64,000 nucleotides of DNA from Janthinobacterium sp. 67 (GTDB taxonomy: Bacteria; Pseudomonadota; Gammaproteobacteria; Burkholderiales; Burkholderiaceae_D): NCBI RefSeq assembly GCF_002797895.1, contig NZ_PGES01000001.1, positions 868,001-932,000 on the forward strand, given 5' to 3'. The notes under the pieces were generated by a model. It was given only the letters and a program-made list of their open reading frames with translations, did no database searches and was not told the DNA's origin. Shown here piece after piece: positions 1 through 64,000 of the stretch (its first letter is position 1; every line of letters begins with the position of its first letter). The position numbers were made by a program, and so were the translations under genes.

Positions 1-2
1 GC

Positions 3-275
3 GACGGCGCGTATGAACTCGCCTTGCATGCCGAACTTGCCGAGCCGCAGGTGATCGTGCACCTGGCCGTCGTCTCGGGCCGCGTCTTCATCGGCGCCGG
101 AGAGGACGTCACGGGCGGCGGCCTGGAACCGGACACGGCCTATGGCGGCCTGTTCGTGGACCTGCCCGCAGGCAGCTACCGTGTGCAGGCGCGCCGCGAT
201 GGCGCCCACATCAGCCTGGCATTCGTGCCCGATGCGCGCAGCGGCAATGCGTTTGGCGACCTTGTGCGTATTTGA
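3..275 (+). CDS. C-terminal part of an unidentified protein
   Basis: An open frame enters from the left edge and ends with TGA at 273-275; its start is outside the window. About 90 residues are visible, with no in-frame stop upstream. The fragment is soluble-looking, rich in glycine, alanine and valine, with alternating hydrophobic residues typical of beta strands and the ending FGDLVRI. I do not recognise the family. It is convergent with the EAL gene that ends at 301. Confidence 0.6.
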   Translation, partial: DGAYELALHAELAEPQVIVHLAVVSGRVFIGAGEDVTGGGLEPDTAYGGLFVDLPAGSYRVQARRDGAHISLAFVPDARSGNAFGDLVRI

Positions 276-300
276 TCTTGCGTACCCGTATTGCCCCGGG

Positions 301-2220
301 CTAGGCATCCATGCGCGCCGCGCCCGTGCCTTGCCGCCGGTCCAGGAACAGGCTGTTGCCGTGGATTTTCTTTGCCTGCTTCTTTGCTTCGGCCGCCTGC
401 GTGGCGATCTGGTGGTGCGTGTAGTACTGGTGCGCCTCGACCTTGATGACGCCCAGCGACAAGCTGATCAACGAGTAAAACACTTTCTTGCCTTGCCGGT
501 CTTCGCTGATGTAGCCGCCCCGTTCGCAGTCGCCCGTGCTGTAGTAGGCGAGGATGGCGGCCGCGAAGTCGTCCAGCATGGCCTGGCAGCGCGTTTCCCA
601 GTCTTCGCTCTGGAACAGAATCATGAAATCGTCGCCGCCGATGTGGCCGATGAAGTCGCGGTTCGGGTCGCAATGGCTGCTGAGGATTTCTCCCGTCAGC
701 TGGATTACGTCGTCGCCCTTGCGGTAGCCGTACACATCGTTGAAGGGCTTGAAGTGGTCGAGGTCGCAATAGCAGACCCAGAAGCGGCTGCCGCTGTGCA
801 ATAAGCGGTCGATATGTTCGTTGATGGGCACGTTGCCGGGCAATTGTGTCAGCGGGTTGGCGTAGCGGGCCGCGTTGATCTGCATCTGCGTGATTTCGCG
901 CATCAGGTCGTGGCCCGTGCCCATGCCCAGGTAACGGCCGTGCTCGGTGATGATGAAGCCGTTGAACAGGTGGTGGGCATCGGATTGCACCATCGTGTAG
1001 CTGAGTTCCTGCAAGCTCGTCTCGTGGTCGGCAATCAGGGGCGTGGCATCCATGAACAGGCTGCATGATTTCCTACCATACAGTTCGCGCTGGTAAGGGC
1101 GGGCGAAGTGGTCGATCATGTCGAAGCGGCTGATCAGGCCCAGCGGCACGCCGTCGTCGACGACGGGAATGATCATCAGCTTCGGTTCCTTCAGGAAGAT
1201 ATCGTACACCTCGTTATTGTTGAGCTGCGGCGACACGGCCGCCACCTTGTGCAGCAGCTTGCGGATGCTGGCGCCATTTTTTTCCAGGCTGCTGCGCTGC
1301 GGATACACGGCCACGCCATTGCGCCCCAGCGCCTGCACCACTTCGGCCGGCAGGGCGCGCGCCGGCACGGCGTTGGGCCGGCCCAAATGATAGCCTTGCC
1401 CGAACGCCACGCCCAGGTCGCGCAAGACCAGCAATTCCGTCTGCGCCTCGATGCCTTCGGCGATGACCAGGGTGCCCGATTTCTCCGCGATTTCCTGGAT
1501 CGAGCGCACGAACTGCAGTTTCACGGGATCGTTGTTGATGCCCTGGATGAAATGCATGTCGATCTTCACGTATTCCGGGCGCAGTTCCGACCACAGGCGC
1601 AGGCTGGAAAAACCTTCACCGAGGTCGTCAATGGCGATCTGGAAACCCATGTTACGGCAATGCAGCACCGCCTCGCGCATCAGCTCGTAATCGTAGGTGG
1701 GCTGGTTTTCCGTCAGCTCGATGATGACACGGTCCGGATTGATGCCGATGTGCTCGATGTATTCCAGGGTTTCGCCATGGCGGGCATTGCGCAGCAGCAG
1801 GCATTCGGGGCTGACGTTGAGAAACAGTTTTCCCGGCAACTGCAGTTCGGCGAAGCGTTCAAGCACCACTTGCCGGCACAGGTGTTCCACTTCCAGGGTC
1901 AGATCGTGCGCGCGCGCCACCTTGAACAGATTCATCGGCGCGTGCAGGGGGCTGTCGGACGGCCCCCGTATCAAGCCTTCGTAACCGATGATGTCGCCGC
2001 TGTGCATGTGGATGATGGGCTGGAACAGCGCGCTGAGCTTGCGGCCCGCGAGGATCTCGTGCAAGGCGTCCGTCCCTTCGATGGTCATGGGAAGCGATGG
2101 CGGTTTCAGGTAAGCCACGTTCGATGGCATCACGCCGGGCGGCGCGGCGGTGGTGGAAGGGAGGGCGAGAGTGTGCATAGGAGGCTGTGGCGGCACGGCC
2201 TCTGGACGGGCCATGAACAT
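301..2220 (-). CDS. EAL-CBS-GGDEF cyclic-di-GMP signalling protein
   Basis: A 639-residue cytosolic protein without membrane segments. The EAL phosphodiesterase domain spans about residues 55-300 and keeps the main motifs: YEGLIRGP (E81), FLNVSP, IELTEN, IDDLGEGFSS, KID and IAEGIEA, so it is probably an active c-di-GMP phosphodiesterase. A CBS pair follows (about 315-450), then a C-terminal GGDEF domain whose signature is GGDDF (528-532). The second acidic position is altered, so cyclase activity is doubtful and the domain may instead bind GTP or be inert. Several in-frame Met codons exist (2214, 2175, 2088) and none has a good Shine-Dalgarno, so the start is uncertain. It is divergent from the prolyl oligopeptidase gene across about 280 bp. 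Confidence 0.9.
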   Translation of the reverse strand: MFMARPEAVPPQPPMHTLALPSTTAAPPGVMPSNVAYLKPPSLPMTIEGTDALHEILAGRKLSALFQPIIHMHSGDIIGYEGLIRGPSDSPLHAPMNLFKVARAHDLTLEVEHLCRQVVLERFAELQLPGKLFLNVSPECLLLRNARHGETLEYIEHIGINPDRVIIELTENQPTYDYELMREAVLHCRNMGFQIAIDDLGEGFSSLRLWSELRPEYVKIDMHFIQGINNDPVKLQFVRSIQEIAEKSGTLVIAEGIEAQTELLVLRDLGVAFGQGYHLGRPNAVPARALPAEVVQALGRNGVAVYPQRSSLEKNGASIRKLLHKVAAVSPQLNNNEVYDIFLKEPKLMIIPVVDDGVPLGLISRFDMIDHFARPYQRELYGRKSCSLFMDATPLIADHETSLQELSYTMVQSDAHHLFNGFIITEHGRYLGMGTGHDLMREITQMQINAARYANPLTQLPGNVPINEHIDRLLHSGSRFWVCYCDLDHFKPFNDVYGYRKGDDVIQLTGEILSSHCDPNRDFIGHIGGDDFMILFQSEDWETRCQAMLDDFAAAILAYYSTGDCERGGYISEDRQGKKVFYSLISLSLGVIKVEAHQYYTHHQIATQAAEAKKQAKKIHGNSLFLDRRQGTGAARMDA

Positions 2221-2499
2221 GTTGCCGATAGTAAAGAAGATTTATGACAGCTTGATGAAACGACTTTGCTTTTGATAATGTTTCTTGTATGAACGTCAGC
2301 TTGTCGATTTCGCGGAAAGCGAGATTTATCATGGCGATCCATGTGAATTTGCCAAACAAAAGACGGCAAATTCCTCAGATAACTGTGCTTTAAAAGTGGC
2401 AATCCGCGCTATGATTTCTCTTGGCGAAAGTCAACATGGGCAGCCGCGGCGTATGCCTGGCCTGCTTTCCTCGACATCCAACAATGAGACAAACAACCC
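2221..2499. promoter_or_regulatory. Divergent intergenic region, EAL gene / prolyl oligopeptidase
   Basis: This 279-bp region separates two divergent genes and is more AT-rich than its surroundings, especially at 2225-2400. It must carry promoters for both genes, but I could not pick out a convincing -35/-10 pair. I see no gene in it. Confidence 0.4.
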
Positions 2500-4695
<2,196 letters not shown>

Positions 4696-4701
4696 AATAC
4701 G

Positions 4702-4802
4702 GCAGGTCGGATTGGCGCGGCATCGCCGCGCGTGATCCGACAACATCCGTCATGCCAGCAAGATGTCGGATTACGCGGGGCTTTTCGCCCCGCTAATCCG
4801 AC
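4702..4802. repeat. Dispersed palindromic repeat, two units
   Basis: Two hairpin units of the genome-dispersed family lie here. Unit one (4706-4741) has arms GTCGGATT and GATCCGAC around a GC core. Unit two (4765-4802) has arms GTCGGATTA and TAATCCGAC around CGCGGGGC/GCCCCGC. The second unit overlaps the 3' end of the STM4011-like gene and provides its TAA stop (4771-4773). The same family recurs near 14.5, 42.9, 50.5 and 53.9 kb. Confidence 0.85.
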
Positions 4803-5670
4803 TTACGGTCACAATCCTCGCCAATACTCCCTCCCCGAACACCGTTTGAAACGGCAAATCCTTGCGCTGTGCATAGCCGATATAGCAATCGCACTTGAAG
4901 CGCGGGCAGCGGCGTTCCTGTAGCATGTCTGCCAAGTCATCCACGTACAGATTCCCCAAGCGCTCCGGCACGAAATGGCAGCGTGTCAGTTCGCCATCGC
5001 CATCGACGGACAGCGACGCTTCGCCCGCCAGGCATGGCTTGCCGCGCGAGGGCGACGGGCGGCGGTTTTGCGCAAACCACGGGTCGACGGCATCGAGCCA
5101 GGCCAGGTCTTCCCCGCTGTAGTAGCCGGGGCCACGGCGGTCGTAGGCGTTCAGCCACAGATAGACGTGCTCCGGCAGGGCCGCGCGCAGGGCGCGGATG
5201 GCGTCCAGGTGCTCGTTCATGGCGACGACGCCGACGCAATAGCGCACGCCCATCGCGTCCAGCCTCGCGCAGCGTTCGAGAAAGCGGGCCACGGTCGTCT
5301 GGCCCGGGTGGTAGGTGCACCACAGGCCGATTTTTTCCAGCCCTGGCATGTCACGCAACCAGCTCAGGGGGCCGGACAGATTCGTCTGCAGCGCCACTTG
5401 GCGCACGTGGGGCAAGGCAGCCAGCGTCTGCATGGCCGCGCGGTACTGGCGCCGCACCAGCGCTTCGCCCCACGGCGTGAACAGGACGCCGATGTCCCGT
5501 TTTTGTGCCGCCACCCAGCCGGTAAAACGCGCCACTTCACGCGCATCGCGGGCCAGGGTGGCATGGCTGTCGCGCTTCTTGGCGAACGGGCAGTAGCCGC
5601 AGGCGTAATTACAGCTCGAAAGCGTGCCGCGATACAGCAGGGACAGCGTTGGCGCTTGCGTTGTCAGCAC
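4771..5670 (-). CDS. STM4011-family radical SAM protein
   Basis: Radical SAM enzyme of about 299 residues. With the chosen GTG start at 5668-5670, the cluster-binding cysteines are C20, C24 and C27 (CNYACGYC). A C-terminal set of cysteines (PCLAGE, RCHF and CPRFKCDC) suggests an auxiliary iron-sulfur site. The GTG overlaps the upstream stop as GTGCTGA and is preceded by GAAGGCGG; a longer frame to 5721 is open but would run deeper into the neighbour. It is the last gene of the five-gene operon. The final residues are encoded by a palindromic repeat. Substrate unknown; the family name comes from the Salmonella STM4011-4015 locus as I remember it. Confidence 0.85.
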   Translation of the reverse strand: MLTTQAPTLSLLYRGTLSSCNYACGYCPFAKKRDSHATLARDAREVARFTGWVAAQKRDIGVLFTPWGEALVRRQYRAAMQTLAALPHVRQVALQTNLSGPLSWLRDMPGLEKIGLWCTYHPGQTTVARFLERCARLDAMGVRYCVGVVAMNEHLDAIRALRAALPEHVYLWLNAYDRRGPGYYSGEDLAWLDAVDPWFAQNRRPSPSRGKPCLAGEASLSVDGDGELTRCHFVPERLGNLYVDDLADMLQERRCPRFKCDCYIGYAQRKDLPFQTVFGEGVLARIVTVSRISGAKSPA

Positions 5671-7043
5671 GCCTGGCCGCCTTCGGCCATCAGCGCGCGC
5701 ACCGTCTCGGACGCCAGCCACGGGCCGATGGTGTCGGCGTAGCTGTAGCCGCGGTCATTCAGGCGCAGCAGCGGGCCATCTTCTTCCACCAGGGCCAAGG
5801 AGTGCAGCTCGGCCAGCTGCGGCAGATCAAGCTCGCAGCGGCTGCCGAAGCGCGTCGCGTAGGCGTCGCGGTCCAGGCCCGGTTCCGTCAGCAGCGACTG
5901 GATCACGTAGCGGCGGCGCTGTTCCGCATCATCGAGGACGTAGCCGTGCTCCGCCTGCCCGAAGCGTGCCTCGTCCAGCGCCAGATACTGTTCGATGATG
6001 CCGATGGTCTGTGTGCGCGCCACCGCGTATTCGCTCGAATAATGCAGGCGCGAAGTGTAGGAACGGGCGCCCGCGCCCAGGCCCACCATGCCGTCGTTCT
6101 GGCAGCAGTACGAGGGCCCGTTCTGCTCGGGCGCATGCGGTGCGCGGAACATGCGCATCGACACCTGCTCATAGCCCTGGGCGCGCAAATGGTCGCGCGC
6201 GGCCGCGTACAGGGCCAGACGGCTGTCGCCATCGCGGGCCAGCATGATGGGGTTGAGCGACGCGGCCCCCTGGCGGCGCGCCACTTTTCCAAGACCCGTT
6301 TGTTCCCGTACATACAGCGGATACAGATAGATTTCCTCTGGCCGGAAGGCCAATGCGCTATCGATGGAAGCGAGCAGGCTGGCCACGGTTTGCCCGGCGA
6401 TGCCATAGATCAGGTCCAGGTTCAGGGTGGGAAATCCTGCCGCGCGTATCAGGCCGATGGCGTGATGGACGGTGGCGTTTTGCTGGGGCCGGGCCAGCGC
6501 GCGCATCTCGCCGGCGGCAAAGCTCTGGATGCCGAGGCTGACCCGGTCGATGCCATGCGCGCGGCACACGGCAAGCCGCTCGGCCGTGACGGTTTCGGGC
6601 GACGCTTCGATGCCGGCCGGCGTCGCCTGCAAATCGATGCCGAGGATGTCGCGCGCGCCGCACAGCAAGGTGTCGAGCTGCGTGGGCGACAGATAGGTGG
6701 GCGTGCCGCCACCGAGCGCGAAGCGGGCAAAGCGCCGTTCACCGAGCGCGCCATCGAGGGCGCGCATCTGCACCAGCACCTGCCGCACGTAACGCTCGAC
6801 CATGTCGGCGCCGGGGCGCGCCATGGCGAACAGGTTGCAAAAGCCGCAGCGCATCTCGCAAAACGGGATGTGGATGTAGGCGAAGAGGGCGGAGCGGTCC
6901 TGCTGCGCCCACAGGGGCGCCAGCGGCGCGGCCTGCGGCAAGGCGCGGTAGGCCGCCTTGTGCGGATACGAGTACGAGTACGCCTGGTAGGGCGTGTGGC
7001 GCATGCGCTGCGCCAGGGTGCCCGGTTGTTCGGATGGGTTCAC
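5664..7043 (-). CDS. STM4012-family radical SAM protein (HemN-like)
   Basis: A 459-residue HemN/coproporphyrinogen dehydrogenase-like radical SAM protein. The cluster motif is C62-x3-C66-x2-C69 (FCEMRCGFC), preceded by the HemN-type YIHIPF; GGGTPTYL is the SAM-binding glycine motif. The GTG start at 7041-7043 overlaps the upstream TGA as GTGA and has an AGGAG Shine-Dalgarno. HemN-fold proteins include methyltransferases and cyclopropanases as well as haem enzymes; the operon context, not haem genes, argues for the STM4012 family. Reaction unknown. Confidence 0.87.
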   Translation of the reverse strand: MNPSEQPGTLAQRMRHTPYQAYSYSYPHKAAYRALPQAAPLAPLWAQQDRSALFAYIHIPFCEMRCGFCNLFAMARPGADMVERYVRQVLVQMRALDGALGERRFARFALGGGTPTYLSPTQLDTLLCGARDILGIDLQATPAGIEASPETVTAERLAVCRAHGIDRVSLGIQSFAAGEMRALARPQQNATVHHAIGLIRAAGFPTLNLDLIYGIAGQTVASLLASIDSALAFRPEEIYLYPLYVREQTGLGKVARRQGAASLNPIMLARDGDSRLALYAAARDHLRAQGYEQVSMRMFRAPHAPEQNGPSYCCQNDGMVGLGAGARSYTSRLHYSSEYAVARTQTIGIIEQYLALDEARFGQAEHGYVLDDAEQRRRYVIQSLLTEPGLDRDAYATRFGSRCELDLPQLAELHSLALVEEDGPLLRLNDRGYSYADTIGPWLASETVRALMAEGGQAC

Positions 7044-7882
7044 GGTGGGGACTCCTGGGAAATGGTATCTGGCGCGACGACGAAGTGTGCGTATGGCACA
7101 GTCCACACGCTGTCATGGGCGACCCTGTGGCCACGGTAGCCGTCTTCGCCATAGGCGCTGCCATGGTCCGAGCAGACGATGGCGAACGTGGGCGCGCGCG
7201 CGGCGCAGGCGGCAAACAGGGGCGCCAGCGCGCTGTCGACATAGCGCAGGGCGGCCGCATGGCTATCGAGGTTATCGCTGCGGCAGCCAGGCAGGTAGGC
7301 GCGGTTCGGCGTGTGCAGGGCGGCCACGTTGATGAACAAGAAGGTGCGCTGGTCGTTTTGCGCCAGCAGCCGGGTCGCCAGCGCCACCTGCTTTTGCGTC
7401 GAATGGCGGCTGGACACGCCCATGCCCGCGCTCCAGTGGCTTTCCTGGAACAGCGACGGCAGCACGGTGCCCAAGGCGGTCTGTTTATTGAAGAAACCCA
7501 CGCCGCCGATGCAGATGGTGCGGTAGCCGCGCGCGGCCAGTGCGGCGGGCAGGTCCGCTTCCTTGAAGGCAAACGTGTGCGGCGAGGTGGTTTCGCTGCC
7601 AGAAAAAGCGGAGGCGAACAGGCGCGGATGGCGGCCCGGCGCGGCCGGCGTGGGCAAGAAACCTGCAAAGAAGGCCTGGTGCGCCGCGTAGGTAAACGTG
7701 GCGGGCGAGTGGCGCTTGTCCCAGCCGCCCGGCGGCAGCAAGCGCCCCAGCACGGGCAGTTCGCCCGCCTCATACAGGGCTTGCGCCACGTCATAGCGCA
7801 AAGTGTCGAGCGTGATGAAGACGATGTCGTGGCTGCCGACGACGGCGTGCATGTCGGGGATGGCTGCTGTATCTTTAAACAT
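7040..7882 (-). CDS. STM4013-family alkaline-phosphatase-fold hydrolase
   Basis: A 280-residue protein with the sulfatase/phosphatase superfamily layout. The N-terminal metal site is FITLDTLRYD (D26, D31) and the C-terminal one is CSDHG (D239, H240), followed by a further histidine in RGHRVAHD. There is no signal peptide, so it should act in the cytosol. Its start overlaps the upstream gene's stop by 8 nt, indicating translational coupling. It probably removes or transfers a phosphate or sulfate-type group in the operon's unknown pathway; that is inference. Confidence 0.85.
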   Translation of the reverse strand: MFKDTAAIPDMHAVVGSHDIVFITLDTLRYDVAQALYEAGELPVLGRLLPPGGWDKRHSPATFTYAAHQAFFAGFLPTPAAPGRHPRLFASAFSGSETTSPHTFAFKEADLPAALAARGYRTICIGGVGFFNKQTALGTVLPSLFQESHWSAGMGVSSRHSTQKQVALATRLLAQNDQRTFLFINVAALHTPNRAYLPGCRSDNLDSHAAALRYVDSALAPLFAACAARAPTFAIVCSDHGSAYGEDGYRGHRVAHDSVWTVPYAHFVVAPDTISQESPP

Positions 7883-8951
7883 GATTCAGTTGCGCTGCGT
7901 AGGTGTCCGCGCCTTGCCACAACAGGCCTGGCAGCAGGTCGCCGAAGGCGTTCGCTTCGAGCACGCGGGCCTGGCCGTGGCGCACGACGAGGTCGTAGCC
8001 CGTCACGTGGCTGTGCGGGAAGGCGCGTGCGGCCAGGGTGGCGGTCGTTTCCAGCGCCGCCAGGTCGTCTGCGTGCAGGAGGACTGCCGCGTCGCCACGC
8101 CGGTTGTCGAGGTGCAGATTGGTCATCATCTGCTGTCCGATGCGCGCCACGCGGTGCGCGGGCCGGCCCGCCACAGTGACGATGCGCAGGTCGTAATGGC
8201 CGTCGCCGCAGCGCGGCTTGTTCAACCACGCTTCCGCATACAGCTGTTGCGCGGCCAAGGCGTCCACGAGGGCGGCGATGTCGCGCCGGGTCTCGTAGCG
8301 GGCCATGCGCTTGACGTTGAACAGACGCGCCGCGCCGCCTCCCAGCTGCAAGGCGGCCGAGGTCGTGGCTTGCTGCCGCCCCGCCTTGTTCCTGCGGTAG
8401 GCGACGACACCGGACGCGGACGAGCCGTAGCGAGGCTTTAAATAGACGCGGTCAAGCTGGTGTTCGTGCAGCAGCGATTGCAGGTGGTCGTAACCATGCA
8501 CGGGTCCCAGCAGGGCGGGAATGGCGATGCCGTGCGCGGCCAGGTGGCGCTGGCAGGCCAGCTTGTCCGTCATGAGACAGATTTCGGCTGGCACATTGAA
8601 GACGCGTATGTGCGGCATGGCCACCAGTTGCCTCTCCAGGTCCTGCATGGCCTTGGAAAAGCCGGCAAACCACGCATCCATGGCCAGCAATTCGCCATGC
8701 GCGGGCCCCTCGACCGGAGGACGGTCCAGCAGCCGGCAGCCCGCGTCCAGCAACAGCCCATGGGCGGCGGGATCGTCGCCGGGCGGCTCGATCTTCAGCC
8801 GGCCGGCCTGGCGCAAAGCGCCTTCCAGCAGCGCCGGCTGCGCCAGCCAGTCGCGCCATTCCAGCACTTGCGCGGGCGGCAGGCGCAGCTGTGCGCGCGC
8901 CGCCTGCATCAGCCGCACGCGCTTGCTGCCCTGTGTCGCCAGTAAAAGCAT
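7875..8951 (-). CDS. STM4014-family ATP-grasp-like protein
   Basis: A 358-residue protein with ATP-grasp hallmarks: a nucleotide-binding lysine strand with glycine/serine loop (VYLKPRYGSSASGVV, near residue 170), YDLRIVTVAG, and a C-terminal metal motif with E-x-N (VLEANAFGD). Such enzymes usually ligate a carboxylate to an amine or thiol through an acyl phosphate. It starts 6 nt after the stop of the LRR gene and overlaps the hydrolase gene by 8 nt, so it is part of the same transcript. The substrate is unknown. Confidence 0.82.
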   Translation of the reverse strand: MLLLATQGSKRVRLMQAARAQLRLPPAQVLEWRDWLAQPALLEGALRQAGRLKIEPPGDDPAAHGLLLDAGCRLLDRPPVEGPAHGELLAMDAWFAGFSKAMQDLERQLVAMPHIRVFNVPAEICLMTDKLACQRHLAAHGIAIPALLGPVHGYDHLQSLLHEHQLDRVYLKPRYGSSASGVVAYRRNKAGRQQATTSAALQLGGGAARLFNVKRMARYETRRDIAALVDALAAQQLYAEAWLNKPRCGDGHYDLRIVTVAGRPAHRVARIGQQMMTNLHLDNRRGDAAVLLHADDLAALETTATLAARAFPHSHVTGYDLVVRHGQARVLEANAFGDLLPGLLWQGADTYAAQLNHV

Positions 8952-8957
8952 CGGTAT

Positions 8958-9884
8958 TTATTCGCCGACGGCGACATAACGATAGCTTTCGCCGTCGTCT
9001 TCATCGGCTTCCTGCGGATCGTCCAGCACCACCTCGAACGGCAGCGCCTTCAATTTCGCCTGGTTTTCTTCCGAGATGTAGTGGTGCGACAGGTCCAGGC
9101 GTTTCAGCTTGCCCAGTTGCGTATGATTGAGCACGGCCACGGCGCCCAGGTCGCCGATTGTGCCCAGCGACAGGTCCAGGGTGTCGAGTTGCGCCACCAG
9201 CGGTTCTTCCGCCAGCCAGACGGCCAGGTCGTCGGCGATTTCGGCGTCGCGCAGGCCCAGGTAGCGCAAGGTCGGCACGATCAGCTTCGCCAGCACCTTG
9301 CGGTACAGGTCGACGTCGCCGGAAAAGCCGTAGTCGTCCGTACCCAGCCACAGTTCCAGATGTTCCAGCTGCGGCATGCTCGATTGCGCCAGTGCTTCGG
9401 CGATCTTTTGATCGAGGCCGCCCGCTTCGATGGTGAAGCGGCGCAGGTGCTGGTGGGCGAACGGTTCGATGACGAGTTCATTGCCGCCGCGGATGCGCAA
9501 TTCCTGCAGCAGCGGGAAAGCGTCCAGCAGGGGCTTGTAGCTGCCTTGCACGATCCACGAGATTTCGCATTCCTCGTACGTCATGTCGCCGATGAACAGG
9601 GCGCGCAAGTTGGGCAGCTGCGGCGCGTGGGCGATCAGCGCGGCCATCACCTCGTCGGCGCCCGATTCGTAGGGGTCGCCCCACATGCCGATGATCAGCG
9701 CTTCCAGCGCGTGCTTGTCGGCCTTGGCGAGAAAGCCGGAGATCAGCTCGTCCATCTTGCGCTCGTCGTCGTATTCGAGCGACAGGCGGTAGACGATGCC
9801 GGGCGAGGCGTCGAACGGCAAGTCAGGGTCGTACTGGACGACTTTCTTGTTGTGGAAGGTGGTGGTGCTGTCGGAAATGGTCAT
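8958..9884 (-). CDS. STM4015-family leucine-rich-repeat protein
   Basis: A 308-residue protein and first gene of the operon. The middle and C-terminal parts show repeating leucine-rich units (LEHLELWLG, LRYLGLRDAEI, LDTLDLSLG, LKRLDLSHH), so it should form a short LRR solenoid for protein binding. The ATG at 9882-9884 with CGGAGC upstream fits better than an open extension to 9980. The C-terminus is acidic (QEADEDDGES). In the related Salmonella locus the corresponding LRR protein is also uncharacterised. It could act as a substrate-presenting scaffold for the four enzymes. Confidence 0.82.
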   Translation of the reverse strand: MTISDSTTTFHNKKVVQYDPDLPFDASPGIVYRLSLEYDDERKMDELISGFLAKADKHALEALIIGMWGDPYESGADEVMAALIAHAPQLPNLRALFIGDMTYEECEISWIVQGSYKPLLDAFPLLQELRIRGGNELVIEPFAHQHLRRFTIEAGGLDQKIAEALAQSSMPQLEHLELWLGTDDYGFSGDVDLYRKVLAKLIVPTLRYLGLRDAEIADDLAVWLAEEPLVAQLDTLDLSLGTIGDLGAVAVLNHTQLGKLKRLDLSHHYISEENQAKLKALPFEVVLDDPQEADEDDGESYRYVAVGE

Positions 9885-10054
9885 CGCGTGGGCTCCGTGT
9901 TGGCGTTGGAGGCCTGGATGCCGCGCGGTGGCAGCGGTGCTGGATGAGCCGGGATGTGCCGCGACGCTCTGCGAAGACATCCAGGCCTGGAAATCTTGTC
10001 TATTCTAAAATCTTAGCATAGACATTCAGGCATATTGCGCACCGCAGGAGCTGC

Positions 10055-10630
10055 TTATCTGTGGATGACCACGAGTAGCGCCTTGCCCTCGGTCTTGCCC
10101 AAATTCCGGATGGTATGCGGCTGGTCGGCCGGATAGCGGGCCGTGCCGCCATTCTTGACCTTTTTCTTCGCCGCGCCCACTTCCAGCTCCAGGTTGCCGT
10201 GGATGACCGTCAAATGCTCGGTCGTGCCCGGGTCGTGCGGCTGCGACGCCAGTTCGCCGCCCGGCGCCAGGGTCACTTCATACCATTCATATTTGCCCGC
10301 CAGTTCCATCGGCCCCAGGATGCGCAGCACGTAGCCCGCGTGGTCGCCGGGCAGGGTGGGGGTTTCGTGGGCGTCCGTGATGCGGATGGTTTCCACGGCT
10401 TTTTCCGCGCTGGACAGCAATTCGCCGATCTGCACGCCCAGGGCGTTCGCCAGGCGCCACGTGATGGCGATGGTGGGATTGGCTTTTTCGCGCTCGATTT
10501 GCGACAGCATGGACTTCGATACGCCGGCGATGCGCGACAAATCCTCGAGTGTCAGGCCGCGCGCCAGGCGCAGCCGTTGCAGGGTGGCGCCCACTTCGGG
10601 CGGAGAATTGGTCGAAACGCTGGTTTTCAT
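10055..10630 (-). CDS. XRE-cupin transcriptional regulator of the threonine-degradation operon
   Basis: A 191-residue regulator. Residues about 12-70 form an XRE-type helix-turn-helix (LQRLRLARGLTLEDLSRIAGVSK, with SMLSQIEREKANPT as recognition helix and flank). Residues about 110-190 form a cupin barrel with HDPGTTEH and QPHTIRN, which probably senses a small ligand. The start at 10628-10630 is chosen because the upstream part of the frame lies in AT-rich promoter DNA. It is divergent from kbl-tdh-sdaA, and an inverted repeat about 40 nt upstream is the likely operator, so autoregulation and control of the operon are expected. Confidence 0.9.
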   Translation of the reverse strand: MKTSVSTNSPPEVGATLQRLRLARGLTLEDLSRIAGVSKSMLSQIEREKANPTIAITWRLANALGVQIGELLSSAEKAVETIRITDAHETPTLPGDHAGYVLRILGPMELAGKYEWYEVTLAPGGELASQPHDPGTTEHLTVIHGNLELEVGAAKKKVKNGGTARYPADQPHTIRNLGKTEGKALLVVIHR

Positions 10631-10668
10631 CGGCAGGTAGCTTGCAAAGTTCAAAAGGCTTGGGTAAT

Positions 10669-10704
10669 ATCCACTATATTGAATTTCAGTTCGAAATAGT
10701 GGAT
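10669..10704. promoter_or_regulatory. Inverted repeat, putative operator of the XRE-cupin regulator
   Basis: Perfect 9-bp arms ATCCACTAT (10669-10677) and ATAGTGGAT (10696-10704) are separated by 18 bp of AT-rich DNA. The centre-to-centre distance is about 27 bp, close to two and a half helical turns. It sits between the divergent regulator and kbl, the expected place for an operator controlling both. Confidence 0.6.
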
Positions 10705-10848
10705 TTTGAGGAAAAACACGGAAACGTGTAGACTTCAAACAGCGCTTCACGGTACAGCATAGTGCGCGCACCGGTCAAGCGGCCGCTTTTCCCTATGGCG
10801 GCTGAGGTCACACGGATACCACAAACGCAGGGACACACAAGGATCATC

Positions 10849-12072
10849 ATGAGCGAGCAAGCGAAGAACACCTTTTTCAGCGGTCTGCAACAGAACCTCG
10901 ATCAACTGCGCCAGCAGGGCTTGTACAAGCCAGAGCGCGTGATCGCCTCGCGCCAGGGCGCCGAAGTGGTGTGCGACGATGGCCGTACCCTGATCAATAT
11001 GTGTGCGAACAATTACCTGGGCCTGTCCGGCGACCTGCAGACGCAGGAAGCATCCATTGCCGCCACGCAAAAGTACGGCTACGGCCTGTCGTCAGTCCGC
11101 TTCATCTGCGGCACGCAAACCGTGCACAAGGAACTGGAACAGGCGATCTCCGCTTTTCTGGGTACGGAAGACACGATTTTGTACGCGGCGGCATTCGACG
11201 CCAACGGCGGCGTGTTTGAACCGCTGTTCGATGAGAACGACGCCATCATCTCGGACGCGCTGAACCACGCTTCCATCATCGACGGCATCCGCCTGTGCAA
11301 GGCTGGCCGCTATCGCCACCTGCATAACGACATGGCTGACCTGGAAGTGCAGCTGAAAGCGGCGATTGCCGCCGGCAAGCGCCACAAGGTCATCGTCACG
11401 GACGGCGTGTTCTCGATGGACGGCACGATCGCGCAGCTGGACAAGATCTGCGACCTGGCCGACCAGTACGGCGCGCTGGTGATGATCGACGAATGCCACG
11501 CGTCCGGCTTCATGGGCGCGACGGGCCGCGGCACGCACGAACACCACAACGTGATGGGGCGCATCGACATCATCACCGGTACCCTGGGCAAGGCCCTGGG
11601 TGGCGCCATGGGCGGCTTCACGTCGGCCCGCAAGGAAGTCATCGACACCCTGCGCCAGAAATCGCGTCCTTATCTGTTCTCGAACACCCTGGCGCCATCG
11701 ATTGCCGGCGCGTCGCTGTCGGTACTGGAACGGTTGGCCAAGTCGACGGAACTGCGCGACCGCCTGCATGACAACACGGCCTTCTTCCGCAGCGAAATCG
11801 AGCGCATCGGCTTCACCATCAAGCCGGGCACGCACCCGGTCGTGCCGGTGATGCTGTTCGACGCCCCCGTGGCGCAAAAGTTTGCCGCCCGCCTGTATGA
11901 ACTGGGCGTGCTGGTGACGGGCTTCTTTTACCCTGTCGTGCCGATGGGCCAGGCCAGGGTGCGCGTGCAGCTGTCGGCCGCCCATACGCGTGAACAGCTG
12001 GTGCAAGTGCTGGCCGCTTTCGAACAGGCTGGCAAGGAACTTGGTTTGCTGACCACGACCACTACTAATTAA
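10849..12072 (+). CDS. kbl: Glycine C-acetyltransferase (2-amino-3-ketobutyrate CoA ligase)
   Basis: A 407-residue PLP enzyme that splits 2-amino-3-oxobutyrate with CoA into glycine and acetyl-CoA. The Schiff-base lysine is K248 in GTLGKALGGAMGG, close to its position in E. coli Kbl, and the PLP-binding DECHASGFMG motif is present. The ATG has AAGGA about 6 nt upstream; an open extension upstream lies in the promoter. It is the first gene of kbl-tdh-sdaA, 20 nt before tdh. Confidence 0.96.
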   Translation: MSEQAKNTFFSGLQQNLDQLRQQGLYKPERVIASRQGAEVVCDDGRTLINMCANNYLGLSGDLQTQEASIAATQKYGYGLSSVRFICGTQTVHKELEQAISAFLGTEDTILYAAAFDANGGVFEPLFDENDAIISDALNHASIIDGIRLCKAGRYRHLHNDMADLEVQLKAAIAAGKRHKVIVTDGVFSMDGTIAQLDKICDLADQYGALVMIDECHASGFMGATGRGTHEHHNVMGRIDIITGTLGKALGGAMGGFTSARKEVIDTLRQKSRPYLFSNTLAPSIAGASLSVLERLAKSTELRDRLHDNTAFFRSEIERIGFTIKPGTHPVVPVMLFDAPVAQKFAARLYELGVLVTGFFYPVVPMGQARVRVQLSAAHTREQLVQVLAAFEQAGKELGLLTTTTTN

Positions 12073-12092
12073 TACGAATTCAGGAAAATAGC

Positions 12093-13058
12093 ATGGAACG
12101 CATCTTAGTCATCGGCGCAAACGGCCAAATCGGTAGTGAGTTGGTGGGCGCGCTGGCGCTGCAGCACGGCGCGGACAACGTCATCGCCAGCGACATCGGC
12201 ACGAATAATCTGTACCAGGCCAAGCGCTACGCCCAGCTCAATGTGCTGGACAAGGACGGCCTGGCGAGCATCATCGCCGATGAAGGCATCACCCAGGTGT
12301 ACCAGCTGGCGGCGATGCTGTCGGCCACGGGCGAAGCGGCGCCGTTGAAGGCGTGGAGCCTGAACATGGATGGCTTGTTGAATATCCTGGAACTGGCGCG
12401 CGAACGGGGCGAGGCGGGCAAACCCTTGCGCATCTTCTGGCCTTCGTCGATCGCCGCCTTCGGCCCGAACACGCCGCAAGTGAACACGCCGCAAATGGCG
12501 GTGATGGACCCGACGTCGATGTACGGCATCAGCAAGCTGGCCGGCGAGCGCCTGTGCGAGTATTACTTCAACAAGTATGGCGTGGACGTGCGCAGCATCC
12601 GCTACCCGGGCATCATCAGCTACAAATCGCCTCCGGGCGGCGGCACCACCGATTACGCCATCGCCATTTTCCACGCGGCCTTGCGCGGCGAGCGCTATGA
12701 CTGCTTCCTCGATGCGAACACCACCTTGCCGATGATTTACATGCCCGACGCCATTCGCGCCACCATCGAATTGATGGATGCGCCAGCGGAGTCCATCAAG
12801 ATCCGTTCCTCGTACAACGTGGCCGGCGTGTCGTTCAACCCCGAGCAACTGGCCAAGGCCATCGTGCGCATGGTGCCGGACTTCAAGATCAGCTACAAGC
12901 CGGACAGCCGCCAGGCCATCGCCGACAGCTGGCCGCAAAGCCTGGACGACAGCAAGGCCAGCGCCGACTGGGGCTGGAAGGCGCAGATCGGCGTCGAACA
13001 GATGGTCACGGACATGCTGGCCAATGTCGACGTGGGCCATGCCGCCAAGGCGGCTTGA
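12093..13058 (+). CDS. L-threonine 3-dehydrogenase, NAD-epimerase (SDR) type
   Basis: A 321-residue extended SDR protein with an N-terminal NAD-binding motif (VIGANGQIGSE) and the catalytic YxxxK in SMYGISKLAGE. Together with kbl next door this identifies the short-chain type of threonine dehydrogenase rather than the zinc-dependent E. coli Tdh. It oxidises threonine to 2-amino-3-oxobutyrate, an unstable product passed to Kbl. The start has AGGAAA upstream. Confidence 0.93.
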   Translation: MERILVIGANGQIGSELVGALALQHGADNVIASDIGTNNLYQAKRYAQLNVLDKDGLASIIADEGITQVYQLAAMLSATGEAAPLKAWSLNMDGLLNILELARERGEAGKPLRIFWPSSIAAFGPNTPQVNTPQMAVMDPTSMYGISKLAGERLCEYYFNKYGVDVRSIRYPGIISYKSPPGGGTTDYAIAIFHAALRGERYDCFLDANTTLPMIYMPDAIRATIELMDAPAESIKIRSSYNVAGVSFNPEQLAKAIVRMVPDFKISYKPDSRQAIADSWPQSLDDSKASADWGWKAQIGVEQMVTDMLANVDVGHAAKAA

Positions 13059-13105
13059 GTCCAGTCCCGGCATTCATAAAACATACAAATATAAAGAGAC
13101 ACTAC

Positions 13106-14506
13106 ATGGATATGAGCGTATTTGACCTGTTCAAGATCGGCATCGGGCCGTCGAGTTCCCACACGGTGGGGCCGATGGTGGCGGCGCGGCGTTTTCTGGT
13201 CGAATACGGTCCGCTGGACCAGGTGGTGGGCGTCGAGGCGGCCCTGTATGGCTCGCTGGCGCTGACGGGCGTGGGCCATGCCACGGACAAGGCCGTCATT
13301 CTTGGCCTGATGGGCGAAACGCCGCAAGACGTGGCGCCCGATGAAGTCGACAGCAAGCTGGCCGCCATCGAGGCGGCCGGCGAAATCGCCTTGCTGGGCA
13401 CGCACGTGGTGCCATTCACGGCCGCCACGGGCCTGGTCTGGCACAAGAGCGAATCCCTGCCCGAACACCCGAACGGCATGCGCTTTACCTTGAAACTGGC
13501 GGACGGCAGCCGGGTCGACAAGGTGTATTACTCGATCGGCGGCGGTTTTATCCGCGAGGCAGGCGAGGCGCAAGCGGAAGCGGCCGTGGAATCGGCCGCC
13601 AGCGCGCGAGTCGTCTTCCCCTTCGATACCATGGCGCAATTGCTGGCGCACGGCGTGGAAAGCGGTTTGTCGATTCCTGAAATGCTGCGTGCGAACGAGT
13701 GCGTCAAGCGCAGCGAAGAGGAATTGAACGCAGGCCTGGACCGCATCTGGCACGTCATGCGCGACTGCATCGCGCACGGCCTGGAAACGACGGGCAACCT
13801 GCCGGGCGGCTTGAACGTGAAGCGCCGCGCCGCCAAATTATGGCGCTTGGCGCAGGAGGCGAAGGCGTCCGACAACCGCGCCAACGACTTGCCGCACGAC
13901 GCCGTGCACCTGGTCAGCCTGTACGCGATGGCCGTCAACGAGGAAAACGCGGCCGGCGGCAGGGTCGTGACGGCGCCGACCAATGGCGCGGCCGGCATCA
14001 TCCCGGCCGTGCTGCGCTACTACGCGCAGGATTGCCGCCCCAGCGATCCGGTCGGCGGCGTGCGCCGCTTCATGCTGACGGCGGCGGCCATCGGCATGCT
14101 GTGCAAGCGCAATGCCTCGATCTCGGGCGCCGAAGTGGGCTGCCAGGGGGAAGTGGGCGTCGCTTGCGCCATGGCGGCGGCCGGGCTGGTGGCGGCCCTG
14201 GGCGGCACGAACGAGCAGATCGAAAACGCTGCCGAAATCGGCATCGAGCACCACCTGGGCATGACGTGCGACCCCATCGGCGGCCTGGTGCAGATTCCCT
14301 GCATCGAGCGCAACGGCATGGGCGCCGTGAAAGCCATTACGGCCGCCTCGCTGGCGCTGAAGGGCGACGGCACGCATTTCGTCAGCCTCGACGAAGTCAT
14401 CGAAACCATGCGCCAGACGGGCGCGGACATGCAGGACAAGTACAAGGAAACGTCGCTGGGCGGCTTGGCCGTGCATGTGATTACGGTCAATCACGCTGCT
14501 TGTTGA
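13106..14506 (+). CDS. sdaA: L-serine ammonia-lyase (iron-sulfur, fused alpha/beta)
   Basis: A 466-residue single-chain serine deaminase that converts L-serine to pyruvate and ammonia. The N-terminal beta domain starts with SVFDLFKIGIGPSSSHTVGP. The alpha domain holds the 4Fe-4S cysteines in MLCKRNASISGAEVGCQG and DPIGGLVQIPCIERN. Start ATG at 13106 has AAAGAGA upstream; ATG at 13112 is an alternative. It closes the kbl-tdh operon, 47 nt after tdh. With glycine hydroxymethyltransferase, encoded elsewhere, it would complete a threonine-to-pyruvate route. Confidence 0.95.
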   Translation: MDMSVFDLFKIGIGPSSSHTVGPMVAARRFLVEYGPLDQVVGVEAALYGSLALTGVGHATDKAVILGLMGETPQDVAPDEVDSKLAAIEAAGEIALLGTHVVPFTAATGLVWHKSESLPEHPNGMRFTLKLADGSRVDKVYYSIGGGFIREAGEAQAEAAVESAASARVVFPFDTMAQLLAHGVESGLSIPEMLRANECVKRSEEELNAGLDRIWHVMRDCIAHGLETTGNLPGGLNVKRRAAKLWRLAQEAKASDNRANDLPHDAVHLVSLYAMAVNEENAAGGRVVTAPTNGAAGIIPAVLRYYAQDCRPSDPVGGVRRFMLTAAAIGMLCKRNASISGAEVGCQGEVGVACAMAAAGLVAALGGTNEQIENAAEIGIEHHLGMTCDPIGGLVQIPCIERNGMGAVKAITAASLALKGDGTHFVSLDEVIETMRQTGADMQDKYKETSLGGLAVHVITVNHAAC

Positions 14507-14521
14507 GGCGCCGGTGGTGTT

Positions 14522-14646
14522 GTCGGATTACGCGCTCACGCGCTAATCCGACCTACGGTAAGTGGCAATGTCGCAGGTCGGCGTTGGTGGGCGTTGGTGG
14601 GCGTAGGTCGGCGTAGGTCGGCTTAGCGCAAAGCGCGTAAGCCGAC
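14522..14646. repeat. Dispersed palindromic repeats with tandem decamers
   Basis: Two palindromic units (14522-14552, arms GTCGGATTA/TAATCCGAC; 14617-14646, arms GTCGGCTTA/TAAGCCGAC) flank five tandem 10-bp units at 14571-14620: TCGCAGGTCG, GCGTTGGTGG twice, then GCGTAGGTCG twice. The decamer resembles the GTAGGTCG lead-in of the repeat family, as if that part had been amplified. It lies between the converging sdaA and AAA ATPase genes. Confidence 0.85.
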
Positions 14647-14663
14647 AAGCACCATCCAATACC

Positions 14664-15404
14664 TCACTCCTCCTCAAACAACTGCTCCAGCCTCCTCGGG
14701 TAGTTATTCAAGAAATCGCGCGTCACGGCATAGTGTTCCGTGTCTTCATACGCCACTTCGTGGATGCCGCCACCCGTGAACATCAAAATCTTTGCGTTCG
14801 GGTAGGCGAGCAGAATCGGCGAATGGGTGGCGATGATCAGCTGGGAGTCGTCCTGCACCAGCTGGTGGATCACGGACAATGCCGCCATCTGGCGGCTCGG
14901 CGACAGCGCCGCCTCGGGTTCGTCCAGCAAATATAAACCCTTGCCCCGCAGCTTGTTGATCAGGGTCGCCATGAACGCTTCGCCGTGCGATTGCGCATGC
15001 AGCGACTTGCCGCCGTAGCTGCCCAGGTACTCGGGCATCCCGTCCATGTAGGTGGCGACGTTGAAAAAGCTCTCGGCGCGCAGGAAATAGCTGTCTTCGG
15101 GCTTCTTGTAGCTCTTGCTCAGGCGCAGATGCGCGTGCAAGCCCGATTCCTCGTCCGACGGCAGGGCGATGCGCACGTTGCGCGTGCCGCCATCCTTGCC
15201 GAAGCCCAGCCCCACGGCCAGCGCTTCGAGCATGGTCGATTTGCCGCTGCCATTCTCGCCCACGAAAAACGTCACGTCCCGGTGGAAGTCCATGTGCACG
15301 AAGTCGCGGATGGCGGGGATGGTGAATGGATAGTGATCGAGGTCGACGACGGCGTCGTGGCGCAGCGCGGCGCTTTGCAGATACGGTTTTTTACTCAGCG
15401 ACAT
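14664..15404 (-). CDS. AAA-family ATPase (RecF/SMC-like predicted ATP-binding protein)
   Basis: A 246-residue ABC-type ATPase with Walker A GENGSGKS (about 49-56), Walker B LYLLDEPEAALSP and H-loop IIATHSP. The coiled-coil/hinge insertion is short, so it belongs to the small AAA_15/AAA_21-like group of unknown role rather than true SMC or RecF. Start ATG at 15402-15404 is chosen because MSLSKKPYLQ begins a typical N-terminus; the frame is open to 15464. It stands alone, divergent from thrC. Confidence 0.85.
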   Translation of the reverse strand: MSLSKKPYLQSAALRHDAVVDLDHYPFTIPAIRDFVHMDFHRDVTFFVGENGSGKSTMLEALAVGLGFGKDGGTRNVRIALPSDEESGLHAHLRLSKSYKKPEDSYFLRAESFFNVATYMDGMPEYLGSYGGKSLHAQSHGEAFMATLINKLRGKGLYLLDEPEAALSPSRQMAALSVIHQLVQDDSQLIIATHSPILLAYPNAKILMFTGGGIHEVAYEDTEHYAVTRDFLNNYPRRLEQLFEEE

Positions 15405-15673
15405 GGCCGGTTTTCGACTCCAATATTGATCATGGCAAGGGACACTCAGCACAGTGTGGCGCAAATCGGCGTCGCGCGCCAGTGGGTACGCCAGCCATCT
15501 TCGCCTGGCTTGATCTCATGCATTATGGATGGTTTGGCAACACACGGACTCTCCAATTGTCGCATCTTGACCTGGCTGACGCCACGCGATTCGCCTTGGA
15601 CGGCGGCTGGCACTATAATATCCGCTGCCATTCATGATCAACCGCACTCAGCTCAACTGGACTCTTCAAATTT
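15405..15673. promoter_or_regulatory. Divergent region with probable thrC promoter
   Basis: A good -10 box TATAAT is at 15614-15619, about 55 nt upstream of thrC. No well-placed -35 is obvious; TTGGAC at 15596-15601 is only 12 bp away. The thrC ATG lacks a clear Shine-Dalgarno. No gene is visible here. Confidence 0.45.
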
Positions 15674-17155
15674 ATGCATTACGTGTCTACCCGCGCTGAT
15701 AAAGCGCCATCGAATCTGCAGCAATTCTCCGACATCCTCCTGGGCGGCCTGGCCCCCGATGGCGGACTGTATCTCCCTGAACACTATCCGCAAGTCACTG
15801 GTGCCGAGCTCAACGCCTGGCGCACATTGTCGTATGCCGACCTGGCATTCGAAATCCTGAAGAAGTTCGCCACCGATATCCCGGCCGCGGACCTGAAGGC
15901 ACTGACGGCGAAAACCTATACCAAGGCAGTCTACAAGAACGCCCGCGCCGGCGAAAACGCGGCCGACATCACGCCGCTGCGCGTGCTCGAAGAAAACATC
16001 GTCAAGGGCGGATCGACCACCCTGATGCTGCAAGCGCTGTCGAACGGCCCGACCCTGGCCTTCAAGGACATGGCCATGCAGCTGCTGGGCAACCTGTTCG
16101 AATACACCTTGGCCAAGCACGACGCCGAGCTCAATATCTTCGGCGCCACCTCGGGCGACACGGGCAGCGCGGCCGAATACGCGATGCGCGGCAAGACGGG
16201 CATCCGCGTCTTCATGCTGTCGCCGCACAAGAAAATGAGCGCCTTCCAGACGGCGCAGATGTTCAGCCTGCAAGACCCGAACATTGTCAACATCGCCGTC
16301 GAAGGCGTATTCGACGATTGCCAGGACATGGTCAAGGCCGTGTCGAACGACTTGCCGTTCAAGGCCAAGCAGAAGATCGGCACCGTCAATTCCATCAACT
16401 GGGCGAGGGTCGTGGCGCAAGTCGTCTACTACTTCCGCGGCTATCTGGCGGCCACCACCAGCAACGAGCAAAAAGTGTCGTTCACGGTGCCATCGGGCAA
16501 CTTCGGCAATATCTGCGCCGGCCATATCGCCCGCATGATGGGGCTGCCGATCTCGAAACTGGTGGCGGCGACGAATGAAAACGACGTGCTCGACGAATTT
16601 TTCCGCACGGGCGTCTACCGCGTGCGCAAGTCGGCCGAAACGTATCACACGAGCAGCCCGTCGATGGATATCTCGAAAGCGTCGAACTTCGAGCGCTTCG
16701 TCTACGACCTGGTGGGCCGCGACAGCGAGCGCGTGCGTGCCCTGTTTACGAAAGTGGAAACGCACGGCGGCTTCGACTTGTCGGGCAAGCCCGGCAGCGA
16801 CGGCGACGAATTCAAGCTGGTGGCCAAATACGGCTTCAAGTCGGGCAAGTCCACGCACCAGGACCGCCTCGACACCATCCGCGACGTGGCCGACGACTAC
16901 GGCATCACCATCGACACGCACACGGCCGACGGCATCAAGGTGGCGCGCGAGCACCTGGAGCCCAACGTGCCGATGATCGTGCTGGAAACGGCGCTGGCGG
17001 CCAAGTTCAACGAAACCATCCTCGAAGCGCTGGGCGTGGACGCGGAACGCCCGGCCGGCTTCGAGAACATCGAAGACTTGCCGCAAAAGTTCGTCGTGAT
17101 GGATACCGACGTGGAAAAGATGAAGGCGTATATCGCCGCCAATACGGGTTTGTGA
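15674..17155 (+). CDS. thrC: Threonine synthase
   Basis: A 493-residue PLP enzyme that makes L-threonine from O-phosphohomoserine. The N-terminus (MHYVSTR...FSDILLGGLAPDGGLYLPE) is typical of the long proteobacterial form. The PLP lysine is about K131 in TLAFKDMAMQLLG, and the phosphate-binding loop GATSGDTGSAA is present. It overlaps or abuts moeA, so the two are co-translated. The homoserine dehydrogenase gene often found upstream in related bacteria is not here; an unrelated AAA ATPase gene is. Confidence 0.96.
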   Translation: MHYVSTRADKAPSNLQQFSDILLGGLAPDGGLYLPEHYPQVTGAELNAWRTLSYADLAFEILKKFATDIPAADLKALTAKTYTKAVYKNARAGENAADITPLRVLEENIVKGGSTTLMLQALSNGPTLAFKDMAMQLLGNLFEYTLAKHDAELNIFGATSGDTGSAAEYAMRGKTGIRVFMLSPHKKMSAFQTAQMFSLQDPNIVNIAVEGVFDDCQDMVKAVSNDLPFKAKQKIGTVNSINWARVVAQVVYYFRGYLAATTSNEQKVSFTVPSGNFGNICAGHIARMMGLPISKLVAATNENDVLDEFFRTGVYRVRKSAETYHTSSPSMDISKASNFERFVYDLVGRDSERVRALFTKVETHGGFDLSGKPGSDGDEFKLVAKYGFKSGKSTHQDRLDTIRDVADDYGITIDTHTADGIKVAREHLEPNVPMIVLETALAAKFNETILEALGVDAERPAGFENIEDLPQKFVVMDTDVEKMKAYIAANTGL

Positions 17156-18381
17156 TGACAGACGCCAGCACTGTACGCAAGCCGATGCTGTCGGTGGCCG
17201 AGGCGCAAGCCTTCATGCTGGGCGCGGCGCGCCCGGTGGCCGAGGTGGAACTGGTCGACACCATGCGCGCCAACGGCCGCGTGCTGGCGGCCGCGCAGAC
17301 GTCGACCCTGAACGTGCCCGAGCGCGACAACACGCAGATGGATGGCTATTGCGTGCGCGCGCAGGATTGCGCCAGCGGCGCGGCCAGCTTGCCCGTGTCG
17401 CAGCGCATCGCGGCCGGCCACGTGGGCCAGCCGCTGCAACCGGGGACGGCGGCGCGCATCTTCACGGGCGCCCTGATCCCGGAAGGCGCCGACTGCGTCG
17501 TGATGCAGGAGCAGTGCACCGTGCTTGATGGCGTGGTGACGGTCAATCACGTGCCGAAAGCGGGCGAATGGGTGCGCCGCCAGGGCGAGGATATCCGCGC
17601 CGGCGGCGTGATCCTCGGCGCGGGGCGCCGCCTGCGCAGCCAGGAAATGGGCCTGGCCGCCTCGGTGGGACTGGCCCAAGTCCCCGTGCTGCGCAAGCTG
17701 CGCGTCGCCGTGTTTTTTACGGGCGACGAGCTGGCCATGCCGGGCCAACCGCTGGCGCCGGGCGCCGTCTACAACTCGAACCGTTTTACCTTGCGCGGCT
17801 TGCTGGAAAACCTGGGCTGCGAGATCACGGACCTGGGCATCGTGCCCGACAGCCTGGAGGCGACGAAGGCCGTGCTGCGCCAGGCGGCACAGGGCAATGA
17901 TCTGATCATCACCTCGGGCGGCGTGTCCGTGGGCGAGGAAGACCATATCAAGCCGGCCGTCGAAGCGGAAGGGCGGCTGAACATGTGGCAGATCGCCGTC
18001 AAGCCGGGCAAGCCGCTGGCGTTTGGCGAAGTGCGGGATGCGTTCTTTGTCGGCTTGCCCGGCAATCCGGTGTCGAGCTTTGTCACATTTTTGCTGTTCG
18101 TGCGCCCGTTCATCCTGCGCCTGCAAGGCGTGGCGGGGAATCTGGCGCCGCGCAGCTACAAGCTGCCCGCCGCTTTCGAGCGCCTGAAGGCGGACAAGCG
18201 CAACGAGTTCTTGCGTGCCAAGGTCAATGACGAGGGCGAGCTGGAACTGTTTGCCAACCAGAGTTCGGGCGTGCTGACCTCCACCGTGTGGGGCGACGGC
18301 TTGATCGATTGCCCGCCGGGGCTGTCGATCGCGCGCGGCGACATGCTGCGTTTCATCCCGTTTAATGAATTGCTGTACTGA
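17155..18381 (+). CDS. moeA: Molybdopterin molybdenumtransferase
   Basis: A protein of about 408 residues that inserts molybdate into adenylylated molybdopterin. It carries the MoeA hallmarks: NVPERDNTQMDGY, the MPT-binding domain with TSGGVSVGEEDH, and KPGKPLAFG followed by GLPGNPVSSF. ATG at 17155 shares one base with the thrC stop; GTG at 17152 is an alternative start giving a 4-nt overlap. It is translationally coupled to thrC and lies 10 nt upstream of moaD. Confidence 0.95.
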   Translation: MTDASTVRKPMLSVAEAQAFMLGAARPVAEVELVDTMRANGRVLAAAQTSTLNVPERDNTQMDGYCVRAQDCASGAASLPVSQRIAAGHVGQPLQPGTAARIFTGALIPEGADCVVMQEQCTVLDGVVTVNHVPKAGEWVRRQGEDIRAGGVILGAGRRLRSQEMGLAASVGLAQVPVLRKLRVAVFFTGDELAMPGQPLAPGAVYNSNRFTLRGLLENLGCEITDLGIVPDSLEATKAVLRQAAQGNDLIITSGGVSVGEEDHIKPAVEAEGRLNMWQIAVKPGKPLAFGEVRDAFFVGLPGNPVSSFVTFLLFVRPFILRLQGVAGNLAPRSYKLPAAFERLKADKRNEFLRAKVNDEGELELFANQSSGVLTSTVWGDGLIDCPPGLSIARGDMLRFIPFNELLY

Positions 18382-18391
18382 GGAAGCATCG

Positions 18392-18646
18392 ATGAAGATC
18401 AATCTGCGTTTTTTTGCCAGCGTGCGCGAGCTGGTGGGCACCGGCCATGAAGTGCTGGAAGTAGCCGAGCCGCTGACGGTGGGCGCGGTGAGGGCGCTGC
18501 TGATCGCCCGCGGCGGCAACTGGGAATACGCGCTGGCGCAGGGCCGCGCGCTGCGCATGGCGCATAACCAGGTGATGTGCGATGCCGATACCGTGACGGG
18601 CGATGGCGACGAGGTGGCGTTTTTCCCGCCCGTGACGGGCGGTTAA
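18392..18646 (+). CDS. moaD: Molybdopterin synthase small (sulfur carrier) subunit
   Basis: An 84-residue ubiquitin-fold protein ending in Gly-Gly (FFPPVTGG), the site of thiocarboxylation. It begins MKINLRFFASVREL, typical for MoaD. GAGGA lies upstream of the ATG at 18392. It delivers sulfur for molybdopterin dithiolene formation together with MoaE. moaE, the usual next gene, is absent; a terminator follows at once. Confidence 0.93.
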   Translation: MKINLRFFASVRELVGTGHEVLEVAEPLTVGAVRALLIARGGNWEYALAQGRALRMAHNQVMCDADTVTGDGDEVAFFPPVTGG

Positions 18647-18659
18647 GAATACCCACTGA

Positions 18660-18690
18660 GGAAAATGGCCGCTGATGCGGCCATTTTTTA
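18660..18690 (+). terminator. Rho-independent terminator after moaD
   Basis: Hairpin AAATGGCCGC / GCGGCCATTT followed by a T-run, just after the moaD stop. The converging small membrane protein gene ends at its 3' edge, so it may serve both directions. Confidence 0.85.
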
Positions 18691-18921
18691 TCGCGGCTTG
18701 ACCTTGGGCTTGTCCCCGCTGCACGTGGCGCAAGCGACGGCTTTCCGGTAGCGCCAGTATTTCGAGCCGATGAAGATGGCGGACGCCACCAGTGCCCAGG
18801 CCAGCGCGCTGAGGATGTCGGCCTGGTTGGGCGTGCCCTTGCTGTACTCGACCACCGTCAGGATGATGAATAGAATCGAACTGGCCAGCAAATAGCGTGA
18901 AATCCAGAATCCTGCGCCCAT
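18688..18921 (-). CDS. Small two-helix membrane protein of unknown function
   Basis: A 77-residue protein with two predicted membrane helices (about 8-25 and 37-55) and a basic tail containing ACATC, a Cys-x2-Cys pair. The basic C-terminus suggests it faces the cytosol. I do not recognise the family. It lies alone between the moaD terminator and the flavoprotein gene, from which it is divergent. Confidence 0.65.
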   Translation of the reverse strand: MGAGFWISRYLLASSILFIILTVVEYSKGTPNQADILSALAWALVASAIFIGSKYWRYRKAVACATCSGDKPKVKPR

Positions 18922-19075
18922 GTGTATCTCCTCTTGTCGTCTCGTTGTCTCGTGAAGTCCAGGTGCCGATCATTGCGGCATGTCCGCGCAGTATGCATCA
19001 TTTTTCGGCATTCTTGCCATCCATCGGCCGTATCTCGACTAAAATGCCGGGGTTTTCACCGTCTTCCAGCTTGCC

Positions 19076-20332
19076 ATGACCAACTCCAGTTCCCCCCCGT
19101 TTCACATCGCCGTCATCGGCGGCGGCCCCGCCGGCCTGATGGCCGCCCAGGCGGCCACCGACCAGGGGGCAAAGGTGGAACTGTTCGACGCCATGCCGTC
19201 CGTCGGCCGCAAATTCCTGCTGGCGGGGCGGGGCGGCATGAACATCACGCACGCGGAAGGCTACCAGGCCTTCGTCTCGCGCTACGGCAGGCAGGCGGGC
19301 CGGGTGAAGCCGGCGCTGGACCAGTTCGGCCCGCAAAAAGTGCGCGACTGGGTGCACGGCCTGGGCGTGGAGACCTTTGTCGGCTCCTCGAACCGCGTCT
19401 TCCCGACGGACATGAAGGCGGCGCCCCTGCTGCGCGCCTGGCTGCACCGCCTGCGCGAAGCGGGCGTGCAATTTCACATGCGCCACCGCTGGACGGGCTG
19501 GCAAGATGAGGATGGCCAGCTGGCCTTTGCCACGCCGGACGGCGAATGCCTGCGCTCCTTCGACGCCGTGATCCTGGCGCTGGGCGGCGGCAGCTGGGCG
19601 CGGCTCGGTTCCGATGGCGCGTGGGTGCCGCTGCTGCAAGGGCAGGGCGTGGCCGTGCAAGCGCTGGCGCCGGCCAATTGCGGCTTCGATGTGGACTGGA
19701 GCGAGTATTTCAGCAGCCGCCATGCGGGCGAGCCGCTGACGACCGTGGCCATCACGGCGCACGACATCGACGGCTTGCGGATCAAGCGCCAGGGCCAGTT
19801 CGTCATCACGGCGGGCGGCGTGGAAGGCAGCCTGATTTATGCCTTGTCGGCCGCGCTGCGCGAGCAGATCGCGCGCGACGGCAGCACCACCATCTGGCTC
19901 GACCTGGCGCCCGACCACAGCCATGAACGCGTGTTCGAGGAAGTGACGCGCCCCCGTGGCGCCCGTTCCATGTCCAGCCACCTGAATAGCCGGCTGGGCA
20001 TCAAGGGCGTGAAATCGGGCTTGCTGCGCGAATGCCTGAGCGCCGCCGACTTTGCCGACGAGGCGAAGTTGGCGGCCGCCATCAAGCTGCTGCCCGTCAC
20101 ACTCGTACGCCCGCGCCCCATCGATGAAGCCATCAGCAGCGCCGGCGGCGTGCATTTCGATGGCGTCGACGGCAGCATGCTGCGCGCCATGCCGGGCGTC
20201 TTCGTGGCGGGCGAAATGCTGGACTGGGAAGCGCCGACGGGCGGCTACCTGCTGACGGCCTGCCTGGCGCAAGGCAAGGCGGCCGGCGAGCAGGCCGTCA
20301 GTTGGCTGGAAGAGAAGGTCAATGCCAGGTAA
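19076..20332 (+). CDS. HI0933/BaiN-like flavoprotein (TIGR03862 type)
   Basis: A 418-residue NAD(P)/FAD-dependent oxidoreductase-like protein. The FAD-binding Rossmann motif is VIGGGPAGLMAAQ. The family-specific region GRKFLLAGRGGMNITH follows, and the C-terminus has VAGEMLDWEAPTGGYLLTACLAQG, the second dinucleotide-contact segment. The substrate is unknown; the family is widespread and poorly characterised. A possible -10 TAAAAT lies at 19039-19044. Its 3' end overlaps the converging DUF2807 gene by 14 nt. Confidence 0.9.
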   Translation: MTNSSSPPFHIAVIGGGPAGLMAAQAATDQGAKVELFDAMPSVGRKFLLAGRGGMNITHAEGYQAFVSRYGRQAGRVKPALDQFGPQKVRDWVHGLGVETFVGSSNRVFPTDMKAAPLLRAWLHRLREAGVQFHMRHRWTGWQDEDGQLAFATPDGECLRSFDAVILALGGGSWARLGSDGAWVPLLQGQGVAVQALAPANCGFDVDWSEYFSSRHAGEPLTTVAITAHDIDGLRIKRQGQFVITAGGVEGSLIYALSAALREQIARDGSTTIWLDLAPDHSHERVFEEVTRPRGARSMSSHLNSRLGIKGVKSGLLRECLSAADFADEAKLAAAIKLLPVTLVRPRPIDEAISSAGGVHFDGVDGSMLRAMPGVFVAGEMLDWEAPTGGYLLTACLAQGKAAGEQAVSWLEEKVNAR

Positions 20333-21125
20333 TTTCGCCTGATCCGCTCTTTTGCGCTTCGCGCTGGCGCGGGTTGCCGTGGACGTGGATGTCGCCGCTG
20401 CCGCGCAAGGTCAGGTTGGCGGCGTCGCGCACGAAGACGGTGCTCTGGCCCGAGCCTTGCAGGCTGACGCTGGCCTTGTCGGCGGCCAGGTGCTCGGCAT
20501 CGATGTCGCCCGAACCGCTCAGGTCGGCACGGAGGAATTTCGAGTTGCCGCTGGCGGCGATGCGCCCGGAGCCCACCATTTCCAGCACCACGCTGTCGCT
20601 GTTGCCGGCATTGATGTCGAGGTCGCCGCTGCCGTTGACGGTCGCTTGCACCTGCTTGTAGCGGCCCGTGAAGCTGACATTGCCAGATCCCATCAATTCC
20701 AGGATAAAGCTGTCGCCGCTAAATCCCGTGATCTTGCTGTCGCCATTGCCGTGCACGTCCAGGCGCACGAGGGCCGGCAACACCAGTTCCACCTGCAGCG
20801 GCTGGCGGTGGTGGAACAGCATGCCTTTCGGGCCGATATGCAGGGTCGTGCCATCGGCCGTCGTGTCGACGTTCGACAGCAAACGCTGCTCGCCGCTCAC
20901 TTTCAGCGATGGCGTGGCGCCGCGGCGCAGCACCAGGTCGATGGGGCCGGCCAGGTCGATGCTGTTGATGGTGGCGGCAATCGGGCGCGTTTCGCTGCGC
21001 ACGGCGCGGCCGGCAGCGCTGCTGGGATTGCTGATTCCCTTGGCGCGCAGCGCCGCATACGACATGGCGATCAGGACCAGCGCCAGCAAGAGCATGGACA
21101 GGCCAACTTTGAGCAAGCGTTTCAT
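20319..21125 (-). CDS. DUF2807 (GIN-domain) exported protein
   Basis: A 268-residue protein with an N-terminal hydrophobic segment (about 7-27) acting as signal or anchor. The rest is a repetitive right-handed beta structure with many G-S-G-D/N turns (GNGDSKI, GSGNVSF, GSGDLDI, GSGDIDA, GSGDIHV), the hallmark of the head GIN domain. The ATG at 21123-21125 has AAAGG upstream and sits 10 nt after the DUF1700 stop, so the two form an operon. These pairs are thought to act at the envelope; the exact role is unknown. Confidence 0.88.
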   Translation of the reverse strand: MKRLLKVGLSMLLLALVLIAMSYAALRAKGISNPSSAAGRAVRSETRPIAATINSIDLAGPIDLVLRRGATPSLKVSGEQRLLSNVDTTADGTTLHIGPKGMLFHHRQPLQVELVLPALVRLDVHGNGDSKITGFSGDSFILELMGSGNVSFTGRYKQVQATVNGSGDLDINAGNSDSVVLEMVGSGRIAASGNSKFLRADLSGSGDIDAEHLAADKASVSLQGSGQSTVFVRDAANLTLRGSGDIHVHGNPRQREAQKSGSGEITWH

Positions 21126-21135
21126 GGCAGCCTTT

Positions 21136-21906
21136 CTAGTGACCTTTGAGCAGGGAAACATTCATGGCGATGTAGCGCTTGATACCGATCAAGGTATAGC
21201 GCGTGACCACCAGACTGAGCAGGAAGATGGCGATGCCGCCGAGCAGCATGCCCATGCCGAAGACGGTTTGCGTGGTGCGCGCATCGCGGTCCATGTCGGT
21301 GGAGATGCGGATGCCGCCGCCGGCCAGCGCTTCGGCCCGCTCCATCACGCGCGATGACGCGCCCGGCGTCGCCGGTTCGGCTTTGACGGGGCCGGGCAGG
21401 TGATCGACTTCGATGCCCGCGTCGCCGATGGTGATGCGCGTTTCGCGCCGTTCGTCGCCATCGTCGTCCTGGATGAAAACGTGGCGCAGCGGGCCATCGA
21501 GCACCAGTTCGTTGGCGCCGGACAATCCGCTGGCCGTGATGGCGATGCCGGCCAGGTAAAAGCTCAGGCCGACGGCATACAGGGTGGCTAGCAGGGCCGC
21601 GTACACGGCGGCAGGCACGACCATGAACAGGTTGAAGATGGCCAGGCCCACGAGCGAGACGAGCAGGCGCAGCAGGTTAACGGGCGTTTTCTTGTGTTCG
21701 AACGCCTGGCGGTGGGTGCTGCCGCGCAAGGTGAGGGCGATCTTTTTCGGGTCGCCCAGGTCGTCGGCGATTTCGTGCTCGCTGCGGCCGGCCGCAGCGC
21801 CTTCGATGAAGGTCTGTTCGTAGTAATCGAGGGTCTTGGCCACCAGGTCCGGTGGCAAGCCTGTCAGCGCGCGCCGCAGTGCGTCGAGATAATCTTGCTT
21901 GTTCAT
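21136..21906 (-). CDS. DUF1700 multi-pass membrane protein
   Basis: A 256-residue protein. The N-terminal ~65 residues are the cytosolic DUF1700 helical region (YLDALRRALTGLPPD...ADDLGDPKKIA). Several membrane helices follow (about 83-105, 110-135 and near 225-245), with a polar domain at about 145-215 between them. In many bacteria DUF1700 genes pair with a PadR regulator; none is seen here. The downstream partner is the DUF2807 gene. Confidence 0.88.
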   Translation of the reverse strand: MNKQDYLDALRRALTGLPPDLVAKTLDYYEQTFIEGAAAGRSEHEIADDLGDPKKIALTLRGSTHRQAFEHKKTPVNLLRLLVSLVGLAIFNLFMVVPAAVYAALLATLYAVGLSFYLAGIAITASGLSGANELVLDGPLRHVFIQDDDGDERRETRITIGDAGIEVDHLPGPVKAEPATPGASSRVMERAEALAGGGIRISTDMDRDARTTQTVFGMGMLLGGIAIFLLSLVVTRYTLIGIKRYIAMNVSLLKGH

Positions 21907-21928
21907 CCTATTCTTTCTGTCCGCCGCT

Positions 21929-22084
21929 TCAGCCCATGGCCGGCTGCAGCATGCTTGCCTGGCTCAGCAGCAATGGCGGTTGTGGCGTCTGCTGTGCGTG
22001 AATGACGATCAAGGTGGCCATCACCACACAAGCGAGCAGCGCCAAGGCTTTCAAGCTATTTTTCAAGTGCAAGGTGGTGTGCAT
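21929..22084 (-). CDS. Putative 51-residue single-helix membrane peptide
   Basis: A short frame begins at ATG 22082-22084 with GGGGAA upstream and ends 22 nt before the DUF1700 gene. It encodes a basic N-terminus (HTTLHLKNSLK), one strongly hydrophobic helix (about 12-29) and a short proline/glutamine-rich tail. The strand, spacing and ribosome-binding site suggest it opens the DUF1700-DUF2807 operon. No family recognised; coding status is moderately supported. Confidence 0.5.
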   Translation of the reverse strand: MHTTLHLKNSLKALALLACVVMATLIVIHAQQTPQPPLLLSQASMLQPAMG

Positions 22085-22214
22085 GGTATTCCCCGTGGCA
22101 TGGCCGTTGTCGATGATCAGACTGTACCCAAGCGCACGCGGGCGCACCAGCGCGGTGCGACAGAATGCAATTTCGCGGGGGCGAGCGACACCAGGGCAGG
22201 ATGCACCGTCAAGT

Positions 22215-23582
22215 CTACTTTGCAGTCTTGCCCGTGGTGATGGCCCTGGCCGCCGCCACGCCGCTGCGCACGGCCGCCTCGATGGTGGCCGGATAGTCTT
22301 GCGTCCGGTCATCATTGGCCGTGTAGTCGCCGGCCAGCAGCAAGCCCGGCACGCCGCTGGCGTTGCCGGGACGCGCCAGGTCCGGCGTGCAGGCAAAGGT
22401 GGCGCGCTTTTCCGTGATCAGTTGCGTCCAGGCAGGTTGCGCCAGTTCCGGGCGCTGCAGCATCTGCGCCAACTGCGTGGCGATCGCTTGCGCCAGCGGA
22501 CCATGGCCTTGCTCGGCGGCGGGGCCGGAGGCGCTGATGACGACGGCCAGCAAGCCTGGCTGGCTGGCGTCGAGCTGGCCCCGGTCAAAGACGAACTGGC
22601 CCCAGTGCTGCTGTGCCGGCGTATCGACGAGGGCGTAGAACGGCAAGTCCAGGCGCACCGAGGCGTCGTACCGCAGGTAGCAGGTGCTGATGGCTTCCGG
22701 CGTGAAGGCTTGCATTTTGGTAATAACGTCGTCGAGGCGTGTGTCGTGCAAGCCTTGCAGCAGCGTGGCCGCCTGCACGGACGAAGTGGCGACGATGACC
22801 GCATCATAGTGTTCGCCGTCATCGAGTTGCCAGCGGCCATCGGGCAGCGCTTGCAAGGCGGAAACCTTGGCGCCCGTGCGGACTTCGCCGCCATGCCGTG
22901 TCACATGGCGGGCGGCCGCGTCGGGCAGCAGGCTACTCAAATCCGCTTTCGGGATCAGCATGTCGGATGCGCGGCGGCGCGATGCGCCCAGGCTGTCGCG
23001 CAGCACGTTGATGAAGACGCGGGCCGAGGCCCGCTCGGGCGGGGTATTGAGCGCGGCCAGGCACAGCGGGTGCCACATCAGGCGGTTCAAGTTGTCCGTC
23101 TGGTCGAAGCGCTGCAGCAATTCGCTGACCGTGCAATCGTTGTACAGCTGCCAGCCCATCGTCCGCATGGCCGTGGAAAAACGCATCAGGGCCAGCTTGT
23201 CGGCGCGCAATAATCCTTTGGCGCGCAGCAAGGCCCAGGCCAGGTGCAGCGGCGCGGGCAGGCGGGGCGCGATGAAATCCATGCCTTTGGCACCGGCCGG
23301 ATAGCGCATCTGCAGGGGCAGGGTGAGGATCAGTTCGGCAGGGTCTTGGCCCGCGAGCTTGATCAGCCGCAGGGTTTCCGTGTACGCGCCCAGCAGGATG
23401 TGCTGGCCGTTGTCGAGCACCATGCTTTCGCGTTCGACCCGGCGCGCCCGCCCGCCCAGGGTGCGCGCCGCTTCGTAGACGGTGACGGCGTGGCCGGCGC
23501 GCGCCAGTTCCATGGCCGCCGCGCAGCCGGCCCAGCCGGCGCCGATGACGGCGTAGCGCTGCTTCACGCCACTCTTAGCCAC
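22215..23582 (-). CDS. hpnE: Hydroxysqualene dehydroxylase HpnE
   Basis: A 455-residue FAD-dependent amine-oxidase/phytoene-desaturase-like enzyme. The FAD motif is VIGAGWAGCAAAMELARAG, followed by the GGRARR segment; the C-terminus has LLLAGDYTANDD. In the HpnCDE pathway it reduces hydroxysqualene to squalene. Its start overlaps the hpnD stop by 8 nt. The identification rests mainly on this context together with the fold. Confidence 0.92.
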   Translation of the reverse strand: MAKSGVKQRYAVIGAGWAGCAAAMELARAGHAVTVYEAARTLGGRARRVERESMVLDNGQHILLGAYTETLRLIKLAGQDPAELILTLPLQMRYPAGAKGMDFIAPRLPAPLHLAWALLRAKGLLRADKLALMRFSTAMRTMGWQLYNDCTVSELLQRFDQTDNLNRLMWHPLCLAALNTPPERASARVFINVLRDSLGASRRRASDMLIPKADLSSLLPDAAARHVTRHGGEVRTGAKVSALQALPDGRWQLDDGEHYDAVIVATSSVQAATLLQGLHDTRLDDVITKMQAFTPEAISTCYLRYDASVRLDLPFYALVDTPAQQHWGQFVFDRGQLDASQPGLLAVVISASGPAAEQGHGPLAQAIATQLAQMLQRPELAQPAWTQLITEKRATFACTPDLARPGNASGVPGLLLAGDYTANDDRTQDYPATIEAAVRSGVAAARAITTGKTAK

Positions 23583-24408
23583 GAACCCAGGTCTTCCAGG
23601 CCAGCCACAGTTTGCGGATCGGCGTGAGCGAAATGCGCTGTTTCAGCACGTGGTAGCCGTCGCGCTCGACTTCGTTGAGCAGGGTGCGGTAGATGGCGGC
23701 CATGATCAGGCCAGGGCGCTGGGCGCGGCGGTCCTCGGCGGGCAAGAGCGCGAACGCTTCGTCGTAGGCCTGTTGCGCGCGCGCCACCTGGAAACGCATG
23801 AGGTTTTCAAAGTTTTCGCTGTGGCGTGCGTTCAGCAAGTCGGCGGCGGTCACATTGAACTGCTGCAATTCGCTGATCGGCAGATAGATGCGCCCCTTGC
23901 GCGCATCTTCGCCCACGTCGCGGATGATGTTGGTCAGCTGGAAAGCATGACCGAGTTTTTCCGCGTACAGCAGGGTTTCCGGGCGGGTCGCGCCAAAGAT
24001 GCTGGCCGACAAGATGCCCACCACGCTGGCCACGTGCCAGCAATAGCGGCTCATGGCCTGGTAATCGAGGTAGCGGGTCTGGTTCAAGTCCATTTCCATG
24101 CCGTCGATGATGGCCTGCAAATGCTTTTCTTCCAGTTTATAGATGTTCAGGTGCGGCTGCAGCGCGCGCATCACGGGATGCGTGGGGTTGCCCTCGTACA
24201 TGGCCTTGACTTCCTTGCGCCACCAGACCAGCTTGGTGCGTGCCACGGCTTCGTCCGTGCATTCGTCGACCGTGTCATCGACTTCGCGGCAGAAGGCGTA
24301 CAGGGCCGTGATGGCCTTGCGGCGCTCGGCCGGCAGGAACAGGAAGCTGTAGTAGAAGCTGGAGCCGCTCTGGGCGGCCTTTTGTTGGCAGTATTCGTCG
24401 GGAGACAT
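23575..24408 (-). CDS. hpnD: Presqualene diphosphate synthase HpnD
   Basis: A 277-residue trans-isoprenyl diphosphate synthase of the squalene/phytoene family. Both aspartate-rich motifs are present: REVDDTVDE and NIIRDVGEDARKG. It condenses two farnesyl diphosphates into presqualene diphosphate. The ATG at 24406-24408 is preferred over a TTG two codons upstream. It is the middle gene of hpnC-hpnD-hpnE. Confidence 0.94.
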   Translation of the reverse strand: MSPDEYCQQKAAQSGSSFYYSFLFLPAERRKAITALYAFCREVDDTVDECTDEAVARTKLVWWRKEVKAMYEGNPTHPVMRALQPHLNIYKLEEKHLQAIIDGMEMDLNQTRYLDYQAMSRYCWHVASVVGILSASIFGATRPETLLYAEKLGHAFQLTNIIRDVGEDARKGRIYLPISELQQFNVTAADLLNARHSENFENLMRFQVARAQQAYDEAFALLPAEDRRAQRPGLIMAAIYRTLLNEVERDGYHVLKQRISLTPIRKLWLAWKTWVRG

Positions 24409-24454
24409 AGTCAAAAGAGCAAGGGTTGCAGATCGAAGCCGCTATTCTATCGTC

Positions 24455-25336
24455 TTACAGAGTGGGCGACGGGGGAAAAGCCGTTTTTACTTGTGTCTCT
24501 TGATGCAGGCTTTTGCGCGACATGCGCAGGGCGCGCCAGAAAATGATCAGCCAGTCGCGTTTCTCCAGCTTGGGGCGGCGCCGGAACACGTCGTAATTGA
24601 CGGCTTCGATGCATTCGAGGATGCGCAATCCCCCTTGCACCACCAGGCGCAGTTCCCAGCCGATGCGCCCGCGCAAACGCAGGGCCAGCGGCGCGCCGGA
24701 CAGCATCAGGGCGCGCGTGCGGGCCACTTCGAAGCGCATCAGGGCACTCCACTTGCCATGCGCCTCGGGCCGCTCGAAGGCGGCGGCGGAAACGGCAAAG
24801 CGGCTCAAGTCTTCCATCGGCAGGTAGATGCGCTCTTTTTGCTGGTCGATGGCGACGTCTTGCAAGAAATTAATTAGTTGCAAAGCTGAGCATATGGCAT
24901 CGGAATCGCGTACATTCTGTTCATCGGCCGCACCGTACAGGTGCAGCATCAGCAGCCCCACGGGGTTGGCCGAGCGGGCGCAGTAATCGAGCACGTCGTC
25001 AAAGCTGGCGTAGCGCGTCGTTTCCACATCCTGCTTGAAGGCGGACAACAGGTCGTAAAACGGCTTCAGCGGCAGTTCGTGTTTGGCGATGACGCCAGCC
25101 AGGCGCTCGAACATGGCGGCGTTCTCGCCAGCATGGCCTTCATGGCGGGCGATGCGGCCCAGCGCCTCTTCGTAGGCGTGCAGGGCGGACAGGCGCTCGG
25201 CCGGCCTGGCGTCGCCTTCATCGGCCAGGTCGTCGGCGCTGCGGGCGAAGGCATAGATGGCTTCGACGGCCGGCACCAGGCGGCGCGGCAGTAAAAATGA
25301 TGCAACAGGAAAATTTTCGTAATGGTCTACAGGCAT
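24455..25336 (-). CDS. hpnC: Hydroxysqualene synthase HpnC
   Basis: A 293-residue squalene/phytoene-synthase family protein. The first aspartate motif is FARSADDLADEGD and the second region is NFLQDVAIDQQKERIYLP. HpnC turns presqualene diphosphate into hydroxysqualene. The ATG at 25334-25336 is preceded by AGAGAAG with good spacing; a GTG two codons upstream would sit on the ribosome-binding site. First gene of the operon; hopene cyclase is not in the window. Confidence 0.93.
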   Translation of the reverse strand: MPVDHYENFPVASFLLPRRLVPAVEAIYAFARSADDLADEGDARPAERLSALHAYEEALGRIARHEGHAGENAAMFERLAGVIAKHELPLKPFYDLLSAFKQDVETTRYASFDDVLDYCARSANPVGLLMLHLYGAADEQNVRDSDAICSALQLINFLQDVAIDQQKERIYLPMEDLSRFAVSAAAFERPEAHGKWSALMRFEVARTRALMLSGAPLALRLRGRIGWELRLVVQGGLRILECIEAVNYDVFRRRPKLEKRDWLIIFWRALRMSRKSLHQETQVKTAFPPSPTL

Positions 25337-25625
25337 GAACACACTTCTCTAGTCTTGCGTTTGTCCGGCCCCCTCCAACGCTGGAGTGTGGCCGGACGTT
25401 GTACGGCTGAAGATTAATGACGCATAAGTCACTAAAAACTTTTACGCACGATTATAATTAATAACCAGAAAGTCATTAGCGGTAAATCACTCGCCGCCAT
25501 GACCAAGCTGATATTGTCACAAATTTAAGGATATCGCGTGCGAAAAAGTTTGGCTTAACCCAAAGGGCAAGCAAAAAGTTTCTCCGCATAAAAATATTAC
25601 AGCCCGCATAGTAAAGGAAAATACC
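25337..25625. promoter_or_regulatory. Divergent intergenic region, hpnC / RND adaptor
   Basis: A 289-bp AT-rich region between hpnC and the efflux operon. It should hold promoters for both. Stretches such as 25435-25475 (ATTATAATTAATAA) are promoter-like, but I cannot assign boxes with confidence. No gene seen. Confidence 0.4.
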
Positions 25626-26789
25626 TTGTTTGCCCTGAAAACCCTGCGCCTCGAGACCGGCGCATCCGCACTTCCCGCCCTGCGGCTGATCGCCGCCGCG
25701 GCCCTCGCGCTGACCCTGGCCGCCTGTTCCAAGCCTGCCGTCAAAGTGGAAGACGTGCGCCCCGTGCGCGCCATCGTGTTGTCTAGCAGTAATGTTGACG
25801 TCAGTGCCGAGCTGTCGGGCGAAGTCGTGCCCCGCGTCGTGTCGCAGCTGGGTTTCCGCGTGGGCGGCAAGATCGTCGCGCGCAAGGTCGACGTGGGCGC
25901 CACCGTCAAGAAGGGGCAGGTGCTGATGCAGCTCGACCCCGTCGACTTGCAGCTATCGCAGGCGCAAGCCAAGGCTAGTCTGGTGAGTTCGGAGACCAGC
26001 CGCGACCTGGCGCGCGCGGAATTGAAGCGCTACCAGGATTTGCGCGAGAAAAATTTCGTCAGCCAGGCCGTGCTCGATGGCAAGGACGCCACCTACAAGG
26101 CGGCGCAGGCGAACGTGGAAGCGGCCCAGGCCCTGTACCGGGGCCAGGCGAACCAGTCCGGCTACGCCAGCCTGCTGGCCGACGTCGATGGCGTCGTCAC
26201 GCGCATCGAGGCTGAAGTGGGGCAGGTGGTGGCGCCCGGCGCGCCCGTCGTGCAAGTGGCCAGGAGCGGCGAAAAGGAAGTCGTGATCGGCATTCCCGAA
26301 GACAAGGTCGAGACCTTGCGCGGCGTCAAGGATGTGGTCGTGCGCCTGTGGGCCGACCCGAAGCAGGGCTTGCCCGGCAAGATACGCGAGGTGTCGCCCG
26401 TGGCCGATGCCGCCACGCGCACCTATATCGCCAAGGTCAGCATCCCGGACGCGCCGCACGTGCGCCTGGGCATGACGGCCGTGGTGCAGTTCGCCTCGCA
26501 AACGGCCACGCCGCAGATCAAGGTGCCATTGACGGCCCTGTTCAATGAAAAATCGCAAAGTTCCGTGTGGGTGGTGGAAAACGGCGCCGTGAAGCTCGTG
26601 CCCGTGACGGTGGGCGGCGTGGCGGGCAATGAGTTGCTGCTGGCCTCTGGCGTGAAAGCGGGGCAGACGGTGGTCACGGCCGGCGTCAACCTGCTCAAGC
26701 CGGGCCAGAAAGTGACCATCCTCGGCGCTGAACTGGCCAGCAAGCCCGATGTGGCCGCTGCCGCCGTTACCGTGGGTGCGGCCAAATGA
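25626..26789 (+). CDS. RND efflux periplasmic adaptor (MFP) lipoprotein
   Basis: A 387-residue membrane fusion protein. The signal peptide ends in a lipobox (LTLAAC), so the mature protein is a lipoprotein on the periplasmic side of the inner membrane. The order is lipoyl half (ELSGEVVPR...VGGKIVARKVDVGATVKKGQVLMQLD), coiled-coil hairpin (about 110-170), second lipoyl half, beta-barrel and membrane-proximal domain. TTG at 25626 is the likely start, with AAGGA 8 nt upstream. It overlaps the pump gene by 4 nt (ATGA). Confidence 0.93.
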   Translation: MFALKTLRLETGASALPALRLIAAAALALTLAACSKPAVKVEDVRPVRAIVLSSSNVDVSAELSGEVVPRVVSQLGFRVGGKIVARKVDVGATVKKGQVLMQLDPVDLQLSQAQAKASLVSSETSRDLARAELKRYQDLREKNFVSQAVLDGKDATYKAAQANVEAAQALYRGQANQSGYASLLADVDGVVTRIEAEVGQVVAPGAPVVQVARSGEKEVVIGIPEDKVETLRGVKDVVVRLWADPKQGLPGKIREVSPVADAATRTYIAKVSIPDAPHVRLGMTAVVQFASQTATPQIKVPLTALFNEKSQSSVWVVENGAVKLVPVTVGGVAGNELLLASGVKAGQTVVTAGVNLLKPGQKVTILGAELASKPDVAAAAVTVGAAK

Positions 26790-29700
26790 AGGGCGGCTTC
26801 AATCTGTCGCGCTGGGCCCTTGAGCACATCCCGCTGACGCGCTACCTGATGGCCGTGCTGCTGATCGGCGGCATGCTCAGCTACGCCAACCTAGGCCAGG
26901 ATGAAGATCCCCCGTTCACTTTCCGCGCCATGGTCTTGCAAGCGTACTGGCCCGGCGCCACGGCCCTGCAGATGGCCGAGCAGGTGACGGACAAGCTGGA
27001 AAAGAAACTGCAGGAAACGCCGTACATCGACGAGATCACCAGCTATTCGAAGCCGGGCGAAACCCTGATCCTGCTGGAGCTGCGCGAATCGGCGCCGCCC
27101 AAGGAAACAGCGGCCGCCTGGTACCAGGTGCGCAAGAAGATCGGCGACATCAAGGGCACTTTGCCGTCCGGCGTCGTGGGACCGTTCTTCAACGACGAGT
27201 TCGGCGACACGTACGGTTCCATCTTCGCCCTGTCCGCCGACGGTTTTACGTACGCGGAAATGAAGGATTACGCGGACAAGGTGCGCCAGGAACTGCTGGC
27301 CGTGGGACAGGTATCGAAAGTGGAACTGTTCGGCGTGCAAGATGAAAAGATCAATATCATCTTTTCGCACAAGAAATTTGCCCAGCTGGGCATTCCATTC
27401 GACGCCATCGTGCAGCAATTGTCCGAGCAAAACAGCATCAACGCCACGGGCGTGTTGGTGACGCCAACCGATAATCTGCAAGTGCGGGTGACGGGCGCCA
27501 TGGTCACCGTCAAGGACCTGGAAAACCTGGAACTGCGCGCCAACGGCACCACTTTCCGCCTCGGCGACTTTGCCACCGTGAAACGCGAATTCATCGATCC
27601 GCCAAAGGACAAGATGCGTTTCAACGGCAAGGAAGTGATCGGCCTGGGCGTATCGATGGAAAAGGGCGGCAACATCATCGACATGGGCAAGGCCTTGCAG
27701 GCCACCGTCACGCGCATGAAGCGCGAATTGCCGGTCGGCATAGAATTGCAGCGCGTGTCGAACCAGCCGGAAGCCGTGTCCGCTTCCGTGGGCGAATTCG
27801 TGCATACCCTGATCGAAGCCATTCTGATCGTGCTGGCCGTCAGCTTCGTCGCGCTGGGCTTGCACACGAAGCCGCTGCGCATCGACGTTCGGCCGGGCCT
27901 GGTGGTGGCGCTGACCATCCCGCTGGTGCTGGCCGTTACCTTCCTGTTCATGCGCCTGCTCGACATCGACTTGCACAAGATTTCCCTGGGTGCCCTGATC
28001 ATCGCGCTGGGCTTGCTGGTCGACGACGCCATCATCGCCGTCGAGATGATGGTGCGCAAGATGGAAGAGGGCATGTCGCGCTTCGACGCGGCCACGTTCG
28101 CCTACACGTCGACGGCCATGCCCATGCTGACGGGTACCCTGATCACGGTGGCGGGCTTCCTGCCCATCGGCCTGGCCAAGTCGGCCGCCGGCGAATACAC
28201 GTTCTCGCTGTTCTCCGTCAATGCGCTGGCCCTGATCATTTCGTGGGTGGTCGCCGTCGTTTTCACGCCCTACATCGGCTACATCTTGCTGAAAGTGAAA
28301 CCGCACGCGCATAACGACCATGAATTGTTCGATACGCCGAACTTCCGCCGCTTCCGCCGCGCCGTCACCTGGTGCGTGGAATGGCGCAAGACCACGATCG
28401 CCGCCACCCTGGCCATCTTTGCGCTGGGGATTTACGGCTTTAACTTTATCGAAAAGCAATTCTTTCCCGATTCCAGCCGTCCGGAACTGATGGTGGAACT
28501 GTGGTCGCCCGAAGGCACGACGTTTGCCGCAAATGAAAAGCAGGTCAAGAAATTCGAGGCGTTCGTCAGCAAGCTCGACGGCGTGGAAAGCGTGACCAGC
28601 TACGTGGGCACGGGCAGTCCCCGTTTCTATTTGCCGCTGGACCAGATTTTCCCGCAGACCAATGTGTCGCAAGTGGTGGTCTTGCCGAAGAGCCTGGCTG
28701 AACGCGAACGCTTGCGCCAGCAAATCGTCGATGTCTTCAAGAAGGATTTCCCGGAAGTGCGGGGCCGGGTCAAGCTGTTGCCGAATGGACCGCCGGTGCC
28801 GTATCCCGTGCAATTTCGCGTCATGGGGCCGGAAGTGGCTGGCGTGCGGGCCATCGCCGACCAGGTCAAGGACGTCATGCGCGCCAATCCGAACACGCTG
28901 GGCGTGAACGACAACTGGAATGAATCGGTGAAAGTACTGCGCCTGGACCTGGACCAGGACAAGATGCGCGCGCTGGGTGTCACCTCGAAAACGGTGATGC
29001 AGGCGGCCAATACGATTCTGTCGGGCACGGTCATCGGCCAGTTCCGCGAAGACAACAAGCTGATCGACATCCAGGTGCGCCAGCCGTTGGAAGAACGGGC
29101 GACGATTTCCGTGTTGAATGACACGAATATCCCGACGGCAACGGGCAAGTCCGTGCCGATCTCGCAGCTGGCCCGCGCGCATTTCGTGTGGGAGCCCGGT
29201 GTCGTCTGGCGCGACAAGCGCGAATGGGCCATCACCGTGCAGTCGGACGTGATCGATGGCATCCAGGGTGCCACCGTGTCGACGCAACTGGCGCCGCAGC
29301 TGGACGCCTTGCGCGCCAAGTTGCCGGCCGGCTACCGCATCGTCGTGAAAGGCGTGGCGGCCGACAGCGGCGAGGCGGAAGCGTCGATCTCGGCCAATTT
29401 GCCGCTGGCCATCTTCATCATCTTCACCTTGCTGATGCTGCAGCTGCACAGTTTTTCCCGTGCACTGCTCGTTTTCCTGACGGGGCCGCTGGGCGTGGCG
29501 GGTGCCGCCTTTGCCTTGCTGGCGCTGGGCCGGCCACTGGGTTTCGTGGCCAACCTGGGCATCATCGCGCTGTTCGGCATGATCATCCGCAACTCGGTGA
29601 TCCTCGTCGACCAGATCGAGCAAGACATCAATGACGGTTCGGCGCCCTGGGACGCCATCATCGACTCGGCCGTGCGCCGCTGCCGTCCCATCGTGCTGAC

Positions 29701-29884
29701 GGCTGCTGCCGCCGCGCTGGCCATGATCCCCTTGTCGCGTTCCGTGTTCTGGGGACCGATGGCCGTGGCCATCATGGGCGGCCTGATCCTGGCGACGGCC
29801 TTGACCTTGCTGTTCCTGCCGGCCTTGTATGCGGCCTGGTTCCGGGTCAAGAGGCCGGAGCCGGTGACCGCAAAAGAAGGCTAG
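26786..29884 (+). CDS. RND-family efflux pump (HAE1-like permease)
   Basis: A 1032-residue inner-membrane proton-driven exporter. The typical RND plan is clear: a first helix near 18-35, a large periplasmic porter domain, helices 2-6 (about 340-555) with the proton-relay motif LGLLVDDAIIAVE, a second porter domain, and helices 8-12 at the C-terminus. The N-terminal LGQDEDPPFTFRAMVLQAYWPGA is characteristic of a subgroup of HAE1 pumps for drugs or solvents. No outer-membrane channel gene follows, so a shared TolC-type channel is likely. Substrate unknown. Confidence 0.94.
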   Translation: MKGGFNLSRWALEHIPLTRYLMAVLLIGGMLSYANLGQDEDPPFTFRAMVLQAYWPGATALQMAEQVTDKLEKKLQETPYIDEITSYSKPGETLILLELRESAPPKETAAAWYQVRKKIGDIKGTLPSGVVGPFFNDEFGDTYGSIFALSADGFTYAEMKDYADKVRQELLAVGQVSKVELFGVQDEKINIIFSHKKFAQLGIPFDAIVQQLSEQNSINATGVLVTPTDNLQVRVTGAMVTVKDLENLELRANGTTFRLGDFATVKREFIDPPKDKMRFNGKEVIGLGVSMEKGGNIIDMGKALQATVTRMKRELPVGIELQRVSNQPEAVSASVGEFVHTLIEAILIVLAVSFVALGLHTKPLRIDVRPGLVVALTIPLVLAVTFLFMRLLDIDLHKISLGALIIALGLLVDDAIIAVEMMVRKMEEGMSRFDAATFAYTSTAMPMLTGTLITVAGFLPIGLAKSAAGEYTFSLFSVNALALIISWVVAVVFTPYIGYILLKVKPHAHNDHELFDTPNFRRFRRAVTWCVEWRKTTIAATLAIFALGIYGFNFIEKQFFPDSSRPELMVELWSPEGTTFAANEKQVKKFEAFVSKLDGVESVTSYVGTGSPRFYLPLDQIFPQTNVSQVVVLPKSLAERERLRQQIVDVFKKDFPEVRGRVKLLPNGPPVPYPVQFRVMGPEVAGVRAIADQVKDVMRANPNTLGVNDNWNESVKVLRLDLDQDKMRALGVTSKTVMQAANTILSGTVIGQFREDNKLIDIQVRQPLEERATISVLNDTNIPTATGKSVPISQLARAHFVWEPGVVWRDKREWAITVQSDVIDGIQGATVSTQLAPQLDALRAKLPAGYRIVVKGVAADSGEAEASISANLPLAIFIIFTLLMLQLHSFSRALLVFLTGPLGVAGAAFALLALGRPLGFVANLGIIALFGMIIRNSVILVDQIEQDINDGSAPWDAIIDSAVRRCRPIVLTAAAAALAMIPLSRSVFWGPMAVAIMGGLILATALTLLFLPALYAAWFRVKRPEPVTAKEG

Positions 29885-29906
29885 GAGCCAGCGCCAGGGT
29901 GCTGGC

Positions 29907-29957
29907 ATAAAAAAGGCGGCATTCCTCTGGGAAATCCAGTAGAATGCCGCCTTTGCT
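29907..29957 (+). terminator. Strong intrinsic terminator after the RND operon
   Basis: An AAAAAAGGCGGCATTC arm pairs with GAATGCCGCCTTTG across a loop of about 18 nt. T-rich and A-rich flanks on the two sides suggest it may work in both directions. Confidence 0.85.
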
Positions 29958-30047
29958 TTACCGAGGGCTTGCTCTATCAGTCCACGGTAGCCAGATCGCT
30001 CCCGAGTTGTTAAAATCAGGAGCAGCCTGTGGCAAGCAATGCAAAAT

Positions 30048-30130
30048 GCGGATGTGGTGGAATTGGTAGACACGCTGGTCTTAGAAGCCAGTGCTTCGGC
30101 TTGGGAGTTCGAGTCTCCCCATCCGCACCA
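30048..30130 (+). tRNA. tRNA-Leu (anticodon TAG)
   Basis: A complete class II tRNA. Acceptor arms GCGGATG and CATCCGC pair; the anticodon loop CTTAGAA gives TAG; a variable arm and a T-loop (GTTCGAGTC) are present. The CCA end is encoded (30128-30130). Confidence 0.96.
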
Positions 30131-30189
30131 ATCCGGGTTGTTCCAGCCCGGACGTGCAGCACCATCAAGATATTCTCCAAGGCATACAA

Positions 30190-31161
30190 TTAGCCGAGTG
30201 CGCCCAGTGCGCCCAGTTGCCGGCTCGACTGCTGCACCATCTGTGCAATCAGTGTCTGCGCCTGCGGGTAGCCGCTTCTTTCCATCAAATTATCATCTTC
30301 AGCCAACGGCCACAGCGCCTGCAAGACGCGTTGCCGTGCCTGCGGCCAGTTGTGTTCCTGCTCCTGTGCTGCTGGCGGCAGTTCCCTGTCCAGCATGTGC
30401 AGGGCCTCGCGCGTCTGCGCCAGCTCTCGCTCTGCCTGCGCGGCCAGCGTATCGCTGCGGGGCGGTGGCTGCTGCGCCAGATAAGTGTCGAGCTTGCGGC
30501 TCTGGCGCTCGTACAGGTCGAGCAGCAAATGCACGGTGGCGCCGCCTGGCCGCCGTCGCGTGTCGAGTGCGTTGAGCACATCGAGCAGCCAGTCCGTCAT
30601 CTGCCGCCCGGCCAGTCCCAGTTCCGGCCAGGCCGTGCCGTGCAATTGCTCGCCCAGGTAGCGGGCACGGTCGATGGCGCGCCGGCTGCCGCTCATGTGC
30701 TGGCCGATGGGGCCGTACTGTGACGCGAGCGCCGCTTCCTGCCGCTCGGCCAGCAGGCACAGCAAGGCCAAGTGGACATACACATGAAAGGCGGCCAGGG
30801 TGCGGTGGGCATCCCAATAGTGATTGCCCTCAATATCAGGCGCATTCCACAGCGAGCAGACCCTGGCGCCATCCTCGCGCGCATAGTCGGGCGCCAGCAG
30901 GCTGTGGCCGTGGCGGAAATCGTACAGTTTCTGGTGCGGCGATTCGTGCAGCAAATGCTCGGCCAGCCACCAGGGATTGCCGATCAGTTCCTGGTTCAGG
31001 AGGACGCTGCCGTTGACGCGAAATTGCGAACTGGACGCCTTGCCGCGCCACGTGTCCAGCTTGGGAAACAGGGCGATCAATTGCACTTGAGAAAGCGCGC
31101 TGGCCGTCAAACGGGGCAGCAAGGTTTCCAGCAAGCCTAGCCCGCGGCGCGCCGTAGGCAC
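30190..31161 (-). CDS. HExxH-motif putative peptide-modifying enzyme
   Basis: A 323-residue soluble protein. The metal-binding motif is H72-E73-S74-P75-H76 in EHLLHESPHQKLYDF. About 45 residues later comes HYWDAHRTLAAFHVYVHLALL, with R120, H126 and H130. The spacing of HExxH, a tryptophan/arginine segment and a His-containing helix matches the family I know as 'HEXXH motif-containing putative peptide modification protein'; characterised relatives are iron/2-oxoglutarate peptide beta-hydroxylases rather than proteases. The C-terminal third is helical and glutamine-rich. GTG start at 31159-31161, with GAGGC upstream, is 7 nt after the stop of a 58-residue peptide gene. Catalytic type is inferred. 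Confidence 0.7.
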   Translation of the reverse strand: MPTARRGLGLLETLLPRLTASALSQVQLIALFPKLDTWRGKASSSQFRVNGSVLLNQELIGNPWWLAEHLLHESPHQKLYDFRHGHSLLAPDYAREDGARVCSLWNAPDIEGNHYWDAHRTLAAFHVYVHLALLCLLAERQEAALASQYGPIGQHMSGSRRAIDRARYLGEQLHGTAWPELGLAGRQMTDWLLDVLNALDTRRRPGGATVHLLLDLYERQSRKLDTYLAQQPPPRSDTLAAQAERELAQTREALHMLDRELPPAAQEQEHNWPQARQRVLQALWPLAEDDNLMERSGYPQAQTLIAQMVQQSSRQLGALGALG

Positions 31162-31168
31162 TGCCGCC

Positions 31169-31345
31169 TCAGGCGACGGTGGGGTGGTCGTGGTGGCCGT
31201 CGCCCTTCATGCGCAATTCCATTTCATCGACTTCCGTCTGGATTTTTTGCAGATCGTCGTCGCTGACGCCCTCGAGCAGGCGGCTGAGGACCATTTGCAG
31301 CTTGGCTTTGGCGTTGCTGGAACTGCCGGATGTGCTGTCACTCAT
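31169..31345 (-). CDS. 58-residue peptide, candidate substrate of the HExxH enzyme
   Basis: A small gene with a strong ribosome-binding site (GTGGAGA, about 9 nt from the ATG at 31343-31345). The product has a Ser/Gly-rich start (SDSTSGSSS), an amphipathic helix rich in Leu, Asp and Glu (about 12-47) and a short tail GDGHHDHPTVA. A helical leader with a compact His/Asp tail is the layout of many RiPP precursors. Its stop is 7 nt before the GTG of the HExxH gene, so the two are co-transcribed. No family recognised; precursor function is inference. Confidence 0.75.
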   Translation of the reverse strand: MSDSTSGSSSNAKAKLQMVLSRLLEGVSDDDLQKIQTEVDEMELRMKGDGHHDHPTVA

Positions 31346-31945
31346 GATGTTTTCTCCACTAAATTCACTTGGAGACGGAAGAAAAGGCTTAGGTTTGCCT
31401 GAAAAATGGCCAAATTGAGGTAAATCAAAGGTTTTTTGCCTGAAATCTTCGCTGTGAGCGCATTTCTTTGTTTCGGACGGAGCGCCAGTTCGCATATACT
31501 AATGAACGAAGCAGGCTGGAAAGCCTGTCTCTGGCGAAATAAAGAATGCCGGGGCAAGAGTAAAGACAGGGCACCCCCAGGCTGTGGCGACTCGTTCGCC
31601 GCCGCTGGTATCCTCTGTGGCCGGGCTGCAAAGCCAGCCACTTTCCCGAAGTCCTTTGTTATAATGCCACGCTTTACCGAATGATGGCCGGCCCTGCATA
31701 TACTTAGACGCATGGCTGGACGCTCGGAGCCCTGTCGCAGTACTGGAAGCGGCGGATTGTTTGGTGCCTGGTGCGGGTTTTTCCTCAGCCGGGTAGACCA
31801 GGTCCATCGTCCTGTTTCCCGTACTTTTACAGATGAATATGCGAGCGAGTGAAGCTGGACCCATGTCTTGCCGCCAGTGATGGCGCAAGGGGTCGGGTCT
31901 TCTTTTCTCGCACCAACAGTGTTTATTTTTTGGACGATTTTTTAC
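31346..31945. other. 600-bp divergent region upstream of tig
   Basis: A long gap between the peptide gene and trigger factor. A -10-like TATAAT is at 31660-31665, without a clear -35, and is a possible start of a roughly 270-nt tig leader. GC content drops near 31360-31500 and 31640-31670. Short frames here lack ribosome-binding sites and I do not believe them. It could hold a leader or small RNA, but nothing decisive is visible. Confidence 0.4.
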
Positions 31946-33286
31946 ATGGCAACTGCAGTCGAAACCTTGGGCAAACTCGAACGTCGTATCACGATCTCCT
32001 TCCCGCTGACGGACGTCCGCACGGAAGTTGAGAAGCGCCTGAAAGTGCAAGCCCGTACGGCTAAGGCACCGGGCTTCCGTCCGGGCAAAGTGCCGTTGAA
32101 AATGGTCGCAGCACAATACGGCTACCAAATTGAATCGGAAGTGCTGAATGACAAAGTCGGCCGCGCGTTCAACGACGCCGCCAACGAAAACAATCTGCGC
32201 GTGGCCGGTTTCCCGAACATCGTGCCGAAAGAAGAAGCCGCCGAAGGCCAGCTGGCTTTCGACGCCACGTTCGAAGTGTATCCGGAAGTCGCCATCGGCG
32301 ACCTGACGGCCGTTGAAATCGAAACCGTGCAAGCCGACGTGTCGGAAGCCGAAATCGACAAGACCATCGACATCCTGCGCAAGCAGCGCGTGCACTTCCA
32401 CACCAAGGGCGAAGCTGGCGAACACGGCGACGGCGGCGAAGCTGTCGCTGCCAACGGCGACCGCGTGACCGTCGACTTCGTCGGCTCGATCGACGGCGTT
32501 GAATTCCCAGGCGGCAAAGCTGAAGGCTACGCTTTCGTGCTGGGCGAAGGCCGCATGCTGCCAGAATTCGAAGCAGCGACCCTGGGCCTGAAAGTGGGCG
32601 AGTCCAAGACGTTCCCATTGTCGTTCCCAGAGGACTACCATGGCAAGGACGTTGCCGGCAAAACCGCATCGTTCACCATCACCCTGCAAAAGCTGGAATG
32701 GGCGCACCTGCCGGAAGTCGATGCCGAATTCGCCAAATCGCTGGGCGTTGCCGATGGCGACCTGGCCAAAATGCGCGAAGACATCAAAGTCAACCTGCAA
32801 CGCGAAGTCGCTGGCCGCGTGAAAGCACGCAACAAGGAAGCCGTCATGGACGCGCTGATCAAAGTTGCTGAGCTGGAAGTGCCAAAAACGCTGATCGCTC
32901 AAGATTCCGAGCGCCTGGCCGAAATGACCCGTCAAGACATGGCGCAGCGCGGCATGAACGTCAAGGACGTGCCTTTCCCAGCAGAACTGTTCGCGGAAAA
33001 AGCCGAGCGTCGCGTACGCCTGGGCCTGATCCTGTCGCAACTGGTGGGCGACAACAACCTGCAGGCAACGCCTGAGCAAGTCAAGGCGCAAATCGAAGAT
33101 TTCGCCCAAAGCTACGAAGATCCACGCGAAGTGCTGAAGTACTACTACAGCGACCGTCGTCGCCTGGGTGAGATCGAAGCCCTTGTATTGGAAGAAAACG
33201 TCGTCACTTACGTGTTGGGCCTGTCGAAAGTCACGACGAAAGCAGTTGCTTTCGACGAACTGATGGGAAGCAACGCACAAGCGTAA
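31946..33286 (+). CDS. tig: Trigger factor
   Basis: A 446-residue ribosome-associated chaperone and peptidyl-prolyl isomerase. The ribosome-binding signature GFRPGKVP is at about residues 43-50. A central FKBP-type domain follows ([21 protein letters not shown]), then the helical C-terminal chaperone arms. The ATG at 31946 starts [17 protein letters not shown]; the frame is open upstream to 31868. Codon use is highly biased, as expected for a strongly expressed gene. First gene of tig-clpP-clpX-lon. Confidence 0.97.
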
Positions 33287-33299
33287 ACCAGTTGGTATT

Positions 33300-33338
33300 G
33301 GGATGCCGGCTCTCGCCGAAAGGTGAGGGCGGCATCCC
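33300..33338 (+). other. Intergenic hairpin between tig and clpP
   Basis: Arms GGGATGCCG (33300-33308) and CGGCATCCC (33330-33338) form a stable stem. No T-run follows, so it is more likely an RNA-stability or processing element than a terminator. Confidence 0.5.
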
Positions 33339-33362
33339 CTAACTGCTTCACAAGGAAATGAA

Positions 33363-33989
33363 ATGACAGGTATGAACCGTAATCCGGCGCTGGACACAGA
33401 GATGCTCGGCCTGGTGCCGATGGTGGTGGAACAAAGCGGTCGCGGCGAGCGCTCGTATGATATTTACTCGCGCCTGCTGAAGGAACGCTTGATTTTCATG
33501 GTCGGCCCGGTCAATGACCAGATGGCCAACCTGGTTGTCGCCCAGCTGCTGTTCCTGGAAAGCGAAAATCCGGAAAAGGAAATCTCGCTCTACATCAACT
33601 CGCCAGGTGGTTCGGTTTCGGCCGGCATGGCCATCTACGACACCATGCAGTTCATCAAACCGGACGTCTCGACCCTGTGCACGGGCATGGCTGCCTCGAT
33701 GGGCGCTTTCCTGCTGGCCGCTGGCGCCAAGGGCAAGCGTTTCTCGCTGCCGAACTCGCGCATCATGATTCACCAGCCGTCCGGTGGTTCGCAAGGCATG
33801 GCGTCCGACATCGAGATCCAGGCAAAGGAAATCCTTTACCTGCGCACCCGCTTGAACGGCATCATGGCCGAGCGCACGGGCCAGTCGATCGAACAGATCG
33901 CCAAGGACACCGACCGCGACCGTTTCATGTCCGCCGACGAGGCCGTTGAGTATGGTTTGATCGACAAAGTGTTGACCAGCCGCGCTTGA
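33363..33989 (+). CDS. clpP: ATP-dependent Clp protease proteolytic subunit
   Basis: A 208-residue serine protease subunit that forms the double-heptamer barrel. The catalytic serine is S112 in GMAASMGAF and the histidine H137 in MIHQPSGG. The oxyanion loop SPGGSVSAG is present. AAGGA precedes the ATG. It works with ClpX encoded next. It has its own terminator at 34023-34060. Confidence 0.97.
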
Positions 33990-34022
33990 TGAGCCCCTAC
34001 CGGTATTGCTAAGTACGTAAGT

Positions 34023-34060
34023 AAACGCCCGGGCGATCAAACGTTCGGGCGTTTCGCTTT
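34023..34060 (+). terminator. Intrinsic terminator after clpP
   Basis: Arms AAACGCCCG (34023-34031) and CGGGCGTTT (34046-34054) are followed by a T-rich run. It implies that clpX is at least partly transcribed from its own promoter. Confidence 0.85.
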
Positions 34061-34189
34061 TATTTCGGGTAGCATGGAGCTTGTGCACGTTGTTGACTTG
34101 CGCCATGGGTAGCGGCCTTTCCGGGCAGCAACCATCATCCGGCTTGCGATTTTGCAATATTGTTAATGCAGTTCCAACCAAAATGCCTT

Positions 34190-35458
34190 ATGTCAGACAA
34201 AAAATCCTCTAGCGGCGAAAAATTACTGTATTGCTCGTTCTGCGGCAAAAGCCAGCACGAGGTGAAGAAACTCATCGCCGGCCCGTCCGTCTTCATTTGC
34301 GACGAGTGCATCGACCTGTGCAACGACATCATCCGTGATGAAACGTCGAGCATCGAGACGGTGACCGGTACCAAATCCGACCTGCCGACGCCGCAAGAAA
34401 TCGCCGCCTTGCTCGATCAGTACGTGATCGGCCAGCAGACTGCCAAGCGCATCCTGTCGGTGGCGGTGTACAACCATTACAAGCGCCTCAAGCACCTGGG
34501 CAAGAAAGACGACATCGAACTGGCCAAGAGCAACATCTTGCTGGTCGGTCCTACCGGCTCGGGCAAGACCCTGCTGGCACAGACCCTGGCGCGCATGCTC
34601 AACGTACCGTTCGTGATCGCCGACGCCACCACCCTGACCGAAGCCGGTTACGTGGGCGAGGACGTGGAAAACATCATCCAGAAGTTGCTGCAAAGCTGCA
34701 ACTACGACGTCGAGAAAGCCCAGCGCGGCATCGTCTACATCGATGAGATCGACAAGATTTCGCGCAAGTCCGACAATCCGTCCATCACGCGCGACGTGTC
34801 GGGCGAGGGCGTGCAGCAAGCCTTGCTGAAATTGATCGAAGGCACGATGGCTTCCGTGCCGCCACAAGGCGGCCGCAAGCACCCGAACCAGGATTTCGTG
34901 CAGATCGACACGACCAACATCATGTTCATCTGCGGCGGCGCCTTTGACGGCCTGTCGAAAGTGATCGCCAACCGTTCCGAGAAGAGCGGCATCGGCTTCT
35001 CGGCCACGGTGCGCAGCAAGTCGCAAAGCTCGGCCAGCGAACTGATGCTGCAAGCGGAACCGGAAGATCTGGTCAAGTTCGGTCTGATCCCGGAACTGGT
35101 GGGACGTCTGCCCGTCATCGCCACCCTGGCGGAGTTGACGGAAGAGGCGCTGATCCAGATCCTCGTCGAGCCGAAGAATGCGCTGATCAAGCAGTATTCG
35201 AAGTTGCTCGACATGGAAGGCGCGGAACTGGAGATTCGTCCGGCCGCCCTGCATGCGATCGCCAAGAAGGCGCTGGCGCGCAAGACCGGTGCCCGTGGCC
35301 TGCGTTCCATCCTGGAACATGCTTTGCTGGACGTGATGTACGAACTGCCGAGCGAACAAAATGTGGTGAAGGTCGTCATCGACGAAAATACCATCACCAG
35401 CGGCGCCAAACCTTTGTTGATTTATCAAGAGACTGCCAAGGCCTCCGGAGAAAATTGA
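34190..35458 (+). CDS. clpX: ATP-dependent Clp protease ATP-binding subunit
   Basis: A 422-residue AAA+ unfoldase. The N-terminal zinc-binding domain has CSFCGKS and CDECID. The Walker A motif is GPTGSGKT, Walker [11 protein letters not shown], and the ClpP-contact loop appears as IGFSA. The ATG at 34190 ([11 protein letters not shown]) is preferred over an upstream in-frame ATG at 34160. It feeds substrates to ClpP. Confidence 0.97.
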
Positions 35459-35461
35459 AAA

Positions 35462-35515
35462 CTGCCGAGACAAATGCATAAAAAGGGTTTTGATTCCTTA
35501 ATGCATGGCAGTACA
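35462..35515 (+). other. Interrupted hairpin downstream of clpX
   Basis: CTGCC and GGCAG arms enclose two copies of ATGCAT, giving a two-step stem with a 7-nt bulge, immediately after the clpX stop. No T-run follows. It may protect the clpX mRNA end. Confidence 0.35.
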
Positions 35516-35546
35516 ATTTAAATCAATGAGTGCAGGCTTCAATCGT

Positions 35547-35585
35547 AAAGCCACTCGCGGCGCTTAGCTGCGCGTGGCTTTTTTA
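35547..35585 (+). terminator. Intrinsic terminator between clpX and lon
   Basis: AAAGCCAC and GTGGCTTT arms, with an inner GC-rich stem, are followed by six T residues. lon must therefore have its own promoter in the 35586-35731 gap, which is AT-rich. Confidence 0.85.
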
Positions 35586-35731
35586 CTGTGAAAACTGCAT
35601 TTGTTGCCGTCATGCGGGTGTGTTTTGCGAAATAGACTTTATGTTTGTTTCACAGAATTATTTATTCTCGCCGGTCTTGTGTTTTGGCAGCGAGCGCCAA
35701 CATCGTAAACACGCTTTCTATAAGGTACGCC

Positions 35732-38143
35732 ATGACAACTTCCAAATTAACTGAGCAAACTCAACTGCCGTTATTGCCGTTGCGGGATGTCGTCGTTTTC
35801 CCGCATATGGTGATACCGCTGTTCGTTGGCCGTCCAAAGTCGATCAAGGCGCTGGAAGCTGCGATGGAGCAGGGCAAGAGCATCATGCTTGCCGCTCAAA
35901 AAGCAGCCGCGAAGGACGAGCCGTCTCCTTCGGATATCTATGAAATTGGCTGCGTCGCCAATATTCTGCAAATGCTGAAGCTGCCCGATGGCACCGTCAA
36001 GGTGCTGGTCGAAGGCGCGCAGCGTGCCCGTATCAACCACATCAGCGATGCGCCGACGCATTTCATCGCCGACCTGACGCCGCTCGAGTCCGAGCCGGGC
36101 GACGAGTCGGAAGTCGAAGCCATGCGCCGCGCGATCGTGCAGCAGTTCGACCAGTACGTCAAACTGAACAAAAAGATTCCGCCGGAAATCCTCGCTTCGC
36201 TGTCGGGCATCGACGATGCCGGCCGCCTGGCCGACACGGTGGCCGCACACCTGCCGCTGAAACTCGAGCAAAAACAAGTCATCCTGGAAATTTTCAGCGT
36301 GGCCAAGCGCCTCGAGCACCTGCTGGGCCAGCTCGAAGGCGAGCTCGATATCCTGCAGGTGGAAAAGCGCATCCGCGGCCGCGTCAAGCGTCAGATGGAA
36401 AAATCGCAGCGCGAGTACTACCTGAACGAGCAAGTCAAGGCGATCCAGAAAGAACTGGGCGAGGGCGAGGATGGCGCCGACCTCGACGAGCTGGAGAAAA
36501 AAGTCGCTTCGGCAAAAATGCCGAAGGAAGCGCTCGACAAGGCCACCAACGAGCTGAAAAAACTCAAGCTGATGTCGCCGATGTCGGCCGAAGCCACCGT
36601 TGTGCGCAACTACATCGACACCCTGGTCAACTTGCCTTGGAAAAAGAAATCCAAGGTCAATAACGACCTGTCGAATGCGGAAAAAGTGCTCGAGGGCGAC
36701 CACTACGGCCTCGACAAGGTCAAGGAACGCATCCTGGAGTACCTCGCGGTGCAACAGCGCGTCGACAAGCTCAAGGCGCCTATCCTGTGCTTCGTCGGTC
36801 CTCCTGGTGTCGGCAAGACCTCGCTGGGCCAGTCCATCGCCCGCGCGACGAACCGCAAGTTCGTGCGCATGGCCCTGGGCGGCGTGCGCGACGAAGCCGA
36901 GATCCGCGGCCATCGCCGCACTTACATCGGCTCGATGCCGGGCAAGATCTTGCAATCGCTGTCGAAAGTCGGCGTGCGCAATCCCTTGTTCCTGCTCGAT
37001 GAAGTCGACAAGATGGGCGCCGATTTCCGTGGCGATCCCTCGTCGGCCCTGCTGGAAGTGCTCGATCCGGAACAGAACCACACGTTCTCCGACCATTACA
37101 TCGAAGTCGATTTCGACTTGTCCGACGTGATGTTCGTGGCTACGTCGAACTCGTACAATATTCCGCCAGCCTTGCTTGACCGCATGGAAGTGATCCGTCT
37201 GTCCGGTTACACGGAAGATGAAAAGACCAGCATCGCGCAGCGTTATCTGCTGCCGAAGCAGATCAAGAACAATGGCTTGAAGGAAGAGGAAATCTCGGTG
37301 GCCGAGTCGGCCTTGCGCGACATCATCCGCTACTACACGCGGGAAGCCGGTGTGCGTTCGCTCGAGCGTGAAGTGTCGAAGATCTGCCGCAAGGTGGTCA
37401 AGATGCTGCTGCTGAAGAAATCCGACAAGAAAGTCATCGTCAATTCGAAGAACCTGGATAAATTCCTCGGCGTGCGCCGCTATGATTTCGGTGTCGCGGA
37501 GAAAGAAAACCAGGTGGGCCAGGTGGTCGGTCTGGCATGGACGGAAGTGGGCGGCGATCTGCTGACCATCGAAGCCGTGTCGATGCCGGGCAAGGGTGGC
37601 GTCATCCGCACGGGTACCCTGGGCGACGTCATGAAGGAGTCGATCGAGGCAGCCCGCACGGTGGTGCGCAGCCGCGCGCAGCGCCTGGGCATCAAGGCGG
37701 ACGTGTTCGAGAAGAGCGACATCCACATCCACGTGCCGGAAGGCGCGACACCGAAGGACGGTCCTTCGGCTGGCGCGGCCATGACGGTGGCGATGGTGTC
37801 GGTCTTCACGGGCATCCCCGTGCGCGCCGACGTGGCGATGACGGGCGAGATCACCTTGCGCGGCGAAGTGTTGCCGATCGGCGGCCTGAAAGAAAAGCTG
37901 CTGGCGGCCCATCGCGGCGGCATCAAGACGGTGCTGATTCCCGAGCAGAATGTGAAAGACTTGGCCGACATTCCGGACAACGTCAAGAACAAGCTCGAGA
38001 TCGTGCCGGTGCGCTGGATCGACAAAGTGCTGGAAATCGCCCTCGAACGCATGCCTGAAGCGTTGGCGGACGTCGCTGCGGTGGAGGCTGTCACGGCCGC
38101 CGCGGCCAAGCCCGATGCAGCCGGCGAGGTAGTAAAACACTAA
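35732..38143 (+). CDS. lon: ATP-dependent protease Lon
   Basis: An 803-residue LonA protease. It has the N-terminal substrate-binding domain (LPLLPLRDVVVFPHM), AAA+ module with Walker A GPPGVGKTS, and a C-terminal Ser-Lys protease domain with S679 in KDGPSAGAAM and a lysine in GGLKEKLLAAHRGG. The serine number equals that of E. coli Lon. AAGGT precedes the ATG. A terminator follows at 38166-38191. Confidence 0.97.
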   Translation: MTTSKLTEQTQLPLLPLRDVVVFPHMVIPLFVGRPKSIKALEAAMEQGKSIMLAAQKAAAKDEPSPSDIYEIGCVANILQMLKLPDGTVKVLVEGAQRARINHISDAPTHFIADLTPLESEPGDESEVEAMRRAIVQQFDQYVKLNKKIPPEILASLSGIDDAGRLADTVAAHLPLKLEQKQVILEIFSVAKRLEHLLGQLEGELDILQVEKRIRGRVKRQMEKSQREYYLNEQVKAIQKELGEGEDGADLDELEKKVASAKMPKEALDKATNELKKLKLMSPMSAEATVVRNYIDTLVNLPWKKKSKVNNDLSNAEKVLEGDHYGLDKVKERILEYLAVQQRVDKLKAPILCFVGPPGVGKTSLGQSIARATNRKFVRMALGGVRDEAEIRGHRRTYIGSMPGKILQSLSKVGVRNPLFLLDEVDKMGADFRGDPSSALLEVLDPEQNHTFSDHYIEVDFDLSDVMFVATSNSYNIPPALLDRMEVIRLSGYTEDEKTSIAQRYLLPKQIKNNGLKEEEISVAESALRDIIRYYTREAGVRSLEREVSKICRKVVKMLLLKKSDKKVIVNSKNLDKFLGVRRYDFGVAEKENQVGQVVGLAWTEVGGDLLTIEAVSMPGKGGVIRTGTLGDVMKESIEAARTVVRSRAQRLGIKADVFEKSDIHIHVPEGATPKDGPSAGAAMTVAMVSVFTGIPVRADVAMTGEITLRGEVLPIGGLKEKLLAAHRGGIKTVLIPEQNVKDLADIPDNVKNKLEIVPVRWIDKVLEIALERMPEALADVAAVEAVTAAAAKPDAAGEVVKH

Positions 38144-38165
38144 CGTTTTACCCCTGTTTTCCCCA

Positions 38166-38195
38166 AACAAGCGCTTTTAGAGCGCTTGTTTTATA
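38166..38195 (+). terminator. Intrinsic terminator after lon
   Basis: AACAAGCGCT and AGCGCTTGTT form a perfect stem with a short TTTAG loop and a T-rich tail. Confidence 0.85.
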
Positions 38196-38224
38196 TTGAA
38201 ACGTGAATTGCGCCCCCAAAGCGC

Positions 38225-38254
38225 TTGACACATATACAGTGTGGCTTGTTTAAT
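38225..38254 (+). promoter_or_regulatory. Sigma-70 type promoter of hupB
   Basis: A perfect -35 TTGACA (38225-38230) and -10 TTTAAT (38249-38254) are 18 bp apart. The distance to the hupB start is about 90 nt. A strong promoter fits an abundant nucleoid protein. Confidence 0.7.
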
Positions 38255-38347
38255 ACGCCTGCACATTTTTTTCGCCGGACAGCTGTGGTGCCAAAAGTGC
38301 CGCAACGATACGGTAAACGTTTTATACCTTTGTAATTGGGGATGCTA

Positions 38348-38620
38348 GTGAACAAGACTGAATTGATCGACCACATTGCTGAAAAAGCTGACATTTCCAA
38401 AGCCGCCGCTGCGCGCGCACTCGACGCTGTTATCGGCGGCGTGACGGAAACTTTGAAAAACAACGACAGCGTGACGCTGGTTGGTTTTGGTACTTTCTCG
38501 GTCAGCGAACGCGCTGAGCGTACCGGCCGCAATCCGCGTACCAAAGAAGCGATCACGATCGAAGCTGCAAAAGTCCCGAAATTTAAAGCTGGTAAAGCTT
38601 TGAAGGATGCTGTAAACTAA
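38348..38620 (+). CDS. hupB: DNA-binding protein HU-beta
   Basis: A 90-residue nucleoid protein, the exact usual length. It starts at GTG 38348 ([17 protein letters not shown]) with GGGG upstream. The DNA-intercalating arm has GRNPRTKE and the fold is complete to KALKDAVN. It bends and compacts DNA. It has its own promoter and follows lon, as in many proteobacteria. Confidence 0.96.
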
Positions 38621-38745
38621 CGGACTTCGGTGAGGTGACAATCACCGGAAACATTTGGCGGCGCCTCCGGGTGCCGCGATTTCAGGGTTGAAGTTCTTTG
38701 AATCGCAACCCTGGATGCAAATGCAAGTAGTACTGTGTATTTTTC

Positions 38746-38822
<77 letters not shown>

Positions 38823-38839
38823 AAAAAATACGCTCTCAA

Positions 38840-38916
38840 GGAGTGGTAGTTCAGTTGGTTAGAATACCGGCCTGTCACGTCGGGGGTCGCGGGTTCGAGT
38901 CCCGTCCGCTCCGCCA
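38840..38916 (+). tRNA. tRNA-Asp (anticodon GTC), copy 2
   Basis: Nearly identical to the copy 17 nt upstream; it differs at the D-arm side (ATACC instead of ATGCC) and in the variable region (GGGGGTC instead of GGAGGTC). CCA encoded. Tandem duplication is the obvious origin. Confidence 0.97.
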
Positions 38917-38925
38917 GAATATAGA

Positions 38926-38959
38926 AGCCCGCGCTGCTGAATAAGTAGCGCGGGTTTTT
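38926..38959 (+). terminator. Terminator after the tRNA-Asp pair
   Basis: AGCCCGCGCT and AGCGCGGGTT arms with a short loop and a T-run. Confidence 0.85.
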
Positions 38960-39132
38960 CTTTTCCAGCGCCAGATTATCTCGGCGCGCCTGTTTTTAAA
39001 ATCCCGTCCTGCCGTTTTGAATAAAAAAATGCCCGCATTTAAATCCGCTTTAAGCTGCGCCGGGTTAAATGCCCGGGTCCGCGCCTTGCCGGCCATGCGG
39101 CGCCGGGGCAGGGCGCGCGGCCTGATTTACTC

Positions 39133-39161
39133 TTGCTATAGCGCTATGGGCATTGTAGAAT
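39133..39161 (+). promoter_or_regulatory. Promoter of a candidate small RNA
   Basis: A -35 TTGCTA (39133-39138) and -10 TAGAAT (39156-39161) are separated by exactly 17 bp. Transcription would start near 39168 and run into the terminator at 39269-39295. Confidence 0.5.
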
Positions 39162-39167
39162 CAGGAG

Positions 39168-39296
39168 ATAATGGCTTGGGCGTCAGAATCCTGCTTTAGT
39201 TCCAGCGCCAAGTTGTTGAATCTAAAGGGGAAGTGGACATCTGTCCCGTCCATTCCGCCGAAGAAATCAAGGCGAACGCATGTTCGCCTTTTTTTA
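39168..39296 (+). ncRNA. Candidate small RNA upstream of ppiD
   Basis: A stretch of about 128 nt between a promoter-like pair and a strong intrinsic terminator. It contains a hairpin GGAAGTGGAC (39229-39238) / GTCCATTCC (39248-39256) with one bulged base. No convincing reading frame with a ribosome-binding site is inside. The terminator (AAGGCGAAC / GTTCGCCTT plus T-run) ends about 32 nt before the ppiD start. It could alternatively be a ppiD leader with an attenuator. Confidence 0.45.
39269..39295 (+). terminator. Intrinsic terminator just upstream of ppiD
   Basis: AAGGCGAAC (39269-39277) and GTTCGCCTT (39282-39290) with a 4-nt loop and a seven-T run. Very strong by eye. Confidence 0.9.
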
Positions 39297-39327
39297 TAGT
39301 GATCCACTCATCCCGAATTGGCTGACC

Positions 39328-41253
39328 ATGTTTGAATTTATTCGTACCCATCGACGCTTGATGCAGTTTCTCCTGATGCTGGTCATCGTCCCGTCTTTTG
39401 CACTGGTCGGTATCAGCGGCTACCAAAGCTTCGGCGATGGCGCGAACACCATCGCCAAGGTCGGCGACCAGGTCGTTACGCAGCAGCAATATGAAGAAGC
39501 GCAACGCCAGCAGATCGACCGCTACCGCCAGATGATGGGCGAGCAGTTCGACCAGAAAATGTTCGATACGCCGGAAGCGCGCAAGAGCATCCTCGACAAC
39601 CTGATCGCCGAGCGCGCCGTGGCCGCCGAAGTGGGTCGTAGCCACCTGGTCATCAGCGATGCCGTGCTGCAAAAGGAAGTGCTGGACATCCCGGGCTTGA
39701 CCTTGCCGGACGGTAAATTCGACCTGGAACGCTACAAGGCCATGCTGGCCGCCCAGGGCATGACGCCGCAGATGTACGATGCGCGCCGCCGCAGCGACCT
39801 GGCCCTGCAGCAACTGGCCGGCGCCGTGCAAGGCACGGCCTTCGCTCCGAACACCGTGTCCAAGCGCCTGTCCGACATTACCTCGGAAGAGCGCGAAGTG
39901 CAGGAACTGCTGTTGCCGATCGCCCAGTACGTGCCGGAAGTCAAAGTGACGGACGCCATGATCAAGGCCTTCTATGACAAGAACAGCAAGTTCTTTGAAA
40001 TCCCTGAACAGGCGAAGATCGAGTACGTCGTGCTGGACGACAGCGCCGCCGGCGAGCAGGTCGACGTCACCGACGCCGACGTGACCAGCTACTACGCGAA
40101 AAACCAGAAAGCCTACACGACGGAAGAAGCGCGCCAGGCCAGCCACATCCTGGTAGCCGTCAAGAAAGATGCATCGGCCGCCGACAAGGCAGCCGCCAAG
40201 GCCAAGGCCGAAGCCATCCTGGCCGACGTGCGCAAGGCGCCAGCCAGCTTTGCCGCCGTGGCGAAAGCCAAGTCGGAAGATCCGGCGTCCGCGGAACAGG
40301 GCGGCGACCTGGGCGTGATCGGCAAGGATGGTTTGCCAGCTCCGCTGCTGAGCGCTGTGAGCAAGCTCAAGCAAGGCGAAATCAGCGACGTCGTCGCTTC
40401 CGATTTCGGCTACCACATCCTGACGGTCACCTCGCTCAAGCCACAGCACGTGCGTACGCTGGATGAAGTGCGCGGCGAAATCACGGCCGACCTGCGCAAG
40501 CAGTTCGCCGCCAAGAAATACTCGGAAATGGCCGAAACGTTCACCAACACGGTCTACGAGCAATCGGACAGCCTGAAGCCGGTGGCCGACAAGCTGAAAC
40601 TGAAAGTGGAAACGGCCGCCAACCTGTCGCGCACGCCGTCGCCGGCACTGGGCAAGGCGCCATTTAACAACGCCAAGTTCCTCGCCGCCATCTTCTCGAA
40701 CGACTCGCTGAAAGACAAGCGCAACACGGAAGCCGTCACCGTCGCACCTAACGTGCTGATCGCCGGCCGCGTGGTGGAATTCAAGCCTGCCTCGAAGCGT
40801 CCGCTGGCCGAAGTCGAAGCGATGATCCGTCAGCGCGTGACCCTGGAAGAAGCGGAAAAGCTGGCCAAGAAAGCGGGCGAGACCAAGCTGGCCGCCTTGA
40901 AGGCTTCGGGTGACGCCACCGGTTTCGGCGCGGCGCAATGGGTGTCGCGCAGCAAGCTCGACGGCATCAACCGTGCCGCCATCGCGCAAGTCATGAAAGC
41001 GGACACGAGCAAGCTGCCAGCCTACGTCGGCGTGGACTTGCCAGCCCTGGGCTACGGCATCTACCGCATCGCCAAGGTGCAGCAGCCGGCGCAAGTGGAC
41101 GCGGCGCGCCGCCAGCAAGAGAAAGATCAGATCAGCGGCATCCTGGCACAACAGGAAATGTTCGATTACGTCGAATACCTGAAAGCCAAGGCCAAGGTGA
41201 AGATCGTCAAGCCGGTGACCGCGCCGGTTGCAGCAGCGCCGGAAGCGCCGTAA
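39328..41253 (+). CDS. ppiD: Periplasmic folding chaperone PpiD (SurA-N/parvulin)
   Basis: A 641-residue inner-membrane-anchored chaperone. One N-terminal helix (about 14-32; FLLMLVIVPSFALVGI) anchors it. A SurA-like N-domain follows (VGDQVVTQQQYEEAQ), then one parvulin domain (ASHILVAV ... SEDPASAEQGGDLGVIGK ... FGYHILTVTS). The length fits PpiD (E. coli about 620). The ATG at 39328 is weakly supplied with a ribosome-binding site, and a terminator-like stem sits in front, so expression may be regulated. Confidence 0.95.
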   Translation: MFEFIRTHRRLMQFLLMLVIVPSFALVGISGYQSFGDGANTIAKVGDQVVTQQQYEEAQRQQIDRYRQMMGEQFDQKMFDTPEARKSILDNLIAERAVAAEVGRSHLVISDAVLQKEVLDIPGLTLPDGKFDLERYKAMLAAQGMTPQMYDARRRSDLALQQLAGAVQGTAFAPNTVSKRLSDITSEEREVQELLLPIAQYVPEVKVTDAMIKAFYDKNSKFFEIPEQAKIEYVVLDDSAAGEQVDVTDADVTSYYAKNQKAYTTEEARQASHILVAVKKDASAADKAAAKAKAEAILADVRKAPASFAAVAKAKSEDPASAEQGGDLGVIGKDGLPAPLLSAVSKLKQGEISDVVASDFGYHILTVTSLKPQHVRTLDEVRGEITADLRKQFAAKKYSEMAETFTNTVYEQSDSLKPVADKLKLKVETAANLSRTPSPALGKAPFNNAKFLAAIFSNDSLKDKRNTEAVTVAPNVLIAGRVVEFKPASKRPLAEVEAMIRQRVTLEEAEKLAKKAGETKLAALKASGDATGFGAAQWVSRSKLDGINRAAIAQVMKADTSKLPAYVGVDLPALGYGIYRIAKVQQPAQVDAARRQQEKDQISGILAQQEMFDYVEYLKAKAKVKIVKPVTAPVAAAPEAP

Positions 41254-41271
41254 GTTTTAGTTTCTACGCAT

Positions 41272-41303
41272 AAAAATAGCCGCTCTTGAGCGGCTATTTT
41301 TTT
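41272..41303 (+). terminator. Intrinsic terminator after ppiD
   Basis: AAAAATAGCCGCTC and GAGCGGCTATTTTT form a near-perfect stem with a T-run; it could work in both directions. Confidence 0.88.
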
Positions 41304-41348
41304 GTTTGCGAGTCGGGAATTTTATTTAACCCAACGGCGTAAGACTGG

Positions 41349-41375
41349 GGTCGGACCCTCAGGGTCCGACCCCGG
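41349..41375. repeat. 27-bp palindrome between ppiD and tesA
   Basis: GGGGTCGGACCCT and AGGGTCCGACCCC form 13-bp perfect arms around a single C. It is unrelated in sequence to the GTCGGATTA family. I believe close variants are common between genes in this bacterial family, but cannot check here. Confidence 0.75.
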
Positions 41376-41420
41376 CAGTTCGGACTTCGGGGTGAACATT
41401 GAGTGAGCTTATTAACCGGC

Positions 41421-42053
41421 TTACTTCGCGCCCAGCAACGGCGCCAGCCGCGGCCAGATATTCCTCAAGATCGTCGGATGCGCATTCGCATTCGGGTGCA
41501 TGCGGTCGGCCTGGAACAGCTGCGGCTGGTCGGCGATGCCTTCGAACATGAAGGGCACCAGTGGCGCCTTCCATTCCCTTGCCAGCTTGCCGTACACGCC
41601 GTAGAACTGCTCGCCATACGCGCGGCCATAGTTGGGCGGCATGCGCATGCCCACCAGTACCACCTGTGCGCCCGATTTTTTGGCCGCTTCACCCATGGCG
41701 CGCAGGTTCGCTTCGGCGGCGGCCACGGGCAAGCCGCGCAAGCCGTCGTTGGCGCCCAGTTCGATCAGCACGACATCGGGCTGGTGCTTGGCCAGCAGGG
41801 CGGGCAGGCGCGCGCGACCGCCGCTCGTGGTCTCGCCGCTGATGCTGGCGTTGACGATGCGCGTGTCGTTCTTTTGTGCTTGCAACCGCTGTTCCAGCAG
41901 CGCCACCCAGCCCGTGCCCCGCGCCAGCCCATACTCGGCCGACAGACTGTCGCCGAGCACCAGCAGCGTTTTTGGTGCAGAATAGGCGTTCGTCATGCTC
42001 GATACCAGCAGCAGGGCTGCCGCAGGAAGCAAGGACAGGGTGCGCCGCCGCAT
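41421..42053 (-). CDS. tesA: Acyl-CoA thioesterase I / lysophospholipase-type GDSL hydrolase
   Basis: A 210-residue periplasmic SGNH hydrolase. Signal peptide: residues 1-24 (LSLLPAAALLLVSS). The blocks are GDSLSAEYG (nucleophile), SISGETTSGG, GANDGLRG and HPNANAHP (Asp/His side). The ATG at 42051-42053 has GAGGGTGG upstream; the frame continues upstream to an ATG that overlaps the ybbA-like start. It is divergent from the ABC ATPase gene, the same arrangement as tesA-ybbA in E. coli. Confidence 0.93.
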   Translation of the reverse strand: MRRRTLSLLPAAALLLVSSMTNAYSAPKTLLVLGDSLSAEYGLARGTGWVALLEQRLQAQKNDTRIVNASISGETTSGGRARLPALLAKHQPDVVLIELGANDGLRGLPVAAAEANLRAMGEAAKKSGAQVVLVGMRMPPNYGRAYGEQFYGVYGKLAREWKAPLVPFMFEGIADQPQLFQADRMHPNANAHPTILRNIWPRLAPLLGAK

Positions 42054-42108
42054 GCGGCTGCCACCCTCGACACTTATTTGTTCACGAAATTTTTTAAGAT
42101 AGATCAGC

Positions 42109-42861
42109 ATGCCCGAATTCCCTAAAGCGACTTCCACCAGTTTTCTCCCGTCCGACGCAGCGGCCCAGCGGCCCGCCGCACCCAACAGCCAAAATGCCCA
42201 GCCGGCCATCGAAGTGGTCCAGCTGGCCAAGCGCGTACCCGATGCCGACGGTGAGCTGACCATCCTGCATCAAGTCGATTTTACCGTGCAAACGGCGGAG
42301 ACGCTGGCCATCGTCGGCGCCTCCGGTTCCGGCAAGTCCACCTTGCTTGGTTTGCTGGCGGGACTGGATACACCGAGCGACGGCAAGGTCATCCTTGATG
42401 GCACCGATATCTTCGCCCTCGACGAAGACGGCCGCGCCGGCTTTCGCAAGGAAAAGCTCGGTTTCGTGTTCCAGTCCTTTCAGCTGCTGGCCCATTTGAC
42501 GGCGCTGGAAAACGTCATGCTGCCGCTGGAGTTGCGCGGCGACCCGGACGCGAAGGAAAAGGCGCAAGCCATGCTGGGCAGGGTCAACCTGGGCAGCCGC
42601 CTGAAGCATTATCCGAAATACCTGTCCGGCGGCGAACAGCAGCGCGTGGCCCTGGCCCGCGCGTTCGTCACGGAACCGCCGCTGCTGTTTGCCGATGAAC
42701 CGACGGGCAGCCTCGATGCGGCCACCGGCGAAGCCGTGATCCAGCTGATGTTCGAGCTGAACCGCGAACGCGGGTCGACCCTGGTGCTCGTCACGCACGA
42801 CAGCTCGATTGCGGCCCGTTGCGGGCGCACGATTACGATTGCGGCGGGCAGACTGGTGTAA
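42109..42861 (+). CDS. YbbA-like ABC transporter ATP-binding protein
   Basis: A 250-residue ABC ATPase of the LolD/MacB/YbbA group. Walker A is GASGSGKST, the Q-loop is FQSFQLL, the signature is LSGGEQQRVALARA, Walker B LLFADEPTGSLD and the H-loop THD. The first ~35 residues are a low-complexity extension. In E. coli ybbA is followed by the permease gene ybbP; here a repeat and an unrelated gene follow, so the partner must be elsewhere or lost. Confidence 0.92.
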   Translation: MPEFPKATSTSFLPSDAAAQRPAAPNSQNAQPAIEVVQLAKRVPDADGELTILHQVDFTVQTAETLAIVGASGSGKSTLLGLLAGLDTPSDGKVILDGTDIFALDEDGRAGFRKEKLGFVFQSFQLLAHLTALENVMLPLELRGDPDAKEKAQAMLGRVNLGSRLKHYPKYLSGGEQQRVALARAFVTEPPLLFADEPTGSLDAATGEAVIQLMFELNRERGSTLVLVTHDSSIAARCGRTITIAAGRLV

Positions 42862-42876
42862 TTGCTGGTGATGATT

Positions 42877-42960
42877 GTCGGATTACGCGTTCCGCTAATC
42901 CGACCTACCCGACGTCCGATATCCTCAAGCCGTAGGTTGGATTAGCGCGGCGTAATCCAG
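42877..42960. repeat. Dispersed palindromic repeats (third locus)
   Basis: Unit one (42877-42904): GTCGGATTACGCG, then CCGCTAATCCGAC. Unit two (42932-42960) begins GTAGGTTGGATTAGCG and ends GTAATCCAG, a slightly decayed copy. They separate the ybbA-like gene from the converging nnr gene. Confidence 0.85.
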
Positions 42961-42978
42961 CACCACCGCACTGCATGC

Positions 42979-44523
42979 CTAGGCCGACAAGGCATTGATC
43001 AACCGGCGTATCGCAGGGATCAATTCCCCGGCCGTCAGCCCGATCGGGCCGCTGCCTGCGGCCACCAGCGCGTCGGCCGCCGCGCCATGCAGCCACACGG
43101 CGCCGATGGCCGCTTCCCATTCCGGCCAGCCCTGCGCCAGCAGGCTGCCGCACAGGCCGGACAATACGTCGCCCGTGCCGGCCGTCGCCAGCGCGGGGCC
43201 GCCCGTGTTGTTGACGACGACCTGGCCGTCGGGCGCGGCGATCACCGTGCCCGACCCTTTCAATACCACGATGACGCCCAACTGCGTGGCCAGCTGGCGC
43301 GCCGCGCCCAGGCGGTCGGCCTGCACCTCGGCCACGGTCAAGTCGAGCAGGCGCGCCGCTTCCAGCGGATGCGGCGTCAATATTGTCGCCCCGGCGCCCG
43401 TGCGCACGGCCAGCGCCGATTGCAGCTCCGGCTCGGCCGCCATCAGGTTCAGCGCGTCCGCGTCCAGCAGCAGCGGGCTGTCGCTGTCAATGGCACGCTG
43501 CAGCAGTTCCACCGTGCCGGCCTTGTCGCCGAGACCGGGTCCCGCCACCAGCGCGGCGAAGTGCAGGCCCGAGAAATCCACGTCCCTGGCGTGCCGGCAC
43601 ATCAGCTCCGGCTGGCCGCTGTCGAAGGCGGGCGGCGCATCGGGAAACGCGATATACACTCGTCCCGCGCCCGCATGCAGGGCCGTGCGGGCGGCCAGGA
43701 TAGGCGCGCCGGCCATGCCTTGCGCGCCGCCGATGATGGCCACGCTGCCGTAGCTGCCCTTGTGCGTATTCTGGCGCCGTGGCAGCAAATGGCGGGCGAA
43801 CAGGTGCAGGCCGCCCAGCTGGGCTCTGGCGGGCGGCAGCAGGGAAGGGTCGATGGCCAGCGCGGCCACTTCCACGTCCCCCGCATGGTCGCGGCCATTC
43901 GCCGTGTGCAGGCCGGGCTTGTCGCCGATGAAGGTGAGCGTATGCGTGGCGCGGATGGCGACGCCGTCGATGGCGCCCGTGTCCGCGTGCAGGCCGCTGG
44001 GCACGTCGAGCGCCAGCACGGGGCAATCGAGGTTGTTGACCAGCTGCGCCATGTCGCGGCATTCGCCGTCCAGGGGGCGCGACGCGCCGATGCCGAACAG
44101 GCCATCGATGACGAGGTGCCATGGCGCCGCGCCCACCGCCGCCGAGGCCATGGACGTTGACGCATCCATGAAGCGCGCGGCGCTGTTGCGCGCGCGGCTC
44201 AGGGCCTGTTCGCGTTCGGGCGACGTGGCTTGCGCTTCGGGCGCCAGCCAGACGAGCACCTCGGTGCCGCTGCCGGCCAGGTGCGCGGCCGCTTCCAGCG
44301 CGTCGCCGCCGTTGTCGCCGGGGCCGGCCAGCACCAGCACGCGCCGGTGGCCCGCGTCGTCGCCATCTTCCTGGGCGTGCAGCAGCTTCAGGGCGGCACT
44401 GGCAGCGGCCTGGCCCGCGCGCTGCATCAGCAGCCCTTGCGGCAGGTCGCGCATGGCCGCCTGTTCGATGGCGCGCAGTTCGGCGATGGAATACAAGGGT
44501 GCGGCAGAGTCGATCAGGTTCAT
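42979..44523 (-). CDS. nnr: Bifunctional NAD(P)H-hydrate repair enzyme (epimerase + dehydratase)
   Basis: A 514-residue fusion that repairs hydrated NADH and NADPH. The N-terminal YjeF epimerase domain spans about 1-220 (LVLAGPGDNGGDALEAA, LALDVPSGLHADTG). The C-terminal ADP-dependent dehydratase domain spans about 235-510 (HKGSYGSVAIIGG, GAGATILTPHPLEAARL, NNTGGPALATAGTGDVLSG). ATG at 44521-44523 (MNLIDSA) is chosen; ATG at 44547 is also possible. It stands alone, divergent from the 5-oxoprolinase gene. Confidence 0.94.
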   Translation of the reverse strand: MNLIDSAAPLYSIAELRAIEQAAMRDLPQGLLMQRAGQAAASAALKLLHAQEDGDDAGHRRVLVLAGPGDNGGDALEAAAHLAGSGTEVLVWLAPEAQATSPEREQALSRARNSAARFMDASTSMASAAVGAAPWHLVIDGLFGIGASRPLDGECRDMAQLVNNLDCPVLALDVPSGLHADTGAIDGVAIRATHTLTFIGDKPGLHTANGRDHAGDVEVAALAIDPSLLPPARAQLGGLHLFARHLLPRRQNTHKGSYGSVAIIGGAQGMAGAPILAARTALHAGAGRVYIAFPDAPPAFDSGQPELMCRHARDVDFSGLHFAALVAGPGLGDKAGTVELLQRAIDSDSPLLLDADALNLMAAEPELQSALAVRTGAGATILTPHPLEAARLLDLTVAEVQADRLGAARQLATQLGVIVVLKGSGTVIAAPDGQVVVNNTGGPALATAGTGDVLSGLCGSLLAQGWPEWEAAIGAVWLHGAAADALVAAGSGPIGLTAGELIPAIRRLINALSA

Positions 44524-44656
44524 GGAGCGTGTTCCGTTAGTCAGCATGTCTTCAACATAAGGCCGAAGCGGGCGAAAGGCAAGGCGCGCACGCCTGCGGT
44601 GCGCCGTAAATTGTGCGGCTACAATAGCCATCTCACATAAGCGCGGGGGCAAGGCG

Positions 44657-47600
44657 ATGGACTGGCAATTCTGGATCGACCGGGGCGGCACCTTTACGGA
44701 CATCGTGGCGCGCCGTCCTGACGGCAGCCTGGCCACGCATAAACTGCTGTCGGAAAACCCGGGCCAGTACCGCGACGCGGCGCTGGCCGGCATGCGCCAA
44801 CTGATGGACCTGGCGCCTGGTGTGCCGCTGCCCGTCGAACTGGTGGGCGCCATCAAGATGGGCACGACGGTGGCGACCAATGCGCTGCTCGAACGCAAGG
44901 GTGAGCCGACCGTGCTGGCCATCACGCGCGGTTTCCGCGACGCCCTGCGCATCGCCTACCAGAACCGCCCGCAGCTGTTCGCGCGCCAGATCATCCTGCC
45001 CGAACTGCTGTATGGCGACGTGATCGAGATCGATGAAAGAGTGGGCGCCCATGGCGACGTCGTGACCCCGCTCGACGAGGCGGCCGCGCGCGCGGCGCTG
45101 GAACAGGCTTATGGACGCGGCGTGCGCGCCATTGCGGTCGTGCTGATGCACGGCTACCGCCATCACGCGCACGAGGCGCGGGTGGCGCAGCTGGCGCGCG
45201 AGGCCGGTTTTACGCAGGTGTCCGTGTCGCACGAAGTGAGCCCCATGATGAAACTGGTGGCGCGTGGCGACACCACGGTGGTCGATGCCTATCTGTCGCC
45301 GATTTTGCGCCGCTACGTCGACCAGCTGGCGATGGAGCTGCCCGGCGTGCACCTGCAATTCATGCAGTCGAACGGCGGCTTGACGGATGCGCGCGCCTTC
45401 CAGGGCAAGGACAGCATTCTGTCCGGCCCCGCCGGCGGCATCGTCGGCATGGTGCGCGCCAGCGCGCTGGCCGGTTTCGATAAAGTCATCGGCTTCGACA
45501 TGGGCGGCACGTCCACCGACGTGTCGCATTACGCGGGCGAGTTCGAACGCGTGTTCGAGACGCAGATCGCCGGCGTGCGCATGCGCGCGCCCATGATGAG
45601 CATCCACACGGTGGCCGCCGGCGGCGGCTCCATCCTGCATTTCGACGGCGCCCGCTACAAGGTGGGGCCGGACAGCGCCGGCGCCAATCCCGGCCCCGCC
45701 AGCTACCGGCGCGGCGGCCCGCTGGCCGTCACCGACTGCAACGTCATGCTGGGCAAACTGCAGCCCGCGTTCTTCCCCCGCGTCTTCGGCCCCGACGCAA
45801 ACGAAGCGCTGGACGTGGCCACGGTGCGCGCCCAGTTCGAGGCGCTGGCCCGCACGGTGAACGCGACCCCGGAAGAAGTGGCCGAAGGCTATGTCGCCAT
45901 CGCGGTAGGCAACATGGCCAACGCCATCAAGCAGATTTCCGTGCAGCGCGGCCATGACGTCACCGAGTACACCCTGACCAGCTTTGGCGGCGCGGGCGGC
46001 CAGCATGCCTGCCTGGTGGCCGACGCGCTGGGCATGCGCACGGTGTTCATCCACAGCCTGGCAGGCGTGATGTCGGCCTACGGCATGGGCCTGGCCGACC
46101 AGCGCGCCATGCGCGAGCGCGCCATCGAGGCGCTATTGGGCGCGGACCTGGCCGGCGATTTCGCGCAACTGGGCGAACTGGCGCGTGGCGACTTGCTGCG
46201 CCAGGGCGTGGAAGGGAAGCGCATCGCGCTGGTGTCGCGCGTGCACCTGCGCTACGAAGGCACGGATTCGGCCCTCGTCGTGCTGTTCGATACGGCCGCC
46301 AGCATGCAGGCGCAGTTCGAAGCGGCCTACAAAAAACGCTTTTCCTTTCTGATGCCGGCGCGCGCGCTGATCGTCGAAGCGATCTCCGTGGAAGCCGTCG
46401 GCGCGTCCGATGCGCCGCAGGTGGCCGCGCCGGCCCATGCGGCGCGCGCGGATCGGCTGGCGCCCGTGCAGACGGTAGACATGTACTGCGCCGGCGCGTG
46501 GCGGCCAAGCGGCCTGTATGCGGCGGACAGCCTGCGCCCCGGCGACGCCATCGATGGCCCGGCCATCGTCAGCGACGCCAATGCCACCACCGTGATCGAG
46601 CCAGGCTGGCGCGCCGAAGTGACGGCGCACGGCCATCTGGTCTTGCGCAGGGTCGTCGCCTTGCCCGAGCGGCGCGCCATCGGGACACAAGCCGACCCCG
46701 TGATGCTGGAAATTTTCAACAACCTGTTCATGTCGATCGCCGAGCAGATGGGGCTGCGCCTGCAAAACACGGCCCATTCCGTCAACATCAAGGAGCGGCT
46801 CGATTTCAGCTGCGCCATCTTCGACGCGCAAGGCCATTTGATCGCCAACGCGCCGCACATGCCCGTGCACCTGGGGTCCATGGGCGAGAGCATCCGCACC
46901 GTCATGACGCGCAATGCGGGCGCCATGCGGCCGGGCGACGTCTTCATGCTGAACGACCCGTACCATGGTGGCACGCATCTGCCCGACGTGACGGTGATTT
47001 CGCCCGTGTTCGACGAAGCGGGCGGCGCCATCCTGTTCTATGTCGGCTCGCGCGGCCACCATGCCGATATCGGCGGCACGACACCGGGTTCCATGCCGCC
47101 CGACTCCACGCGCATCGAGGAAGAGGGCGTGTTGATCGACAATTTCAAGCTGGTCGACGGCGCCACGGGCTTGTTGGCAGAAGACGAAACCCTGGCCCTG
47201 CTGGCGGGCGCCAGCTGGCCGGCCCGCAATCCCCGGCAAAACCTGGCCGACCTGCGCGCCCAGGTGGCGGCCAACCAGAAGGGCGCGGAGGAACTGCACA
47301 AGATGGTCGCGCATTTCGGCCTCGCCGTAGTACAAGCCTATATGGGCCACGTGCAGGACAATGCCGAGGAAGCCGTGCGCCGGGTCATCACGACCCTGAA
47401 GGATGGCAGCTATGCGCTGGACCTCGATAACGGCGCGCAGATCAAGGTGGCGATCAGGGTCGACGCAGCTGCACGCAGCGCCGCCATCGACTTTACGGGC
47501 ACGTCCAGCCAGCTGCCGAACAACTTCAATGCGCCATCCGCCGTCTGCATGGCGGCCGTGCTGTACGTGTTCCGCACCCTGGTGGATGACGAGATTCCGC

Positions 47601-48229
47601 TGAATGCCGGCTGCCTGAAGCCGCTCACGGTGATCATCCCGCCCGGTTCCATGCTCAATCCGCGGTATCCGGCCTCCGTCGTCTCGGGCAACGTGGAAAC
47701 CTCGACCTGCATCACCAACGCCTTGTATGGCGCGCTGGGGGCGATGGCGGCGTCGCAGGGGACGATGAACAATTTCACCTTCGGCAGTGAACGATACCAG
47801 TACTACGAGACGATATCGGGCGGCTCGGGCGCCGGCCCCGGTTTTGACGGCACGGACGTGGTGCAGACGAACATGACCAATTCGCGCCTGACGGACCCGG
47901 AAATCCTCGAGTGGCGCTTTCCCGTGCGGCTGGACAGCTACAGCATTCGCGCAGATTCGGGCGGGGCGGGGCGCTGGCGCGGCGGCAATGGCGGCGTGCG
48001 CCGGGTGCGCTTCCTGGAACCGATGACGGCGGCGATCTTGTCGAACAACCGCATCCATCCGCCTTTCGGCATGGCTGGCGGCGCGGCGGGCGCGCTGGGG
48101 CGCAATTACGTCGAGCGGGCTGACGGCACGGTCGAGCACCTGGCCCATATCGGCAAGACGGACATGCGCTCCGGCGACGTATTCGTGATCGAGACGCCGG
48201 GCGGCGGCGGCTACGGCAAGACGGAGTAG
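44657..48229 (+). CDS. 5-oxoprolinase, fused HyuA-HyuB type
   Basis: A 1190-residue ATP-dependent enzyme that opens 5-oxoproline (pyroglutamate) to glutamate. The N-terminal half is hydantoinase A-like ([18 protein letters not shown]; the sugar-kinase-like [10 protein letters not shown]). The C-terminal half, from about residue 675, is hydantoinase B-like ([37 protein letters not shown], and [13 protein letters not shown]). The length matches the eukaryotic and bacterial full-length form. It has AAGG upstream of the ATG. Its last 19 nt overlap the converging AraC gene. Confidence 0.94.
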
Positions 48230-49149
48230 GCCGTGGCTCCGCTCAGCTGCGCCCGTACCTGGCCCACGTCGCGCATGGGCGCGCGGCCGAACTGGCGGCT
48301 GTATTCGCGGCTGAACTGCGATTCGCTGGCGTAGCCGACCCGGTAGCCGGCCGTGCCCGCGTCGATCTGCTCGACCAGCATGAGGCGCCGCGCTTCCTGC
48401 AGCCGCAGCAGTTTCTGGTACTGCATCGGCGTCATGGCCGTAATCGCCTTGAAGTGGTGGTGCAGCGACGACATGCTCATGTTCGCCATGCCGGCCAGGT
48501 GCTCGATGCGCAGCGGTTCGCAATAATTGTGCTTGATCCAGTCGATGGCTTGCCCCACCTGGTGCGACTGGCTGCTGGCCAGCGCCATGTGGCGCAGGCG
48601 CGCGCCGACGGGGCCATTGAGCAGGCGGTAAGTGAGCTCGCGGCGGATCAATGGCGCCAGGGTGGCGATTTCCCCCGGTTTGTCGAGCAGGCGCACGAGG
48701 CGCAGCATGGCGTCGAGCAGCTCGGCCGACACGTCGCTGACGGAAATGCCGCGCGTGGCAGGCAGGATTTTCTGTTGCGCCGCGCTGTCGACGGTGCTTT
48801 CGCTATCGAGCAGCGCGGCCACGTCGGCGATGTCGATGCCAAGCACGACGCACAGGTGCGGCTTGTCCACGCTCGCTTCCACCACGCGCACCTGCACGGG
48901 CAGGTCGACGGACGTCAGCAGATACTGCATGCGGCTGTAATGGAAGGTTTCCGTACCCAGGGTGACGTCTTTCGCCCCCTGCGCGATGATCGCCACGCTG
49001 GGGCGCGCCGCATGGAACAGCGATTCCGTCACCGACGACTGGCGGTGGAAACTGAGGTTGCCGATGGCCGTCGTGTAGTCGCCCGTGCGCGGCGCGTGGC
49101 GACTGATCAGGGCGGCGATTTCATCTTGCGGAGTAAGTGAGGTGGACAT
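48211..49149 (-). CDS. AraC-family transcriptional regulator
   Basis: A 312-residue regulator. The N-terminal AraC_N-type domain (about 25-185) includes [19 protein letters not shown], probably for effector binding. The C-terminal double helix-turn-helix (about 205-305) has [19 protein letters not shown] and the family motif [22 protein letters not shown]. It is divergent from the alcohol dehydrogenase gene 176 bp away, so it is a likely regulator of that gene. Confidence 0.93.
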
Positions 49150-49325
49150 GGCGTTCAGTATGCGTGAGGCGAAGAAGGGCAGGGGCCGATCTTACGCAGA
49201 TTTGGAGGATCGTGCAAAGGTCTTGCAGGATCGCGGTAACGGCGGCCGGGCATCTCGGGCACACTTGGGCAATCGCCTGCACAGCACGCGCCTCTCTCGT
49301 TCGTCACACTACCCAAGGAGTTTTC

Positions 49326-50372
49326 ATGACCACCATCGCCAAAGGCTACGCCGCACTGGGCCCGACTTCCGCACTGCAACCGTTCACGTTCGAACGCCGC
49401 GCCCCGCGCGAAGACGACGTGGCCATCTCGATCAAATACTGCGGCGTGTGCCATTCCGACATCCACCAGGCGCGCGACGAATGGGGCGGCGCCGCTTTCC
49501 CGATGGTGCCCGGCCATGAAATCGCCGGCGTCGTCACGGCCGTCGGCGCCAACGTCAGCAAGTTCAAGGTGGGCGACCACGTCGGCGTGGGCTGCTTCGT
49601 CGATTCCTGCACCACCTGCAAGGCGCGCAACGTGGACCTGGAACAGTACATGCCAGGCCTGATCCAGACCTACAACGGCCTGGAAGCGGACGGCAAGACA
49701 GCCACGCAGGGCGGCTACTCGGACAGCATCGTCGTCAAGGAAGGCTATGTGCTGTCGATTCCCGACAACCTGCCGCTGGATGCCGCCGCGCCACTGCTGT
49801 GCGCCGGCATCACCCTGTATTCGCCGCTGAACCACTGGAAGGCGGGCCCTGGCAAGCAGGTCGCCATCCTGGGCATGGGTGGCCTGGGCCACATGGGCGT
49901 CAAGATCGCCCACGCCATGGGCGCCGAAGTGACGGTGCTGAGCCAGACCCTGTCGAAGCGCGAAGACGGCCTGCGCCTGGGCGCCGACCATTACTACGCC
50001 ACCAACGACGCGGAAACGTTCAGCAAACTGGCCGGCACGTTCGATTTGGTCATCTGCACCGTGGGCGCATCGATCGACTGGAACCAGTACATCAACCTGC
50101 TGAAAGTCGATGGCAACATGGTCATCGTCGGCATCCCCGACGGCGCCGTGCCGCCCGTGAACGCCTTCGGCCTGGTGGGTGCGCGCCGCAGCCTGTCCGG
50201 CTCCATGATCGGCTCGATCAAGGAAACCCAGGAAATGCTGGATTTCTGCGGCAAGCACAATATCGTGTCGGACATCGAGATCATCCGCATCCAGGATATC
50301 AATGAGGCGTTTGAGCGGGTAGTGAAGAGCGACGTACGCTACCGCTTCGTGATCGACATGGCATCGCTGTAA
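49326..50372 (+). CDS. Zinc-type NAD(P)-dependent alcohol dehydrogenase (YahK-like)
   Basis: A 348-residue medium-chain dehydrogenase of the cinnamyl-alcohol/YahK group. Catalytic zinc ligands are in CGVCHSD and GHE, with the conserved later cysteine in PLLCAGIT. The cofactor motif is GMGGLGHMG. The structural zinc lobe is degenerate: C95 and C98 remain, but the third and fourth positions are R101 and M109 (usual pattern four Cys). AAGGAG precedes the ATG at 49326. It probably interconverts aldehydes and alcohols. Confidence 0.92.
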
Positions 50373-50469
50373 CGCTCGAGAAAAAGCCCAGGGCGTTGTT
50401 GCCGCGTCTCGCCGTACTATTCGTACTGTCTTCGACGAGGCGCCTAGCCCTGGGCATTTTTCGAGCGTT
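50371..50469. repeat. Long interrupted inverted repeat after the alcohol dehydrogenase gene
   Basis: Arms of about 23 nt begin AACGCTCGAGAAA (50371-) and end TTTCGAGCGTT (-50469); both contain GCCCAGGGC / GCCCTGGGC. Between them a further stem-forming core CGCGTCTCG / CGACGAGGCG encloses GTACTATTCGTAC. It starts at the stop codon of the dehydrogenase. It could end transcription in both directions, but size and order suggest a mobile or duplicated structured element. Confidence 0.65.
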
Positions 50470-50522
50470 CCAACCGATATGCTGTAAAAGCCAAGCTGGC
50501 TACTAGCTAGCGGACTGTGTTT

Positions 50523-50617
50523 GTTGGATTACGCGCTTTGCGCTAATCCAACCTACGCATATCCAGCAGTCCGGTAGGTCGGGTAGGTCGGATTAGCGCG
50601 CAAGCGCGTAATCCGAC
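50523..50617. repeat. Dispersed palindromic repeats (fourth locus)
   Basis: Unit one (50523-50552): GTTGGATTACGCGC / GCGCTAATCCAAC. Unit two (50588-50617): GTCGGATTAGCGCG / CGCGTAATCCGAC, preceded by two copies of the GTAGGTCG lead-in. The 400-bp gap before gcd holds these, the long inverted repeat and the operator below, but no gene. Confidence 0.85.
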
Positions 50618-50700
50618 ACCCCCGCCAACTTCCCATCCCCGCCAAAAATCAAGCTCCCGCGTCAATTTTTCTTTCCTTGCATCAAAAATCGGCATAAAAT

Positions 50701-50721
50701 GAAACCGTACAGTACAGTTTC
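50701..50721. promoter_or_regulatory. Palindromic operator upstream of gcd, likely TetR-type
   Basis: GAAACCGTAC and GTACAGTTTC are imperfect mirror arms around one A. GTAC-centred palindromes of this size are typical of TetR-family operators. It lies 72 nt before gcd, and a TetR gene directly follows gcd, so feedback control of the pair is probable. Confidence 0.55.
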
Positions 50722-50792
50722 ACTACGTAGATTTAAAAAACCAGCCATCCCCGGCGTATTTGCCTGGGCAGGGGAGGCGTCATGGATAAAAA

Positions 50793-53219
50793 ATGGACAC
50801 TTCAGTAAATAAAGGAGCGCCGGCGATCCCGGCGGTCTTCAGGGGCAAGCGGCTTGCCTTGACGGTTTTCGGCATTTTTCTCGGCTTTTCCGGCCTGGCC
50901 CTGGCGGCGGGCGGCATCGAACTCATTACCCTCGGCGGTTCCTGGTACTACCTGCTGGCCGGCCTCGGTCTGCTTCTCGCCGGCGTGCTGTATCTGCGCC
51001 GCAAACCGCTGGCCAGCAGCATCGTCGCCGTGCTGGTCATCGCCACCCTGGTCTGGGCCGTGTGGGAAATCGGCTTCGCCTTCTGGCCCATGGTGCCGCG
51101 CCTGGCGCCGTTTATCGTCATCGGCCTGGTGGCCGCCTTGCTGCATCCGTGGCTGGCGGGGCTCAAGCACACCGGTCAGTCGCGCGGTTTCGCGGCCCTG
51201 CTTGCCGTCGTGCTGGTGGCCGGTTTCGCCGCCATGTTCAAGCCGCATGGCGTGCTGGACGCCACCGTGCAGCCGCAGCAGGATGCGCTGGCCGCGGTGA
51301 ACGGCGGCAGCGCCAACTGGGCGCATTACGGCTATGGGCCGAAGGGCACGCGCTTCGCGCCGTACACGCAGATCGACAGGCAGAATGTCGACAAGCTGCA
51401 AGTGGCGTGGACCTACCGCTCGGGCGAGCTGGCCGAAGGCGCGTCCGAATCGCAAAACACGCCGCTGCAGATCGGCGACACCATCTACACGTGCACGCCG
51501 ACGAGCAAGGTCATCGCGCTCGATGCCGATACGGGCAAGGAGCGCTGGACCTTCGATCCGAAGCCGGCCAACACCAAGACGTGGAATCGCTGCCGCGGCG
51601 TCGGCTATTACGAGCCGGCGAAAGTGACGAATCCGTTCCGTTTTGACGGCATGCAGGCGGCCAATGCGCCGGCGGCGGGAGCGTGCGCCAAGCGCATCGT
51701 GCAAGTGACCATGGATGCGCGCCTGATCCAGATCGACGCGCAGACGGGCAAGCAGTGCGAGGGCTTCGGCGACAAGGGTTCCGTCGACCTGACGGTCGGC
51801 CTGGGCAAGGTCAAGATGAACGTGCCGTACTACGCTTACACGTCCGCGCCCACGGTGGCGCGCAACCTGATCATCCTCGGCGGCTGGGTGTTCGATGGCC
51901 GCTCGACCGATGAACCGTCTGGCGTCGTGCGCGCCTACAGCGCCGACACGGGGGAACTGGTGTGGGCCTGGGACCTGGGCAATCCGGCCATTACCAAGTT
52001 GCCGCCGGAAGGGCAGACCTACACGCGCAGCACGCCCAACATGTGGTCGGCGCCCGCGTTCGATGATGAGTTGGGCCTGGTCTATCTGCCGACGGGGAAC
52101 GAGCAGCCCGACTTCTGGGGCGGCAAGCGTCCACCGCTGACGGAAAAATACGCGTCGGCCATCGTCGCCCTCGACATGGCCACGGGCCGCGAACGCTGGA
52201 CGTATCAAACCGTCCATCACGATATCTGGGATTACGACGTGGCCGCGCAGCCGGCCCTGTACGACGTCCCGGACGGCAAGGGCGGCAAGATCCCGGCGCT
52301 GGTGCAGTTGACCAAGCGTGGCCAGATCTTCATGCTGGACCGCCGCACGGGCAAACCGATCGCGGAGGTGGTGGAAAGACCCGTGCCGCAAGAGCACGCG
52401 GCCGGCGACTGGGTGGCAAAGACGCAGCCATACTCCACCGGCATGCCGGCCCTCGGCGCGGAAACGCTCACGGAGCGCGACATGTGGGGCGCCACCTTCT
52501 TCGACCAGCTGGCCTGCCGCATCAGCTTCCGCAAGCTCAATTACCAGGGCGAGTTCACGGCGCCAAGCACCAAAGAGACGCTGATCTATCCGGGCTACTA
52601 CGGCGGCTTCAACTGGGGCGGCGCGGCCGTCGACGAAAGCAATGGCTATATGTTCGTCAACGATATTCGCATGCCGCAAGTGGTCAAGCTGGTGCCGCGC
52701 GAAACGGTGGACGTGGCCAAGCTGACGTCGGGCCACGGCGTGGGCAGCACCTATCCGATGGATGGCACGCCCTTCGTCATCGACCACAAGGCTTTCAATT
52801 CGCCGCTGGGCATACCGTGCCAAAGCCCTCCGTGGGGCGTGTTTGCCGCCATCGACCTCAAGACGAAGAAAAAAGTGTGGGAGCGTCCGGCCGGCACGGT
52901 GCAGGATGCGGTGGTCAACGGCGTCAAGGCGAGGCTGCCTATCCCGCTGGGCATGCCGACCCTGGGCGGCGGCATGAGCACGGCGTCCGGCCTCGTGTTT
53001 TATGCGGGCACGCAGGATTATTATTTGCGCGCCATGGATATCGCCACCGGCCATGAAGTGTGGAAGGCGCGCATGCCCGTTGGTTCGCAAGGCACGCCGA
53101 TGACCTATGTGTCGCCCAAGTCGGGTCGCCAGTACGTCGTGGTGGTCGCGGGCGGCGCGCGCCAGAGTCCGGACCGTGGGGATTACGTGATAGCATACGC
53201 GCTTCCCAAGACACAGTAA
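50793..53219 (+). CDS. gcd: Membrane-bound PQQ-dependent glucose dehydrogenase
   Basis: An 808-residue quinoprotein. Five N-terminal membrane helices (about 20-145) anchor it and bind ubiquinone. The periplasmic eight-bladed propeller follows (WAHYGYGPKGTRFAPYTQI, VHHDIWDYDVAAQPAL, the repeat TGKERW/TGRERW). It oxidises glucose to gluconolactone in the periplasm. A stop codon at 50787 excludes any earlier start. GGGGAGG lies 15 nt upstream, better placed for an 8-codon frame at 50782 that overlaps this start. Confidence 0.95.
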   Translation: MDTSVNKGAPAIPAVFRGKRLALTVFGIFLGFSGLALAAGGIELITLGGSWYYLLAGLGLLLAGVLYLRRKPLASSIVAVLVIATLVWAVWEIGFAFWPMVPRLAPFIVIGLVAALLHPWLAGLKHTGQSRGFAALLAVVLVAGFAAMFKPHGVLDATVQPQQDALAAVNGGSANWAHYGYGPKGTRFAPYTQIDRQNVDKLQVAWTYRSGELAEGASESQNTPLQIGDTIYTCTPTSKVIALDADTGKERWTFDPKPANTKTWNRCRGVGYYEPAKVTNPFRFDGMQAANAPAAGACAKRIVQVTMDARLIQIDAQTGKQCEGFGDKGSVDLTVGLGKVKMNVPYYAYTSAPTVARNLIILGGWVFDGRSTDEPSGVVRAYSADTGELVWAWDLGNPAITKLPPEGQTYTRSTPNMWSAPAFDDELGLVYLPTGNEQPDFWGGKRPPLTEKYASAIVALDMATGRERWTYQTVHHDIWDYDVAAQPALYDVPDGKGGKIPALVQLTKRGQIFMLDRRTGKPIAEVVERPVPQEHAAGDWVAKTQPYSTGMPALGAETLTERDMWGATFFDQLACRISFRKLNYQGEFTAPSTKETLIYPGYYGGFNWGGAAVDESNGYMFVNDIRMPQVVKLVPRETVDVAKLTSGHGVGSTYPMDGTPFVIDHKAFNSPLGIPCQSPPWGVFAAIDLKTKKKVWERPAGTVQDAVVNGVKARLPIPLGMPTLGGGMSTASGLVFYAGTQDYYLRAMDIATGHEVWKARMPVGSQGTPMTYVSPKSGRQYVVVVAGGARQSPDRGDYVIAYALPKTQ

Positions 53220-53230
53220 GAGTTTGCTTC

Positions 53231-53872
53231 ATGCCCCAGTTGCGCACCGTTCCAGCTTCCCCGAGTACCCGAAGCGAGGAGCGGCGGCGCAAGCTGCTGG
53301 TGGCGGCATCCAGACTCTTTCTCGACTCCGGCTACGACGGCGTCAGCATGGATGCCATCGTGGCCGAGGCGGGCGGCTCGAAAGCCACCGCCTACCGCTA
53401 CTTTGGCAGCAAGCAGGAACTGCTGGTGGCCGTGGTCGAATACCTGTGCGCCGACTTCATCATTGCGCTGCGCCAGCTCGATACCTCGCAAGCGGGCCTG
53501 GAACAGGGCTTGCAGCTGATCCTCGATGAACTTGTGGCCGTCGTCACCAGTCCCCGCCACGTGGATTTCTACCGCCTCGTCGTCACGGGCACCGCCGCCG
53601 TGCCAGCCGTGGGCCAGACCTGGTACGAACACGGCCCGCAAGTGTGGCATGCGCTTATCCTGCGCCTGCTGGAACAGCAGCGCATCCAGGGCCGCATCGC
53701 GCCCGATACTTCATTTTCCAACCTGCCGCAAATCCTGTTCGACGCCGTCTTCTCGCACCTGACCACGCGCACCGTCATGCTGGGGCAGGGCGGTAATGCG
53801 GCTACGTTCCGGCCGCTGATCGCGGAGTTGATTGAGCTGGTGGTGGCGAGGGTGGAACGTAGGGCGGATTAG
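53231..53872 (+). CDS. TetR-family transcriptional regulator
   Basis: A 213-residue repressor. The N-terminal helix-turn-helix (about 17-65) reads KLLVAASRLFLDSGYDGVS...GGSKATAYRYFGSKQELL. The rest is helical, with a C-terminal TetR_C-type ligand domain. It starts 11 nt after gcd and is probably co-transcribed. Its likely operator is 50701-50721. Its stop codon TAG is inside a palindromic repeat. Confidence 0.93.
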   Translation: MPQLRTVPASPSTRSEERRRKLLVAASRLFLDSGYDGVSMDAIVAEAGGSKATAYRYFGSKQELLVAVVEYLCADFIIALRQLDTSQAGLEQGLQLILDELVAVVTSPRHVDFYRLVVTGTAAVPAVGQTWYEHGPQVWHALILRLLEQQRIQGRIAPDTSFSNLPQILFDAVFSHLTTRTVMLGQGGNAATFRPLIAELIELVVARVERRAD

Positions 53873-53895
53873 GTCCGGCAGGGCCGTAATCCGAC
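53864..53895. repeat. Dispersed palindromic repeat (fifth locus)
   Basis: GCGGATTAGGTCC and GGGCCGTAATCCGAC form a slightly mismatched palindrome. It overlaps the last codons of the TetR gene and supplies its TAG stop. Confidence 0.75.
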
Positions 53896-54353
53896 AATAT
53901 TGTTGGCCTGCGGTAGTGGGATGACGCGACTGGGATAGGTTCCAAGAGTGGCTAACAAAACCTTTCGACGTACTCACTGATAAGTGGCAGATCGTCTTTC
54001 CTCATCGGGCAGCATGGCGTGAGCCGTGGAATCAGTCCTGCTAGGAACACGTTCGCCATCCTATCCCTGGCCGTCGTGTAGGTCTGCTTTCGCCTGCGGA
54101 TTCAATCGGTCAATGCAACACTTTACCCTAAACGGCTGTCGCCTCATTGCTTAGAACATGTAAGCGGTCATCGCAAGCTTCTGCTTTAGCCAAACATCAG
54201 ATGCCATGTCGCACCGATCATGATGGCAGCTCCATCGCAGGCGCTCTGCCGCGGTTGCCTCGGTCGGATGTGATGGCCGCTGTGCCCCCTGGTCGCGCCG
54301 CGCCAGGCGCGAATGTTATAGTGGCGAAAATTTATTTACTGAAAGAAACTGTC
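53896..54353. other. 458-bp gap, possible remnant of an insertion sequence
   Basis: I see no intact gene. A forward stretch at about 53971-54042 reads VLTDKWQIVFPHRAAW before a TAG; LTDxxW is the way many IS5-like transposases begin. No inverted ends or target duplication are visible. The rest is featureless and slightly more AT-rich than the neighbours. Confidence 0.3.
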
Positions 54354-54656
54354 ATGAAAAACGACGCAACCACTCGCCCGCAAGCAAATCAGGCGCCTGC
54401 CAGGCTCAGCAAAGGGGACTTCGTCACCGTATTGCGCAAGCTGCTGCAAGAAGAAGCAAAGGCTGGCAAGTCCAGCGTGGACGTACGCGCTGCGAACCTG
54501 CACACCGAGGTTGGCGTTTATCCGGCGCGCGGCCACTCGATGCCAACCTGTTGCACGGTGATGTATGAAGAAATGCAGCCCGGTGACGAGATCCTGCTGA
54601 CACCGCCCGGCGGCAAGGGGCCTACGCTGCTGGTTCGGTATAAACTGCCGCGCTGA
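54354..54656 (+). CDS. Small conserved protein with GxYPxxxHxMPxCC motif
   Basis: A 100-residue protein. The core motif is VGVYPARGHSMPTCCTVM, with two adjacent cysteines, followed by MQPGDEILLTPPGGKGPTLLVRYKLPR. I recall similar small proteins next to HNH endonucleases, but no nuclease gene is here. The ATG at 54354 has GAAAGAAA upstream. The N-terminal 60 residues are polar and helical. Function unknown. It lies alone in a region of low gene density. Confidence 0.65.
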   Translation: MKNDATTRPQANQAPARLSKGDFVTVLRKLLQEEAKAGKSSVDVRAANLHTEVGVYPARGHSMPTCCTVMYEEMQPGDEILLTPPGGKGPTLLVRYKLPR

Positions 54657-54887
54657 AAATCACCGTTTGAGTGACAGTTTATAATCAGGCGCAAATATAG
54701 ATGCCGCAGCGGCAGCGAAGCTGTTGACTTCCATGCGCCGCTCGTAATCAGGCACCAAGCGTGGGTAACTGATAGTGCGCAGATGCTGGCGCTCTGCTGA
54801 GGCTACGTCGGCATTTGGCTCGATAGCGGACGCTGACGCTGAGTCCCTCAGCGTCCGATCGCTGCAGTAAAAAAGGGCAGGCCGCAA

Positions 54888-56513
54888 TCAAGTAGCAATA
54901 CCGTATTTGTGCTGGGTCGCGGCGTATTGTTGCTTGAGTGACTCGAGCTTCGGATGCTTGGGATCGATCTTGCTGATCACCTGCATCTGGTGCTGCGCCT
55001 GTTCGGCCAGCGGGGCTTCCCAGCCCAGCATGTTGAGCTGGCGCAGGATGGCGTCGACGGAGGCGAACAGCACTGGCAGGTTGCCTGGGGTTTTGCGCAG
55101 GGCCTGGCGCAGCACGAAGACGGCTCCCTTGAGTTCTCCGCTTTCCGATTTGCTGGCCGCATCCTGCATCAGTTCCTGCACCTGGTTCGTGATCTGCTGG
55201 CCCATGCCTTGCGCCAGGTCGTGGCGGCCCGCTTTTTCAAATACGTCCACGGCCGCTTCCATGGTCACGTCGCTGTCGGCTTCGTTGACGAGTTTCATCA
55301 TGACGTCGGATGCCGCCTGTTCCAGGTTGTTTTTCAGGCAGCTCTGCACGAGGCCCACCTTCAGCTGCGTCGACAGGCCCCGCGCCGTGTCCAGGGCGGC
55401 GGCGGCCAGTTGCAGTTCGGTGGCGGCGGCGATGTCGTTGCCCGACAGTTCATGCAGCATGGCGGCCGAGATGGCGCGGCACGCTTCGACGTTGGCGCCG
55501 CCGCGCAAGGAGCGCTCCATGTCGCGCAGCACGCCGCTCGCTTGCGGCGCGTCGCCTTTCTTGACCAGCGTTTTGACCAGGTTGACGTGGTCTTCCGGGT
55601 CGCGGAATTCCGAGTATTTGGCCTTCGTCACCACCTGCTTGTAGGCCCGTTCGGCCGCGCCGATGTCGCCCGTATCGAAGGCGATGCCGCCCAGGTGGCG
55701 CAAGCGGCGCACCATGTGTGGCGAGATGGCCACCGCGTCCTCGAGGATTTTTTTCGCCTGCAGTTGCTGGCCCATGGCTTCGTGGTTCTTCGCCAGCAGG
55801 TCGTAGGCGGCCATGAAGCGGGGATAGACCTCCACCAGTTCCAGCAGCGCGTCCTGCGCCTCTTCGTGGCGCTGCTGTTCGAACAGGGTGCGCGCCAGTC
55901 CCAGGTGAGCCCAGGCCATGGGCCGCGTGGCCAGCATGTCCGCGTACAGCTGTTCCGCTTCCTTCCATTCGTCCAGGGTGATGTGCAGCTCGGCGCGCAG
56001 GCGGGCGAAATCGGCCGCCAGGCGCGGGTGCTGCAGTTCGGCCGCGCGGCAGCTTTTCACGGCTTCGCGCAAGTCGCCCTTGTCGATCAGCTGATACGTG
56101 GGCAGGAAAATGGCGCGCCGTTCGATGGCGCGCGCGATGCGTCCGCTCAGCACGTCGACGGTGAACGGTTTTAATATGTAGTCGGACGGGGTCAGCTCGG
56201 CCGCGCTGATCACCTTGCTGTGGATGGCTTCCGAGGTCAGCATGATGAAGATCGTCCACAGGCCGATCAGCTTATGGTGGCGCAAGTCTTCCAGCAATTG
56301 CTGGCCGTCCTGGCCGTCCGTGCCGCTGCCAAGGTCGTATTCGCACAGGATGATGTCGAACGGTTTCTTCGTCAGCAAGCGGATGGCCGTGCCGGCATTG
56401 ACGGCGTATTCCACCTTGGTGATGGCCGCCTGGTTCAGCATATTGTGCAGATTGCCCCGCATGCTGGGGTTCGGGTCGACGATCAGGACAGATAAGTCGC
56501 TAGTTTCTGGCAT
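54888..56513 (-). CDS. Response-regulator-like receiver with TPR repeats
   Basis: A 541-residue cytosolic protein. The N-terminal receiver domain (about 8-130) has D13 and the conserved lysine in ILKPF, but the phospho-acceptor position is Glu (E58 in LCEYDLG). The rest (about 150-540) is a long helical array of TPR units (EAEQLYADMLATRPMAWAHLGLARTLFEQ, DLLAKNHEAMG, GDIGAAERAYKQV). There is no output DNA-binding domain, so it probably works as a protein scaffold. It is divergent from the diguanylate cyclase 350 bp away. Confidence 0.9.
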   Translation of the reverse strand: MPETSDLSVLIVDPNPSMRGNLHNMLNQAAITKVEYAVNAGTAIRLLTKKPFDIILCEYDLGSGTDGQDGQQLLEDLRHHKLIGLWTIFIMLTSEAIHSKVISAAELTPSDYILKPFTVDVLSGRIARAIERRAIFLPTYQLIDKGDLREAVKSCRAAELQHPRLAADFARLRAELHITLDEWKEAEQLYADMLATRPMAWAHLGLARTLFEQQRHEEAQDALLELVEVYPRFMAAYDLLAKNHEAMGQQLQAKKILEDAVAISPHMVRRLRHLGGIAFDTGDIGAAERAYKQVVTKAKYSEFRDPEDHVNLVKTLVKKGDAPQASGVLRDMERSLRGGANVEACRAISAAMLHELSGNDIAAATELQLAAAALDTARGLSTQLKVGLVQSCLKNNLEQAASDVMMKLVNEADSDVTMEAAVDVFEKAGRHDLAQGMGQQITNQVQELMQDAASKSESGELKGAVFVLRQALRKTPGNLPVLFASVDAILRQLNMLGWEAPLAEQAQHQMQVISKIDPKHPKLESLKQQYAATQHKYGIAT

Positions 56514-56862
56514 TGTTCAGCTCTCGTTCATCTGTTCGGTCATTTGCGGGAACTCTTCTTATATGTCTCTGCCTGGCAGTATTGTTTTTTATCAGCATAC
56601 TGCAAAGCCGGGCGGCACTGCCAGCAAAATGCATGCAATCGGGCGCGGGGCAGGGTGCAGCGAGCATCCGGCGGCGCGCAGCGTTGTATTTCATGCCGCT
56701 GGCGCCCTGTCTGCGGTGGCTGGCGCCGCATATTCGCGCACATGGTTGACTAGCATGATAGTATCCTAATTACAACTAATGTTGGGTGCCGCACAATCTT
56801 GCGGCCAGGCATGCGCAAGGCTATCCCGGGCGCTCCATCTCTCTCTTGTGTTCATACCCGTC
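56514..56862. promoter_or_regulatory. Divergent region, REC-TPR gene / diguanylate cyclase
   Basis: A 349-bp gap between divergent genes. Short frames inside have no good ribosome-binding sites. It should hold both promoters; an AT-rich part at 56755-56780 (ATGATAGTATCCTAATT) is a candidate for the cyclase promoter. Confidence 0.4.
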
Positions 56863-57927
56863 ATGCGCGTACCTGATTTGTCTACCTTGCGGCGCGTCGC
56901 CGTGCCCCTCGCGTTTGGCGGCAACAGCGAGCAGCAGCATACCTATTTTGCCGAATTGCACCGGGTCGGCATGGTCACGCAAGTGCTGGGCATCATCGCC
57001 TTCAGCCTGACGTGGCTGCTGATGCCGCCCGCCTACCACCCGAACCTCACGCATGCCGTGCTGGCGCTGCTGGGCATGCTGATCAGCCTGGTGGTGCGCT
57101 ACCGCTGCACCACATTGCCCGTGCTGACCGTCACGGGCGCCTGCGCCGTGCTGGCCCTGACTTTTGGCTTGCGTACCATGGCCGATGCCGTGCAGCACGC
57201 CAGTTTCTGGGTCTTGCCCGTGGGCGTCTTCATGACTCTGGCCATCGCCTCCATCTTCAACGGCGGCCTCAGCTACCTGGCCGTGGTGGCCGGCGTGTGG
57301 TGGAACGTGGGCCACGGCCTGTATCCCGTCAACGCGGGCTTGCCCGACCAGTCGTGGCCGCCGCTGATGATCGCCGTCAGCGTGCTGTTCGGGCTGGCGC
57401 TGAACGTCAGCTTCAGTTTATTACGCTTGCGTAACTATCACTCGAAGGTGGAATTGACGCGGCTGGCCTTCCAGGACAGCCTGACGGGCCTGAACAACCG
57501 CCGCATGTTCACGCAGCGCGCCCAGCAACTGCATGGCGCACCGCATGGCGGCGTGCTGCATTTCCTGATGATCGACATCGACAATTTCAAGATCATCAAC
57601 GACCAGCAGGGCCACGATGCGGGCGACGCGGTGCTCGTGCGCACGGCCGCCGTCATCGCGGACAAGGCGCAGGGCCATCTGTGCGGCCGCCTGGGCGGCG
57701 AGGAATTCGGCATCGTCTACGCAGGCGGCCGCGACGACGCGCGCGCCTTTGCCGGCGCCCTGGTCGAAGCCGTCAGCCAGGCCTTCCATGCCGCCCAGTT
57801 CGTGTCGATCAGCGTGGGCGTGGCCGAGCTGGACCGGGGCAAGGACCTGGGCCACAGCTACCGGCTGGCCGACGAGGCCTTGTACCTGGCCAAGCGCCAG
57901 GGCAAGAACCGCTATGTGATCGCCTGA
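56863..57927 (+). CDS. Membrane-bound diguanylate cyclase
   Basis: A 354-residue protein with about five N-terminal membrane helices (about 35-190) and a C-terminal GGDEF domain (about 195-354). The catalytic signature is intact (RLGGEEFG), with FLMIDIDNFKIIND for substrate and metal binding. The RxxD inhibitory site five residues upstream is absent (KAQG there), so it should lack that form of product feedback. The ATG at 56863 is chosen; an open frame to 56779 runs through promoter-like DNA. Confidence 0.92.
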   Translation: MRVPDLSTLRRVAVPLAFGGNSEQQHTYFAELHRVGMVTQVLGIIAFSLTWLLMPPAYHPNLTHAVLALLGMLISLVVRYRCTTLPVLTVTGACAVLALTFGLRTMADAVQHASFWVLPVGVFMTLAIASIFNGGLSYLAVVAGVWWNVGHGLYPVNAGLPDQSWPPLMIAVSVLFGLALNVSFSLLRLRNYHSKVELTRLAFQDSLTGLNNRRMFTQRAQQLHGAPHGGVLHFLMIDIDNFKIINDQQGHDAGDAVLVRTAAVIADKAQGHLCGRLGGEEFGIVYAGGRDDARAFAGALVEAVSQAFHAAQFVSISVGVAELDRGKDLGHSYRLADEALYLAKRQGKNRYVIA

Positions 57928-58027
57928 GCTGTTGTTGCAGTGCCAAAACTGCCGCTGTGCGGGGAAAAACGGTGGCAAAAGGGGGGTAAAACCCCAAGTT
58001 CCGGTCATAAGTCAGGGGTAAAACGGG

Positions 58028-58033
58028 TATAAT
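58028..58033 (+). promoter_or_regulatory. Probable -10 box of purL
   Basis: TATAAT lies about 86 nt upstream of the purL start. The -35 region is weak (TCATAA at 58005-58010, 17 bp away). It implies a leader of about 80 nt. Confidence 0.5.
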
Positions 58034-58118
58034 GCGCGCAAAGGAAATTTGCCGTACGAAAGATATTGTCATACCTACCTTTAACCCGCAGCCACGCTGC
58101 ATCAACCACCTTCCAATC

Positions 58119-61100
58119 ATGTTGATACTGCCGGGTTCCAATGCCCTGTCCCATTTCCGTAGCCACCGTCTGTTAAGCCAACTGCAAGCCGTCTCGCCTG
58201 CGATTGTTGCCGTGCAAGCACGCTATGTCCATTTCATCGATGCCAGCGCGCCTCTCACCAACGACGACAGCACGCGCCTTGGCGCCTTGCTGACGTACGG
58301 CGAGCCGGCCCAGGCTGACAATACGGAAGGCGCTGCCGAAGAATTCTTCGTCATCCCCCGTTTCGGCACGATCTCGCCGTGGGCTTCGAAAGCCACCGAC
58401 ATCGCGCACAACTGCGGCATGGCGCACATCAAGCGCGTCGAACGCGGCATCGCTTTCCGCATCAACCTGAAATCGGGCATCCTGGGCAGCGCCATTGGCG
58501 CCGGCAAACTGACGGACGAACAGGTGCAAGCCGTGGCCGACCTGCTGCACGACCGCATGACGGAATCCGTGCTGCGCAGCGCCGACGACGCCAAGGACCT
58601 GTTCCGCACCCTGGAAGCGCGCCCGCTGGAATCGATCGATTTGCTGGGGCAGGGCAAGGCCGCGCTGGAAACGGCGAACACGGAACTGGGCCTGGCGATG
58701 TCGGAAGACGAAATCGACTACCTGGACGCCGCCTTCACCAAGGCTGGCCGCAACCCGACGGACGTGGAACTGATGATGTTCGCGCAGGCGAACAGCGAGC
58801 ATTGCCGCCACAAGATCTTCAACGCCGACTGGACCATCGACGGCGTAGCACAGCCGAAGTCGCTGTTCGGCATGATCAAGAACACGCATGAACTGCAGCC
58901 GAAGGGCACCGTCGTCGCCTACAGCGACAATTCCTCGATCATGGAAGGCGCGACCGTGTCGCGCTTCTACCCGCGCGGTGCGAACCACGAATACGCGGCG
59001 TCGACGGAACTGACGCACACCCTGATGAAGGTGGAAACGCATAACCACCCGACGGCGATTTCTCCATTCCCCGGTGCCTCCACGGGTGCTGGCGGCGAGA
59101 TCCGCGACGAAGGCGCGACGGGCCGCGGCGCCAAGCCAAAGGCTGGCCTGACCGGTTTCACCGTGTCGAACCTGTCCCTGCCGGATGCCGTGCGCAGCTG
59201 GGAAACGGCCGCTTCCGTGACGGCGCCGCTGGCGGGCCGCACGGATGCGGACCAATACGGCAATCAATATGGCAAACCCGAACGCATCGCCTCGCCGCTG
59301 CAAATCATGATCGAAGGCCCGTTGGGCGGCGCCGCGTTCTCGAACGAATTCGGCCGTCCGGTCCTGGGCGGCTACTTCCGCACGTATGAACAGAACGTCG
59401 GCGCGAAAGAAGCTGGCGCACCGGACGCCGTCTTCGGCTACCACAAGCCGATCATGATTGCGGGCGGCATCGGCAATATCTCGGCGCAGCACACGCACAA
59501 GAACGACATCCCCGTCGGCAGCCTGCTGGTGCAGCTCGGTGGCCCGGGCATGCGCATCGGCATGGGCGGCAGCGCCGCCTCGTCGATGACCACCGGCAGC
59601 AACACGGCCGACCTGGACTTCGATTCCGTCCAGCGCGGCAATCCTGAAATGGAACGCCGCGCTCAGGAAGTCATCAACGCCTGCTGGCAAATGGGCGCGG
59701 ACAACCCGATCATCTCGATCCACGACGTGGGTGCGGGCGGCTTGTCGAACGCGTTCCCGGAAATCACCAACGACGCCAAGCGCGGCGCGATTTTCGACTT
59801 GCGCAAAGTGCCGCTGGAAGAGTCGGGCATGGCGCCGAAGGAAATCTGGAGCAATGAATCGCAGGAACGCTACGTTCTCGCCATCGCGCCGGAAAGCCTG
59901 CCACTGTTCAAAGCCATGTGTGAACGCGAACGCTGTCTGTTCGCCGCCGTGGGCGTGGCCACCGAAGAGCGTCAACTGAAACTGATCGACCCGGAACTCG
60001 GTAACGAGCCGGTCGACATGCCGATGGACGTCTTGCTGGGCAAGCCGCCGAAGATGCAACGCGACGTGGTCCACGTGGCCAACGATTTCCCTGCCATTGA
60101 TCTCACCGGCATGGACTTGAAGGACGTGGCGCAAAAAGTGCTGCTGCTGCCCACCGTGGCCGACAAATCGTTCCTGATCACCATCGGCGACCGCAGCGTG
60201 GGCGGCATGACCGTGCGCGACCAGATGGTGGGACCATGGCAAGTGCCGGTGGCCGATTGCGCCGTCACCACCATGAGCTTCGAAGGCTACCTGGGCGAAG
60301 CGATGGCCATGGGCGAACGCACGCCGCTGGCCGTCATCGACGCCGCCGCCTCGGGCCGCATGGCCGTGGGCGAAGCCGTCACCAACATCGCCGCCGCAGC
60401 CATCGGCGATATCTCCGACATCAAATTGTCCGCCAACTGGATGGCCGCCTGCGGCCAGCCTGGACAGGATGCGGCCCTGTACGACACGGTGAAAGCCGTG
60501 GGCATGGAGCTGTGCCCGGCGCTGGGCATCAGCATCCCGGTCGGCAAGGATTCGCTGTCGATGCGCACGACGTGGAAAGACGAGAGCACGGGCGCGGCGA
60601 AATCCGTCACGTCGCCGGTGTCGCTGATCGTCTCCTCGTTCGCGCCAGTTCTGGATGTGCGCAAGTCGCTCACGCCGCAACTGAAAACGGACAAGGGCGA
60701 CACGTCGCTGATCCTGATCGACCTGGGCCGCGGCAAAAACCGCCTCGGTGCATCCGCCCTGGCGCAAGTCATGGGCCAGCTGGGCAATGCCACGCCGGAC
60801 GTGGACAGCGCGGAAGACCTGAAAGGCTTCTTCGCCGCCATCCAGAAATTGAACAGCGACGACAAGCTGCTGGCCTACCATGACCGTTCGGACGGCGGCC
60901 TGTACGCCACCTTGACGGAAATGGCCTTCGCCGGCCACACGGGCATGTCCGTCAACCTCGACATGCTGACCATGGAAGGCGAGCATTCGAGCGACTGGGG
61001 CGACGCCAAGAACTGGGCCGGCCAGGTAGCGGAACGCCGCAACGAACTGACCTTGCGCGCCTTGTTCAGCGAAGAGCTGGGCGCCGTCATCCAGGTGCGC

Positions 61101-62180
61101 GCGGAAGAAAAGTCGCTCGTCATGGACGTGCTGCGCACATTTAACCTGGGCGCCTGCAGCCATATCATCGGCAAATTGAACGACCGCGACGTGATCGAAT
61201 TCACGCGCGACGCCAAGCTGATTTACACCCAGCCGCGCGCCGAACTGCACCGCCTGTGGAGTGAAACGAGCTGGCGTATCGCCCGCCTGCGCGACAATCC
61301 GGCCTGCGCGGACGCTGAATACGACCGCCTGCTGGACGTGCAAGATCCGGGCATGTCGCCGATCGTCACCTTCGACCAGAACGAGAACATCGCCGCGCCA
61401 TTCATCGCCACCGGCGTGCGACCGCGTGTCGCCATCCTGCGCGAGCAGGGCGTCAACTCGCATATCGAGACGGCGTATGTCATGCACCAGGCAGGTTTTA
61501 CCGCTGTCGACGTGCACATGAGCGACCTGATTGCCGGCCGCGTGAAACTGGACGACTTCCAGGGCGTCATCGCCGTGGGCGGCTTCTCGTACGGCGACGT
61601 GCTGGGCGCGGGCGAAGGCTGGGCGAAAACGATTTTGTTCAACGCCAGCCTGGCGGAACAGTTCGCGCGCTTCTTCAACCGCACGGACAGCTTCGGCCTC
61701 GGCATCTGCAACGGCTGCCAGATGATGAGCAATTTGAAATCCATCATCCCCGGCGCCCACGCCTGGCCCAAGTTCACGCGCAACAAGTCGGAGAAATTCG
61801 AAGGTCGCTTTGCCATGGTCGAAGTGATGGATTCCCCATCGATCTTCTTCAACGGCATGGCCGGCACGCAAGCCGGCATCGCCATCGCCCACGGCGAAGG
61901 CTACGCCGACTTCTCGCAAACGGGCGACATCACCCAGGTCACCAAAGCCATGCGCTTCGTCGACAACAAGGGCGCCGCCACCGAAGCGTACCCGTACAAC
62001 CCGAACGGCTCGCCGGAAGGTATCACCTCCGTCACTACGCCAGACGGTCGCTTCACGGTGCTGATGCCGCATGCGGAGCGCGTGTTCCGCAGCGTGCAAC
62101 AGTCTTACCACCCTGAAGCGTGGGGCGAGGATTCGCCGTGGATGCGCATGTTCAGGAATGCACGGAAGTTTGTGGGGTAA
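58119..62180 (+). CDS. purL: Phosphoribosylformylglycinamidine synthase, single-chain
   Basis: A 1353-residue enzyme for step four of purine synthesis: FGAR, glutamine and ATP give FGAM. It has the N-terminal PurS-like domain, linker, FGAM synthase halves ([16 protein letters not shown] motif, seen as [27 protein letters not shown]) and the C-terminal glutaminase ([17 protein letters not shown] with the nucleophile Cys, and His/Glu near [12 protein letters not shown]). The length fits the proteobacterial long form. The ATG at 58119 starts [14 protein letters not shown]. Confidence 0.97.
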
Positions 62181-62240
62181 TTTAGTTTGTTTTCAGCGCG
62201 GCACCTTGGGTCAAGGCGCTGTTGCTGGGCTGGAAATGAG

Positions 62241-62273
62241 AAAGCCGCTGTCGGGAGATAGCGGCTTTTTTCT
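62241..62273 (+). terminator. Intrinsic terminator after purL
   Basis: AAAGCCGCT (62241-62249) and AGCGGCTTT (62260-62268) with a T-run. It ends 12 nt before the stop of the converging deaminase gene. Confidence 0.88.
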
Positions 62274-62284
62274 TTTTGCTATTG

Positions 62285-63976
62285 TCAAGCAGGGATGCCT
62301 TTCGGGACTATTTCTGGTGCGAGTGCATTCAACTCATCTTTGTAGGCCATAATTGGTGAGTAAAGTTTATGGAACGATCTTCCTATGGCGCCTGAGAATA
62401 GCTCCATATATGGGTTTGATTCCCCGCCCTCTATTATGTGTGCAATTGAAATTCCTGGGTAAGGGTCAATGTAAAATATTTTTCTGATTCCTAGTTGATA
62501 GGCTTTTTTTGCGCATAATTCACAAGGGCTTGCTGTCGTGAATAGAAAGCCGCCATAAATTCCCTGGCCACCATATTTTGATATTTGCAAAAAAGCATTT
62601 TCTTCCGCGTGTAGCGATCGTGTATGAACTTGATTATTGGTTTTGTATATCGAATTAAATTCTGACTTGAAGCAGTACGATACATTTCTTCCGGTCGATG
62701 CGATTTTTATGTATCTTTTGTTTCTTTCTTTGAAATTATTTATATATATTTCATCATTTTTCTCATAATTACTGAAGGCAATTTTATCCAATCCGCTTAA
62801 GAGATCATCTCTATTTCTAAGATTGCATGGAACATGTCCGTGTGGCGTGTCATTCCAACCTATTGCTTTCACGGAAAAATTATTGTCTGTAATTAATGCG
62901 CCAACTTGACGAGATATGCAGCCGGAATTTAATTTTGCAGTGTAGGCAATTTGCATACAACGCTCTAGTGCTGTTGGCGTGATAATTCCCGGACGTTTCA
63001 TTAACGAGATTAGACGTGTAATTTGATTTGTGAGATTGGTTAGTTTTCCAACTCTGCTATCTCCATTCGGGTTGCTTAAATAAATATCCGCACGTTGAAG
63101 GCATCCTTGAATATCTTGCATAGAATATGTGGATTCAACCTCAATATCGCGATTGGCATACTCTGTTGAATCTATGGATTCTATTTCTTTTGCAGAGAAG
63201 TTTTGCAAGGCGAGTCTTATGAGCCTCTGCTCATCGGGGCAAGAAACTGCAACTAAGTGGAAATTTGTTATTCTGTCTTGTAGAAAAACTGCTTCTAGAG
63301 GGTTGCGTAATGCATCAACAGCAATCAGGGATTTTCGCCCTAAAGTCTGATTACATATCATTAGTTCACTTATGACGTCGTGAACATATTTTACTAGAGA
63401 GAAGAATGCCCCCTCTTTTACCTTGCTGTCAAAAGGAGAGCCAGAAAAGCGAATATTTGATCCAAATACTTGATATAGTGGAACAATAACAGTTTCACCT
63501 AGCCTTGTCTTTAGTTCGTCACTTTTTTTGGGGAGATATTCCGTATAAAATTCGATAATTTGTTTTGGGTCTTTTCTTTCATATATGTCTTTGCAGTGAA
63601 ATTCTAACTCCAATAGTGTTTCTCTTGCTATTGAATGTGCATCTTCTTTCTCGGGTGTTGCTGTTTTTATAAATTCAACTGCTTTTTTTACTCCATTCTT
63701 AATTAGTAATAAGGTTATTATTGATCTTACTTGAATTATTTGGAATGGGTGCCATGTTTTTGTTAAGTGGCGATGTATTATTTTCTGTTTCCTTTCATCG
63801 TTGCTGCTTGGATTGTCTCCTTTATATAGGGTGTGATGTAATTCACTAAGATCTGATCTTAATATTGATGCCACTGTTGAACACCCACTTCCGGTTCTTC
63901 CGGTGAGGCCAATAACTATATGGTCATTGTCACCTTCATAGATGGTATTTATTGCTGACTTAATATATTGGCCCAT
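62285..63976 (-). CDS. AvcD-type antiphage deoxycytidylate deaminase with NTPase domain
   Basis: A 563-residue two-domain protein. The N-terminal P-loop-like domain has GLTGRTGSGCST (residues 23-34); the Walker lysine position is Cys32. The C-terminal deaminase domain has NSGCISRQVGA, H456-A-E458 (zinc ligand and catalytic Glu) and PCELC (C485, C488). This layout matches AvcD and other antiphage dCTP/dCMP deaminases, which convert deoxycytidine nucleotides to uridine forms and starve phage DNA synthesis. AAGGAAAG precedes the ATG at 63974-63976. The gene is strikingly AT-rich against its GC-rich neighbours, a clear sign of transfer. The regulatory RNA expected upstream would lie beyond the window. 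Confidence 0.85.
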   Translation of the reverse strand: MGQYIKSAINTIYEGDNDHIVIGLTGRTGSGCSTVASILRSDLSELHHTLYKGDNPSSNDERKQKIIHRHLTKTWHPFQIIQVRSIITLLLIKNGVKKAVEFIKTATPEKEDAHSIARETLLELEFHCKDIYERKDPKQIIEFYTEYLPKKSDELKTRLGETVIVPLYQVFGSNIRFSGSPFDSKVKEGAFFSLVKYVHDVISELMICNQTLGRKSLIAVDALRNPLEAVFLQDRITNFHLVAVSCPDEQRLIRLALQNFSAKEIESIDSTEYANRDIEVESTYSMQDIQGCLQRADIYLSNPNGDSRVGKLTNLTNQITRLISLMKRPGIITPTALERCMQIAYTAKLNSGCISRQVGALITDNNFSVKAIGWNDTPHGHVPCNLRNRDDLLSGLDKIAFSNYEKNDEIYINNFKERNKRYIKIASTGRNVSYCFKSEFNSIYKTNNQVHTRSLHAEENAFLQISKYGGQGIYGGFLFTTASPCELCAKKAYQLGIRKIFYIDPYPGISIAHIIEGGESNPYMELFSGAIGRSFHKLYSPIMAYKDELNALAPEIVPKGIPA

Positions 63977-64000
63977 GACTTTCCTTGGTTTTAATTATTG

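Follow-up and report, generated by a model that had tools for sequence, protein, structure and literature searches.

A probably decayed member of a candidate two-gene RiPP family in Janthinobacterium sp. 67: an N-terminally truncated HExxH enzyme beside a His/Asp-rich peptide

The window analysed here is a stretch of 64,000 nucleotides of Janthinobacterium sp. 67, in which a short gene encoding a peptide with a His/Asp-rich tail is followed by the gene of a protein related to the aKG-HExxH-type peptide hydroxylases, with 7 nt between the peptide stop codon and the GTG of the enzyme. The following features were assigned at this locus, G001 being the nearest full-length relative of the enzyme:

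31169..31345, minus strand: peptide gene, 58 residues, MSDSTSGSSSNAKAKLQMVLSRLLEGVSDDDLQKIQTEVDEMELRMKGDGHHDHPTVA, with a purine-rich, ribosome-binding-site-like stretch 5' of the gene
31211..31315, minus strand: peptide leader, residues 11-45, motif L..L...LS.eEL..iQ.hvD.mE, based on leave-one-out leader profiles
31172..31204, minus strand: His/Asp-rich tail GDGHHDHPTVA, the presumed modified core
30190..31161, minus strand: aKG-HExxH-type enzyme, N-terminally truncated, 323 aa, with a GTG start at the position of the GTG of G001
31138..31161, minus strand: deletion junction directly after the GTG, where 181 codons of G001 are absent, based on DNA alignment to G001, junction sequences and the lengths of 504 versus 323 aa
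30934..30948, minus strand: HExxH motif, residues 72-76, HESPH, with Leu to Pro at residue 75
30769..30795, minus strand: AAFHVYVHL helix, residues 123-131, with H126 and H130
30048..30130, plus strand: tRNA-Leu bordering the cassette, a conserved landmark of the site that lies outside the system

An earlier note on this DNA had placed both genes at 31169-31345 and 30190-31161 with a 7-nt spacing, and had given H72-E-S-P-H76, H126 and H130 as residues of the enzyme, all of which was borne out. It had read the pair as a possible RiPP cassette; the pairing is indeed real, and related pairs occur in distant bacteria, whereas the enzyme of the window is a truncated remnant carrying Leu75Pro. The longest frame listed for the peptide spans 31169-31495 (108 aa from its first ATG), the 58-residue reading being that from the ATG at 31345, and the tail GDGHHDHPTVA is two residues shorter than GDGHHDHDHPTVA of G001 and other close relatives. 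The pair is flanked by an RND-pump-like gene (26786-29884) and by clpP/clpX-like genes (33363-35458), these names and that of tig being assigned from translations alone. Taken literally, the statement that no transporter or protease is nearby does not hold, but these genes lie outside the cassette: RND and tig-region sequence also flanks the site in all 14 of the cassette-free genomes inspected, and the neighbours are therefore not part of it.

Within the genus the enzyme was found in 18 of 40 genomes and the peptide in 17 of those 18, that of the window included, the peptide never being present alone; the one genome with an enzyme match and no peptide match (G022) holds a fragment on a 3.2-kb contig. 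The survey for a conserved short gene upstream, which had been proposed earlier, established that the peptide (56-97% identity) lies immediately upstream of the enzyme in each of the 16 further Janthinobacterium genomes with more than an enzyme fragment, and profile searches place it there in 7 of 16 distant loci, so that a peptide gene missing beside all homologues, the outcome that was to have spoken against the proposal, is not what is seen. The 16 other Janthinobacterium loci share the gene order RND gene, tRNA-Leu, enzyme, peptide, tig, clpP, clpX, and in these as in the window the spacing between tRNA-Leu and tig leaves room for the two genes only. Of the 22 genus genomes that lack an enzyme match, 14 were inspected at the empty site, which consists of tRNA-Leu, then approximately 120-210 bp, then the region upstream of tig, with no enzyme or peptide match in any of the 14; the edge is 40-50 bp from the peptide start, on its upstream side, in 13 of them and approximately 75 bp from it in one. 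Peptide and enzyme thus come and go as a unit. In a family-level sample of 392 genomes the enzyme was present in 18, all Janthinobacterium (one of 44 genera), while one protein match (P0037) is named Oxalobacteraceae bacterium; in a class-level sample of 369 genomes a match at E up to 1e-10 occurred only in the window's own genome, although a Paraburkholderia locus (L048) indicates that the class has further carriers beyond the single match of that sample.

A scan of named bacterial genomes yielded 26 loci, 10 from Janthinobacterium and 16 from elsewhere. The distant peptides were first chosen by eye and then tested by a profile from which their own locus was left out, and in 7 of the 16 distant loci the peptide was found immediately before the enzyme gene (E 2e-6 to 1e-14, with 4922 stop-to-stop frames searched), namely in those of Actinomadura, Paraburkholderia, Nocardia, a member of the Sphingomonadaceae, Beijerinckia, a member of the Streptosporangiaceae and Methylobacter, where the Nocardia and Methylobacter peptides are alike and hence support each other in the profile. 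Leave-one-out profiles built from the leader only recovered the same 7 of the 8 distant peptides tested (E 2e-4 to 3e-10); the eighth, from Streptomyces olivoverticillatus (L054, tail DDHDHDHNIES), was recognised by eye, lay outside the first distant-peptide profile and was added afterwards, and at a leader-profile E of 64 it is unsupported. Two further loci (L050 and L061) hold other His-rich peptides, and in the remaining six (L055, L056, L058, L059, L060 and L062), where enzyme identity is 29-36%, no upstream peptide was seen. A database search with the peptide alignment returned 118 proteins at E up to 1, and 115 of these carry an HxH/HHD-type motif after the leader, a count that leans towards such tails as the profile included tail positions and some 32 of these proteins are almost identical to the Janthinobacterium peptide. 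The tail takes the form H[DH]HD[TS]xGGxGHHDHxxLxDLSWRL in 76 of the 118 and is of the HHDHDHP type in 28, Cys occurs in 8, and the three proteins without the motif are the frameshifted P0233 and P0236, and P0160, in which the tail is replaced. A putative precursor gene is thereby conserved beside the gene of the putative modifying enzyme, and a conserved leader is joined to a variable core, in that the tails differ and the leader profile recovers 7 of the 8, both of which are as expected of a RiPP system.

Neither the peptide of the window nor any of 8 others scored above the cut-off of an NCBIfam model. In Pfam the best hit of the window's peptide was DUF5388, whose 13.8 bits fall short of the cut-off of 26.1, and none of the 118 database peptides has a Pfam assignment. 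The leader family and the stand-alone pair were likewise absent from Pfam, NCBIfam and the literature found, in a search made largely without subscription papers, so that their absence is unproven, and the same literature yielded nothing on Janthinobacterium RiPP precursors, on HExxH enzymes with beta-hydroxyhistidine or on histidine-rich hydroxyhistidine RiPPs. By contrast with the leader family and pair, the class to which the enzyme belongs is already known, as is its part in RiPP pathways.

Among NCBIfam models the enzyme of the window matches TIGR04267 (aKG-HExxH-type peptide beta-hydroxylase domain) alone, at E 2.5e-7 and 30.9 bits; the profile search that had been suggested thus finds the peptide-modifying family, but at a score below its curated cut-off of 40, and six relatives score 30.7-42.0 bits, one of the six above the cut-off. 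This is the only match to the TIGR04267 family in the window's genome (6.45 Mb, two contigs). The predicted fold of a relative matches that of ChlB (PDB 8s5f), and the part lost in the window falls within this shared fold. A PDB sequence search with alignment A1 returned no HExxH enzyme. No Pfam family, peptidase families included, matched the enzyme of the window at E up to 1, and the clear metalloprotease membership named earlier as a ground for rejection was not found. That the intact enzyme is a metalloprotease which cleaves the peptide, and not an oxygenase, is accordingly considered very unlikely: a peptidase identity has in its favour only a weak fold similarity to peptidases, in similarity lists where a family that is missing is not thereby excluded, and was set aside. 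The enzyme is preferably read as a peptide hydroxylase, in keeping with the earlier statement that its HExxH relatives are tied to peptide maturation and that some are iron/2-oxoglutarate hydroxylases, and with reports describing hydroxylation of Gln by PflC/PosC (PMC12636437) and of Pro by PesO (PMC13060819).

Full-length enzymes measure 500-535 aa in 107 of the 120 protein matches listed, with candidates restricted to lengths of 0.55-1.75 times that of the query. In the 60 matches inspected the alignment of the window protein to full-length homologues begins at about residue 167-232 of the latter. The DNA alignment of the window to G001 reveals the same peptide and the same GTG, then a gap of 181 codons, after which good match resumes at RRGLGLLETLLPRL; junction sequences were obtained by pattern match at 6 of the 12 loci tried, with the far side for 2. 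The loss is in frame, reduces an enzyme of 504 aa to 323 aa and removes nearly half of the catalytic fold, leaving the window copy without the complete HExxH oxygenase fold of 8s5f. The possibility that the enzyme is split, its N-terminal part being encoded at another genomic position, was rejected, as a full-length query matches one place only, over query residues 179-507, which implies that the missing part is not encoded elsewhere. An assembly error was also rejected as the cause of the short gene, since two proteins from other sources, P0001 and P0018, share the length of 323 aa and begin with nearly the same residues. P0001, which comprises 16 member sequences, is 97% identical to the window enzyme (11 differences) and has HESPH, whereas P0018 is 75% identical and has HESLH, which suggests that the deletion is probably older than Leu75Pro. 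As side observations, a further Janthinobacterium locus (L014 in G039, approximately positions 1139-3020) holds a degraded copy in which the tail reads RGDSHPAPA and the motifs FHAYVH and HQKLHDLR while the frame is open, and a Janthinobacterium-like enzyme of 409 aa (P0032) has an internal deletion of roughly 80-100 residues.

The motif region reads HE[SA]LH in all 15 relatives compared, and among the 27 rows of alignment A1 a Pro at residue 75 occurs only in the window and in P0001. The zinc-protease pattern of PROSITE also disallows Pro at that position. Of the two histidines of the AAFHVYVHL helix, H126 is invariant in alignment A2 and H130 is Gln in three of the 15 relatives, so that H130 is unlikely to be an essential ligand. 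At columns invariant in the 15 relatives, a set from which G039 dropped out because its degraded motif was missed by the search pattern, the window has six changes (H25Q, G36D, F54L, L75P, P147S and D197N), three of which (L75P, P147S and D197N) are shared by P0001; among the relatives, 14 show at most one such change each and the distant outgroup G002 has 26, but this count depends on how close the nearest neighbour in the set is, a close neighbour giving a low score, and the fair comparison is therefore with the sister G001 only, at six versus one. In the structure model of the window enzyme, confidence is lost over residues 1-85, the metal site included, and the HExxH helix, with Pro at its second x, is predicted to be broken in this low-confidence stretch; such models are predictions, and AlphaFold gives no measure of stability. 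The in-frame loss of 181 codons together with the Pro inside HExxH indicates that the enzyme of the window is most likely inactive, its peptide probably being left unmodified.

General relaxation of selection was considered and dismissed, there being no sign of it in the codon counts: nonsynonymous to synonymous changes were 14-17 to 21-25 on the window branch and 10-11 to 10-15 on the branch of the sister G001, ratios so alike that selection was not generally relaxed for long, and they were higher still in the pair G036/G014 (17:14 and 15:13). Nor does the contracted tail serve as proof of decay, as the same short tail is present in P0144, in another background; a shorter tail need not be damage and was not counted as such. 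It is conceivable, though unlikely, that the short enzyme is a functional, streamlined variant whose C-terminal part alone retains its activity towards the peptide or has taken on a lesser function such as binding it. The deletion is in frame with its start codon kept, the same 323-aa form recurs in P0001 and P0018, the ratio of codon changes on the window branch resembles that of the sister and the peptide frame stays open, all of which would suit such a variant; against this, the deleted segment is part of the fold in common with ChlB, L75P falls between the two motif histidines, the sister shows one invariant-column change to the window's six, model confidence collapses over the predicted metal site, and two database peptides with window-like leaders, P0233 and P0236, are frameshifted. 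Both of these are 40-aa forms, and in P0233 the first 34 residues equal those of the window's peptide before a shift to another frame at a run of A; the frameshifts could stem from decay, phase variation or sequencing error.

Decay is the preferred reading, and we consider it probable that the intact relatives are minimal two-gene RiPP systems, in which the enzyme hydroxylates the His/Asp tail, and that the window holds a decayed and most likely inactive copy. In an intact pair the helical leader, LS.eEL..LQ.hvD.lE, would recruit the enzyme, which, as an iron- and alpha-ketoglutarate-dependent HExxH oxygenase, would act while leader-bound and hydroxylate the tail at one or several of its His/Asp residues, the beta carbon being the probable site. 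We infer this reaction because characterised members of the class hydroxylate Asp and His (ChlB), Gln (PflC/PosC) and Pro (PesO), BipH also performing a hydroxylation (PMC12707348). The hydroxylated tail would probably bind a metal or a partner, either within the cell or once general machinery has exported it, metal binding being a guess from composition by analogy with the copper-binding bufferins, which bind via Cys rather than His (PMC12452194). In the window the enzyme would most likely be dead and the peptide most likely unmodified.

The proposed system may be set beside several described ones. ChlB is a fusion of radical SAM and HExxH domains (PDB 8s5f; Morishita 2024, as presented in citing papers) that hydroxylates Asp and His (PMC12636437). 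In contrast, none of the 120 homologues listed has a precomputed Pfam domain, whether radical SAM or any other, the window protein has none, the site has no room beyond the two genes for an adjacent radical SAM gene and no cyclophane step is evident; there is also an extra C-terminal helical region of approximately 120 residues, and the window copy lacks nearly half of the ChlB-type fold. PflC and PosC of Pseudomonas belong to the same enzyme class, are encoded with a precursor gene nearby and no protease gene in the cluster, and require the leader for oxidation of Gln, but their targets are consecutive Gln residues and an ARMD tail instead of a His/Asp tail, their leader is of the nitrile-hydratase type and not a short LQ.hvD leader, and their cluster adds an MNIO-nitroreductase, GNAT and transporters, whereas the Janthinobacterium cassette has no further gene (PMC12636437). 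PesO of the nitrilobacillin cluster similarly is an aKG-HExxH enzyme acting on a RiPP precursor, yet it hydroxylates Pro and its cluster includes an MNIO and an asparagine-synthetase-like enzyme (PMC13060819). SjiH (PDB 22ob) has 409 residues and 12% identity, and no paper on it was found.

Aldo/keto reductase genes (PF00248) lie directly downstream of the HExxH gene in four distant loci (L047:9513-10736, L049:9500-10711, L052:9403-10779 and L057:9439-10191), and the N-terminal segment of these four proteins resembles the peptide leader. The Methylobacter protein matches the leader profile at E 1.8e-6, or 6.2e-5 without the peptide of its own locus, and in a shuffle test three of the four score above all scored shuffles (460-483 of 500 scored), while for the Beijerinckia protein 2 of 413 scored shuffles reach its score.

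We give only the slimmest chance to a reading in which the acidic peptide holds the enzyme in check, the pair being a toxin-antitoxin-like or some other accessory module. Such a module would accommodate the presence of two genes with the peptide first, the patchy distribution, in which 17-18 of 40 genus genomes carry the pair and all 14 inspected genomes that lack it have an empty site, and a damaged enzyme beside an open peptide frame, enzyme decay with peptide survival being what it would allow. Yet the conserved part of the peptide is a leader-like segment, to which 115 of 118 database peptides add a tail of the HxH/HHD type, an aldo/keto reductase accompanies four distant loci, as expected of a tailoring pathway, and the enzyme has the predicted fold of a peptide hydroxylase.

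On the reading of the intact pairs as RiPP systems, the present family might, tentatively, amount to an unnamed RiPP class spanning at least two phyla, in which a stand-alone HExxH oxygenase, by hydroxylating His and Asp, yields a leader-guided, Cys-poor, His/Asp metal-binding peptide and in some clusters an aldo/keto reductase bears its own leader helix, the leader being a shared docking tag. HExxH oxygenases are a recently recognised class, whose members in the literature found are encoded alongside further modifying enzymes, among them radical SAM and MNIO proteins. A version with one enzyme, one peptide and a defined leader family would be the simplest setting for peptide recognition and oxidation, and such pairs would be a source of hydroxylated His/Asp peptides. 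The window itself serves mainly as a caution, since the copy that it holds is damaged. Two of the more divergent loci deserve mention. Upstream of an enzyme of 27% identity in L061, a 99-aa ORF (L061:7589-7888) contains two near-identical units, DPLKLVGNARLxLHHHMAPAT, and is perhaps a two-core precursor. Among 10 distant neighbour proteins scanned there was one radical SAM protein, a radical SAM/SPASM protein of a cyanobacterial genome (L056:10383-11570) encoded approximately 0.8 kb downstream of a divergent HExxH enzyme.
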